Shown here one piece after another: positions 1 through 35,815 of a stretch of DNA of 35,815 nt; the stretch's first letter is position 1, and the number at the start of each line of letters is the position of its first letter. The DNA lies in contig NZ_LGCM01000016.1 of the NCBI RefSeq assembly GCF_001306035.1, positions 1 to 35,815 of the forward strand. The letters are read 5' to 3'. The translations under genes were made by a program, and so were the position numbers. Below the pieces are notes generated by a model that was given only the letters and a program-made list of their open reading frames with translations, had not been told where the DNA came from and made no database searches. The DNA is from Levilinea saccharolytica (GTDB taxonomy: Bacteria > Chloroflexota > Anaerolineae > Anaerolineales > Anaerolineaceae).

Positions 1-140
1 GGCCAGGAATGGCCAGCGGATTGATGGCTGCGGGGGTCAGGATCCATTAGGTCCCTTTGCCGAATATTCCCAAAAACCGCCTGCTGTTTGCGTGCTAAAT
101 CACCAACCGACTTTGGGACAGACACGTGACATCTGATCTC
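1..140. other. Left-edge sequence, no confident gene
   Basis: No convincing gene is visible here. On the minus strand an ATG at 47-45 is preceded by an AAAGGG-like ribosome binding site (about 53-58) and stays open to the window edge for 15 codons, so a truncated minus-strand gene is possible. On the plus strand a short open frame ends at the TAG at 48-50 and could be the tail of a gene lying to the left. Neither product is recognisable. The rest, to the promoter at 141, appears non-coding. Confidence 0.3.
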
Positions 141-169
141 TTGAAAACAAGGTCAATTTAGGCTAAAAT
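141..169 (+). promoter_or_regulatory. Sigma-70-type promoter of the first lipoprotein gene
   Basis: TTGAAA at 141-146 and TAAAAT at 164-169 are separated by exactly 17 bases. Transcription would begin near 176, leaving an untranslated leader of about 120 bases before the start chosen at 298. Confidence 0.6.
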
Positions 170-297
170 GTATTCATAAGGGTCCATGTAGTTTGGGGTG
201 GAAGTTGCAAATTTGGATCCCAATGGGCTGCATCGGTCCGGGGAGTTTCCAACAAGGCATATCAAGCCGGAAAAACGTGACCATTGCAAGGAGTCGG

Positions 298-1869
298 ATG
301 AAGAAAGCCGCGTCCATCTTTTGGGTGTCTCTGGGTCTTCTCTTGCTGTTATTCACCGCTGCCTGCGGCCCAGAAGAGAATTTTTCGGGTGATTCCCCAG
401 ATCCATCCTATACCGGCGATCCATTATTCCAATCGTATTACGATTCGCTGGGTGGACAGCAGACCTTAGGTACCTTCATCTCAGATGTCATTCAAAAAGA
501 CGGGTTGGACTGCCAGTACACCGAAAACGCACTGCTGTGTCACGACCCCCAGAAACGATCCGACCGCGGCTTCAGCCTGTACCCCCTGGGCCGTGAGCTG
601 CAAATTGCGGATCTTCAGGACGGCCAGCGGAAACCCGGCGACGGTGCCCAAACCAACAACGGCTTTTGGGTGTTTTCCCCCTTCGTAGAACCAGCCCAAA
701 AGTTTGGGGCCGGCCAACCCCTTTCGCGCTACCGACACGATTACGAAAACCAGCAGACTCAGCAGTGGTTCGAAACTGTGGGTTTTTACACCCGCTTTGA
801 CGACCCCACACAGCAAGTGTACCTGTTGCCCTATGGACGCATGGCCTGTAAAGCAGAATGCGGCCCGGGTACAATCGTCCCAGACCTGGCCATCCCCCAA
901 CAGCGATCATCCAACCCCATCCTGGAACAGACAGACCGTCTCCAGGATGCTCGTGTGCTGGGCCGCCAGCTTACAGATATGTATCAGGCCCCCGACGGTT
1001 ACCAGCAAGTTGTTTTTGAAAATGCGGTGGTCTATTTGGAACCGACCAACAATCAGATTGCTCTGCGCCCCCTCAGCCAGCTGCTGAACCTCTATTCGGA
1101 TCTGCCCGGTCCCCAAAAGCACAACCGCAAAGACGGCATGGTCTTTTATCCGCTTTCCAACGGCAAAGGGTTTCATGTGCCGGTGGATTTTGACAATTTT
1201 CTGAACCAGACCATCTCCGGGCAGGATTTGGCGGGTAATCCCATCAGCGGCGTTTATACCGTTTCCGACACCATCGCCCGCCAAAATTTCGAGAATGTGG
1301 CCGTCGAATATCACCGCGACAGCCCCGCGGAATATCGGGTGCGGCTGGCCCCCATTGGACGGCAGTATCTGGAAAAGTTTGGGCAGCCCGCTGCCCCCAG
1401 CCAGCCGCCCGCCCCCCAGCCCGAAGCTGAGCCGCCCGCGGAACCAGAACTGGAGCCCCAGCCCGCAGAACCCCCCCAGGAAATCCCGCAAGCCCCGGTT
1501 CCCCAGGAACCCGAGTTTGCTGAACCCTCCGAAGGCGGCGCCAGCGGACAGCTCGGCTTTGTGTACCGTTCCGCGGATGAAATTCAAGAAGGCGCCGATT
1601 TCAAGGTGTATCTGCTGGTCTTCGACAACATGAACCTGCGCCCGGCCAAAGGCGTCCGCGCACGCATCGAGCTGAACGTGCTGGGCAAGACCAGCACCTA
1701 TGAATACAAATTCCAGGCCACCAACAGCTACGGCTGGGCGGCTGTGGTGGTACCCCCCTTGCCCGATGCTGCCGATTCCAATGTGGTCAATTACAAAATC
1801 TGCGTGGAAGCGCCTGCCGGTGGAACGATCTGTAAAGAGGATTCATTCCTGGTGTGGAACCCGCGCTAA
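298..1869 (+). CDS. Secreted lipoprotein with LGFP-like repeats and a C-terminal Ig-like domain
   Basis: This 523-residue protein starts with a lysine-containing signal peptide and a lipobox ending in Cys23 (TAAC), so it should be lipid-anchored outside the cytoplasmic membrane. The start at 298 has AAGGAG at 288-293; an in-frame extension to 193 would put 35 polar residues ahead of the signal peptide and is rejected. About four degenerate repeats are visible (residues ~54-100, 154-182, 218-260, 309-355), with recurring elements resembling Q-x-FE-N-A/V and a closing P-L/I-G-R. They resemble the LGFP-like or QxFE repeats common in secreted Chloroflexota proteins. A Pro/Glu-rich linker (~362-412) leads to a beta-rich, Ig-like C-terminal domain (~416-523). 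The function is unknown; wall or polysaccharide binding is plausible. It converges on the next gene with a 4-base overlap of stop codons. Confidence 0.8.
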   Translation: MKKAASIFWVSLGLLLLLFTAACGPEENFSGDSPDPSYTGDPLFQSYYDSLGGQQTLGTFISDVIQKDGLDCQYTENALLCHDPQKRSDRGFSLYPLGRELQIADLQDGQRKPGDGAQTNNGFWVFSPFVEPAQKFGAGQPLSRYRHDYENQQTQQWFETVGFYTRFDDPTQQVYLLPYGRMACKAECGPGTIVPDLAIPQQRSSNPILEQTDRLQDARVLGRQLTDMYQAPDGYQQVVFENAVVYLEPTNNQIALRPLSQLLNLYSDLPGPQKHNRKDGMVFYPLSNGKGFHVPVDFDNFLNQTISGQDLAGNPISGVYTVSDTIARQNFENVAVEYHRDSPAEYRVRLAPIGRQYLEKFGQPAAPSQPPAPQPEAEPPAEPELEPQPAEPPQEIPQAPVPQEPEFAEPSEGGASGQLGFVYRSADEIQEGADFKVYLLVFDNMNLRPAKGVRARIELNVLGKTSTYEYKFQATNSYGWAAVVVPPLPDAADSNVVNYKICVEAPAGGTICKEDSFLVWNPR

Positions 1870-2834
1870 GGGCGCGCTTCCACTTCCCAGATCACGCGGT
1901 GAATGCGCTGTCCCAGGCTGTACACCACCCCCCGAAACGCCATTTTTTCGCCGCCCGCCAGGGCGGTTTCATTTTCCCAGCGCCGCACGCCCACCACACG
2001 CCCGTTCGCGTCCAGCGCCACCAGCGCCACCCACAGCGTGGATGCGCCGCCCTCCCCCACTTCTAATTCCCCCTCCACCTGCGCGCTCAGGCCGTCCTGG
2101 CGGATGGTCACGCTTTCGTTCGCCAGCCGCGCTTCTGTGTAACGCCCCCCGCCGTCCCCCACCGGCAGCGCCGACTGCACGCTCACGCTCACCGTCCCAT
2201 CCGTCTCCCAGGGCGGCGGGAAGTACGCCATCAGCGGCAGCCTCCCTCCGGCGGGCAGCCGGTTCAGGGGCAGTTCCGCGCTCTGTGAACGCACCTCGCC
2301 CCCCTCACCCGCCTGCACCGTCATCCGCGCCGAAACCCCCTCCACCGCCTGGTCACCCGGGTTGCGCAGCATGGCAAAGCACCACGCGCCCCCTTCAGCG
2401 CTGCGCAGGCAATTCACTCTTCCAGCGCGCAGCGCCACCGGCGTGGGGCTGGGTAATATTCCATCTTCCAGCGCTTCACTCTGGGCTGAGGGAGGGATCA
2501 CCAGGGAGGTGCCCACCACCAGCAGGCGCGGATCTACCCCAGGGTTGGCCTCCACAATCGCGGCCACGCTCACCCCGTAGCGGTAGGCAATCCCACCCAA
2601 ATCCTCCCCGCGGGCAATGACATGGCTGCGCGGGGTGGGGCTGGGCTGGGGGATGGGGGTGCTGCTGAGCGCGGTGAGGGGGGTGGGGGTTTGCGATGCT
2701 GTCGGCGTTTGATATGCCGCCAGCGTCCCCGTGGGCATATCCGGCGGCGCGGGGGTTAGGCTGGCCTGCGGGCCGCAGCTCGCCGCCGCCGCCAAAAGCA
2801 GCAGTACCCCGAAAGATTTCCAAACGGGTCTCAT
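1866..2834 (-). CDS. LysM-domain lipoprotein
   Basis: The 322-residue protein has a signal peptide with lipobox Cys20 (AASC), then a Thr/Pro-rich linker (~24-68) and one LysM domain (~70-115). The LysM shows a G-E-D-L-x-x-I-A-x-R-Y-G-V pattern and ends in V-I-P-P, the usual glycan-binding fold for peptidoglycan or chitin-like polymers. The remaining ~200 residues are predicted beta-rich (FxxE/LxxN-type bilayer-proximal domain) and I do not recognise them. There is no ribosome binding site upstream; a TATAAT lies 6 bases before the ATG, so the message is probably leaderless. The role is inferred to be envelope-associated and non-catalytic. Confidence 0.8.
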   Translation of the reverse strand: MRPVWKSFGVLLLLAAAASCGPQASLTPAPPDMPTGTLAAYQTPTASQTPTPLTALSSTPIPQPSPTPRSHVIARGEDLGGIAYRYGVSVAAIVEANPGVDPRLLVVGTSLVIPPSAQSEALEDGILPSPTPVALRAGRVNCLRSAEGGAWCFAMLRNPGDQAVEGVSARMTVQAGEGGEVRSQSAELPLNRLPAGGRLPLMAYFPPPWETDGTVSVSVQSALPVGDGGGRYTEARLANESVTIRQDGLSAQVEGELEVGEGGASTLWVALVALDANGRVVGVRRWENETALAGGEKMAFRGVVYSLGQRIHRVIWEVEARP

Positions 2835-2840
2835 GCCGGC

Positions 2841-2846
2841 ATTATA
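2841..2846 (-). promoter_or_regulatory. -10 box abutting the LysM lipoprotein start (leaderless)
   Basis: On the minus strand TATAAT occupies 2846-2841 and the ATG begins at 2834, leaving 6 bases. A weak -35 candidate (TTGCGG, 2871-2866) sits 19 bases upstream. This geometry places the transcription start at or within a base or two of the start codon. Confidence 0.5.
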
Positions 2847-2889
2847 ACATGCCCTCTCACCCCACCCGCAAGAAGCCCTCGCCTGCGTC

Positions 2890-2918
2890 TTGCCCCCACC
2901 CCCAGCCTGTGCTAAACT
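2890..2918 (+). promoter_or_regulatory. Extended -10 promoter for the TPR gene (leaderless)
   Basis: TTGCCC at 2890-2895 and TAAACT at 2913-2918 are 17 bases apart, and a TGn extension (2910-2912) precedes the -10. The ATG at 2925 follows after 6 bases, with no ribosome binding site between. Confidence 0.5.
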
Positions 2919-2924
2919 GATACC

Positions 2925-4745
2925 ATGCCGTCACCCGAAGAGACCATGTTTAACGAAGCCGTCACCGCCCTGAAAAAGGGCGATAAAGCCCGCGCGCGCG
3001 ACCTGCTCACGCGCCTGATTAAACGCGTCCCCACCCAGCCGGATATCTGGCTGTGGATGAGCGCCGCGGTAGAAACCCGCCGCGAGCGTGTATACTGCCT
3101 GAAAGAAGCTCTTCGCCTCGACCCCACCAACCGCACCGCCCGCCACGGCCTGATCCTGGCGGGGGAGCTGCCCCCCGATCCCACCCTGGCCATCCCGCCG
3201 GAGCTTCAGCGCCGCAACTGGGAGTCGCAGTTGGCCGCCTTGCAGGTGCAGCCAGAGCGTGAACTGCTGGGCCTATCCTGGAAACAAATTGCCCTCTATG
3301 CGGCCGCGGCGGTAGTGGTCATCGCCCTGGTCACCGTGGGCATCCTCGGTTTGCGCCAGCGCAGCACCCAGCGGGTGTTTATCCCCTCCTCCGTGCCCAC
3401 CTACGGCCCCACCCCCACCTCGCTGCCTTCGCTGACCCCCGTCTTCCGCAGCCCCACCGTCCCCGCCGTAGGCCCCACCCCACTGTGGATGCTGTTGGAA
3501 GCCACCTACACGCCCACCCCCCTGTACGTCAACACCCCGCATGCGCGCAGCGAAGCCTATTCCATCGCCCTGCGCGCCTACGCCAACGGCCAGTGGGCTG
3601 AGATGGAAGAGTACCTTAAACAAAGCCTGCGCGACGAACCCAACGCCGCAGATTTGCTTTACTACATGGGCGAAACCTACCGCCAGCGCAAGGATACCAA
3701 AACCGCCCTGCGCTATTACGAGCAGGCCATCGCCAAGGATCCCAATTTTGCCCCCGCCTATCTGGGCCGCGCCTACGCTTACCTCGCCAGCCAGCCGCGT
3801 CGTGTGCGGGAGGCCGAGCGCGACCTGAAAACCGCCGTGGAAGCTGACCCTAACTATGCCGAAGCCTATTTGCAGCTGGCCGTCCTCAACCTGGGTGCCA
3901 ACGACCCCGAACAGGCCCTGCGCAATCTGGAAGCCGTCGGTCAGCTTCAACCGGATTCGCCCCTGCTGTATTTTTACCGCGCCAGAGCGCATCTGACCCT
4001 GGGAGATGTCGCCGAGGCCCGCGCTGCCGCCGAACAGGCCAACACCCTGGATAAAACCATGCTGGAAAGCTACCGACTGCTGGCCGAAGTGTGCAGCGCA
4101 GACCAGGACCCCGAATGTACCCTGCAGGCGGTCAACACCTACCTGCTGTATGAACCCAGAGACGCTCAGGCCCTGGCCTGGCAAGGCGGTGCCTATGCCG
4201 CTCTGGACGATTCTGAAGCCGCCCTGGATGCCTTCTCCCGTGCCCTCGAAATCGACCGCAGCCAGGCGGAAATTTTCATCCAGCGCGGCGAGCTGTACCG
4301 CATTTTGGGCGATTATGACAAAGCCATTGTGGATCTGACTCAGGCCATCGGCCTGAATCAGCGTTCCTACGCCGCCCAGTCCACCTTGGGCAAAGTTTTC
4401 TTCGCCCAGGGCGATTATCAGCAGGTGTACAACCGCTTCGCCGCCGCCGACCTGTATGCCGCCACGGATCTGCAAAAAGCCGAAGTGCTTTTCTACCGCG
4501 CCCAGGCGCAGGAGAAGCTCAACCGCGTGCTGCCCGCCATGCAGGATTATCAAAAGCTGCTGGCCATGCCCGCCGAGGTGTATCCCGAAGAATGGGCCGA
4601 ACTGGCCCGCGAACGGCTGACGGCGCTCCACACCCCCACCCGCACCGCCGCCGTCACCACCCCCACCCACACCCGCCAGCCCACGCTGACCCCGCGGCCC
4701 ACGCAAACGCGCCAGCCCACCCTCACCCACACACCCACCCCCTAA
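2925..4745 (+). CDS. Single-pass membrane protein with TPR repeats on both sides
   Basis: This 606-residue protein has a short helical N-terminal TPR-like segment (~8-75), one transmembrane helix (~121-143), a Thr/Pro-rich linker (~150-200), then at least eight consecutive tetratricopeptide repeats (~205-565), recognisable by the recurring A-x-x-x-Y-x-x-A-I/L pattern and the P at the end of each second helix. The C-terminal ~35 residues are a low-complexity T-P/T-R-Q-P repeat tail. TPR arrays are protein-interaction scaffolds; no catalytic domain is present. By the positive-inside rule the long TPR array is most likely external. The start at 2925 fits the promoter; an alternative ATG at 2946 has a GAAGAG just upstream. 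It sits 18 bases before the PBP-like gene and is probably co-transcribed, which suggests a wall or envelope assembly role. Confidence 0.85.
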   Translation: MPSPEETMFNEAVTALKKGDKARARDLLTRLIKRVPTQPDIWLWMSAAVETRRERVYCLKEALRLDPTNRTARHGLILAGELPPDPTLAIPPELQRRNWESQLAALQVQPERELLGLSWKQIALYAAAAVVVIALVTVGILGLRQRSTQRVFIPSSVPTYGPTPTSLPSLTPVFRSPTVPAVGPTPLWMLLEATYTPTPLYVNTPHARSEAYSIALRAYANGQWAEMEEYLKQSLRDEPNAADLLYYMGETYRQRKDTKTALRYYEQAIAKDPNFAPAYLGRAYAYLASQPRRVREAERDLKTAVEADPNYAEAYLQLAVLNLGANDPEQALRNLEAVGQLQPDSPLLYFYRARAHLTLGDVAEARAAAEQANTLDKTMLESYRLLAEVCSADQDPECTLQAVNTYLLYEPRDAQALAWQGGAYAALDDSEAALDAFSRALEIDRSQAEIFIQRGELYRILGDYDKAIVDLTQAIGLNQRSYAAQSTLGKVFFAQGDYQQVYNRFAAADLYAATDLQKAEVLFYRAQAQEKLNRVLPAMQDYQKLLAMPAEVYPEEWAELARERLTALHTPTRTAAVTTPTHTRQPTLTPRPTQTRQPTLTHTPTP

Positions 4746-4763
4746 GAAAGCCCCCGCTCCACC

Positions 4764-7625
4764 GTGCGCCCCCTCCAACGTTTGCTCCTCGTCCGCCGCC
4801 GACAGCAGGTTCGCCGCCCGCCTTCCTCCGCGGCCCTGCCGGCCTGGCTGTCTGCCTCAGCCCTGGGCGTACTGTTGATCGTCCTGCTCCTGTTCACCGC
4901 GGGCGGAGCCTATGCCCGCCTGACCGCCGGTCTGCCCTCCTTACAGCGCCTCGAAGCAGACCTGAACCCCCGCGACGGTCTGCTGCTGCAGCCCACCCGC
5001 CTGTATGACCGCACCGGACAGAACCTGCTCTACAGCCTGGAATCCCCCGGCATCCCCCGCCGCTATTTATATCTGGATCCCTCCAACCCCGAACATCTCT
5101 CCCCCTATCTGGTGCAGGTCACCGTGGCCCTCAACCAGCCCGATTTCTGGGCCAGCCCTGGGGTGGCCTGGCGCAGCCTGACGGATGAAAGCCCCCGCAC
5201 CCTGGCCGAAGAACTGGTCAGCGATCTGCTTTTGGAAAACGAACCCGCGGGCCTGCGGCGAACCCTGCGCATGCGTTTGCTGGCGGCTCAGGTGACCGCC
5301 CAGTACGGGCGCGCCCAGGTGTTGGAATGGTATCTTAACAGCGCCTATTTTGGCCGCCTGGCCTACGGGGCCGACGCGGCCGCCAACCTGTACCTGGGCA
5401 AATCCGCCAGCCAGTTGGACCTGCCCGAAGCCGTGCTGCTGGCCTCCGTGGCACAATCCCCGGCTCTCAACCCGCTGGATGCGCGCACCGCCGCATTGGA
5501 AAATTATCAAACCGCCCTCCAGCGCCTGCTGGCTCAAGGGGTGATCCAAGCGGACACCTACACCAGCGCCCAGCAAGCCGCCCTCAACCTGCAAGCCCCG
5601 CCCGCCGATGCGGTTCAGCTCAGCCCGGCCTTCAACCGCCTGGTGCTGGATGAACTCTACGCTCGCTTTGGCCGCGGGCGGGTGGAGCGCGGCGGGCTGC
5701 GCGTGATCACCAGCCTGGATTACGACCTTCAGCGTCAAATCAACTGCGCCGCCCGCACCCAGCTGGCCCGCCTGCAGGGGCTGACCGTCTCCGGCGTGGA
5801 AGACTGCGCCGCCGCGCGCCTGCTGCCCACCCTGCCGCCCGCTTCGCAGAGCCTGCCCAGCGGCAGCCTGGCCTCCGCCGCCCTCTTAGACCTGCCCACC
5901 GGGCAGCTTTTGGCCCTGCTGGGCGACACCACCACAGCCGGAGATACGCCGCGCCTTTCGGCCCACCAACCCGGCACGCTGCTGACCCCCTTTACCGCCC
6001 TGACGGCCTTTGCCCGCGGGTTCAGCCCCGCCTCCCTGGTATGGGATATTCCCGCCAGCCTGCCTGCCGATCTGGGGGCCTACCGTCAGCCGGAAACGGC
6101 CTACCGCGGCCCCCAGCGCCTACGTTTGGCCGTCGCCAATGACGACCTGGCTCCCCTGGCTCAACTGCTGTATCAAATCGGCCCGGCCAATACCTGGCGG
6201 CAGGTAGAACCCCTGGGGTTGACCTTGCTGGACGGGCGATCTAACCCCGGTGAGCTGTTTTTCACCGGCGGCAGCGTCAACCTGCTGCAAATTGCCCAGG
6301 CCTACAGCACCTTTGCCAATTTGGGGTTGCAGCGCGGCGCTGCCCGCAGCGCTGGCGGCCCGCTCAACCCGGTGACATTGGTCAGCGTGGAGGACATCCA
6401 CGGGCAGGTGTGGCTGGCGCCCGCCGCCCCCCAGGAAAACTCCCTGGTCAGCCCGCAATTGGCCTATCTGATCCACCACATACTGGCGGATGAGCCTGCC
6501 CGCTGGCCCAGCCTGGGCTACCCCAACCCGCTGGAAACCGGCCGCCCCACCGGCGCCAAAACCGGCCAAACCGCCCGCGGGGATGAGGTGTGGGCGGTGG
6601 GATACAGCCGCCAGATGCTGAGCGTGGTGTGGATGGGGCTGCCCGCCGAGGCCCCTGCCGAGGCGCGTTTGCAGCCGCGCATGGCCGCCGGGTTGTGGCA
6701 CGCGGCTTTTCAATATGCCCACCGCGGCCTGCCTCTGGCCGATTGGCCCGTCCCCGAAGGTCTGTCCACCCTGACGGTATGCACCCCCTCCGGCAAGCTG
6801 CCCACCAGCCAATGCCCCACCCAGGTGGAAGAAATTTTCCTGAGCGGCTCTGAACCCGTCGAGGCCGACGACCTGTACCGCACCGTTCAGGTCAACCGCG
6901 AAACCAACCGCCTGGCCACCGTCTTCACCCCCCGCGAGCTGGTCAAAGAGCAAACCTATCTGGTGGTTCCCAGCGAAGCCCTGCCCTGGGCGCGCGCCGC
7001 GGGCATTGAACTGCCGCCCGACGCCTACGACGACATTTTAGTGCCGGCTCCCCTGCCAGGCGTGGTCATCACCCAGCCGCAGATTTTCTCTTTTGTGCGC
7101 GGGCAGGTGCCCATCCTCGGCGAAGCCGGCGGCGCAGGGTTTGCCTCGTACCGCGTGCAGGTCGGCGCCGGCCTCAACCCGCAGTCTTGGCTGCTGGTGG
7201 GCAGCGAAAGCCAGACCCCCGTCAGCGGCGGCCCCCTGGCCCAATGGGATACCCAGTCTTTGCAGGACGGGCTGTACGCCGTGCGGCTGGTGGTCGTCCG
7301 CCAGGATCAGACCTTGCAAAGCGCCGTCATCCAGGTCAGCGTGGATAACACCCCGCCCCAGGCCGCCCTCACCTACCCCACCCCCCAACAGCGCTTCTCC
7401 CGCGCAGACAGCCGTACGATCAATTTCCTGGCCCAGGTCAGTGACGCCGGCGGCGTCGCCCGCGTGGAATGGTGGCTGGACGGCATCAAGATTAATGAAA
7501 ACCAGCAGGCCCCCTACAGCACCCCCTGGGTTCCCATCCCTGGCGAACATTCCCTGGTGGTGCGTGCCGCAGACCGCGCCGGAAATACCGTGGATTCACC
7601 CGCGGTGATCTTTCGGGTGGAATAA
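4764..7625 (+). CDS. Class A PBP-like protein with both catalytic domains degenerate
   Basis: The 953-residue protein has the layout of a bifunctional class A penicillin-binding protein: membrane anchor (~28-50), GT51-like region (~75-240), transpeptidase-like region (~290-640), and a C-terminal extension (~640-953) with a PBP1-type Cys-containing segment and an Ig-like domain. The GT51 fold signature is clear (VLEWYLNSAYFG at ~186-197; LPEAVLLASVAQSP at ~220-233), but the catalytic motif EDxxFxxHxG reads NQxxFxxSxG (124-133), the QQ motif reads EE (149-150), and the Glu of RKxxE is Met170. In the transpeptidase, SxxK reads TLLT (405-408) and SxN reads DDL (460-462), while KTG is kept (599-601). 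Full-length ORF with no frameshift argues against simple decay. It starts with GTG, 18 bases after the TPR gene. It may be a scaffold or regulator of wall synthesis rather than an enzyme. Confidence 0.85.
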   Translation: MRPLQRLLLVRRRQQVRRPPSSAALPAWLSASALGVLLIVLLLFTAGGAYARLTAGLPSLQRLEADLNPRDGLLLQPTRLYDRTGQNLLYSLESPGIPRRYLYLDPSNPEHLSPYLVQVTVALNQPDFWASPGVAWRSLTDESPRTLAEELVSDLLLENEPAGLRRTLRMRLLAAQVTAQYGRAQVLEWYLNSAYFGRLAYGADAAANLYLGKSASQLDLPEAVLLASVAQSPALNPLDARTAALENYQTALQRLLAQGVIQADTYTSAQQAALNLQAPPADAVQLSPAFNRLVLDELYARFGRGRVERGGLRVITSLDYDLQRQINCAARTQLARLQGLTVSGVEDCAAARLLPTLPPASQSLPSGSLASAALLDLPTGQLLALLGDTTTAGDTPRLSAHQPGTLLTPFTALTAFARGFSPASLVWDIPASLPADLGAYRQPETAYRGPQRLRLAVANDDLAPLAQLLYQIGPANTWRQVEPLGLTLLDGRSNPGELFFTGGSVNLLQIAQAYSTFANLGLQRGAARSAGGPLNPVTLVSVEDIHGQVWLAPAAPQENSLVSPQLAYLIHHILADEPARWPSLGYPNPLETGRPTGAKTGQTARGDEVWAVGYSRQMLSVVWMGLPAEAPAEARLQPRMAAGLWHAAFQYAHRGLPLADWPVPEGLSTLTVCTPSGKLPTSQCPTQVEEIFLSGSEPVEADDLYRTVQVNRETNRLATVFTPRELVKEQTYLVVPSEALPWARAAGIELPPDAYDDILVPAPLPGVVITQPQIFSFVRGQVPILGEAGGAGFASYRVQVGAGLNPQSWLLVGSESQTPVSGGPLAQWDTQSLQDGLYAVRLVVVRQDQTLQSAVIQVSVDNTPPQAALTYPTPQQRFSRADSRTINFLAQVSDAGGVARVEWWLDGIKINENQQAPYSTPWVPIPGEHSLVVRAADRAGNTVDSPAVIFRVE

Positions 7626-7650
7626 CCCCACAACTCAAGAGACTCAAACC

Positions 7651-8127
7651 ATGCCATTTCACATTCGCCCCCACCAACCCCAAGACATCCCCTGGATTCT
7701 GTCCCTCTCCGACCGGTTGACCGCCTTTGACCTGCCCGCCTGGCGTCAGGCCGAAACCATCAACAGCGCCAATCAGGCCCTGCTGAAAAAAGCCCTGGAA
7801 GAGCCTGAGACCGGCAGCACCTTCCTCATCGCCGAAACGGACAGCGGCCTCCGCGCCGGGTTTATCTTCCTTCAGACCGAAACCGAGTTCTTCAGCCGCC
7901 AGCCTCAGGGCTATATCTCCGATCTGGTGGTGCACCCCGACCACGAAGGTCAGGGGGTGGGCCGCGCGCTCTTGCAGGCCGCCGAAGCCTGGGCGCAGGA
8001 CAATGGGTTTCCCGTCCTGACCCTGTATGTGTTCGCCAGCAACGCCCGCGCCCGGCAGTTGTATGAGAAAGTGGGCTTTCAAGCCGAGTTGATCAAATAT
8101 GCCAAACCCATTCCGCCCAAAGCCTGA
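7651..8127 (+). CDS. GNAT-family N-acetyltransferase
   Basis: This 158-residue protein matches the usual size of a single GNAT domain. The acetyl-CoA binding motif A is visible as a beta strand (ISDLVVHPDHEGQGVG, ~89-104) with the Q-G-x-G-R/A turn at the pyrophosphate loop, followed by a helix and the N-A-R-A-R-x-L-Y-E-K-V-G-F motif B (~131-143). The substrate is not predictable; GNAT proteins acetylate amines on small molecules, antibiotics or protein N-termini. It lies 25 bases after the PBP-like gene, so it is likely the last gene of that transcript, and a strong hairpin terminator follows. Confidence 0.88.
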   Translation: MPFHIRPHQPQDIPWILSLSDRLTAFDLPAWRQAETINSANQALLKKALEEPETGSTFLIAETDSGLRAGFIFLQTETEFFSRQPQGYISDLVVHPDHEGQGVGRALLQAAEAWAQDNGFPVLTLYVFASNARARQLYEKVGFQAELIKYAKPIPPKA

Positions 8128-8135
8128 TCCCAAAT

Positions 8136-8174
8136 AAAAACAGGTCTCCGTGATGCGGAGACCTGTCCTTTTAT
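8136..8174. terminator. Bidirectional hairpin terminator
   Basis: An 11-bp perfect stem (8140-8150 paired with 8156-8166, loop of 5) is flanked by an A-rich tract on the left (TTTTTATTT on the minus strand) and CCTTTTAT on the right. It can stop both the GNAT transcript and the convergent rho-M23 transcript. Confidence 0.8.
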
Positions 8175-8207
8175 GTCTTCAGCTCAATGCTGCCGGGTCC
8201 GGCAGCT

Positions 8208-9320
8208 TTACGGAAGCACCTGCCAGGGGTTCACAAAACCGCCCATGTAGCGCACCTCAAAGTGCAGGTGGGGGCCGGTGGAATTGCCGGTGCTGCCCGC
8301 CAGACCGATATACTGGCCCTGCGAAACACTGGCGCCGCAGCGCACGCCGACCGAACTCAAGTGGGCGTACAGGGTGTGGTAGCCGTTGCCGTGGTCAATC
8401 ATGATCATGTTGCCGTAGCCGCCGCCAATGGGGCCGGCATACACCACCACGCCCGAATCCGCCGCGTACAGCGGCGCACCGGTTCCGGCCGCAATATCGA
8501 TCCCCAGGTGCCCTGACCAATAGTCGTTCCCCGATAAATAGTGGTTATCCGCGGGCCAAACAAACGACCCCGTGCCAAACGCGCCGCCTTCCACCGAGCA
8601 GCCGCCGGGGATGCTCTTCGAGGCTCCCGCGCCCGAACGCCATACCGTCGGCACCACCCAGGTGCGCATTTCACGCCAGCCGCCTGGGATCATCACAAAT
8701 GTGCCGGGTTCAATCTGCGGATTGGTCAAATCCAGCTTGTTCCCCGGCCAACCCACAATGGCCGAAGCATCCACCCGGTAGGTAGACGCCACCTTATCCA
8801 GCGTGTCGCCTTCTTTCCATTGGTAATAAATCCCGTCCGTTGGCGGGATTTTTAGATCCAGTCCAATGCTGATCATGTGGGGGTCGTCGTTTAAAGCCGT
8901 GTAATTGGCCCACAAAATCGTTTCGGGCTTCAGGTCGTATTTGTTGGCAATCCCAAACATGGAATCGCCCTTTTGCACCGTGTATTCCACCACCTTATCC
9001 CGCGCACGGGTGGGCAGAACGGTGTGCCCGTTGGTTTCGCGGGCAATGGCACCCTCCACCGGATCCGCCGGAACAAAGGTGGGCAAGGGTACGCTGGGCG
9101 CCGTGTGCAGGGATTCCAATACCTCGCTGTCCACCGCCGCCGCTGCCTCGGCCTCGCTCTGCGCAGAGACCTTAAAGGGAATGCGGTCGCGTCCGATCAC
9201 CAAAAAGACAGTAAACACCACCATAAAGATGGCAACCCCCCACAGAGTTCCGGAAAACAGATTCAGTGCGATGCCCCACCCCTGAGTCAGTTTTCGCTGT
9301 GGGCCAAGCTTTTGTTTCAC
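8208..9320 (-). CDS. Membrane-anchored LysM / M23 (LytM) peptidase
   Basis: From the GTG at 9320 the protein has 370 residues: a transmembrane helix (~18-43), two LysM domains (~111-160 and ~165-213), and a C-terminal M23 domain (~255-370). The zinc site is complete: H271-x3-D275 and the H351-L-H353 motif, with H320 as the catalytic His. M23 enzymes are metalloendopeptidases that cleave peptidoglycan cross-bridges; a membrane-tethered, LysM-bearing version could act in wall remodelling. The start is set by GGAGG at ~9324-9328 and by the GTGA overlap with the rho stop; the in-frame extension to 9470 lies inside rho and is rejected. It is co-transcribed with rho and translationally coupled to it. 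Confidence 0.9.
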   Translation of the reverse strand: MKQKLGPQRKLTQGWGIALNLFSGTLWGVAIFMVVFTVFLVIGRDRIPFKVSAQSEAEAAAAVDSEVLESLHTAPSVPLPTFVPADPVEGAIARETNGHTVLPTRARDKVVEYTVQKGDSMFGIANKYDLKPETILWANYTALNDDPHMISIGLDLKIPPTDGIYYQWKEGDTLDKVASTYRVDASAIVGWPGNKLDLTNPQIEPGTFVMIPGGWREMRTWVVPTVWRSGAGASKSIPGGCSVEGGAFGTGSFVWPADNHYLSGNDYWSGHLGIDIAAGTGAPLYAADSGVVVYAGPIGGGYGNMIMIDHGNGYHTLYAHLSSVGVRCGASVSQGQYIGLAGSTGNSTGPHLHFEVRYMGGFVNPWQVLP

Positions 9321-10591
9321 ATATCCTCCGTTAAGCTTTCCAGGAATTCCTGGTTGTTCTTGGTGCGGCTCAGCCGCTGCAAAATGGCTTCGGTTCCCAC
9401 CGCCGGGTCCATACCCGCGCCCTGAGGCGGCTGGCCGATCATTTGCAGATACATGCGCCGCATCAGCCACGCCCGCGAAAGCATATCCGGCCCTAAGAGC
9501 AAATCTTCGCGCCGGGTCGAGGAGCGTTCGATGTCAATCGCGGGGAAGATGCGCCGTTCCTGCAATCTGCGCGACAGGTGCAGTTCCATGTTGCCGGTGC
9601 CCTTAAATTCTTCGTAGACCACATCATCCAGGCGCGAACCGGTGTCTACCAAGGCCGTGGCGATGATGGTCAGCGAGCCGCCTTCTTCCAAATTACGCGC
9701 GGCGCCGAAGAAGCGTTTGGGCGGGTACAAGGCCGAGGGGTCCATACCGCCCGAAAGCGTGCGGCCCGAAGGGTTGACCACCAGGTTATACGCCCGCGCC
9801 AGGCGGGTGAGCGAATCCATCAAAATGACCACATCGCGGCCCACTTCCACCAGGCGTTTGGCCCGTTCCAGGGTGATTTCGGCCGTGCGCACATGCGAAG
9901 ACACCGGCTCATCAAAGGTCGAAGCCACCACTTCCGCGTCCACCGAGCGGTCCATATCGGTGACTTCTTCCGGGCGCTCGCCGATGAGGGCGATGATCAG
10001 ATGCACTTCGGGGTTGCGCACCGAGATGGAATTGGCAATTTGCTTCATGATGGTCGTCTTGCCCGCCTTGGGGGGCGAAACGATCATACCGCGCTGCCCG
10101 CGCCCGATGGGCGAGATCAAGTTAATCAGGCGCGTGGATAAAATGCCGCGGTCGGTTTCCAGGTCAAAGCGTTTGTCGGGGAAAATGGGGGTCAGGCTCT
10201 CAAAATTCGGGCGGTTGCGGGCCTCTTCGGGCGTTAAACCGTTAATGCTTTCCACTTTGAGCAGCCCGTAATGGCGTTCCGAATCACGCGGGGGGCGCAC
10301 ATGCCCGATGACCAAATCCCCGGCGCGCAGGTCATAGCGGCGCAGTTGGGCCTGGGACACATACACATCATCCTGGCCCACTTGATAATTGGTGCGCAGA
10401 AAGCCGATGCCCTCATTCATGATTTCCAGGACACCGCCGCGAACTTCCAATCCTTCCCGCTCAGCCTCCACCTGCCGGATGCGGATCAGCAGGTTTTCCT
10501 TTTTGAGGCGGGCGGCGTTGGGAATGTTCAGCTCCTTGGCCGTCTCACGCAGCGACGCGAGTGGAACGTTTTCGAGTTCTAATATTTTCAT
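9317..10591 (-). CDS. rho: Transcription termination factor Rho
   Basis: The 424-residue protein has the full Rho architecture. The N-terminal helical bundle (~1-45) precedes a cold-shock-like RNA-binding domain (~50-120; GFLRTN segment), and the RecA-like ATPase follows with Walker A (SPPKAGKTT), Walker B (VILMDSLTRLARAYN) and the Q/R-loop region (GGMDPSALYPPKRFFGAARN). It is an RNA-dependent helicase that terminates untranslated transcripts. The start at 10591 (MKILELEN) is chosen because the longer frame upstream (to 10753) adds 54 residues not typical of the family and covers the leader. The message has a leader of about 190 bases. The next gene, an M23 peptidase, begins within the stop codon. 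Confidence 0.97.
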   Translation of the reverse strand: MKILELENVPLASLRETAKELNIPNAARLKKENLLIRIRQVEAEREGLEVRGGVLEIMNEGIGFLRTNYQVGQDDVYVSQAQLRRYDLRAGDLVIGHVRPPRDSERHYGLLKVESINGLTPEEARNRPNFESLTPIFPDKRFDLETDRGILSTRLINLISPIGRGQRGMIVSPPKAGKTTIMKQIANSISVRNPEVHLIIALIGERPEEVTDMDRSVDAEVVASTFDEPVSSHVRTAEITLERAKRLVEVGRDVVILMDSLTRLARAYNLVVNPSGRTLSGGMDPSALYPPKRFFGAARNLEEGGSLTIIATALVDTGSRLDDVVYEEFKGTGNMELHLSRRLQERRIFPAIDIERSSTRREDLLLGPDMLSRAWLMRRMYLQMIGQPPQGAGMDPAVGTEAILQRLSRTKNNQEFLESLTEDM

Positions 10592-10779
10592 AGGTCTGGA
10601 GTCTCTTTGATTGATTGATACCTTGGTGGGGTGATAGAAAAAAGACAAAACATCCCTGCCACGTGCGGGGTGCTGGTCAATTGTGTAAAGTCCATGCTGC
10701 TCGCGGGATAAGAATTTGCAGTCTGCGCTCAGGCGCAAACTGACAGGCGGCACCTGTCCAGAAGTTCATTCGGTTAAAC
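10592..10779 (-). promoter_or_regulatory. Long rho 5' untranslated leader
   Basis: Between the predicted start near 10779 and the rho ATG lies ~188 bases without a plausible gene. It carries a 6-bp stem at 10742-10747/10753-10758 and a second TGCGC/GCGCA stem near 10724-10738. Rho is autoregulated through its leader in Escherichia coli, so an attenuator here is plausible but not shown. Confidence 0.45.
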
Positions 10780-10785
10780 ATACAA

Positions 10786-10814
10786 ATTATAGCATGCGCA
10801 GCAATTTCCCGCAA
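10786..10814 (-). promoter_or_regulatory. Promoter of rho
   Basis: On the minus strand TTGCGG (10814-10809) and TATAAT (10791-10786) are separated by 17 bases. Confidence 0.65.
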
Positions 10815-10977
10815 GCAAAGCCCTTTTGATATACAAGAATACCTCATCCCCCTCGAATGCTAATAAAAGTATCATACTCCATTCTTATAAAAATGCAAGG
10901 GTGTGTACCAACAAACTTTCGCGCTTTGTCACCTTTGCCGCCTTGCATCCTTTTTCACAAACCCACCGCGCGCTCCC
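10815..10977. other. Intergenic region with an imperfect long hairpin
   Basis: No gene is seen between the rho promoter and the FmdB promoter. The only structure is an inverted repeat, ATGCAAGG at 10893-10900 and CCTTGCAT at 10941-10948, with inner pairings GTG/CAC (10901-10903, 10930-10932) and ACAAA/TTTGT (10911-10915, 10925-10929), followed by a T-run at 10951-10955. Confidence 0.4.
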
Positions 10978-11005
10978 TTGACAAGACCGCGAATTATGCT
11001 ATACT
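10978..11005 (+). promoter_or_regulatory. Promoter of the FmdB-CsoR-OsmC operon
   Basis: TTGACA at 10978-10983 and TATACT at 11000-11005 lie 16 bases apart. The -10 box is embedded in the inverted repeat annotated as an operator, the arrangement expected for repression. Confidence 0.75.
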
Positions 11006-11017
11006 GGGGTATAGTAT
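11001..11017 (+). promoter_or_regulatory. Candidate CsoR/RcnR-type operator
   Basis: ATACT (11001-11005) and AGTAT (11013-11017) form an inverted repeat around a 7-base centre that begins GGGG. The pattern TACT-GGGG-N3-AGTA has the same arm sequence and spacing as the RcnR operator of Escherichia coli (recalled as TACT-G6-N-AGTA) and overlaps the -10 box. A CsoR/FrmR-family gene is the second gene of the operon. Confidence 0.65.
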
Positions 11018-11041
11018 ATTGAACGGAGGGAATAAACCACG

Positions 11042-11254
11042 ATGCCCGTTTATGAATACCGCTGCTCCGATTGCGGCCACAGCTTTGAAAGAATGGTGCG
11101 TTTTTCTGACGCCCACCAACGCCCCGAATGCCCCCACTGCCACAGTCCCCAGACTGAAAAGAAGCTTTCCACCATCGCGGCCAGCTTCTCTTCCGCGGGC
11201 GGCAGCGCTTCTTCTGGCGGGTCCTCCTGCGGCGGCGGCGGGCGATTCACCTGA
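11042..11254 (+). CDS. FmdB-family zinc ribbon protein
   Basis: This 70-residue protein begins MPVYEYRC with the C-x2-C (C8, C11) and C-x2-C (C31, C34) knuckles of the FmdB zinc ribbon, then a Ser/Gly-rich flexible tail. FmdB was named from the formamidase operon of Methylophilus, where it was proposed to be regulatory; the biochemical role is unsettled. It is the first gene of a three-gene operon, preceded by GGAGGG at 11025-11030. The Gly/Ser-rich tail with one further Cys is usual for the family. Confidence 0.85.
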   Translation: MPVYEYRCSDCGHSFERMVRFSDAHQRPECPHCHSPQTEKKLSTIAASFSSAGGSASSGGSSCGGGGRFT

Positions 11255-11299
11255 GCGGGCTAACCGCACGGCTGCGTGTCAGCCGCTGGAGATTTTGCC

Positions 11300-11581
11300 A
11301 TGATGATGCAGGATGATGCTGCCAAACAACGAATCCTCGCCCGTCTGCGCCGTCTGGAAGGGCAGGTGCGCGGTGTAGAGGCCATGATCGAACAGGAACG
11401 GGACTGCTCTGAGATTTTGCAGCAGCTTTCCGCCATCCGTTCCGCTGCCCTCAGCGCCAGCCAGGCGTTCCTGCAAGACTACGCCTCTGGTTGTATGCAG
11501 AACTTCGATCGCCAAACCCCCGCCGAACGCGAAGCTGCCTTGAAAAATCTGATCTACATGTTCGGAAAAACGCAAACCTAG
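11300..11581 (+). CDS. CsoR/FrmR-family repressor, CstR-like Cys-Tyr-Cys variant
   Basis: The 93-residue, all-helical protein matches the size and core of the CsoR/RcnR/FrmR family (RLRRLEGQVRGVEAMIE then DCSEILQQLSAIRSAA). These repressors release DNA when they bind Cu(I), Ni/Co, formaldehyde or sulfane sulfur. The sensing positions are Cys36, then offset +25 and +29. Copper sensors have C-H-C and FrmR/RcnR also carry the His, whereas here +25 is Tyr61 and +29 is Cys65. CstR, a persulfide sensor, also lacks the His (Asn) and keeps both Cys, so reactive sulfur or another electrophile is a better guess than copper. The start at 11300 has GGAG at 11288-11291; two further ATG codons follow at once. 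Probably represses its own operon. Confidence 0.88.
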   Translation: MMMQDDAAKQRILARLRRLEGQVRGVEAMIEQERDCSEILQQLSAIRSAALSASQAFLQDYASGCMQNFDRQTPAEREAALKNLIYMFGKTQT

Positions 11582-11592
11582 GAGTGTGACTG

Positions 11593-11997
11593 ATGAGCCA
11601 AGCTCGTGTTCGCTGGATCACTGGAAAACAATTTATTGGAACCGATTCCACCAACCATTCGGTGGTGCTTTCCACCCCCGATGAAGGCATCGGCATGAAA
11701 CCCTCCGAGCTGATGCTGGTGGCCCTGGCCTCCTGCACGGCTGTGGACGTGGTGGAAATCCTCGCCAAAAAACGCACGCCCCTGGAAAGCCTGGAAATTG
11801 AAGTGGACGGGCAGCAAGACAGCGACCCGCCGTGGACCTTTCGCAAAATTCACGTGCACTATAAGCTGCGCGGCCAGGGGCTGACGGATAAATCCGCGGC
11901 CCAGGCCATTGAGCTTTCCGAAGAAAAATACTGCTCGGTGGCTGCCACCTTGCGCGGCGTGGCTGAAATCACCACCTCCTTTGAGCTGCTGGCCTGA
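11593..11997 (+). CDS. OsmC/Ohr-family protein
   Basis: The 134-residue protein has the OsmC fold signature, including the two redox cysteines: Cys48 in LVALASCTAVDVV and Cys112 in SEEKYCSVAATL. In OsmC and Ohr these two cysteines form a peroxidatic pair that reduces organic hydroperoxides; relatives without that activity also exist. An acidic/aromatic strand region between them follows the usual pattern. The AGGAG ribosome binding site overlaps the stop of the preceding gene (11579-11584), so translation is coupled. Its position behind a thiol-sensing repressor suggests defence against organic peroxides or reactive sulfur/electrophiles. Confidence 0.88.
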   Translation: MSQARVRWITGKQFIGTDSTNHSVVLSTPDEGIGMKPSELMLVALASCTAVDVVEILAKKRTPLESLEIEVDGQQDSDPPWTFRKIHVHYKLRGQGLTDKSAAQAIELSEEKYCSVAATLRGVAEITTSFELLA

Positions 11998-12015
11998 TCT
12001 CATGTGAGTCTGCTG

Positions 12016-12050
12016 ACGCCGCCCCTGCATACCGTTGGGGCGGCGTTTCC
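12016..12050 (+). terminator. Hairpin terminator after OsmC
   Basis: A 10-bp perfect GC-rich stem (12016-12025 with 12037-12046, loop 11) is followed by only a short T-tract (TTT), so it is strong as a hairpin but weak as a classical terminator. Confidence 0.55.
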
Positions 12051-12147
12051 ATTAAGACCCGTCCATTTTCTAATCTTTTCTTTCATTTGGCCGAAAAAAA
12101 TAATGATATACTGATCAGCGAGCTACATGAATAGACAAGGAGCCCGG

Positions 12148-12657
12148 ATGATGAAGACGCTGCTGATTATGCGCCATGCCAAATCCAGTTGGAAAGATGC
12201 AGAATTGCCCGATCTGGAGCGCCCGCTGAATAAGCGCGGCAAGCACGACGCCCCCATGATGGGCGAGCTCATCAAAGATAAAGAGCTTCGCCCCCAGGTG
12301 ATGTACGCCTCAACCGCCAAACGCGCCCAGATGACCGCCGAAGAGGTAGCCAGCGCTTGCAAATTCAAAGGTGACATCACCTACTTAGAGAACCTCTACC
12401 TGGCCGAAGCCGAAGCCATCCTGAATGTACTCCGCTCCACCCCCGACGAGATCGAACGCGTGCTCATCATCGGCCACAACCCCGGGCTGGAAGGCCTGCT
12501 GCAAATCCTCAGCCGCCGGGTCGAATCCCTGCCCACCGCCGCCATCGCCTATCTGGCCCTGCCCATTTCCCATTGGGCTGATCTCAATGACCAGGTGGAG
12601 GGTGAATTGGTGGAGCTGTGGAAGCCCCGCGAAATCAAGCACAAGTCCAAAAAGTAA
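12148..12657 (+). CDS. SixA-like histidine phosphatase
   Basis: The 169-residue protein carries the histidine-phosphatase catalytic motif R-H-A near the N-terminus (LLIMRHAKSSW), the ERPLN-RG segment and the second catalytic His in LIIGHNPGLEGLL. SixA removes phosphate from histidine-containing phosphotransfer proteins; close relatives act on small phosphoesters, so the substrate is open. The start at 12148 is supported by AAGGAG at 12137-12142; ATG 12151 is an equally possible start, and the longer frame from 12127 has no ribosome binding site. It is followed after 11 bases by a thioredoxin gene, probably in one transcript. The upstream region has a TATACT at 12107-12112 but no clear -35. 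Confidence 0.85.
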   Translation: MMKTLLIMRHAKSSWKDAELPDLERPLNKRGKHDAPMMGELIKDKELRPQVMYASTAKRAQMTAEEVASACKFKGDITYLENLYLAEAEAILNVLRSTPDEIERVLIIGHNPGLEGLLQILSRRVESLPTAAIAYLALPISHWADLNDQVEGELVELWKPREIKHKSKK

Positions 12658-12668
12658 AGAGGAGCGAC

Positions 12669-12992
12669 ATGAGCGCATTTCAACCTGTGGATGAGCAAAG
12701 CTTTGACGCAGAGGTGCTGCAATCCTCTCTGCCGGTGCTGTTGGAATTCGGCGCCCCCTGGTGCGGGCCGTGCAAGCGCATAGAGCCTCTGCTGGAGCAG
12801 CTCGGCCAAAAATGGGCGGGGCGCGTCCGGCTGGCCCATGTCAACGTGGATGAATGCGCCGGTTTGGTGGCCTCCTATGGGGTCATGAGCGTCCCCACGG
12901 TGATCCTCTTCGCAGGCGGGCAGGAAAAAGTTCGTCTCAACGGCCTGCAGCCCCTGGAAAATCTGATCGCCAAATTCGAGCCGCATCTTTAG
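12669..12992 (+). CDS. Thioredoxin
   Basis: The 107-residue protein is a typical single-domain thioredoxin. It has the WCGPC active site (EFGAPWCGPCKR) and the cis-proline loop SVPTVILF; both are intact, so it should act as a thiol-disulfide reductant in the cytoplasm. AAGAGGAG sits just upstream, and the gene follows the SixA-like gene after 11 bases. An in-frame extension to 12618 overlaps that gene and is rejected. A strong terminator follows. Confidence 0.93.
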   Translation: MSAFQPVDEQSFDAEVLQSSLPVLLEFGAPWCGPCKRIEPLLEQLGQKWAGRVRLAHVNVDECAGLVASYGVMSVPTVILFAGGQEKVRLNGLQPLENLIAKFEPHL

Positions 12993-13014
12993 GCCTTCTT
13001 CCCCAATAAAAACC

Positions 13015-13040
13015 AAAACGCGCCGGTCGGCGCGTTTTTT
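13015..13040. terminator. Bidirectional terminator after thioredoxin
   Basis: A 10-bp perfect stem (13015-13024 with 13029-13038, loop GGTC) ends in T6 on the plus strand and, on the minus strand, in TTTT, so it can serve the thioredoxin gene and the convergent hydrolase gene. Confidence 0.85.
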
Positions 13041-13068
13041 GCTGAGCATCCACGGCGCGGACGCCCAT

Positions 13069-13854
13069 TTACCCTGGGGAATCTCCTTTCGCGCCCAGGC
13101 AGCTGCGTAAGAACTGCTGCAAATCCGCCGCGCAGTGCTGCGGCTGTTCCAATGGCAAAAGATGGCCAGCGGCGGGGTACACCTGAACGGCCGCATTGGG
13201 CATGGCGCGCAATCCGCTCGCCGCGGCGGGGGTCAACAGACGGTCGCGCTTGCCGGCCGCCGCCCAGGTATGCACATAGCAGCGCCTCAAGCGGCTGCGG
13301 CAGTCAAACTGGGCGCAGGCGCGCCAATCCGCAATCAGCACCCCCTGACGCACCTTGCGCACTTCGGCGAAGACCCGCTCGCTGACGGCTTCGGGTGTCT
13401 CCGCCTGCACCAGCCGCTCAGAGAGCCAGTTCAGGGCTGGTTCGGGCATTTTTTGGTTGTCCAGCAGATCCAGAAACAAAGGCGGCACGTCAAAGAAGGC
13501 CGCGCTGCACAGCAGAGCCAGCGCTGCTGCCCGGTCGGGGTGTTCCAGGGCCAGCTGCAAAGCCACCGCCCCGCCCAAAGAATGCCCCACCAGCGCCGCG
13601 CGGAACATGCCCAGCGCCTTCATCCATTCCAACACCTGGCGGGCATATTCACCCACCGATTGGCGCGCAGCCCCGCCCGAACGTCCGTGCCCCGGCAGAT
13701 CCAGCGCATACACATCCCAGCCAGCCATACGGCGAAACTCTCCCGGCCAAAACAAATGCGAACTGCCCGCCCCGTGGATTAAGACCACAGGCGGCCTTCC
13801 AGTCTCCGCCCCCTGGTTGACGCGGCTGTACGCGATCCCTGCTGCTTCTGGCAT
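13069..13854 (-). CDS. Alpha/beta hydrolase
   Basis: The 261-residue protein has all features of the alpha/beta-hydrolase fold: an oxyanion-hole strand VVLIHGAGSS, the nucleophile elbow G-H-S92-L-G-G, an acid in GKRDRLLTP (~D205) and the catalytic His in AAGHLLPLEQP (~H229). Substrates of this family include esters, lactones, haloalkanes and epoxides; none can be assigned. Ribosome binding is by AAGGA upstream. It begins 21 bases after the sensor kinase stop and is likely co-transcribed. Confidence 0.88.
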   Translation of the reverse strand: MPEAAGIAYSRVNQGAETGRPPVVLIHGAGSSHLFWPGEFRRMAGWDVYALDLPGHGRSGGAARQSVGEYARQVLEWMKALGMFRAALVGHSLGGAVALQLALEHPDRAAALALLCSAAFFDVPPLFLDLLDNQKMPEPALNWLSERLVQAETPEAVSERVFAEVRKVRQGVLIADWRACAQFDCRSRLRRCYVHTWAAAGKRDRLLTPAAASGLRAMPNAAVQVYPAAGHLLPLEQPQHCAADLQQFLRSCLGAKGDSPG

Positions 13855-13875
13855 GTGGCTGCTTTTCCTTCGGGC

Positions 13876-15627
13876 TTAACTCACCGGCAGTCCGCGCTGC
13901 AAGCGGTCTGCCGCATCCTCCGATAAGGGTATGATCACCTGCACGCGCGTGCCTTTACCCACCGCGGACTGCAGCTTTAACAACCCGTTGACCATGTCGG
14001 TGCGCTCGCGCAAATTCACCATGCCCAGGCTGCCGCGGCGGTCGTATTGACTGTTCACCTCAGCCGTGTCAAAACCCTTGCCGTCGTCGGCAATCTCCAA
14101 CACGGCAATTTCCGGATCGCGCGGCAGGCGTTTGAAGCGCACCCAAATATGCTGAGCCTCGGCGTGCTTGCGGGCGTTGTTCACCGCCTCTTCGGCCAGG
14201 TAAAACACCACCGTCTGTTTGCCCATTTCCAGCTGACTGATCAAGGCCGGGTCCACCTCCACCAATACGTTTTGCTGGTAGGTGTCGCGCATTTTTTCGG
14301 CCATGGCCTTGAGAGCCGCTTCCAGACCCTCGCTTTCCAGCACTAAAGGCCGCAAGGTGAACAGCATGTGGCGCAGTTCCTGGGTGTTGCGCCGGGCCAA
14401 ATCTTCCACCCGCGCCATTTCGGTCTCGGCCTGGGCAGCGTCCCGCTCCAGCATTTTGCGCGCCAGGCTGGTGCGCATCACAATCGCCGAGGCCGTTTGA
14501 ATCGGCCCGTCGTGCAGATCGCGCGCCAGCTTCTTGCGGGCCTCTTCCTGCGCCTCTTCCATGCGCGCTTTCTCCAATTCCAAATCCTGGAACAACCGCG
14601 CGTTCTGAATGGCGATCACCGCCTGGTGGCTGATCATCTGCAGGGAATCGGCCTGCTCCTGGGTGAAGATCTCGCTGTCGGGGTGTGCATAGAGCATCAA
14701 GCCAAAGGCGTTCAACCCGCGCCGCAGCGGCAGCAGCAGAGCGCTCTGGCAGGCACGCACGCTGATCAGCAGCCCCAATTCGGGGTCCTGCCCCGGCTGA
14801 TCCACCAAAGCCGGTTCGCCGCTTTGGATTACCTCGGCCAAAACCCCGCGCGTACCGGCAAGCTGCTGGCGCTGGTCCGCGGCAGGCATCTTGCGGCTGG
14901 CTTCAATGCTCAGCCCCGATTCTGAAAACAACAGCACCGCCGAAACCAAATTTTCCGCGGCTGTCTCGCCCACAATCGCCGCGCTCAAATCCAGGGTGGT
15001 ATCCAGCACCACCTGGTAATTAATGCTGGCACTGAGGGTTTCCACCATGCTGTAAAACGCCTGCAGCCGTTCGCGCTCCTGGCGCTGGGCGCGTTTCTCA
15101 CCCTCACGGCGTGAGGCCTGCAGCCGCTGATAATTTTGGCGCACAAAGATCATCAGCAGACGGCTCAGCACGCCCATCAAAACGCTGGTGGCGATAATGC
15201 CCACCCCCAGCAGGGCAATCCAGGGCCAGTCAAAGCCCGCAAGATACGCCGCAAGCCCCTGGGCCAGGATTAAGGCCCCCGCCGCCCCCAAAGCGCCGCG
15301 CCATTCGTAATAAATGGCTGCCGTGGCCAACACCAACACCCCCACCCACAGCAGCCCGCCGGTCAGCCCGCCCCCCACCAGAAAGAGCACCACGCTGCTG
15401 ACCCAATCCACGGCGATATTGATCAGGCGGTGGTTGGAAAAGCGCCGGTTCGTAATGGCAAACACCGAAACGGTCACGTTCCAGCCCACCAGCAAGGTGA
15501 TCAGCACCAGATGCAGCGCCTTCAGTCCCGGCCCCAAACTGAAAGCCGTCATCACCCCCACCAACACCAGCCAGCGGGTGGAAATGGCGAACCAGTCTGC
15601 GAGAAATGGGCTGTCAGAAGAGCGCAT
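13876..15627 (-). CDS. NarL-type sensor histidine kinase with GAF domain, orphan
   Basis: The 583-residue protein has about six N-terminal transmembrane helices (~15-165), a charged coiled-coil linker, a GAF-like domain (~195-350), and a HisKA_3 dimerisation domain with the phospho-acceptor His372 (ARDLHDGPIQT), followed by a HATPase_c domain (N-box EEAVNNARKHA, G1 DDGKGFD). It should phosphorylate a LuxR/NarL-type response regulator, but none is nearby. The upstream region has a weak TAAGAT 6 bases before the ATG, which resembles the leaderless pattern seen elsewhere. The GAF domain and membrane segment suggest a soluble ligand or redox/cell-surface signal. Confidence 0.92.
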   Translation of the reverse strand: MRSSDSPFLADWFAISTRWLVLVGVMTAFSLGPGLKALHLVLITLLVGWNVTVSVFAITNRRFSNHRLINIAVDWVSSVVLFLVGGGLTGGLLWVGVLVLATAAIYYEWRGALGAAGALILAQGLAAYLAGFDWPWIALLGVGIIATSVLMGVLSRLLMIFVRQNYQRLQASRREGEKRAQRQERERLQAFYSMVETLSASINYQVVLDTTLDLSAAIVGETAAENLVSAVLLFSESGLSIEASRKMPAADQRQQLAGTRGVLAEVIQSGEPALVDQPGQDPELGLLISVRACQSALLLPLRRGLNAFGLMLYAHPDSEIFTQEQADSLQMISHQAVIAIQNARLFQDLELEKARMEEAQEEARKKLARDLHDGPIQTASAIVMRTSLARKMLERDAAQAETEMARVEDLARRNTQELRHMLFTLRPLVLESEGLEAALKAMAEKMRDTYQQNVLVEVDPALISQLEMGKQTVVFYLAEEAVNNARKHAEAQHIWVRFKRLPRDPEIAVLEIADDGKGFDTAEVNSQYDRRGSLGMVNLRERTDMVNGLLKLQSAVGKGTRVQVIIPLSEDAADRLQRGLPVS

Positions 15628-15695
15628 AAGTTTATCTTAACTGAAAATGTCAGGACGTGCACGCCTTTACGGCGGTCATCTTGAATGAATTTAGA

Positions 15696-16808
15696 TCAAG
15701 GCACAACTTTCCACAAGCGCAGGGTTTGATCCATACCCAGTGTGGCCAGCAGCGTCCCATCCGGCGAAAAACGCAGCGCCTGCACCCCACCCGCATGGCC
15801 GTTGAGGGCTGCCAGGGGCTGTTGGGCGGCCACGTCGTAGATCATCACCACCTCACCCACGCTGAGCGCCAACAGGCGCCCATCCGCCGAAAAGTCCATG
15901 CCCCCATAGGCCGGTTCATCCAACACCAGCCGTCCCAGGGGCTCTCCGCTGGTGGGGTCCCACAGCTGAAGCAGCGGCGTGAAGAGACCGTCCTGCGTGC
16001 CCGCGGCGGCCGCCGCCAACACGCTGCCGCTGGGCGAAAGTGCCAGGGCTGAGACGGAATCCTCGTGGTTGAGCTGCGCTCCCAACTGCCCCCCTGGCAG
16101 CTGCATCACCTGTACGGTTGCGCGCGCAAACCAGATCAGGCGGTCGGAGGGCGCATCAAACCGCACCCCATAGATAGGAGCGGCGGTCTCAAAACCGCTC
16201 AGCGTCTCGCGCAGGCTGCCGTCCGCCGGGTTGAAGACCTCCGCTTTGAAATTGTCGCTGCTGGCCACCACCAGGCTTTGCCCGTCCGGGGAAAAAGCCG
16301 CCCCCACCACCCCCACACTGCTCAAAGTGCGCACCACCGCCCCTGTGGCCGGGTCGCGCAAATCCACCTTCAGCGGGTCGGAGCTGGTCGCCATCCAGCC
16401 CGCGTCTGGGCTATAATCCAGAAGCTGGATGGGGGCTTGCAGCACCACGGTGGTGAGCGTTTCCAGCCCCACCGGCCGCAGCGCCAGCAGATACGCACTG
16501 GAAAATGCAGCCAACACCTGGCTGTCCTGCGACCAGCGCAGTTGGTAAGCCTCACCCCCCACAGGGAGCACAGCCGCCTCGCGCAGACGCATCACATTTT
16601 CGGGGTCAATCACCTCCCCCGGCTGGCTCAACCAATCGGGGGTGGGGCTGGCAGCAGGTTCCACAGTCGGCTCAATGACCACAGCTTCCGGCGCAGTCCG
16701 CGCAGAATCCGCAGGGCTGGGCACTTCTGCCAGCGGCGCCGCCTGACGGCTGCATCCCGCTGCCAGGATCAAAACACAGATCATCCCCGCTCGCCGTATC
16801 CAGCGCAT
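15696..16808 (-). CDS. Lipoprotein with WD40/YVTN-like beta-propeller
   Basis: This 370-residue protein has a short signal peptide with lipobox Cys19 (LAAGC), a Pro-rich linker, and then a seven-bladed-type WD40 propeller (~70-370), seen from repeats of F-S-P-D-G-x-x-L-A and H-x-x-x-V-x-x-L-x-F. Such propellers are protein-interaction platforms on the outer face of the membrane. The start at 16808 is set by AAGGAGGT (16816-16823) with 7-base spacing; a longer frame to 16847 exists but is not preferred. It overlaps the operon with the beta-propeller protein that precedes it. Confidence 0.87.
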   Translation of the reverse strand: MRWIRRAGMICVLILAAGCSRQAAPLAEVPSPADSARTAPEAVVIEPTVEPAASPTPDWLSQPGEVIDPENVMRLREAAVLPVGGEAYQLRWSQDSQVLAAFSSAYLLALRPVGLETLTTVVLQAPIQLLDYSPDAGWMATSSDPLKVDLRDPATGAVVRTLSSVGVVGAAFSPDGQSLVVASSDNFKAEVFNPADGSLRETLSGFETAAPIYGVRFDAPSDRLIWFARATVQVMQLPGGQLGAQLNHEDSVSALALSPSGSVLAAAAAGTQDGLFTPLLQLWDPTSGEPLGRLVLDEPAYGGMDFSADGRLLALSVGEVVMIYDVAAQQPLAALNGHAGGVQALRFSPDGTLLATLGMDQTLRLWKVVP

Positions 16809-16831
16809 AGGCCGTACCTCCTTCATCGCTC

Positions 16832-18439
16832 TCACCGCCACACCCACACCGCATCCACCGGCGCCGAGGGCATGCTTTGCCGCCGCAGCGGCGCAAAATC
16901 CGGCCCTTCCGCCGCCATCAAAGCCGTGCCGTCAAAAAACAAGAGCGTGTTCCCCGCCGGCCCCCAGCGCGGAAAATCCGCTGCACCGGCGTAGATCATG
17001 CGCGCCTGTTGGCGGTTTGAACCCAACCACAGCCCGCGGGGAGGGGCCGCCTCGCGCGGGCTGTACCAGGCCCACAAGCCGCTGGCCGCCCCCACGGAAG
17101 GCAGCGTGCCCAGCACATCCGCCGGAATACCCACCGGCGCCCCGGCTGCGCTGTAGGCCCGCGCCCAACCCTGCGCACTGGCGGTGAAGAACAGGCGCGC
17201 ATCCGGCAGCCAGCGCACGTCCAAAGCCTCGCGCCCGCTCAACTGCTGCGGCAGGCCCTGACCGCCGGGCAAAAAGTACACCCCGGCCGGTTCCGGCTCG
17301 TCCGCGCACGGGCAGTACGCCGCCTGCGCCTGACTGACGCTGAAAACAATGTTGCTGCTCTCCCCATCCACCGCCGCTCCCCCAAAACAGCCCTTCACCA
17401 GCGGGTCCGAATAGGGTCGCAGGGTGTCGCCCAGGCGCAGATCAAACCCGCCGCAAATTTCACTGCGCCGGTAAAGAAGGAACTGGTGCAGTCCTGACCA
17501 TCCCGCCAGGGCTGGGCGGCTGCTGGCCCGCTCCAGCAGGCGCATATTCCGCCCGCTGATGGGTTCCACCGTCCAAACCTCGGTCCATTCCACCCCCTGC
17601 GCGTCCACATCGCTGCTGAAATACACCAGCGTGCTGCCGTCCGGCGACCAGGCGGGCGCAAATTCATCCCCCGGCAAATCCGTCAGCCGCCTCAGGCTGT
17701 GATCCTGAAGGTCGAGCAGGTACAGATCCACCGAAGGCCCGTCCAAGATCGCCGCGAACACCAGCTTGCGCCCATCCGGCGACCAGGCCAACCCATTGCG
17801 CGACACCAAAGCCCGCAGGGATCCCTCGCTCGCCCCCGCCGAATTCCGCACCGCCAGCAGCCAGCGTTCCACCCGTCCCTCCGGCAGTCGCATCAGGTGC
17901 AGCGCGGGCACTTCTTCACCGCTGCGCAGTTCGCGGTAAGCCAAAAAGGCCAGCATCCCCCCGCGCGGCGCCGCGTTGGCTTGCAGCCCCTCCGGCAGCA
18001 AAGGGCGCTCGGCCCACAGGCGCTTCAGCCCGCGCCCCTGGGGGTTGACCGTCCACAGCCCATCCTGGCTGTCAAACACCAGCCATGGCCCCTCCGGCGG
18101 CAGGGCGTTGGCCGCCAGGGTGGCCGTCAGGGTGGGGGTGCGCGTGGCCGCAGGGGTAAAAGCCAGGCTGGGGGTCAGGCTGGGTTTACGGGTGCGGGTG
18201 GGGGTGAGGGTGCGTGTGGGGCGCGGGGTTTTCGTGGGGGTTAATGTGGGGGTGGGCGTCTGGCTGGCAAATGGGTTCGGAATTTTTTCTTGTGATACCA
18301 GCCAATAGGCCCCCCCGCTGAACAGCACGGCCAGGGCGCATAAACCCAGGCACACCGCGATCCCCACCGCGCCCAAAATCCACCAACGCGCGGGGGTTTC
18401 CCTGCGGGTTTCAGGGGGGGTGTGCGCCGGTCCGCCCAT
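16832..18439 (-). CDS. Single-pass protein with TolB-like beta-propeller
   Basis: The 535-residue protein has a transmembrane segment (~17-48), then a Thr/Pro-rich low-complexity linker (~59-115) and a propeller domain (~120-535). Two clear TolB/YVTN-type blade motifs are visible: W-S-P-D-G-R-K-L-V-F and W-S-P-D-G-S-T-L-V-Y-F. The fold is usual for sensors or interaction scaffolds on the outer side of the membrane. There is a Cys-rich stretch (CPCADE) in the middle. It has no good ribosome binding site and starts 7 bases after the lipoprotein gene, so translation may be coupled to it. Confidence 0.85.
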   Translation of the reverse strand: MGGPAHTPPETRRETPARWWILGAVGIAVCLGLCALAVLFSGGAYWLVSQEKIPNPFASQTPTPTLTPTKTPRPTRTLTPTRTRKPSLTPSLAFTPAATRTPTLTATLAANALPPEGPWLVFDSQDGLWTVNPQGRGLKRLWAERPLLPEGLQANAAPRGGMLAFLAYRELRSGEEVPALHLMRLPEGRVERWLLAVRNSAGASEGSLRALVSRNGLAWSPDGRKLVFAAILDGPSVDLYLLDLQDHSLRRLTDLPGDEFAPAWSPDGSTLVYFSSDVDAQGVEWTEVWTVEPISGRNMRLLERASSRPALAGWSGLHQFLLYRRSEICGGFDLRLGDTLRPYSDPLVKGCFGGAAVDGESSNIVFSVSQAQAAYCPCADEPEPAGVYFLPGGQGLPQQLSGREALDVRWLPDARLFFTASAQGWARAYSAAGAPVGIPADVLGTLPSVGAASGLWAWYSPREAAPPRGLWLGSNRQQARMIYAGAADFPRWGPAGNTLLFFDGTALMAAEGPDFAPLRRQSMPSAPVDAVWVWR

Positions 18440-18446
18440 CGTGATC

Positions 18447-19103
18447 TTATTTCCAGGCGTTAAAAGCGTCGGGATTCTTCAGGGTGAATTCAGCCGCCGG
18501 GTTGACCCCTTGTTCGAAGAAAATGCGGAAAGAGCCGTCCTTCTCATGGATCAGCCGCCCCACCATGGGCACGTCGGCCGGTGGTTCCACCTGCTGAAAT
18601 TTCCCTTCCGGCCCGCCGCTGAAGGTCAGCTCGATCTTCTCCGGCTTAAACGAGGGGAAACGCGTGGCGGGTTTCATCTGCCGCTGACCGTTCTTATCCG
18701 GCGCGCCCAGGATAAATCCATTGCTCAACGGTTGGTATTCCACCGTCATCGAGGCTTTGCCGTAGCGCTCCCCCATCAACGCGCCCACGTTCCAGAATTT
18801 CAGGGTGTATTTCACCGTCACTTCCACATTGACCCACTCTTCGCTCACGTTTAAGAACACCCCCCCAGGGATCTCGGCGAAAGCGCGCACCTCGGTGGGG
18901 TGTGCCGCCTGGGGGACGCTGTTGGGATCTTTGGTGGGGATGGGCACACGCGTGGGCGTGGTCGCCACAGGCGTCCAAATATTCGAAGGTGGAGCCTGTG
19001 TGGGGCCTTGCGGCATCATATCCAGGAGCGTGCTGCACCCGCTCAAAGCCGCCGCGCTCACCAACGCTGCTGCGCACCAAATTCGTTTGATCCAATACCG
19101 CAT
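18447..19103 (-). CDS. Uncharacterised lipoprotein
   Basis: The 218-residue protein has a signal peptide with lipobox Cys23 (LSGC), a Thr/Pro-rich linker, and then a beta-rich domain (~80-218) I do not recognise. The start at 19103 is set by AAAGGA with 7-base spacing; the longer frame to 19193 lacks support. It is the first gene of a probable three-gene envelope operon (lipoprotein, TolB-like propeller protein, WD40 lipoprotein). Function unknown. Confidence 0.75.
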   Translation of the reverse strand: MRYWIKRIWCAAALVSAAALSGCSTLLDMMPQGPTQAPPSNIWTPVATTPTRVPIPTKDPNSVPQAAHPTEVRAFAEIPGGVFLNVSEEWVNVEVTVKYTLKFWNVGALMGERYGKASMTVEYQPLSNGFILGAPDKNGQRQMKPATRFPSFKPEKIELTFSGGPEGKFQQVEPPADVPMVGRLIHEKDGSFRIFFEQGVNPAAEFTLKNPDAFNAWK

Positions 19104-19141
19104 GGGGTTTTCCTTTCCTGGTATCCCGTTGTGCTGATTGT

Positions 19142-19170
19142 ATTTTACTGCGCCTTGGCCATCTTGTCGC
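19142..19170 (-). promoter_or_regulatory. Candidate promoter of the envelope operon
   Basis: On the minus strand GCGACA (19170-19165) and TAAAAT (19147-19142) are 17 bases apart, ~40 bases before the lipoprotein start. Confidence 0.45.
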
Positions 19171-19218
19171 GCCGCGCGCGTTGTTTGTGCCAATTGTACC
19201 CCGACCTTGAACGAATTT

Positions 19219-19248
19219 TTGACCTTTTGATGCGCTTATCGCTATAAT
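19219..19248 (+). promoter_or_regulatory. Promoter of the aldehyde dehydrogenase gene
   Basis: TTGACC at 19219-19224 and TATAAT at 19243-19248 with an 18-base spacer; transcription would start about 25 bases before the ATG. Confidence 0.65.
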
Positions 19249-19279
19249 CAAGAGGCGATCTTACCCAAAGAAGGGTTAT

Positions 19280-20662
19280 ATGGAATCTGAACTGCTCCGC
19301 CAGCAAGATGCATTTTTCCAATCCGGCGCCACCCGCTCCCTGGCCTTTCGCCTGCAGCAGCTGCGCAGCCTGCTGAACGCCGTGCAGACCCACGAACAGG
19401 CCGTGCTGGACGCCCTGCAGGCTGACCTGCACAAATCCCCCACCGAAGCCTACAGCACCGAAATCGCCCCGGTGACCGCCGAAATTCGCCACGCCCTGCG
19501 CCATCTGGCCGCCTGGATGCGCCCGCGCCGCCAGCCCACCCCCCTGCTGCATTTCCCCGCCGTCAGCCGCATCATCCCCGAGCCGTACGGCCGCACCCTT
19601 ATCTTTGCCCCCTGGAACTATCCCTTCCATCTGTTGTTCGCCCCCCTGGTGGGCGCGGTGGCCGCGGGCAACTGCGTCATCGTCAAACCCTCCGAGCTGG
19701 CCCCGCACACCGAGGCCGTCACCCTGCGCATTTTGGCTGAGGCCTTTGACCCCCGCCACGTGGCCGCGGTCAGCGGCGGGCCGGAGATCGCCGGAGAGCT
19801 GCTGAAGCAGCGCTTTGACAAAATTTTCTTCACCGGCAGCCCCGCCGTGGGCAAGATCGTACTGCGCGCTGCCGCCGAACACCTGACCCCCGTGACTCTC
19901 GAACTCGGCGGCAAGAGCCCCTGTCTGGTAGATGCCACCGTGCCCCTGGATGTCGCCGCCCGCCGCATCGCCTGGGGCAAATTCTTCAACGCCGGCCAAA
20001 CCTGCATCGCCCCCGATTTCTTGCTGGTGGAACGCAGAATTCAGGAGCCGCTCATCAACGCCTTGCGCGCCGCCCTCTCCGAGATGTACGGCAGCCAGCC
20101 GCAGGAAAGCCCCGATTACGCCCGCATCATCAACGACCGCCATTTTGAACGTCTGAGCGGGCTGATGGACCCGGCGCGGGTGGTGCACGGCGGCCAAACC
20201 TTGCCCGCTGAGCGCTACATCGCCCCCACCCTGCTGGCCCCGGTTTCGCCTGAAGACGCCGTCATGCAGGAAGAAATTTTCGGCCCGCTCCTGCCCATCC
20301 TCACCTATGACACCGTGGAAGAGGCCCTGGAGCTGCTGCGCCGTTACCCCAACCCCCTGGCGTTTTACTTCTTCACCCAGGACCGTGCGCTGCGCCAGCG
20401 TCTGTTAGAAACGGTGGCTTTCGGCGGCGGCTGTCAAAACGACACCCTGGTGCAGGTTTCCAGCCACAGCCTGCCCTTTGGCGGGCGCGGGCAAAGCGGC
20501 ATGGGGGCCTACCACGGAAAGCACTCTTTCCTGGCCTTCTCGCACCAAAAAAGCGTCATCCAACGCGCCCTATGGATAGATTTCGCCTTCCGCTATCCCC
20601 CCTTCCGCGTCCCCCTGCGCTGGCTGCGGCGGCTGCTGCGCATCGGCAGTTGGGAGCTTTAG
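19280..20662 (+). CDS. Aldehyde dehydrogenase, class 3-like
   Basis: The 460-residue protein has the aldehyde dehydrogenase catalytic set: N113 in PWNYPF, E208 in LELGGKSP and the nucleophile C242 in NAGQTCIAPD. It oxidises aldehydes to carboxylates with NAD(P)+. The overall length (~460) and the basic, aromatic C-terminal tail (~430-460, RALWIDFAFRY followed by paired Arg) are like the membrane-associating end of class 3/fatty-aldehyde dehydrogenases, so a fatty-aldehyde or lipid-aldehyde substrate is a reasonable guess. It converges with wbpE with a 4-base stop overlap. Confidence 0.92.
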   Translation: MESELLRQQDAFFQSGATRSLAFRLQQLRSLLNAVQTHEQAVLDALQADLHKSPTEAYSTEIAPVTAEIRHALRHLAAWMRPRRQPTPLLHFPAVSRIIPEPYGRTLIFAPWNYPFHLLFAPLVGAVAAGNCVIVKPSELAPHTEAVTLRILAEAFDPRHVAAVSGGPEIAGELLKQRFDKIFFTGSPAVGKIVLRAAAEHLTPVTLELGGKSPCLVDATVPLDVAARRIAWGKFFNAGQTCIAPDFLLVERRIQEPLINALRAALSEMYGSQPQESPDYARIINDRHFERLSGLMDPARVVHGGQTLPAERYIAPTLLAPVSPEDAVMQEEIFGPLLPILTYDTVEEALELLRRYPNPLAFYFFTQDRALRQRLLETVAFGGGCQNDTLVQVSSHSLPFGGRGQSGMGAYHGKHSFLAFSHQKSVIQRALWIDFAFRYPPFRVPLRWLRRLLRIGSWEL

Positions 20663-21759
20663 CCCCTCACCGCCGCCAAAACCTCGCGGATCACCTGCTG
20701 CTGGTCTGCGCTGCTCATCTCCGGGTACAGCGGGATGGCCAGCGTTTCGCGGCTGGCCTGCTCGGCCTGCGGAAAATCGCCCTCGGCCCCGCCCAACTGG
20801 CGGCAGGGTTGGGTCAAATGCAGCGGCTGGGGGTAATACACATCGCTGGCAATCCCCGCCGCCTTCAGGCGCGCCTGCACCGCCGCGCGCTGGGGCACGC
20901 GCACCACATACAAATGGTACACATGCTCGCAGCCGGGCTCTTCCACCGGAACGCTCACCGGGCTGCCCGCAAACCCCGCGCGGTACACCTCGGCCAGGGC
21001 GCGCCGCTGCTGGTTCCAACCGTCCACATATTTCAGTTTCACACGCAGCACCGCTGCCTGAATTTCATCCAGGCGGCTGTTATAGCCCAGCATTTCGGGA
21101 TAATATTTGCGCTTCCAGCCGTGCACGCGCAGCATACGCGCCTGCTCGGCGATGCCGTCGTCATTCGTCACCACCATGCCCCCATCCCCATAGCCGCCCA
21201 GATTCTTGGTGGGGAAGAAGCTCAGACAGCCCACATCCCCCAGCGAGGCGGTGCGCTGACCGTGATAACGCGCCCCAAAAGCCTGGGCGTTATCCTCCAC
21301 CACGCGCAGGTGATGCTTGCGCGCCAGGGCCAAAACGGCCTCCATCGGGGCAGGGTGGCCGTATAGATGCACGGGCACAATCGCCCGCGTGCGCGCCGTC
21401 AGACGGGCTTCCACCTGGGCAGTATCTAACGCATAGGTGCGCGGGTCCACATCCACAATCACCGGAACCGCCCCCACCGTCAGCACCGCGCCAGCCGTGG
21501 CAAAGAAGGTGTAGGCGGGCACGATCACCTCATCCCCCGCCCCCACCCCCGCCGCGCGCAGCCCAATGATGAGCGCATCCGTGCCCGAAGCCACGCCCAC
21601 CGCATGACGCACGCCCAAATAGGCGGCGATCTCCGCCTCCAGCGCGCTCACGTTCGGCCCCAGGATAAAATGTCCCTCGGCCATCACCGCGCACACCGCC
21701 GCGTCCATCTCTGCCTGAAGGCTGCGGTACTGCGCTTTGAGATCTAATAATGGGATCAT
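20659..21759 (-). CDS. wbpE: PLP-dependent sugar aminotransferase (WbpE-like)
   Basis: The 366-residue protein belongs to the DegT/DnrJ/EryC1 aminotransferases. The PLP-binding Lys185 sits in [15 protein letters not shown], and the ASGTDAL and [10 protein letters not shown] segments match the family. In the WbpA-B-E-D-I pathway, WbpE aminates the 3-keto-sugar made by WbpB, giving UDP-2-acetamido-3-amino-glucuronate. The start at 21759 is supported by GGAGGA, and the ATGA overlap with the wbpD stop couples translation. A frame to 21993 is an antisense-like extension and is rejected. The linked WbpB and WbpD homologues make this specificity likely. Confidence 0.85.
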
Positions 21760-22346
21760 ACCGGTTCCTCCGCCGGGCGCACCGCCCCTTGTGAGCGCAC
21801 ATATTCCGCCCCGCACGCCGGGCAAACCCCGCGCGCACTGGAGCCGTCTGCAAATTCCATCTGCACCCCGCAGGCGCACATCCACCCGCGCACCCGCGCC
21901 GGGCTGCCGTACACCAGGGCGTAATCGGGCACGTCGCGCGTGACCACCGCCCCCGCCCCCACAAAGGCATAGCGCCCCAAACTGACCCCGCACACGATGG
22001 TGGCGTTGGCCCCAATGGTGGCCCCCCGCCCAACATGCGTGCGCCGGTACTCATCCTTGCGATTCACATGGCTGCGCGGGTTGACCACGTTGGTAAAGAC
22101 CATCGAAGGCCCCAAAAACGCGTCATCCTCCACCTCTACCCCGGTGTAGATGGACACGTTGTTCTGCACCTTCACCCCCCGGCCCAAACGCACACCGGAG
22201 GCCACAAACACGTTCTGCCCCAGGTTGCAGCCCTCACCCAGCTCGGCACCGGCGGAGATATGGCAGAAATGCCAGATCTTGCAGCCCGCCCCCACCTGGG
22301 CCCCGTCGTCCACATAGCTCGATTCGTGCACGAAATATTCTGCCAT
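21756..22346 (-). CDS. wbpD: UDP-amino-sugar N-acetyltransferase (WbpD-like) with a zinc-ribbon tail
   Basis: The 196-residue protein is a left-handed beta-helix hexapeptide acetyltransferase. It contains the WbpD-like segments [30 protein letters not shown] and [18 protein letters not shown]. It should transfer acetyl from acetyl-CoA to the 3-amino group, giving UDP-2,3-diacetamido-2,3-dideoxy-glucuronate. A C-terminal extension (~155-190) adds two Cys pairs (C-x-C then C-x2-C), a zinc knuckle that the Pseudomonas WbpD does not have as I recall, though related homologues do. It overlaps wbpE by ATGA. Confidence 0.85.
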
Positions 22347-22352
22347 GCCCGC

Positions 22353-23297
22353 CTAGCCTTTCAAGCGGGGATGCATCTCGCTGCCGCCGCTTTCCACCGC
22401 TGCGCTGCGGATGCGCTGAGTCAGGGTGATGGAAGGGCGCGCGTCCGCAATGCCAAAGCCCTCCCCCGCCAGGGTCTTTTCGTACACGCGCGTGTGCAGA
22501 TCAGTGAAGCCTTCGGAGAACTCAATTTCCTGCCCGTCCACGGTGATGGAGCGGAAGGTGGAGCGCTTCCCCGGTTCCAGCGCAAAGGGCAGGTCGTTCG
22601 CATCCACCGAAAGGAACCAGCGCACGCGCGCCTTTTCCAATTCAATGAAGCCGCCCATGCGGCGCTCGTCCACATGGTGCACGCGGCACTCGCCCGCCGG
22701 GCCAAACAGCCACAGCAGCAAATCGAAGAAGTGAATGCCGATGTTGGTGGCCACCCCGCCCGATTTTTCGCTGACACCCTTCCACGAGGTGTGATACCAC
22801 CCCCCGCGAGCGGTGATGTAGGTCAGAACCACGTCGCGCTGCCCCGGCCCGGCCTGGGCAATTTGCTCCTTCAGGCGCATCAGCTCTGGGTGCACGCGCA
22901 GCTGCAGCACGGTGAAAATGCGCTTGCCGGTTTCCGCTTCCAGCTCCTCCAAGGGGTCTAAATTCCAGGGGTTAATCACCAGCGGCTTCTCACACAGCAC
23001 ATTCGCCCCCACGCGCAGCCCCAAACGGCAGTGGGCGTCGTGCAGGTAGTTGGGCGAGCACACCGTGATCCAGTTCACCCGGTTTTCCTCCGGCCCCCGC
23101 CGCAGCTTTTCCAGATGGCGGTCAAAGCGCTCGATCTCGGTAAAAAAGCGGGTGTCAAACGAATATTGATCCAGAATCCCCACCGAATCGTTGGGATCCA
23201 CCGCCGCCACCAGTTGATTGCCGGTGTCGCGGATGGCGCGTAAATGGCGCGGGGCAATATAGCCGCCCGCCCCGATCAAAGCAAAATTTTGTCCCAT
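22353..23297 (-). CDS. wbpB: UDP-GlcNAc-uronate 3-dehydrogenase (WbpB/WlbA-like)
   Basis: The 314-residue Gfo/Idh/MocA oxidoreductase begins NFALIGAGGYIAPRH, which matches the WbpB/WlbA N-terminus, and it keeps E-K104-P in CEKPLV and the GVATNIGIHFFDL, RVRWFLSVDANDLP and FSEGFTDLHT segments typical of WbpB. It oxidises C3 of UDP-GlcNAcA using a tightly bound NAD(H), and is expected to recycle it as in the Pseudomonas pathway. AAGGAGAG precedes the start. It is 6 bases before wbpD and about 17 bases after the zinc-ribbon membrane protein, which suggests one transcript. Confidence 0.9.
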   Translation of the reverse strand: MGQNFALIGAGGYIAPRHLRAIRDTGNQLVAAVDPNDSVGILDQYSFDTRFFTEIERFDRHLEKLRRGPEENRVNWITVCSPNYLHDAHCRLGLRVGANVLCEKPLVINPWNLDPLEELEAETGKRIFTVLQLRVHPELMRLKEQIAQAGPGQRDVVLTYITARGGWYHTSWKGVSEKSGGVATNIGIHFFDLLLWLFGPAGECRVHHVDERRMGGFIELEKARVRWFLSVDANDLPFALEPGKRSTFRSITVDGQEIEFSEGFTDLHTRVYEKTLAGEGFGIADARPSITLTQRIRSAAVESGGSEMHPRLKG

Positions 23298-23314
23298 CGC
23301 TCTCTCCTTTGCCC

Positions 23315-24013
23315 TCAGCGCGGCAGTTCCCCTGCCACAGGGCGGTCTTCAATCCGCAGCCAGCGCTCCACCTGCTGTTCCATAAACAAAGCTACATCCG
23401 GCGTTTCCAGATTACTGAACAGCTTGTGCGAACGCCCGTCCTGCGTGATGGCGAATAAATGATACGATGCGCTCGAGTCGCTGCTTTTCCCCGGCGCAAG
23501 CTGCGTGTACAGTTGACGGATCTCCGCCGTGGGCAGGGTGACGGCGCCGCCCCAGGGCAGCGGCCCGTGCCACACGGCCAATTCCTTGCGGGTCAATTCC
23601 AGATAGCTGCGGTTGAAGAAACCTGCCAACACCGAATAGGTCAGGCCAACCCCCACCGCCAGGTGGGCGATGGGGAAGACGATCATGATCCACGGTGCTT
23701 TCATGCTGAAGGCGATTCCATACCAGAAGATCAAAAAACTGTCCCAGGCGATGCAGAAAAAGGCCAGGGGGATGTATTTCAGGGAGAACCAGCGCCGCAC
23801 CAGCCGCACCGCCCCGCTCTCTTTTTCGATGCTGATCTCCGCTGGACGCGCCGCCGCCGCCCGCGCCAGGCTGCGGATGCCCGTGAGCTGGGGGGCAGCT
23901 TCGCGCAAAATATGCTCGTTGCCGCAATACAGGCAGCGGTAGCGGTCCGATTCCTGCGGGATTTCCATTTTTCCCCCGCAGGAAGGGCAGGTCAGGGTGA
24001 TGAAATCGCTCAT
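23315..24013 (-). CDS. Zinc-ribbon membrane protein
   Basis: The 232-residue protein has an N-terminal zinc ribbon (C9-x2-C12 and C27-x2-C30; the PSCGG / CLYCGN knuckles), two transmembrane helices (~81-102 and ~108-132), and a C-terminal soluble domain (~133-232). The start at 24013 is set by GAGAGGA; the longer frame to 24043 is less likely. The function is unknown. It is the first gene before wbpB, with a candidate -10 (TAGAAT, 24068-24063) and no clear -35. Confidence 0.8.
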   Translation of the reverse strand: MSDFITLTCPSCGGKMEIPQESDRYRCLYCGNEHILREAAPQLTGIRSLARAAAARPAEISIEKESGAVRLVRRWFSLKYIPLAFFCIAWDSFLIFWYGIAFSMKAPWIMIVFPIAHLAVGVGLTYSVLAGFFNRSYLELTRKELAVWHGPLPWGGAVTLPTAEIRQLYTQLAPGKSSDSSASYHLFAITQDGRSHKLFSNLETPDVALFMEQQVERWLRIEDRPVAGELPR

Positions 24014-24152
24014 AGGTTCCTCTCCCCAAAAATAATCTCTCACCGAATAATGAAGCAGGCTGATTCTACCCTATTCCGCGCCCAGAGGATTCATAAATGA
24101 ACCAATAGATAGCAAGCTGTAAAGCCTGTCGGACGGGTGTATAAGGCTGTGC

Positions 24153-24180
24153 TTGACAATTGTTTTTGATTGGATATAAT
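24153..24180 (+). promoter_or_regulatory. Promoter of the PadR gene
   Basis: TTGACA at 24153-24158 and TATAAT at 24175-24180 with a 16-base spacer; both hexamers are perfect consensus, so this is likely a strong promoter that needs repression. Confidence 0.75.
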
Positions 24181-24185
24181 ACATC

Positions 24186-24209
24186 TGAATAGTCAAACCT
24201 GACTATTCA
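24186..24209 (+). promoter_or_regulatory. Palindromic operator at the PadR transcription start
   Basis: TGAATAGTC (24186-24194) and GACTATTCA (24201-24209) are perfect 9-bp inverted arms around a 6-base spacer. The repeat starts 6 bases after the -10, over the predicted +1, so a bound dimer would block initiation. Autoregulation by the PadR product is the simplest reading; another dimeric repressor is possible. Confidence 0.65.
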
Positions 24210-24264
24210 CAACTAAACGTAGAAATTGTGCCCGCGTCAGCGGATAAAGGTTGAGGAGATCGGC

Positions 24265-24798
24265 ATGGAAAAAGAGCTGCTGCTTTTAGGAATTTTACGC
24301 CGCCAGGAGCTGCACGGCTACCGGCTGGCGGAGTTCATTGAGCACAACTTAGGCTCCTGCACCGATCTCAAAAAATCCACTGCCTATTACCTGCTGGAAA
24401 AACTGGCCGCAGCGGGCTGGGTAGCCTTCACCCAGGATCAGGCCGGAAAACGCCCCGCGCGGCGGGTGTACCGCCTGACCGAAGCGGGTGAAGCCGCCTT
24501 CCAGCGCCTGCTGCGTCAGCACCTGGCCGCCTTCACCCCGCCTTACTTCACCGATGATATCCCCCTGGCGTTTATGGATTTGCTGCCCCCCGCCGAGGCC
24601 CTGGGCCTGCTGGAGGAACGCCGCGCGGCGGCCGCCGAGCATCTGTCGCAGCTGCGCGCCGCCCCCGCTCACCCCGGCCCAGCCCAGTGGATGGTGGCGC
24701 ATCAAATCCGTTTTTTAGAAAATGAACTGCTGTGGCTGCAAGAACTGGAGGAGCATCTCCAGTCCCCATCCACACACCCAACACCCCTTTCAGAATAG
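24265..24798 (+). CDS. PadR-family transcription regulator
   Basis: The 177-residue protein has an N-terminal winged helix-turn-helix (~1-80; L-L-L-G-I-L, L-H-G-Y-R-L, then Y-Y-L-L-E-K-L-A-A-A-G-W and a basic wing G-K-R-P-A-R-R-V-Y) typical of PadR proteins, and a C-terminal helical domain (~85-175) of the size used for dimerisation and ligand response. PadR proteins often repress transporters or detoxification genes next door. The start at 24265 is set by GAGGAG; the TTG frame at 24226 is rejected. The gene is followed by a four-helix membrane protein after 12 bases. Confidence 0.88.
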   Translation: MEKELLLLGILRRQELHGYRLAEFIEHNLGSCTDLKKSTAYYLLEKLAAAGWVAFTQDQAGKRPARRVYRLTEAGEAAFQRLLRQHLAAFTPPYFTDDIPLAFMDLLPPAEALGLLEERRAAAAEHLSQLRAAPAHPGPAQWMVAHQIRFLENELLWLQELEEHLQSPSTHPTPLSE

Positions 24799-24810
24799 GA
24801 GCTGCTTCGT

Positions 24811-25290
24811 ATGTACCTCACCTTCTTAACCCTGCACAACATCTCCCGCTGGCTGGTGGTCATTTTTGGCCTGATCGCCATCGTGCGCGCCTTCCGCGGC
24901 TGGTTTTCCAAGCGCGATTGGCAGGCCCAGGATGACAAGTTCGGCAAATTCTATGTGATGTTCTTTGACGTTCAGGTGCTGCTGGGCCTGATCCTGTATT
25001 TCGGCCTCAGCGCCATCACCGTGCCGGCCTTCCGCAATTTCGGGGCGGCCATGGGCGTGACCGCCACGCGTTATTTCCTGGTGGAACACCTGGCCATTAT
25101 GCTGATCGCCCTGGCCGTGGCGCATATCGGCCGCGCCCGCGCCAGCAAAGCCGCCCAGGCCGTGCAGAAGCACAAGACCTCCGCCATTTTCTTCACCACC
25201 TCGTTTGTGCTGCTTCTGGCCGGCATCCCCTGGCCCTTCCTGCAAGGCGTGGGCCGCCCGCTGCTGCGCCTGTTTGGGCTGGATTTCTAG
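24811..25290 (+). CDS. Four-helix membrane protein (cytochrome-b-like family)
   Basis: The 159-residue protein has about four transmembrane helices (~5-27, 46-66, 88-106, 124-145). It resembles the small membrane proteins of Bacteroidota and Chloroflexota that are often annotated 'cytochrome B', with recurring LHxxxRW (H9), VEH (H93), AH (H105) and KHK (H121) positions. These His residues could ligate haem, but no haem motif is proven. Its AGGAG site lies 12 bases after the PadR stop, so it is the target or partner of the regulator, perhaps a redox membrane protein. Confidence 0.75.
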   Translation: MYLTFLTLHNISRWLVVIFGLIAIVRAFRGWFSKRDWQAQDDKFGKFYVMFFDVQVLLGLILYFGLSAITVPAFRNFGAAMGVTATRYFLVEHLAIMLIALAVAHIGRARASKAAQAVQKHKTSAIFFTTSFVLLLAGIPWPFLQGVGRPLLRLFGLDF

Positions 25291-25315
25291 CCTCCCGCCG
25301 ATTTCCGAACATCAA

Positions 25316-25353
25316 AAACAGCGTCTGGGAAGATCATTTCCCAGGCGCTGTTT
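25316..25353. terminator. Long bidirectional terminator
   Basis: A 16-bp stem with one T-G pair (25316-25331 with 25338-25353, loop 6) has A-rich and T-rich flanks on opposite sides (AAAA left, TTTCGTTT right). It separates two convergent transcripts. Confidence 0.8.
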
Positions 25354-25378
25354 CGTTTCATCCTCACGTGATGAACCC

Positions 25379-26152
25379 TCAGGCGGGCTTCTCCGCGCGG
25401 GTGGCCATCGTGGTGGGCGTGAACCACACCAGCAAATTGTAGGGGGCCACATCCTCAAAGAAGCCGGTTAACACAAACCCGGCCGCCAACTGCCCGCCGA
25501 TCTGATCTTCCAGGCTGTGCCCAAATTCCATGGGAAGCTGCTCGGCCTGGTAACGCGCCAGAGTCTCGGCGTCCAGATGTTCCAGATCCGAATAAGGAAC
25601 GCGGTGGCGCAGTTCAAACACGCCCTCGTTATCCATTTTGTCAAAATCAAACAGGTAATGGACCGGATTGATAAACCCAGCCAGCAGCCGCCCGCCCGGG
25701 CGCAGCACCCGAAAACACTCGCGCCACACCGGCTTCACATCCGGCACAAACAGATTGGAAATCGGGTGGACGATCAAATCAAAACTGCCGTCCGCAAAGC
25801 AGGACAGGTCGCGCATGTCGCCTTCCACCAGCTCCAACTGCAAGCCCTCGCGCTCGGCCACCTCACGGTCGCGCTCCAGCTGACGGGGTGAATTATCAAA
25901 GACGGTCACCTGCGCGCCCGCCGCCGCCAACACCGGCCCCTGCTGCCCACCGCCCGAAGCCAAACACAGCACCCGGCAGCCGCGCAGCGGCGGAAACCAA
26001 TCCATTGGAATGGGTTTGGTGGGCGTCAGCACAATCTCCACCTTGCCCTGCCGCGCCGCAGCGACCACCTCTGGAGCAACGGGCAGCGTCCAGGGGTTGC
26101 CTTTTTCCACCTGGTGATCCCAGGCCTGACGGTTATACGCTCGGATGTCCAT
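25379..26152 (-). CDS. SAM-dependent methyltransferase
   Basis: The 257-residue protein has the class I methyltransferase core: [18 protein letters not shown] (SAM loop, a GxGxG variant), VTVFDNS (acidic end of beta2), VEGDMRD and [11 protein letters not shown] (motif IV). The target is unknown. The start at 26152 avoids overlap with the HAD gene upstream; the 26185 frame lacks its own signal. It is likely co-transcribed with the HAD gene (13 bases between). Confidence 0.85.
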
Positions 26153-26165
26153 AAAAACCTCGCTC

Positions 26166-26855
26166 CTATCTTTTCGGCTCGCCAAAGAGCACCTGGGCCA
26201 GATCGGCGGTGCTGGGCAGGATCAAATCCGCCCCCGCCCGCCGCAGCTCTTTTTCATCTCCAAAGCCGCACAGCACCCCCACCGTCTGCGCGCCCGCGGC
26301 CTTGCCCGCGCGGATGTCCACCGTGGTGTCGCCGATCATCAGGCAGTCCTGCGGCTCCAGCCCCATCTGCCGCGCCGCCCACACCACCGGGTCTGGGAAG
26401 GGCTTGGTGTATTGGCAGGTCTGCGAAGTGGCCACGCTGTGAAACAACCCGTGCAGATCAAACTGGTGCAGGAAAGCCAGGGTGCTTTCTTCGTCGCGCG
26501 CGCTGACCACCGACATGGGCAGCCGTCCGCGCACCGCCGTCAGCATCTCCAGCACCTGCGGAACCATGCGAAAGGTTTTCCTGCGCCGTGCGCGCAAACG
26601 CCCCAGGCGCTGCATCCCGCGGATCATCCAGGCGTCCAGATTGAGCCGGTCTAATACATGGTAGCCCACGTTCCCCGGCGTCTCCAGGGTCATCACCAGC
26701 CAACGCGCCGCCGGGCGCACCTCGCCCTTGCGAAACAAAAAACGGGCCCAGCGCAGCCGCTCTTCAAACTGCTGCACCCACACATCATCGGTATCGCTCA
26801 GCGTGCCGTCCACATCAAAGCACAGACCCCGAATCCGGCTCACATCCAACCCCAT
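26166..26855 (-). CDS. HAD-superfamily phosphatase (phosphoglycolate-phosphatase-like)
   Basis: The 229-residue protein has the HAD motifs: the nucleophile D14-x-D16-G-T in [10 protein letters not shown], motif II in [10 protein letters not shown], the Lys of motif III (Y-T-K-P-F-P-D-P) and the motif [16 protein letters not shown], followed by VGVLCGFG. This is the layout of phosphoglycolate phosphatase and related Gph/YqaB enzymes; the substrate is not certain. The start has GAGGAGGAG upstream. Confidence 0.87.
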
Positions 26856-26868
26856 CGCTCCTCCTCGT

Positions 26869-26982
26869 TCACATCCCTCCCGCCGCCATTACCCCCCCGG
26901 CGGCCGCGGCCAACACCAAACTGACGCAGGCGCAGGCCGTCACCAACAAAGCCAGCGCCGTCAGCAAGACTCGTTTGCCCAT
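26869..26982 (-). CDS. Small single-pass membrane peptide
   Basis: A 37-residue frame encodes a short basic start (MGKR) and one hydrophobic helix (VLLTALALLVTACACVSLVL), then a Gly/Ala tail. It has GGGAGG upstream with 6-base spacing and fits between the C39-peptidase stop (27000) and the HAD start, so it is likely translated in the operon. A longer in-frame ORF to 27129 overlaps the C39 gene and is not supported. The function is unknown. Confidence 0.55.
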   Translation of the reverse strand: MGKRVLLTALALLVTACACVSLVLAAAAGGVMAAGGM

Positions 26983-26999
26983 GCTGCCCTCCCCACACC

Positions 27000-28283
27000 T
27001 CAGTTTTGCGATAAGAAATTGAGCGCGTACTGCGCGTCCGCGTAGCCAGGGTACGCCTTCAGCGCTTCCTGAAAGCGCGCCAGCGCCCCGTTGCGGTCGC
27101 CCATGCGGTAGCGCGCCCAACCGTTCCACAATAAAGCCTCTTCCGCATTGGGGGTGATCTTCACCGCGAAATCGCTGATCGCCAGCAAATCTTCGCTGCG
27201 CCCGGCGTGGAAGTACGCCAAAAAAGGCCCAAACTGGTAGCGCAGCATGCGCTGCGGCAGGCCAATTTCACGCGCGCGGTCATAGGCCTCGGCGGCTTCT
27301 GCATAGCGCTCAAAGTACACCAGGTTGCTGCCCAAATTGAACCAGGCAAAGGCGTTCTTGGGCTGCGACAGGGTTTCGGCCTGGGCGGTTTCCAGCGCCC
27401 GCTGGCGGTTCACATCCGCGTTCCAATCCGCCCCCAACAAGGCGCTCACCTGGGTCTCGGCCTCACTGGGGTACACCACCAGGAACACGCGGTTAAAGGT
27501 CTGCCAGTTGGCGTCCAAATCCGTGTAGCGCACGCTGCGGTCGGCCCCTTCCAGGCTGTCCTGCACGGTGAAAGCCTGGGCAGTGTCATCGTAGGCCGTC
27601 AGCAGCAAGTAATGCCCGGCCCAGCGGTCATCCTCAAACCAGAAGGCCTCCTGCAAATACATACCTTCTTCCACCACCACCGGAAAACCGTTGGCCAGCA
27701 GCAGCCGCAGTGTATCCAGCGTGCCGCCCACCCGAAACACCACGTTGATGCCGGGGACGCTGCCGCGCACAAAGCCCGCCAATTCATCCACGTTGATGTT
27801 GCGGTCGGCACGCGCCGGCTTGATCTCATCCGCCACGTCAAACTGATCACCCTCCCAGCCGTAGTAGGTCAGAGCCATCGAAAGTGTGGCCGGGCCGCAG
27901 TTGTTCCAATCCTGTTTTTCGTAGCGCGGCGAAGTCAGCCTCACCTGCCCCGGCAGCGGGGTGGACGTGGCAGTGGGCGCCGCAGTCGGTTCCGGCGTGG
28001 ATGGGGCCGCGGTGCTGCGCGCGGGCGCGGGGGTAGGGCTGGGGGATGGGCTGGGTGAAGGCGCCGCGCTGGGCGCGGTCAGCGGTTGAGCGTGTTGCTG
28101 CGGGGCGGGCAGCGCACCCGCAGGTGAAAGCGCCATGCGCACCCGCGTGGTGAGGATATCCATCCGCCAGCTCAGGCGGTTATTCACATAAGGAATCTGG
28201 TATGCCGCGGCCAACAGCAGCACTGCCGCCAGCACACCCAGAAAAAACTTCCACCAGCTCCATGTCATGCGAAGGGTATTCAT
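27000..28283 (-). CDS. Membrane-anchored C39-like cysteine peptidase with C-terminal TPR
   Basis: From the ATG at 28283 the protein has 427 residues: an N-terminal signal-anchor (~11-28), a Ser/Pro/Ala/Thr-rich linker (~60-112), a peptidase C39-like domain (~115-265) and three TPR-like repeats (~300-425). The cysteine peptidase triad is visible: C129 in NNCGPATLSMAL, H223 in GHYLLLTAYDD and D241 in QDS. C39 domains cleave leader peptides at double-glycine sites in transporters; the free-standing C39_2 type in secreted proteins is less well understood. There is no ribosome binding site, and the promoter ends 7 bases from the ATG. The N-terminal extension to 28322 starts with TTG and is rejected. 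Confidence 0.82.
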   Translation of the reverse strand: MNTLRMTWSWWKFFLGVLAAVLLLAAAYQIPYVNNRLSWRMDILTTRVRMALSPAGALPAPQQHAQPLTAPSAAPSPSPSPSPTPAPARSTAAPSTPEPTAAPTATSTPLPGQVRLTSPRYEKQDWNNCGPATLSMALTYYGWEGDQFDVADEIKPARADRNINVDELAGFVRGSVPGINVVFRVGGTLDTLRLLLANGFPVVVEEGMYLQEAFWFEDDRWAGHYLLLTAYDDTAQAFTVQDSLEGADRSVRYTDLDANWQTFNRVFLVVYPSEAETQVSALLGADWNADVNRQRALETAQAETLSQPKNAFAWFNLGSNLVYFERYAEAAEAYDRAREIGLPQRMLRYQFGPFLAYFHAGRSEDLLAISDFAVKITPNAEEALLWNGWARYRMGDRNGALARFQEALKAYPGYADAQYALNFLSQN

Positions 28284-28290
28284 TCGCCGA

Positions 28291-28319
28291 ATTGTACCAG
28301 ACCCGCCCCCCGTCTTCAA
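28291..28319 (-). promoter_or_regulatory. Promoter of the C39/TPR gene (leaderless)
   Basis: TTGAAG (28319-28314) and TACAAT (28296-28291) are exactly 17 bases apart on the minus strand; the ATG at 28283 follows after 7 bases. Confidence 0.6.
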
Positions 28320-28326
28320 CAACCGT

Positions 28327-28953
28327 TCAGCCCACCCTCACCAGAGCCAGAAGCTGCCATAAGCCAAAAGCGCACAAAACCGTCCCCGAAACGCGGTTCA
28401 CCCACACCATCCAGCCGCCCTGAAAGCGCTCACGGATCAGGCTGACGCCGCCGCTGAGCAGCAGCCACCAGGCCGCTGACCCGCAGAAGACCGCCCCCAC
28501 CAGCAGGGCTGCCCCACCAGGGCCTTGCCAATCTCCCGCGCCCAGGCCGGCAAACACCGCCGCGAAAGACAAAATCGTCATGGGGTTGGTCAGGGTCAGC
28601 GCCACGGTGGAAAAATACGCCCCGGCCAGGCCAGCGCCCGCTTTTTTCACCACGGCGGCCTGCGTGGCCGGGCGCGCCAGAAAGGTGCGCACCCCCAGGT
28701 ACACCAAAAAGCCGCCGCCCACCAAGCGCAGCCAGCCCTGCGCCCCCACCAGCAGCTGCGTGACCACCGACAGACCAAACGCCGCCGCACAGCCGTACAG
28801 CGCGTCTGCCGTGGCCGCCCCCAACCCGGTGAACAGCCCCACCCAGCGCCCCTCGGCCAGGGTGCGCCGGATGCACAGCACGCCGATGGGCCCCACCGGT
28901 GCGGCAATAGAAAAGCCGATCATCAGCCCTTTGAGAACAATATTCAGATCCAT
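28327..28953 (-). CDS. LysE/RhtB-family amino acid exporter
   Basis: The 208-residue protein has the usual LysE length and about six membrane helices. The conserved N-terminal G-F-S-I-A-A-P-V-G-P-I-G-V-L motif and the later TLTNPMTILSFAAVFAGLG segment are diagnostic of LysE/RhtB, which export amino acids or related metabolites. There is no clear ribosome binding site. It lies 53 bases after queA. Confidence 0.92.
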   Translation of the reverse strand: MDLNIVLKGLMIGFSIAAPVGPIGVLCIRRTLAEGRWVGLFTGLGAATADALYGCAAAFGLSVVTQLLVGAQGWLRLVGGGFLVYLGVRTFLARPATQAAVVKKAGAGLAGAYFSTVALTLTNPMTILSFAAVFAGLGAGDWQGPGGAALLVGAVFCGSAAWWLLLSGGVSLIRERFQGGWMVWVNRVSGTVLCAFGLWQLLALVRVG

Positions 28954-29006
28954 AACCCACCCATCAGGAAAAATGTTTGAAAACCCACACCCACAAAGGG
29001 AGGGGG

Positions 29007-30026
29007 TTATACGATCAGCATGGCGTCGCCGAAGGAGAAAAAGCGGTATTCCAGCCGCACGGCCTCGGCGTAGGCCGCCAACATGCGCTCGCGCCCGGCG
29101 AAGGCGCTCACCAGCATCAGCAGAGTGGAACGCGGCAGGTGAAAATTGGTGATCATGGCGTCCACCGCCCGGAATTTGTAACCCGGCAGGATAAACAGAT
29201 CGGTCGGCCCGCTGTAAGCCGCCACGCTTTGCCCCGGCCCGGCCGCGCGCGCCGCGCTTTCTAAGGTGCGCACGCTGGTGGTGCCCACGGCGATCACCCG
29301 TCCGCCCGCCTGCCGCGCCGCCTCAATTTGTGCGGCGGTCTCCGCGCTCAGTTGGCACCATTCGGTGTGGATCACGTGCTCCTGGGGGTCGTCTTCGGTC
29401 ACCGGCGCAAAGGTATCCAGGCCCACGTGCAGCGTCACCGCGGCAAAATTCACCCCTTTGGCGCGCAGCGCGTCCATCAGCTCGGGAGTAAAGTGCAGCC
29501 CGGCGGTGGGGGCGGCCGCCGACCCCGGCTGGGCGGCGTACACCGTCTGGTAGCGCTCTGGATTGCTCAGCGGGGTGTGGATGTAGGGGGGCAGGGGCAT
29601 CTGGCCGTGGCGTTCCAGGTAAGCCTGCACCGGCCCTTCAAAACGCAGCCGCCGCCGCGAGCCGTCCAACACCGCCTCCACCTTCACGCTGGCGCCGTCC
29701 TCCAACTGCAAGCTCAGCCCGGCCGTCACGCGTTTGCCGCCCACCAGGGCTTCCCACACCTGATCTTCTTCCTGACGCAGCAGCAGAATCTCCACCTTGC
29801 CGCCGGTGGGCTTACGCGCAAAAATGCGTGCGGGCAGCACACGGGTGTGGTTGACCACCAACAGGTCGCCGGGGCGCAAATAATCGCCCACCTCCCAAAA
29901 ATGGCGGTGTTCCAGCTGGTCGGTGGCGCGGTTCACCACCAGCAGGCGCGAGGCATGGCGCGGCTCGACCGGTGTCTGGGCAATCCGCTCCGGGGGCAGG
30001 AAATAATCAAAATCGTCGGTACGCAT
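29007..30026 (-). CDS. queA: S-adenosylmethionine:tRNA ribosyltransferase-isomerase QueA
   Basis: The 339-residue protein begins DDFDYFLPPERIAQTPVEPR, matching the QueA N-terminus, and keeps PAGSAAAPTAGLHF-type, HVGLDTF, HTEW and the late FHLPRSTLLMLVSAFAG segments. It transfers and isomerises the ribose of SAM onto 7-aminomethyl-7-deazaguanine in tRNA, making epoxyqueuosine. It lies 21 bases after ruvB, a common arrangement. It has no obvious ribosome binding site and may rely on coupling with ruvB. Confidence 0.96.
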   Translation of the reverse strand: MRTDDFDYFLPPERIAQTPVEPRHASRLLVVNRATDQLEHRHFWEVGDYLRPGDLLVVNHTRVLPARIFARKPTGGKVEILLLRQEEDQVWEALVGGKRVTAGLSLQLEDGASVKVEAVLDGSRRRLRFEGPVQAYLERHGQMPLPPYIHTPLSNPERYQTVYAAQPGSAAAPTAGLHFTPELMDALRAKGVNFAAVTLHVGLDTFAPVTEDDPQEHVIHTEWCQLSAETAAQIEAARQAGGRVIAVGTTSVRTLESAARAAGPGQSVAAYSGPTDLFILPGYKFRAVDAMITNFHLPRSTLLMLVSAFAGRERMLAAYAEAVRLEYRFFSFGDAMLIV

Positions 30027-30047
30027 GGGGGGTGCCGGCGCTGCGCC

Positions 30048-31079
30048 TTAGAATAGAGACGCCTGCTGCCGTGGATCCTCCGGGAAGGGCAAATGTAAAT
30101 GCTCATACGCCTGGCGTGTGGCCGTGCGTCCCTGAGGCGTGCGGTCTAAGAAGCCCAACTGCAGCAAGTACGGCTCCACCACATCCATAATGGTGTCCGG
30201 CTCTTCGCCAATCGAGGCGCCGATGGTGTTCAGCCCCACCGGCCCCCCGTTGTATTTTTCGATGATGGTGCGCAGCACGCGCCGGTCCACGTCGTCCAGG
30301 CCCAGCGGGTCCACATTCAGCAAATCCAGGGCCTCATCCGCCACCGCCTGGGTGATGTGCCCCTCGGCCCGCACCTGGGCAAAATCGCGCACGCGCCGCA
30401 GCAGGCGCAGAGCCACGCGCGGGGTTCCGCGCGCCCGGCGGGCAATCTCGCGCACGCCCCCCTCTTCGGCGCCCACCCCCAGCCGTTCCGCCGCCCGCCG
30501 TACAATTTCCATCATGGCCGGCAGCCCGTAGTATTCCAGGCGGTACACCGCCCCAAAGCGCGCCCGCAGCGGGGCGCTGACCAGCGCCAGGCGCGTGGTG
30601 GCCCCAATCACGGTGAAGCGCGGCAGTTTCAGGCGGATGGAACGCGCCGAAGGCCCCTTGCCGATGATGATATCCAGGGCGTAATCTTCCATCGCCGGGT
30701 AAAGCACCTCTTCCACCACCCGCCCCAGGCGGTGAATTTCATCAATGAAGAGCACATCCCCCGCATGCAGATTGGTCAAAATGGCCGCCAGGTCGCCGGG
30801 GCGCTCCACCGCCGGACCCGCGGTGATCTTGATGCTCACGTTCATCTCGTTGGCCAGCACATGCGCCAGGGTGGTCTTGCCCAGCCCCGGCGGGCCGTAA
30901 AACAGAACGTGATCCAGCGCCTCGCCGCGTTTGCGGGCCGCGTCAATCAAAATGGACAGGTTCTCTTTCACCTGCTCCTGTCCAATCAATTCCTGCAGCC
31001 GCCGCGGACGCAGGGCCGTATCCACACGGTCATCCGGGCGCGGTTCGGGGGTGATCAGGCGGTCAGCGGAGTCGCTCAT
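30048..31079 (-). CDS. ruvB: Holliday junction branch migration helicase RuvB
   Basis: The 343-residue protein has the RuvB motifs: [14 protein letters not shown] at the start, Walker [13 protein letters not shown], Walker [23 protein letters not shown], sensor GATTR and the C-terminal winged-helix with [12 protein letters not shown]. It powers branch migration at Holliday junctions with RuvA. The start at 31079 (MSDSADRLI) is chosen because a TATAAT lies 7 bases upstream; the longer frame to 31163 runs through the promoter and is rejected. ruvA is not in the window. Confidence 0.97.
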
Positions 31080-31086
31080 ACGTTCG

Positions 31087-31113
31087 ATTATACCCCAAGC
31101 CGCTTTTGAACAA
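31087..31113 (-). promoter_or_regulatory. Promoter of ruvB (leaderless)
   Basis: TATAAT at 31092-31087 leaves 7 bases before the ATG. A TTGTTC -35-like hexamer (31113-31108) sits 15 bases upstream, shorter than optimal. Confidence 0.55.
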
Positions 31114-31232
31114 GCCGCCTCGCCGCGGGTGAATTTTTCCGGCAAATTCCCGGCCTCGTTCAACTCGTAGAATCGCGCACTTCACGTTATACTACCAGAA
31201 AGCATTGACTCATCCCCCTCCTGGAGGTTTCC

Positions 31233-31859
31233 ATGTCGAACGTCCACGTTTCCCCTCACCCGCTGGTCGCGCACAAGCTCAGCCTGCTGCGCCAGGCCTC
31301 CACCGAACCCAAAAAATTCCGACAACTGATCAAAGAGCTGGCCGCCCTGCTGGTCTACGAGGCCACTCTGGATCTGGCCACCGAGCCGGTGGAGATTGAA
31401 ACCCCCATCATGCGCACCACCGCTTACCGCCTCCAGGAAAAAATCGGCCTGGTTCCCATCCTGCGCGCGGGTCTGGGTATGGTGGAAGGCATTTGGGAGC
31501 TGATGCCCTCCGCCGAAGTCTGGCATATCGGCCTGTACCGCGACGAGCGCACCCTCAAGCCGGTGGAATATTACAACAAGCTGCCCACCGAACCCACCGT
31601 GTCGGTCTGCCTGATCCTCGACCCCATGCTGGCCACCGGCGGCTCCGCCGTGGCCACGGTGGACATCCTCAAGCGCTGGGGGGCCAAAAAGATCAAGTTT
31701 GTCGGCCTCATCGCCGCCCCCGAAGGCATTCAGGCCATGCAGTCCGCCCACCCGGATGTGCCCATCTACGTGGCCCACATTGATGAGCGCCTCAACGAAC
31801 ACGGCTACATCGTCCCCGGTTTGGGGGATGCCGGCGACCGTCAGTTCGGCACAGCCTGA
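31233..31859 (+). CDS. upp: Uracil phosphoribosyltransferase
   Basis: The 208-residue protein has the typical Upp length and the PRPP-binding loop [11 protein letters not shown], plus [13 protein letters not shown] and the uracil-binding [14 protein letters not shown] tail. It converts uracil and PRPP to UMP in pyrimidine salvage. CTGGAGG is upstream of the ATG and a TATACT lies at 31188-31193. A strong terminator follows. Confidence 0.97.
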
Positions 31860-31888
31860 CCCCACCGCAAGACCGCTTTTAAATGATT

Positions 31889-31920
31889 CAGGCATCCAAA
31901 ACGCTGGATGCCTGTTTTTT
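31889..31920 (+). terminator. Rho-independent terminator after upp
   Basis: A 10-bp perfect stem (31889-31898 with 31905-31914, loop of 6) followed by T6 at 31915-31920. Confidence 0.9.
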
Positions 31921-31941
31921 CTTAATTTCCGCAGCGCGTGC

Positions 31942-33279
31942 TCATGCCTGACCCGCCCGCGCCAGCGCCACCGTGCGCCGCGCCAGGTCGGACAGGCGCA
32001 CATGCTGGTAGCCGCTGATGCCGGTATCCAGGCGGTCGTTGAGCGGGCCAACCCACTCGCCCGGCATCTGCCGCGCGCCCAGGAGCATGCCCACCACCGA
32101 GCCCACCGTGGCCCCGTTGCAGTCTGTGTCAATGCCGGCCGTCACCGCCCAACTGATGGAGGTCCCAAAATCACCCTCGCCCCACAGCAGCCCCAGCGCC
32201 ACAATCTGCGCGTTGCTCAGGGTGTGGCACCAATGGTGCGGGTTGGCGTCATCCCAGCGCTGATGAATGCGCGCCACGGCTTCTTCGGCGCTCACCCCGT
32301 CGTCGTACCAGGCCATCACCTCGCGCACGTCCGCGCTCAGGCGGCAGCGAGCGGGGATCTGTTCCAGGCCCGCTTCCAGGGCCTCGCGGGCGCTGCCCAC
32401 CACCGCCGCCGCGCTGCACATGGCCGCTGCCCACATCTCGCCGTACAGGCCGTTTTTCACATGGCTGATGCAGCCGTCGCGCCAGGCCAGAGCTGCTGCC
32501 CGCGCCGGGTCTCCGGGGCACACATAGCCCCAAAAATCGCCGCGGATCTGCGCCCCAATCCATTCGCGGTACGGGTTGCAGTAGCGCGCGCTTTCCGGCG
32601 GGGTCTTCATCAGCAAAAAGTTGCGGTAAGCCACCCGCTCAGCGGTGAAGGTGTGATAAGCGGGCAGGTTATCCAGCCAAAAAGTAGCCACATCCTCCGG
32701 CCGAAAATCCCAACCGTAGCGTTCCATCACCGCCAGCGACATGACCGTGTAATTGGTGTCGTCGTCCTCCACCATGTGGTCAATTTCATCAATGTAGCCG
32801 CGAGCAGTCTCAAAGGTGTATTTGGCTTTCAGCTCATCCGGCAGGCTGGAATCCAGATAGCGCCGCAGGGGATACTGCCCAATTCGGCGCAAATACGGCC
32901 ACACATCCCGCACCAGCAGCCCCTCGGTGGGCTTGCCCAACAGACAGCCGCTGCACCGTCCCAGCCAGGCGCCGTACACGCGGTCAAAGAATTCTTCTTC
33001 TCCCAAAGCGGCCGCCTGCCATTTGCGGCTGGGCCGCGGGCGCGCCTTTTGGATGGCCTCCAGGGCAGAAGGCTCGCGAAAGGGGTAATCCTTGCGCGTG
33101 CGCAGAGCGGCGCTGCGTTCCATAAAACGCCGCACGCGTTCCGGCGCGGGGGTCTCCGCCGCCAAAAGAGCTTCCAGCTCTGCCTGCAGGGATGCGGACA
33201 GCGCCGCCCCTTCATCTTCCAACTGCTGCCGCTCTACCCCCAGCTCTGCCTTGCCAAACGCCAACCAACGGTCTTCCAT
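31942..33279 (-). CDS. ADP-ribosylglycohydrolase-family protein
   Basis: The 445-residue protein carries the family's motif set: G-A-W-L-G-R-C-S-G-C-L-L-G near residue ~105, the metal-binding E-D-D-D-T-N-Y and the late D-T-D-C-N-G-A-T-V-G-S-V-V-G. These enzymes remove ADP-ribose from modified proteins or nucleic acids using a bimetal centre. An N-terminal helical extension of ~100 residues precedes the domain, longer than the usual ~300-residue family members. AGGAGG precedes the start at 33279. It follows moaA after 39 bases. Confidence 0.87.
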   Translation of the reverse strand: MEDRWLAFGKAELGVERQQLEDEGAALSASLQAELEALLAAETPAPERVRRFMERSAALRTRKDYPFREPSALEAIQKARPRPSRKWQAAALGEEEFFDRVYGAWLGRCSGCLLGKPTEGLLVRDVWPYLRRIGQYPLRRYLDSSLPDELKAKYTFETARGYIDEIDHMVEDDDTNYTVMSLAVMERYGWDFRPEDVATFWLDNLPAYHTFTAERVAYRNFLLMKTPPESARYCNPYREWIGAQIRGDFWGYVCPGDPARAAALAWRDGCISHVKNGLYGEMWAAAMCSAAAVVGSAREALEAGLEQIPARCRLSADVREVMAWYDDGVSAEEAVARIHQRWDDANPHHWCHTLSNAQIVALGLLWGEGDFGTSISWAVTAGIDTDCNGATVGSVVGMLLGARQMPGEWVGPLNDRLDTGISGYQHVRLSDLARRTVALARAGQA

Positions 33280-33318
33280 GCGCGCCTCCTGTTCATCTAA
33301 TCCCAAACGTTTCAGATC

Positions 33319-34305
33319 TCAACCGCCAATCTGCATCATCGTGCGCCCTTTGGGCGCATGGGATTGGTCTAACTCGTGGCTCTCCGGTTTCATGCCCACC
33401 GCCCGCTGCAGCAGCGGCAAAATATCGCCGCCCGCGCGCAGCGTATCCAGCAGCGGAATTTCCACATCGCTCAGCAGGCACGGGCGCAAATTGCCGTCCG
33501 CCGTCAGCCGCAAACGGTTGCAGAATTGGCAGAAATGCTCACCCACGGGTGAAATGAAGCCCACCCGGCCTTTTGCGCCGTGCAGCCGAAATTCACGCGC
33601 CGGGCCGCTGCCCACCGTTTTTTCCACGGCTTCCAGACCCAGCGGCTCCAATATCTTCAGCATTTCCTGAATGGAAAGGTAGGCCGCCTGCGGGGGCGGG
33701 AAACCCTCGCCCCACAGCGCCTGGTTTTTCACCGGCATCAACTCAATGAAGCGCACATGCCAATCGCGCTCCAGGGTCAAACCGGCCAGAGCCGCCAGCT
33801 CATCGTCATTCACCCCACGCATGGCCACGCTGTTGATCTTCACCGGCCTCAGCCCGGCCGCCTCCGCCGCCAAAATCCCCCGCCAGGAGCGTTCAAACGA
33901 GCCGCCGCGGGTGATGTGGGCAAATTTCTGCGCGTCCAGCGTGTCCAGGCTGACGTTGACGCGCTTCAGGCCCGCCTGCGCCAGCGGCCCAGCCAGGTTT
34001 TCCAGCAGCAGGGCGTTGGTCGTCAGGCTCACGTCCTCCACCCCCGGTGTGTTGGCGATCAAACGCACCAGTTCGGTGATATCTTTGCGCACCAGCGGTT
34101 CGCCCCCCGTCAACCGCACCTCGCGCACCCCATGCTCGGCCGCCACCCGCACCACCTCGGCAATCTCTTCGTAACGCATGATGGTCGGGTGCGGCTGCCA
34201 ATCCACCCCATCCGGCGGCATGCAGTACACACAGCGCAAATTGCAGCGGTCGGTAACTGAGATTCGCAAATACGTGATGGAGCGACCAAATGTATCCACT
34301 AACAT
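33319..34305 (-). CDS. moaA: GTP 3',8-cyclase MoaA
   Basis: The 328-residue radical SAM protein has the N-terminal CxxxCxxC cluster site (DRCNLRCVYC), the SAM-binding VRLTGGEPLVR and the C-terminal cluster site (HFCQFCNRLRLTADG...C), ending in the conserved GG (MMQIGG) used in catalysis. It makes 3',8-cyclo-GTP, the first step in molybdopterin synthesis. The start at 34305 is set by AAAGGA. Divergent from the MoeB-rhodanese gene, which acts later in the same pathway. Confidence 0.96.
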   Translation of the reverse strand: MLVDTFGRSITYLRISVTDRCNLRCVYCMPPDGVDWQPHPTIMRYEEIAEVVRVAAEHGVREVRLTGGEPLVRKDITELVRLIANTPGVEDVSLTTNALLLENLAGPLAQAGLKRVNVSLDTLDAQKFAHITRGGSFERSWRGILAAEAAGLRPVKINSVAMRGVNDDELAALAGLTLERDWHVRFIELMPVKNQALWGEGFPPPQAAYLSIQEMLKILEPLGLEAVEKTVGSGPAREFRLHGAKGRVGFISPVGEHFCQFCNRLRLTADGNLRPCLLSDVEIPLLDTLRAGGDILPLLQRAVGMKPESHELDQSHAPKGRTMMQIGG

Positions 34306-34456
34306 GGCAAGGTTCCTTTCTGAGGCTGCAGCTCGATGAAGTCGGGCGAACCTGGTTAAATTGTACCATGCCGCTCCTTTTTGCATGGTCTGCGCTGCGC
34401 TGCCCGCGCCACTTATGGTATCATCAATTCAACGTCATCCAAAACGAGGCCGCGGC

Positions 34457-35611
34457 ATGTACCCTTCCCTCTCTCGCGAAGAAGTCCTGCGCTATTCTCG
34501 CCACCTGACCCTGCCGGATGTGGGCATGGAAGGTCAGCGCAAGCTGAAAGGCTCCTCGGTGCTGGTGGTCGGCACGGGCGGGCTGGGTTCGCCCATCGCC
34601 CTCTATCTGGCCGCCGCCGGGGTAGGCCGCCTGGGGTTGGTGGATTACGACACCGTGGATTCTTCCAACCTTCAGCGGCAAATCATCCACGGCTCCGACC
34701 GCCTGGGGCAGCCCAAGGTGGAATCGGCCCGCCGCCGCCTGCTGGAACTGAACCCCTACATCCAGGTAGACGCCTACAACACCCTCTTTTCCGCCAGTAA
34801 CGCGATGGAAATCGCCGCGGAGTACGACCTGCTGGTGGACGGCACGGATAATTTCCCCACCCGCTACCTGCTCAACGACCTGAGCGTGCTCAGCGGCAAG
34901 CCCTACGTGTACGGTTCCATCTACCGCTTCGAAGGCCAGGTGTCGGTCTTTGATGCCCGCAGCGGCCCGTGTTACCGCTGCCTCTTCCCCGACCCACCTC
35001 CCCCTGGGGCTGTGCCCTCCTGTGGTGAAGGCGGCGTGCTGGGCATTTTGCCCGGCACCATTGGAACCCTGCAGGCCACAGAAGCCCTCAAGCTGCTGCT
35101 GGGCATCGGCGAAACCCTCACCGGCAAGCTGCTGCTCTACGACGCCCTTGACCTGTCCTTCCAAACCATTCAGCTGCGCAAAAACCCGCGCTGCCGCATC
35201 TGCGGCGCGGAACCCAGCGTCACCAGCCTGGTGGATTACGAAGCCTTCTGCGGCGTGCCCGCCAACGACCACGCCGTGCCCGCCCCACCCGCCGAATGGG
35301 ATGTGGAGCCCCAGGAGCTCAGCCAGCGCCTGCGCTCCGCAAACCCGCCCCTGCTCTTGGATGTGCGCGAGGCGGTGGAGCTGCAAATTTCGGCCCTGCC
35401 CGGCGCGTGCAACATTCCCCTCTACCAGTTGGCCGCCCGTCTGGATGAACTGGACCCCCAGCAGGAGATCGTGGCTTTTTGCCGCACCGGGGTGCGCTCC
35501 ACACGCGCCCTGCACCTGCTGCGTTCCGCTGGTTTCACCCAAGTCCACAACCTACGCGGGGGCATCAACGCCTACGCCCAACAGGTGGACCCTTCTCTGT
35601 TCCAATATTAG
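34457..35611 (+). CDS. moeB: MoeB/ThiF-type E1 adenylyltransferase fused to rhodanese
   Basis: The 384-residue protein combines a ThiF/MoeB domain (~5-250) and a rhodanese domain (~285-380). The nucleotide-binding GTGGLGSP (39-46), the zinc cysteines C172/C175 and C246/C249, and the E1 cysteine C189 ([12 protein letters not shown]) are present, and the rhodanese active site is C342-R-T-G-V-R-S. Such MoeBR/MoeZ proteins adenylate MoaD (or ThiS-like carriers) and then supply sulfur to the C-terminal thiocarboxylate. The start at 34457 follows GAGG with 8-base spacing; the longer frame to 34361 is rejected. Divergent from moaA, which supports the cofactor role. Confidence 0.92.
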
Positions 35612-35622
35612 GCCCGGCTCCG

Positions 35623-35727
35623 ATGAAACCCCTCCGCTTATCCCTCCCCGTTCTGTTCCTGGCCCTGGCGCTGCTGGCCTGCTCCCTGCCGGGCCGGCCA
35701 GCCCTAAAATGCGCACAATGTTGGTGA
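35623..35727 (+). pseudogene. Lipoprotein gene cut off just after its signal peptide
   Basis: The frame starts with a lipoprotein signal peptide whose lipobox ends at Cys20 (LLACSLPG). After residue ~26 the sequence changes character and a stop follows at 35725, giving only 34 residues. The sequence from ~35700 on belongs to a MutS2 reading frame on the other strand, so this gene is probably truncated by a join rather than naturally short. It starts 11 bases after the MoeB-rhodanese gene. Confidence 0.65.
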
Positions 35728-35815
35728 TGTGGCCGGAAAAGGTGGAAAGCGACTGCTCAATGGACTGTTCATCGCCGATGTCGGCGAAAATATCTGCAAA
35801 GATCGAGAGGGCCGA
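35704..35815 (-). pseudogene. mutS2: Internal MutS2 fragment
   Basis: Reading the minus strand inward from the window edge gives a frame with the highly conserved MutS2/MutS ATPase segment ([20 protein letters not shown], then ITNIVRIL), which lies between Walker A and Walker B. The conserved region that should follow (the Walker B LLDELGAGTD) is missing; the sequence continues into the lipoprotein gene. The fragment has neither its own start nor its own end, so it is a broken or misjoined gene. The exact end is uncertain by ~20 bases. Confidence 0.7.

Follow-up and report, generated by a model that had tools for sequence, protein, structure and literature searches.

Class A PBPs of the PBP1A/PBP1C type join a GT51 glycosyltransferase domain (PF00912) to a transpeptidase domain (PF00905). 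The two catalytic glutamates of GT51 are, as we take them to be, E233 and E290 (these and similar residue names follow E. coli PBP1B numbering), and K274, N275, and K287 presumably contact lipid II or moenomycin. Non-catalytic, structural roles of class A PBPs are hard to probe with point mutants. In E. coli, LpoA is an extracytoplasmic protein with a TPR-like domain that acts on a class A PBP, and its C-terminal domain and not the TPR-like N-terminal domain is described as binding PBP1A (PMC4111904). No precedent of a class A PBP pseudoenzyme was found in the open-licence papers searched.

The window, that is, the whole stretch of 35,815 nucleotides from Levilinea saccharolytica analyzed here, encodes a protein with the layout of these enzymes in which the residues of both catalytic centres are substituted. 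We favor, with a probability of roughly 0.6, a conserved double pseudoenzyme that would be anchored in the membrane and serve wall synthesis as a scaffold or regulator. The features of the gene are the following, residue r starting at nucleotide 4764+3(r-1):

4764..7625, forward strand: CDS of the putative double-pseudoenzyme class A PBP, 953 aa, GTG start
4833..4925, forward strand: N-terminal membrane helix, residues 24-54 (AF2 model helix and hydrophobic run)
4989..5603, forward strand: GT51 domain, residues about 76-280, catalytic residues lost (Pfam Transgly, 70.8 bits; fold matches)
5133..5162, forward strand: GT51 motif I, EDxxFxxHxG changed to NQxxFxxSxG (NQPDFWASPG, residues 124-133), the catalytic Glu being N124 (alignments)
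5199..5225, forward strand: GT51 motif II, TxTQQLxxN changed to TLAEELVSD (EE at residues 149-150, 5208-5213), with a deletion of about 11 residues before the motif (alignments)
5259..5273, forward strand: GT51 motif III, RKxxE changed to RTLRM, the second Glu being M170 (5271-5273; alignments)
5868..6743, forward strand: transpeptidase domain, residues about 369-660, catalytic residues lost (predicted fold kept; without a PF00905 match)
5976..5987, forward strand: SxxK changed to TLLT, residues 405-408 (Lys kept in 0/142 rows, window counted)
6141..6149, forward strand: SxN changed to DDL, residues 460-462 (D460; Asp in 101/142)
6558..6566, forward strand: KTG kept, residues 599-601 (K599), mostly retained or lost jointly with D460 (alignment counts)
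6780..6815, forward strand: Cys673 and Cys684 of a PBP1C-type tail, likely a disulfide (Cys at both sites in 142/142)
7062..7619, forward strand: two C-terminal Ig-like beta domains, residues 767-860 and 865-952 (AF2 strands; Big_7 at 865-933)

The membrane helix is taken to place the remainder of the protein outside the cytoplasm. The reading frame is intact, as the earlier note had stated, and the preservation of both folds that it proposed agrees with the AlphaFold model (mean pLDDT of 90.5), where a class A PBP fold is predicted that matches H. influenzae PBP1A (5u2g; VIA Z 35.9, rmsd 7.7 over 528 residues) and, by Foldseek, a PBP2 chain (3dwk; E 1.7e-28). With its membrane helix, GT51 domain, and predicted transpeptidase fold, the protein belongs among the class A PBPs. 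The match to PF00912 reaches 70.8 bits versus a cut-off of 27, so domain annotation would call this protein a glycosyltransferase and overcount wall synthases; no Pfam match to PF00905 is obtained at E<=1e-3. The score against the NCBIfam PBP1A model TIGR02074 is 189.8 bits, below the curated cut-off of 508.75, but an active orthologue (L107, 472.0) and an active paralogue (L001, 482.7) also fall short of it, and this cut-off therefore cannot separate dead from active proteins here. The Ig-like tail already described for this protein is composed of two domains, only the second being recognised by Pfam, as Big_7. A PHROGs search with the PBP gave no match.

Identical motif registers were obtained from four alignments: MAFFT L-INS-i of the window PBP with E. 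coli PBP1A, PBP1B, and PbpC; hhalign of the pseudoenzyme (61 rows) versus the active (23 rows) sets, each aligned separately; phmmer of the window protein versus PDB chain 7u4h; and a profile of 46 pseudoenzyme and 8 active rows versus this same chain. Given these four alignments, we rejected the idea that a register error conceals a Glu or a Ser/Lys pair in the window protein; this was the refuting test set by the earlier note, and none is placed at either site. Both GT51 glutamates are replaced (N124 and M170), and among the DD-transpeptidase motifs only KTG persists beside TLLT and DDL. All the changes that had been read from the letters, that is, NQxxFxxSxG, QQ to EE, Met for the RKxxE Glu, TLLT for SxxK, and DDL for SxN with KTG kept, were found at the positions given for them. 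The catalytic loss of the window PBP is well shown at the level of its residues, which suggest that enzymatic activity would be absent.

The observation extends well beyond the source genome. Among 165 aligned rows, 142 (window counted) lack the active pattern and 23 are active, a lineage that rules out an assembly error or a single-genome oddity. In these 142 rows, the SxxK Lys is never kept, E233 is kept in 5, and E290 in 49, and the SxN Asn is absent from 137; both GT glutamates coincide in a single row (L213, without the QQ pair and without K287) and in 0/70 of the smaller row set. As far as sequence reaches, these counts uphold the double pseudoenzyme that had been proposed. K274, N275, and K287 are also lost in most pseudoenzyme rows, where GT motifs I and II generally stand about 11 residues closer together than in active enzymes: the stretch separating them has 22-23 residues in 104/142 pseudoenzyme rows and 33-34 in 17 of them, versus 33-34 in 20/23 active rows. 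Moreover, the D460 column holds Asp in 101/142 pseudoenzyme and Ser in 23/23 active rows, and the A148 column holds Ala in 115/142 and Thr in 23/23, respectively. Stepwise intermediates are represented by five members of family f5, with SYN and the KTG Lys and without the SxxK Lys; in families f13, f2, and parts of f9, the PBP is eroded much further. Given that E290 persists in 49/142 rows, both glutamates in 1/142, and Ser or Thr at the nucleophile position in 125/142, residual chemistry may remain on sequence alone.

In the main clade, the transpeptidase cleft seems to be remodelled, and covariation suggests that the Asp in place of the SxN Ser may pair with the retained KTG Lys. Over the 142 rows, Asp at 460 occurs with Lys, Arg, or His at 599 in 99 cases and without them in 2, a basic residue accompanies another residue at 460 in 8 cases (six being the older Ser-Lys pair), and neither is present in 33. 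Across 7 independent pairs (eight Ser rows omitted), 5.9 go the same way and 0 the opposite way, with a median p of 0.031; in the smaller row set, the median p of this test is 0.0625. K599 ranks second among the 199 other columns in its correlation with D460, and directly above it stands G182, from the GT domain, which implies that shared ancestry contributes. This joint retention of D460 and K599 and the persistence of E290 in 49/142 rows are what would be expected if the remodelled clefts catalysed another reaction, for example through Asp460-Lys599 or through E290. However, 33 of the 41 rows without D460 also lack a basic residue at 599 and the rest of the protein persists, and a shorter loop and the loss of basic residues each mark the GT site of most rows, so that we regard a changed enzyme as improbable.

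Regarding its origin, 141 of the 142 pseudoenzyme rows, window included, form one clade (SH-aLRT 100) nested among homologues with intact motifs in a 165-row tree built with a plain LG model, for which the program warned of long branches meeting. This places the protein in common descent with active class A PBPs, and the catalytic loss, which the earlier note wanted compared among homologues, is shared throughout this clade. In a 93-row tree calculated after removing the motif columns, the 70 pseudoenzyme rows group together as well (SH-aLRT 95), in a clade that lies among active homologues, with one change of state. Two changes appear in the larger tree because L083, inside the pseudoenzyme clade in the 93-row tree, is placed outside; this shift makes an independent second loss possible. 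The smaller tree omits rows that duplicate the query or the E. coli references (L002, L003, L096-L098), fragments or one-domain rows (L028, L073, L080, L087, L091, L116-L118), PbpC, and the actinobacterial L094 and L095. The larger one further omits the long-branch pseudoenzyme rows L109 and L113 (counted among the 70) and gained 74 of 94 new loci, 18 duplicates and 2 short ones being removed. Most simply, the gene tree and family codes suggest that both catalytic functions would have been lost once, before the carrier families diverged.

The dN/dS ratio between the window gene and L004 is 0.078 (0.02-0.11 in six regions), being 0.08-0.23 in five other pseudoenzyme pairs and 0.06-0.21 in three active pairs (pairs L214/L215 and L222/L227 excluded), which indicates purifying selection on the pseudoenzyme. 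Slow pseudogenisation, the gradual decay of an unneeded PBP, would be consistent with the absence of the gene from several genera, with the stronger erosion seen in f13, f2, and parts of f9, and with the one to three stop codons found inside the match at several f12 loci. Nonetheless, dN/dS is similar to that of active pairs, all 142 rows have at least 790 residues (shorter ones were excluded beforehand), and the substituted residues themselves, such as D460 and A148, are conserved, making this explanation highly improbable.

A comparison with paralogues points in the same direction. In 34 genomes of the order, taken as Anaerolineales from named relatives (27 with the pseudoenzyme, five without it, and two with an active orthologue), 40/40 paralogues, selected from the weaker matches, keep the transpeptidase motifs, and E233 is present in 39/40, the remaining one being a cut sequence. 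Since the pseudoenzyme pattern occurs in one clade of 141 rows and in 0/40 paralogues, it is not due to chance. Besides one active GT51 protein, the source genome itself encodes SEDS proteins and three more proteins that match PF00905 well. The pseudoenzyme is kept in many families of the order, four genomes (G136, G222, G225, and G252) having two strong matches each, and cultured carriers exist. On the other hand, 28 genomes of four genera (g11, g16, g17, and g33) have paralogue-strength matches only, an absence defined by match score; in G011, G016, and G017 the match was read and corresponds to an intact paralogue. The pseudoenzyme gene is thus dispensable over evolution. A dependence on the elongasome was rejected, the presence of MreC being independent of the pseudoenzyme: it is found in 83/85 genomes, with or without the pseudoenzyme, and in 28/28 of those lacking it.

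The neighbours of the gene in the window are:

193..1869, forward strand: protein with a lipoprotein-like start, syntenic neighbour, no Pfam/NCBIfam match at E<=1e-3
1866..2834, reverse strand: LysM protein, lipoprotein-like start, syntenic but not lost together with the PBP
2925..4745, forward strand: TPR protein, one membrane helix at residues 119-141 and a large TPR array in the C-terminal part, 18 bp ahead of the PBP gene
8208-9470, reverse strand: M23 peptidase

The TPR protein has a short N-terminal helical domain, the membrane helix, and a large repeat array in a canonical TPR superhelix, its best PDB matches being consensus TPR proteins and OGT. The TPR scaffold gene that the earlier note placed in an operon with the PBP is conserved beside it in the window's clade (family code f1, taken as Anaerolineaceae from named relatives), where it is directly upstream in 29/37 loci, but not at the pseudoenzyme loci elsewhere, where it was found in 0/62 (phmmer with the window TPR protein, E<=1e-5, same strand, within 400 bases, a search that a diverged TPR could escape). 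The 16 active loci of this search include outgroup and paralogous PBPs. A TPR match is also found in 0/28 of the pseudoenzyme-lacking genomes, the TPR gene is missing from 15 genomes that keep the pseudoenzyme (16 counting the G076 fragment), and in G022 it is present with the pseudoenzyme truly absent next to it. The contrast between 29/37 and 0/62 loci makes the TPR protein unlikely to be the original or sole partner, and an obligate partnership is unsupported outside the window's clade. Within that clade, the TPR gene is a probable operon partner, and synteny and co-absence make its product the best candidate for a protein that would bind the PBP.

The LysM gene was rejected as a co-evolving partner, being kept in 26/28 pseudoenzyme-lacking genomes. 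The M23 peptidase, mentioned as lying near, is real but not a conserved neighbour among the loci examined, and the same applies to Rho: both genes stand beside the PBP only in the window's genus and at L101, an active orthologue (flanks differ). In other families, the upstream genes, which by reading of the sequences we take to be folate genes, and a 437-aa upstream protein with weak zinc-ribbon matches gave no functional lead.

If the sites bound a ligand (stem peptide, glycan, or antibiotic) but did not turn it over, and this binding was signalled through the membrane helix or the TPR protein, the PBP would be a sensor of peptidoglycan or β-lactams. The predicted retention of the transpeptidase fold, Lys at 599 in 97/142 rows, Ser or Thr at the nucleophile position, and the architecture of the TPR protein are compatible with this idea. 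However, the loss of the SxxK Lys in 142/142 rows and of the SxN Asn in 137/142 makes acylation and normal substrate contacts unlikely, and no signalling gene is found among the annotated neighbour groups (most groups being unannotated); we consider a sensor unlikely, albeit less so than a changed enzyme. A role in external layers or the filament envelope instead of peptidoglycan synthesis, with the Ig-like domains as an adhesin-like anchor, would be favored by these two domains, by the lipoprotein-like neighbours, and by the multilayered envelopes and filament-shared outer layers described for other members of the phylum (PMC13319060, PMC7332563). Nevertheless, the active orthologue L107 has the same tail domain (Big_7), the f12 frames are mostly ~830-900 aa and L030, from this family, has no Big_7 match, and the dead synthase domains are kept, all of which leaves this role with a low probability.

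Because both enzyme sites are lost and the gene is nonetheless kept in many members of a large bacterial group, the protein is probably a non-enzymatic part of the wall machinery, and the structural or regulatory partnership in wall synthesis put forward earlier is plausible. For the favored scaffold or regulator, a local orthologue of an ordinary class A PBP would have lost both catalytic functions and been retained as a membrane-anchored, folded, non-catalytic protein, as suggested by the open frames, the low dN/dS, the predicted fold, and the residues at both sites. Through its preserved GT helices and transpeptidase body, together with the Cys-paired tail and the Ig domains, the PBP would then bind either further proteins of wall synthesis or peptidoglycan itself, nascent or mature. 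In this way, it would place or allosterically adjust the active class A PBP of the genome or its SEDS/class B synthases. The former transpeptidase cleft would have been remodelled in the main clade with the Asp and the KTG Lys, and the window's clade would have gained the co-encoded TPR protein. A more specific version, an order-wide, vertically inherited regulator derived from an entire bifunctional PBP, which in these Chloroflexota would serve the wall-synthase complex as a dedicated non-catalytic subunit, its transpeptidase cleft closed by an Asp-Lys lock that replaces the Ser/Lys/Asn centre, and would act in Anaerolineaceae through a co-encoded TPR receptor, is more tentative, and we give it somewhat less than an even chance. 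Many families of the order retain a complete class A PBP lacking both catalytic centres beside active paralogues and, if the regulator is true, this protein would be a naturally evolved separation-of-function test of class A PBP roles beyond catalysis, an idea that can be tested since cultured carriers exist.

Finally, in comparison with known systems, the window PBP resembles class A PBPs of the PBP1A/PBP1C type (PF00912 plus PF00905, TIGR02074) in domain order, membrane helix, fold, and descent, and differs from them in its two substituted catalytic centres, its shortened GT loop, its missing PF00905 match, and its TIGR02074 score (189.8 versus 508.75). It shares with E. coli PbpC (PBP1C) the two-Cys tail and an Ig-like C-terminal domain (BiPBP_C with 23.3 bits, slightly below the cut-off of 26.8; TIGR02073 with 161 bits), but PbpC keeps ED, SxxK, SxN, and KTG, whereas the window PBP keeps only KTG. 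As for LpoA (PMC4111904), a neighbour protein with a TPR domain is associated with a class A PBP, here by synteny and co-occurrence; in contrast to LpoA, the window TPR protein combines a membrane helix with a canonical TPR superhelix, and adjoins a dead PBP. Like pseudoenzyme regulators generally, this inactive paralogue is retained alongside an active one.

Four alignments place the residues that the earlier note had listed as substituted in one register, and they correspond to the catalytic positions, as that note had proposed. In the GT51 domain of the window protein, E233 (E. coli PBP1B numbering) is replaced by N124 and E290 by M170. In the transpeptidase domain, the SxxK residues S510 and K513 become T405 and T408, and the SxN residues S572 and N574 become D460 and L462, with the KTG lysine K698 retained as K599. 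In PBP1B these seven residues have catalytic roles. The protein is encoded as follows:

4764-7625 (+), single open frame of 953 amino acids, the class A PBP homologue with both sites substituted (pseudoenzyme)

A Pfam search recognises GT51 (70.8 bits) and an Ig-like Big_7 domain in this protein, and the transpeptidase family PF00905 stays below the threshold of E 1e-3. This last family is reached by the active paralogue of the source genome (L001, 80.1 bits) and by the active orthologue L107 (63.2 bits), and weakly by some other pseudoenzymes (L037, 24.1; L045, 24.0; L060, 22.2 bits). An AlphaFold2 model built from a 54-row alignment (mean pLDDT 90.5, pTM 0.74) predicts a fold that groups with class A PBPs, both by Foldseek (3dwk, E 1.7e-28) and by VIA-align (5u2g, Z 35.9, rmsd 7.7 over 528 residues; 7u4h, Z 34.0, rmsd 2.9 over 399 residues).

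Searching the window's own genome, 60 relatives (61 genomes in all) and a species-genome collection reveals homologues throughout the order, among them those of the cultured Anaerolinea thermolimosa, Ornatilinea apprima, Longilinea arvoryzae and Bellilinea caldifistulae. Counting active orthologues, a homologue at E ≤ 1e-75 is found in 208 of 261 genomes of the order that are at least 90% complete. The active pattern is absent from 142 of 165 rows of the larger set, window included. Of these 142 rows none has K513, E290 survives in 49, E233 in 5, S572 in 8 and N574 in 5. K287 remains in 1 row and K698 in 97. Moreover, most of the 142 rows have lost the basic residues of the GT site, and in 104 the segment joining GT motifs I and II falls short of its counterpart in active enzymes by about 11 residues; 17 have the active length. 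Only L213 (G211:C36:6000-9200) keeps both GT glutamates, lacking K287 and the QQ pair; these glutamates are a feature either retained or regained.

The first set contains 70 rows without the active pattern and 16 orthologues with all of it; with the motif columns removed, the 70 form one clade (SH-aLRT 95) with one state change. In the larger tree, 141 of the 142 rows form one clade (SH-aLRT 100). Judged from these sequence trees, the pseudoenzymes are a lineage. The remaining row, L083:7773-10736(+), has both sites altered differently and lies outside the clade, possibly a second, independent loss. Also, none of the seven genomes of the 61 whose orthologue was read as active (G038, G039, G045, G046, G050, G052 and G058), and whose weaker matches were read in part, has another match as strong as a pseudoenzyme, a pattern that agrees with orthologous descent more than with an extra copy.

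The homologues have long open frames. Comparing the window gene with its nearest relative yields a dN/dS of 0.078 for the whole gene, and six regions taken singly all fall within 0.02-0.11. The ratio is 0.08-0.23 for five further pseudoenzyme pairs and 0.06-0.21 for three active ones. At the level of codon substitution, these values show that the pseudoenzyme is maintained by purifying selection. It coexists with intact paralogues, which serve as a good control: all 40 examples retrieved from 34 genomes of the order (27 of these genomes carry the pseudoenzyme) have the transpeptidase motifs, and E233 is seen in 39, the remaining one being cut. The source genome itself encodes one active GT51 protein, three more well-matching PF00905 proteins and SEDS proteins. 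In G000, one contig carries two inverted, 100% identical copies of a segment no shorter than 4,001 bases (L270 and L271; G000:C4:20500-24500 and G000:C4:96500-101500), a repeat that may be an assembly artefact; its 910-residue frame matches PF01098 (SEDS family) as well as the beginning of PF00905, and may be a SEDS-PBP fusion.

Five f5 family members (L214, L215, L217, L218 and L228) have SYN at SxN and a lysine at the KTG position, together with Met or Ile for the SxxK lysine and a GT motif I without its glutamate. These are intermediates. Since they keep SYN and the KTG lysine, the tree suggests that the GT glutamate and the SxxK lysine were probably lost first and that the Ser-to-Asp change came later. 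This change is present in 101 of the 142 rows, and the Asp is accompanied by a basic KTG residue in 99 and lacks it in 2; a basic residue without Asp occurs in 8 (six being the older Ser-Lys pair), and neither in 33. Leaving out the eight Ser rows, seven independent tree pairs yield 5.9 changes that run the same way and none that run the opposite way (median p 0.031, range 0.031-0.0625; first set alone, median p 0.0625). When the 199 other columns are ordered by their correlation with D460, K599 comes second, immediately after G182 of the GT domain and immediately ahead of W427; W427 is no novelty, being present in 6 of 23 active rows. This covariation supports a putative D460-K599 contact in the old cleft, the correlation being owed partly to shared ancestry.

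The gene of a TPR protein lies directly upstream of the pseudoenzyme gene, 18 bp away in the window, and this synteny recurs in 29 of 37 loci of the window's 48-row clade, taken as Anaerolineaceae (window not counted; 10 others have too short an upstream sequence). The arrangement occurs in none of the 62 remaining pseudoenzyme loci, nor in any of 16 active loci, among which are outgroups. The TPR protein model (mean pLDDT 78.9) has a helical-repeat domain at the N-terminus, then a membrane helix, then a large TPR superhelix, which would lie outside. Among 85 family-f1 genomes at least 90% complete, 36 have both genes (37 counting a contig-edge fragment in G002), 15 the pseudoenzyme without TPR (16 counting a fragment in G076), 29 neither, and 3 TPR without pseudoenzyme. 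In two of these three (G107 and G081) the TPR gene runs to the contig end; the third, G022, is real and offers a natural case of the TPR protein alone, with a different frame in place of the pseudoenzyme (L266, G022:C16). In four genus codes (28 genomes) both genes are missing, MreC is kept in 28 and the LysM neighbour in 26, so the TPR gene tracks the pseudoenzyme more closely than LysM does, on few independent events. As for other neighbours, Rho and an M23 peptidase lie downstream of the PBP on the same strand in the active orthologue L101, and downstream of the pseudoenzyme but convergent in the window. A further gene stands upstream:

193-1869 (+), protein with a lipoprotein-like start, no match in Pfam or NCBIfam, relatives near the PBP in 13 loci

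Read most economically, these results suggest that the pseudoenzyme serves the wall synthases as a scaffold or an allosteric partner, without catalysis of its own, and the TPR protein would be a later, family-specific partner of it. Pseudoenzymes are already known, and so is the class A PBP fold; an order-wide class A PBP with both domains inactivated did not turn up in the open-licence literature searched. LpoA is a loose functional analogue of the TPR protein; LpoA binds PBP1A by a domain other than its TPR-like one (PMC4111904).
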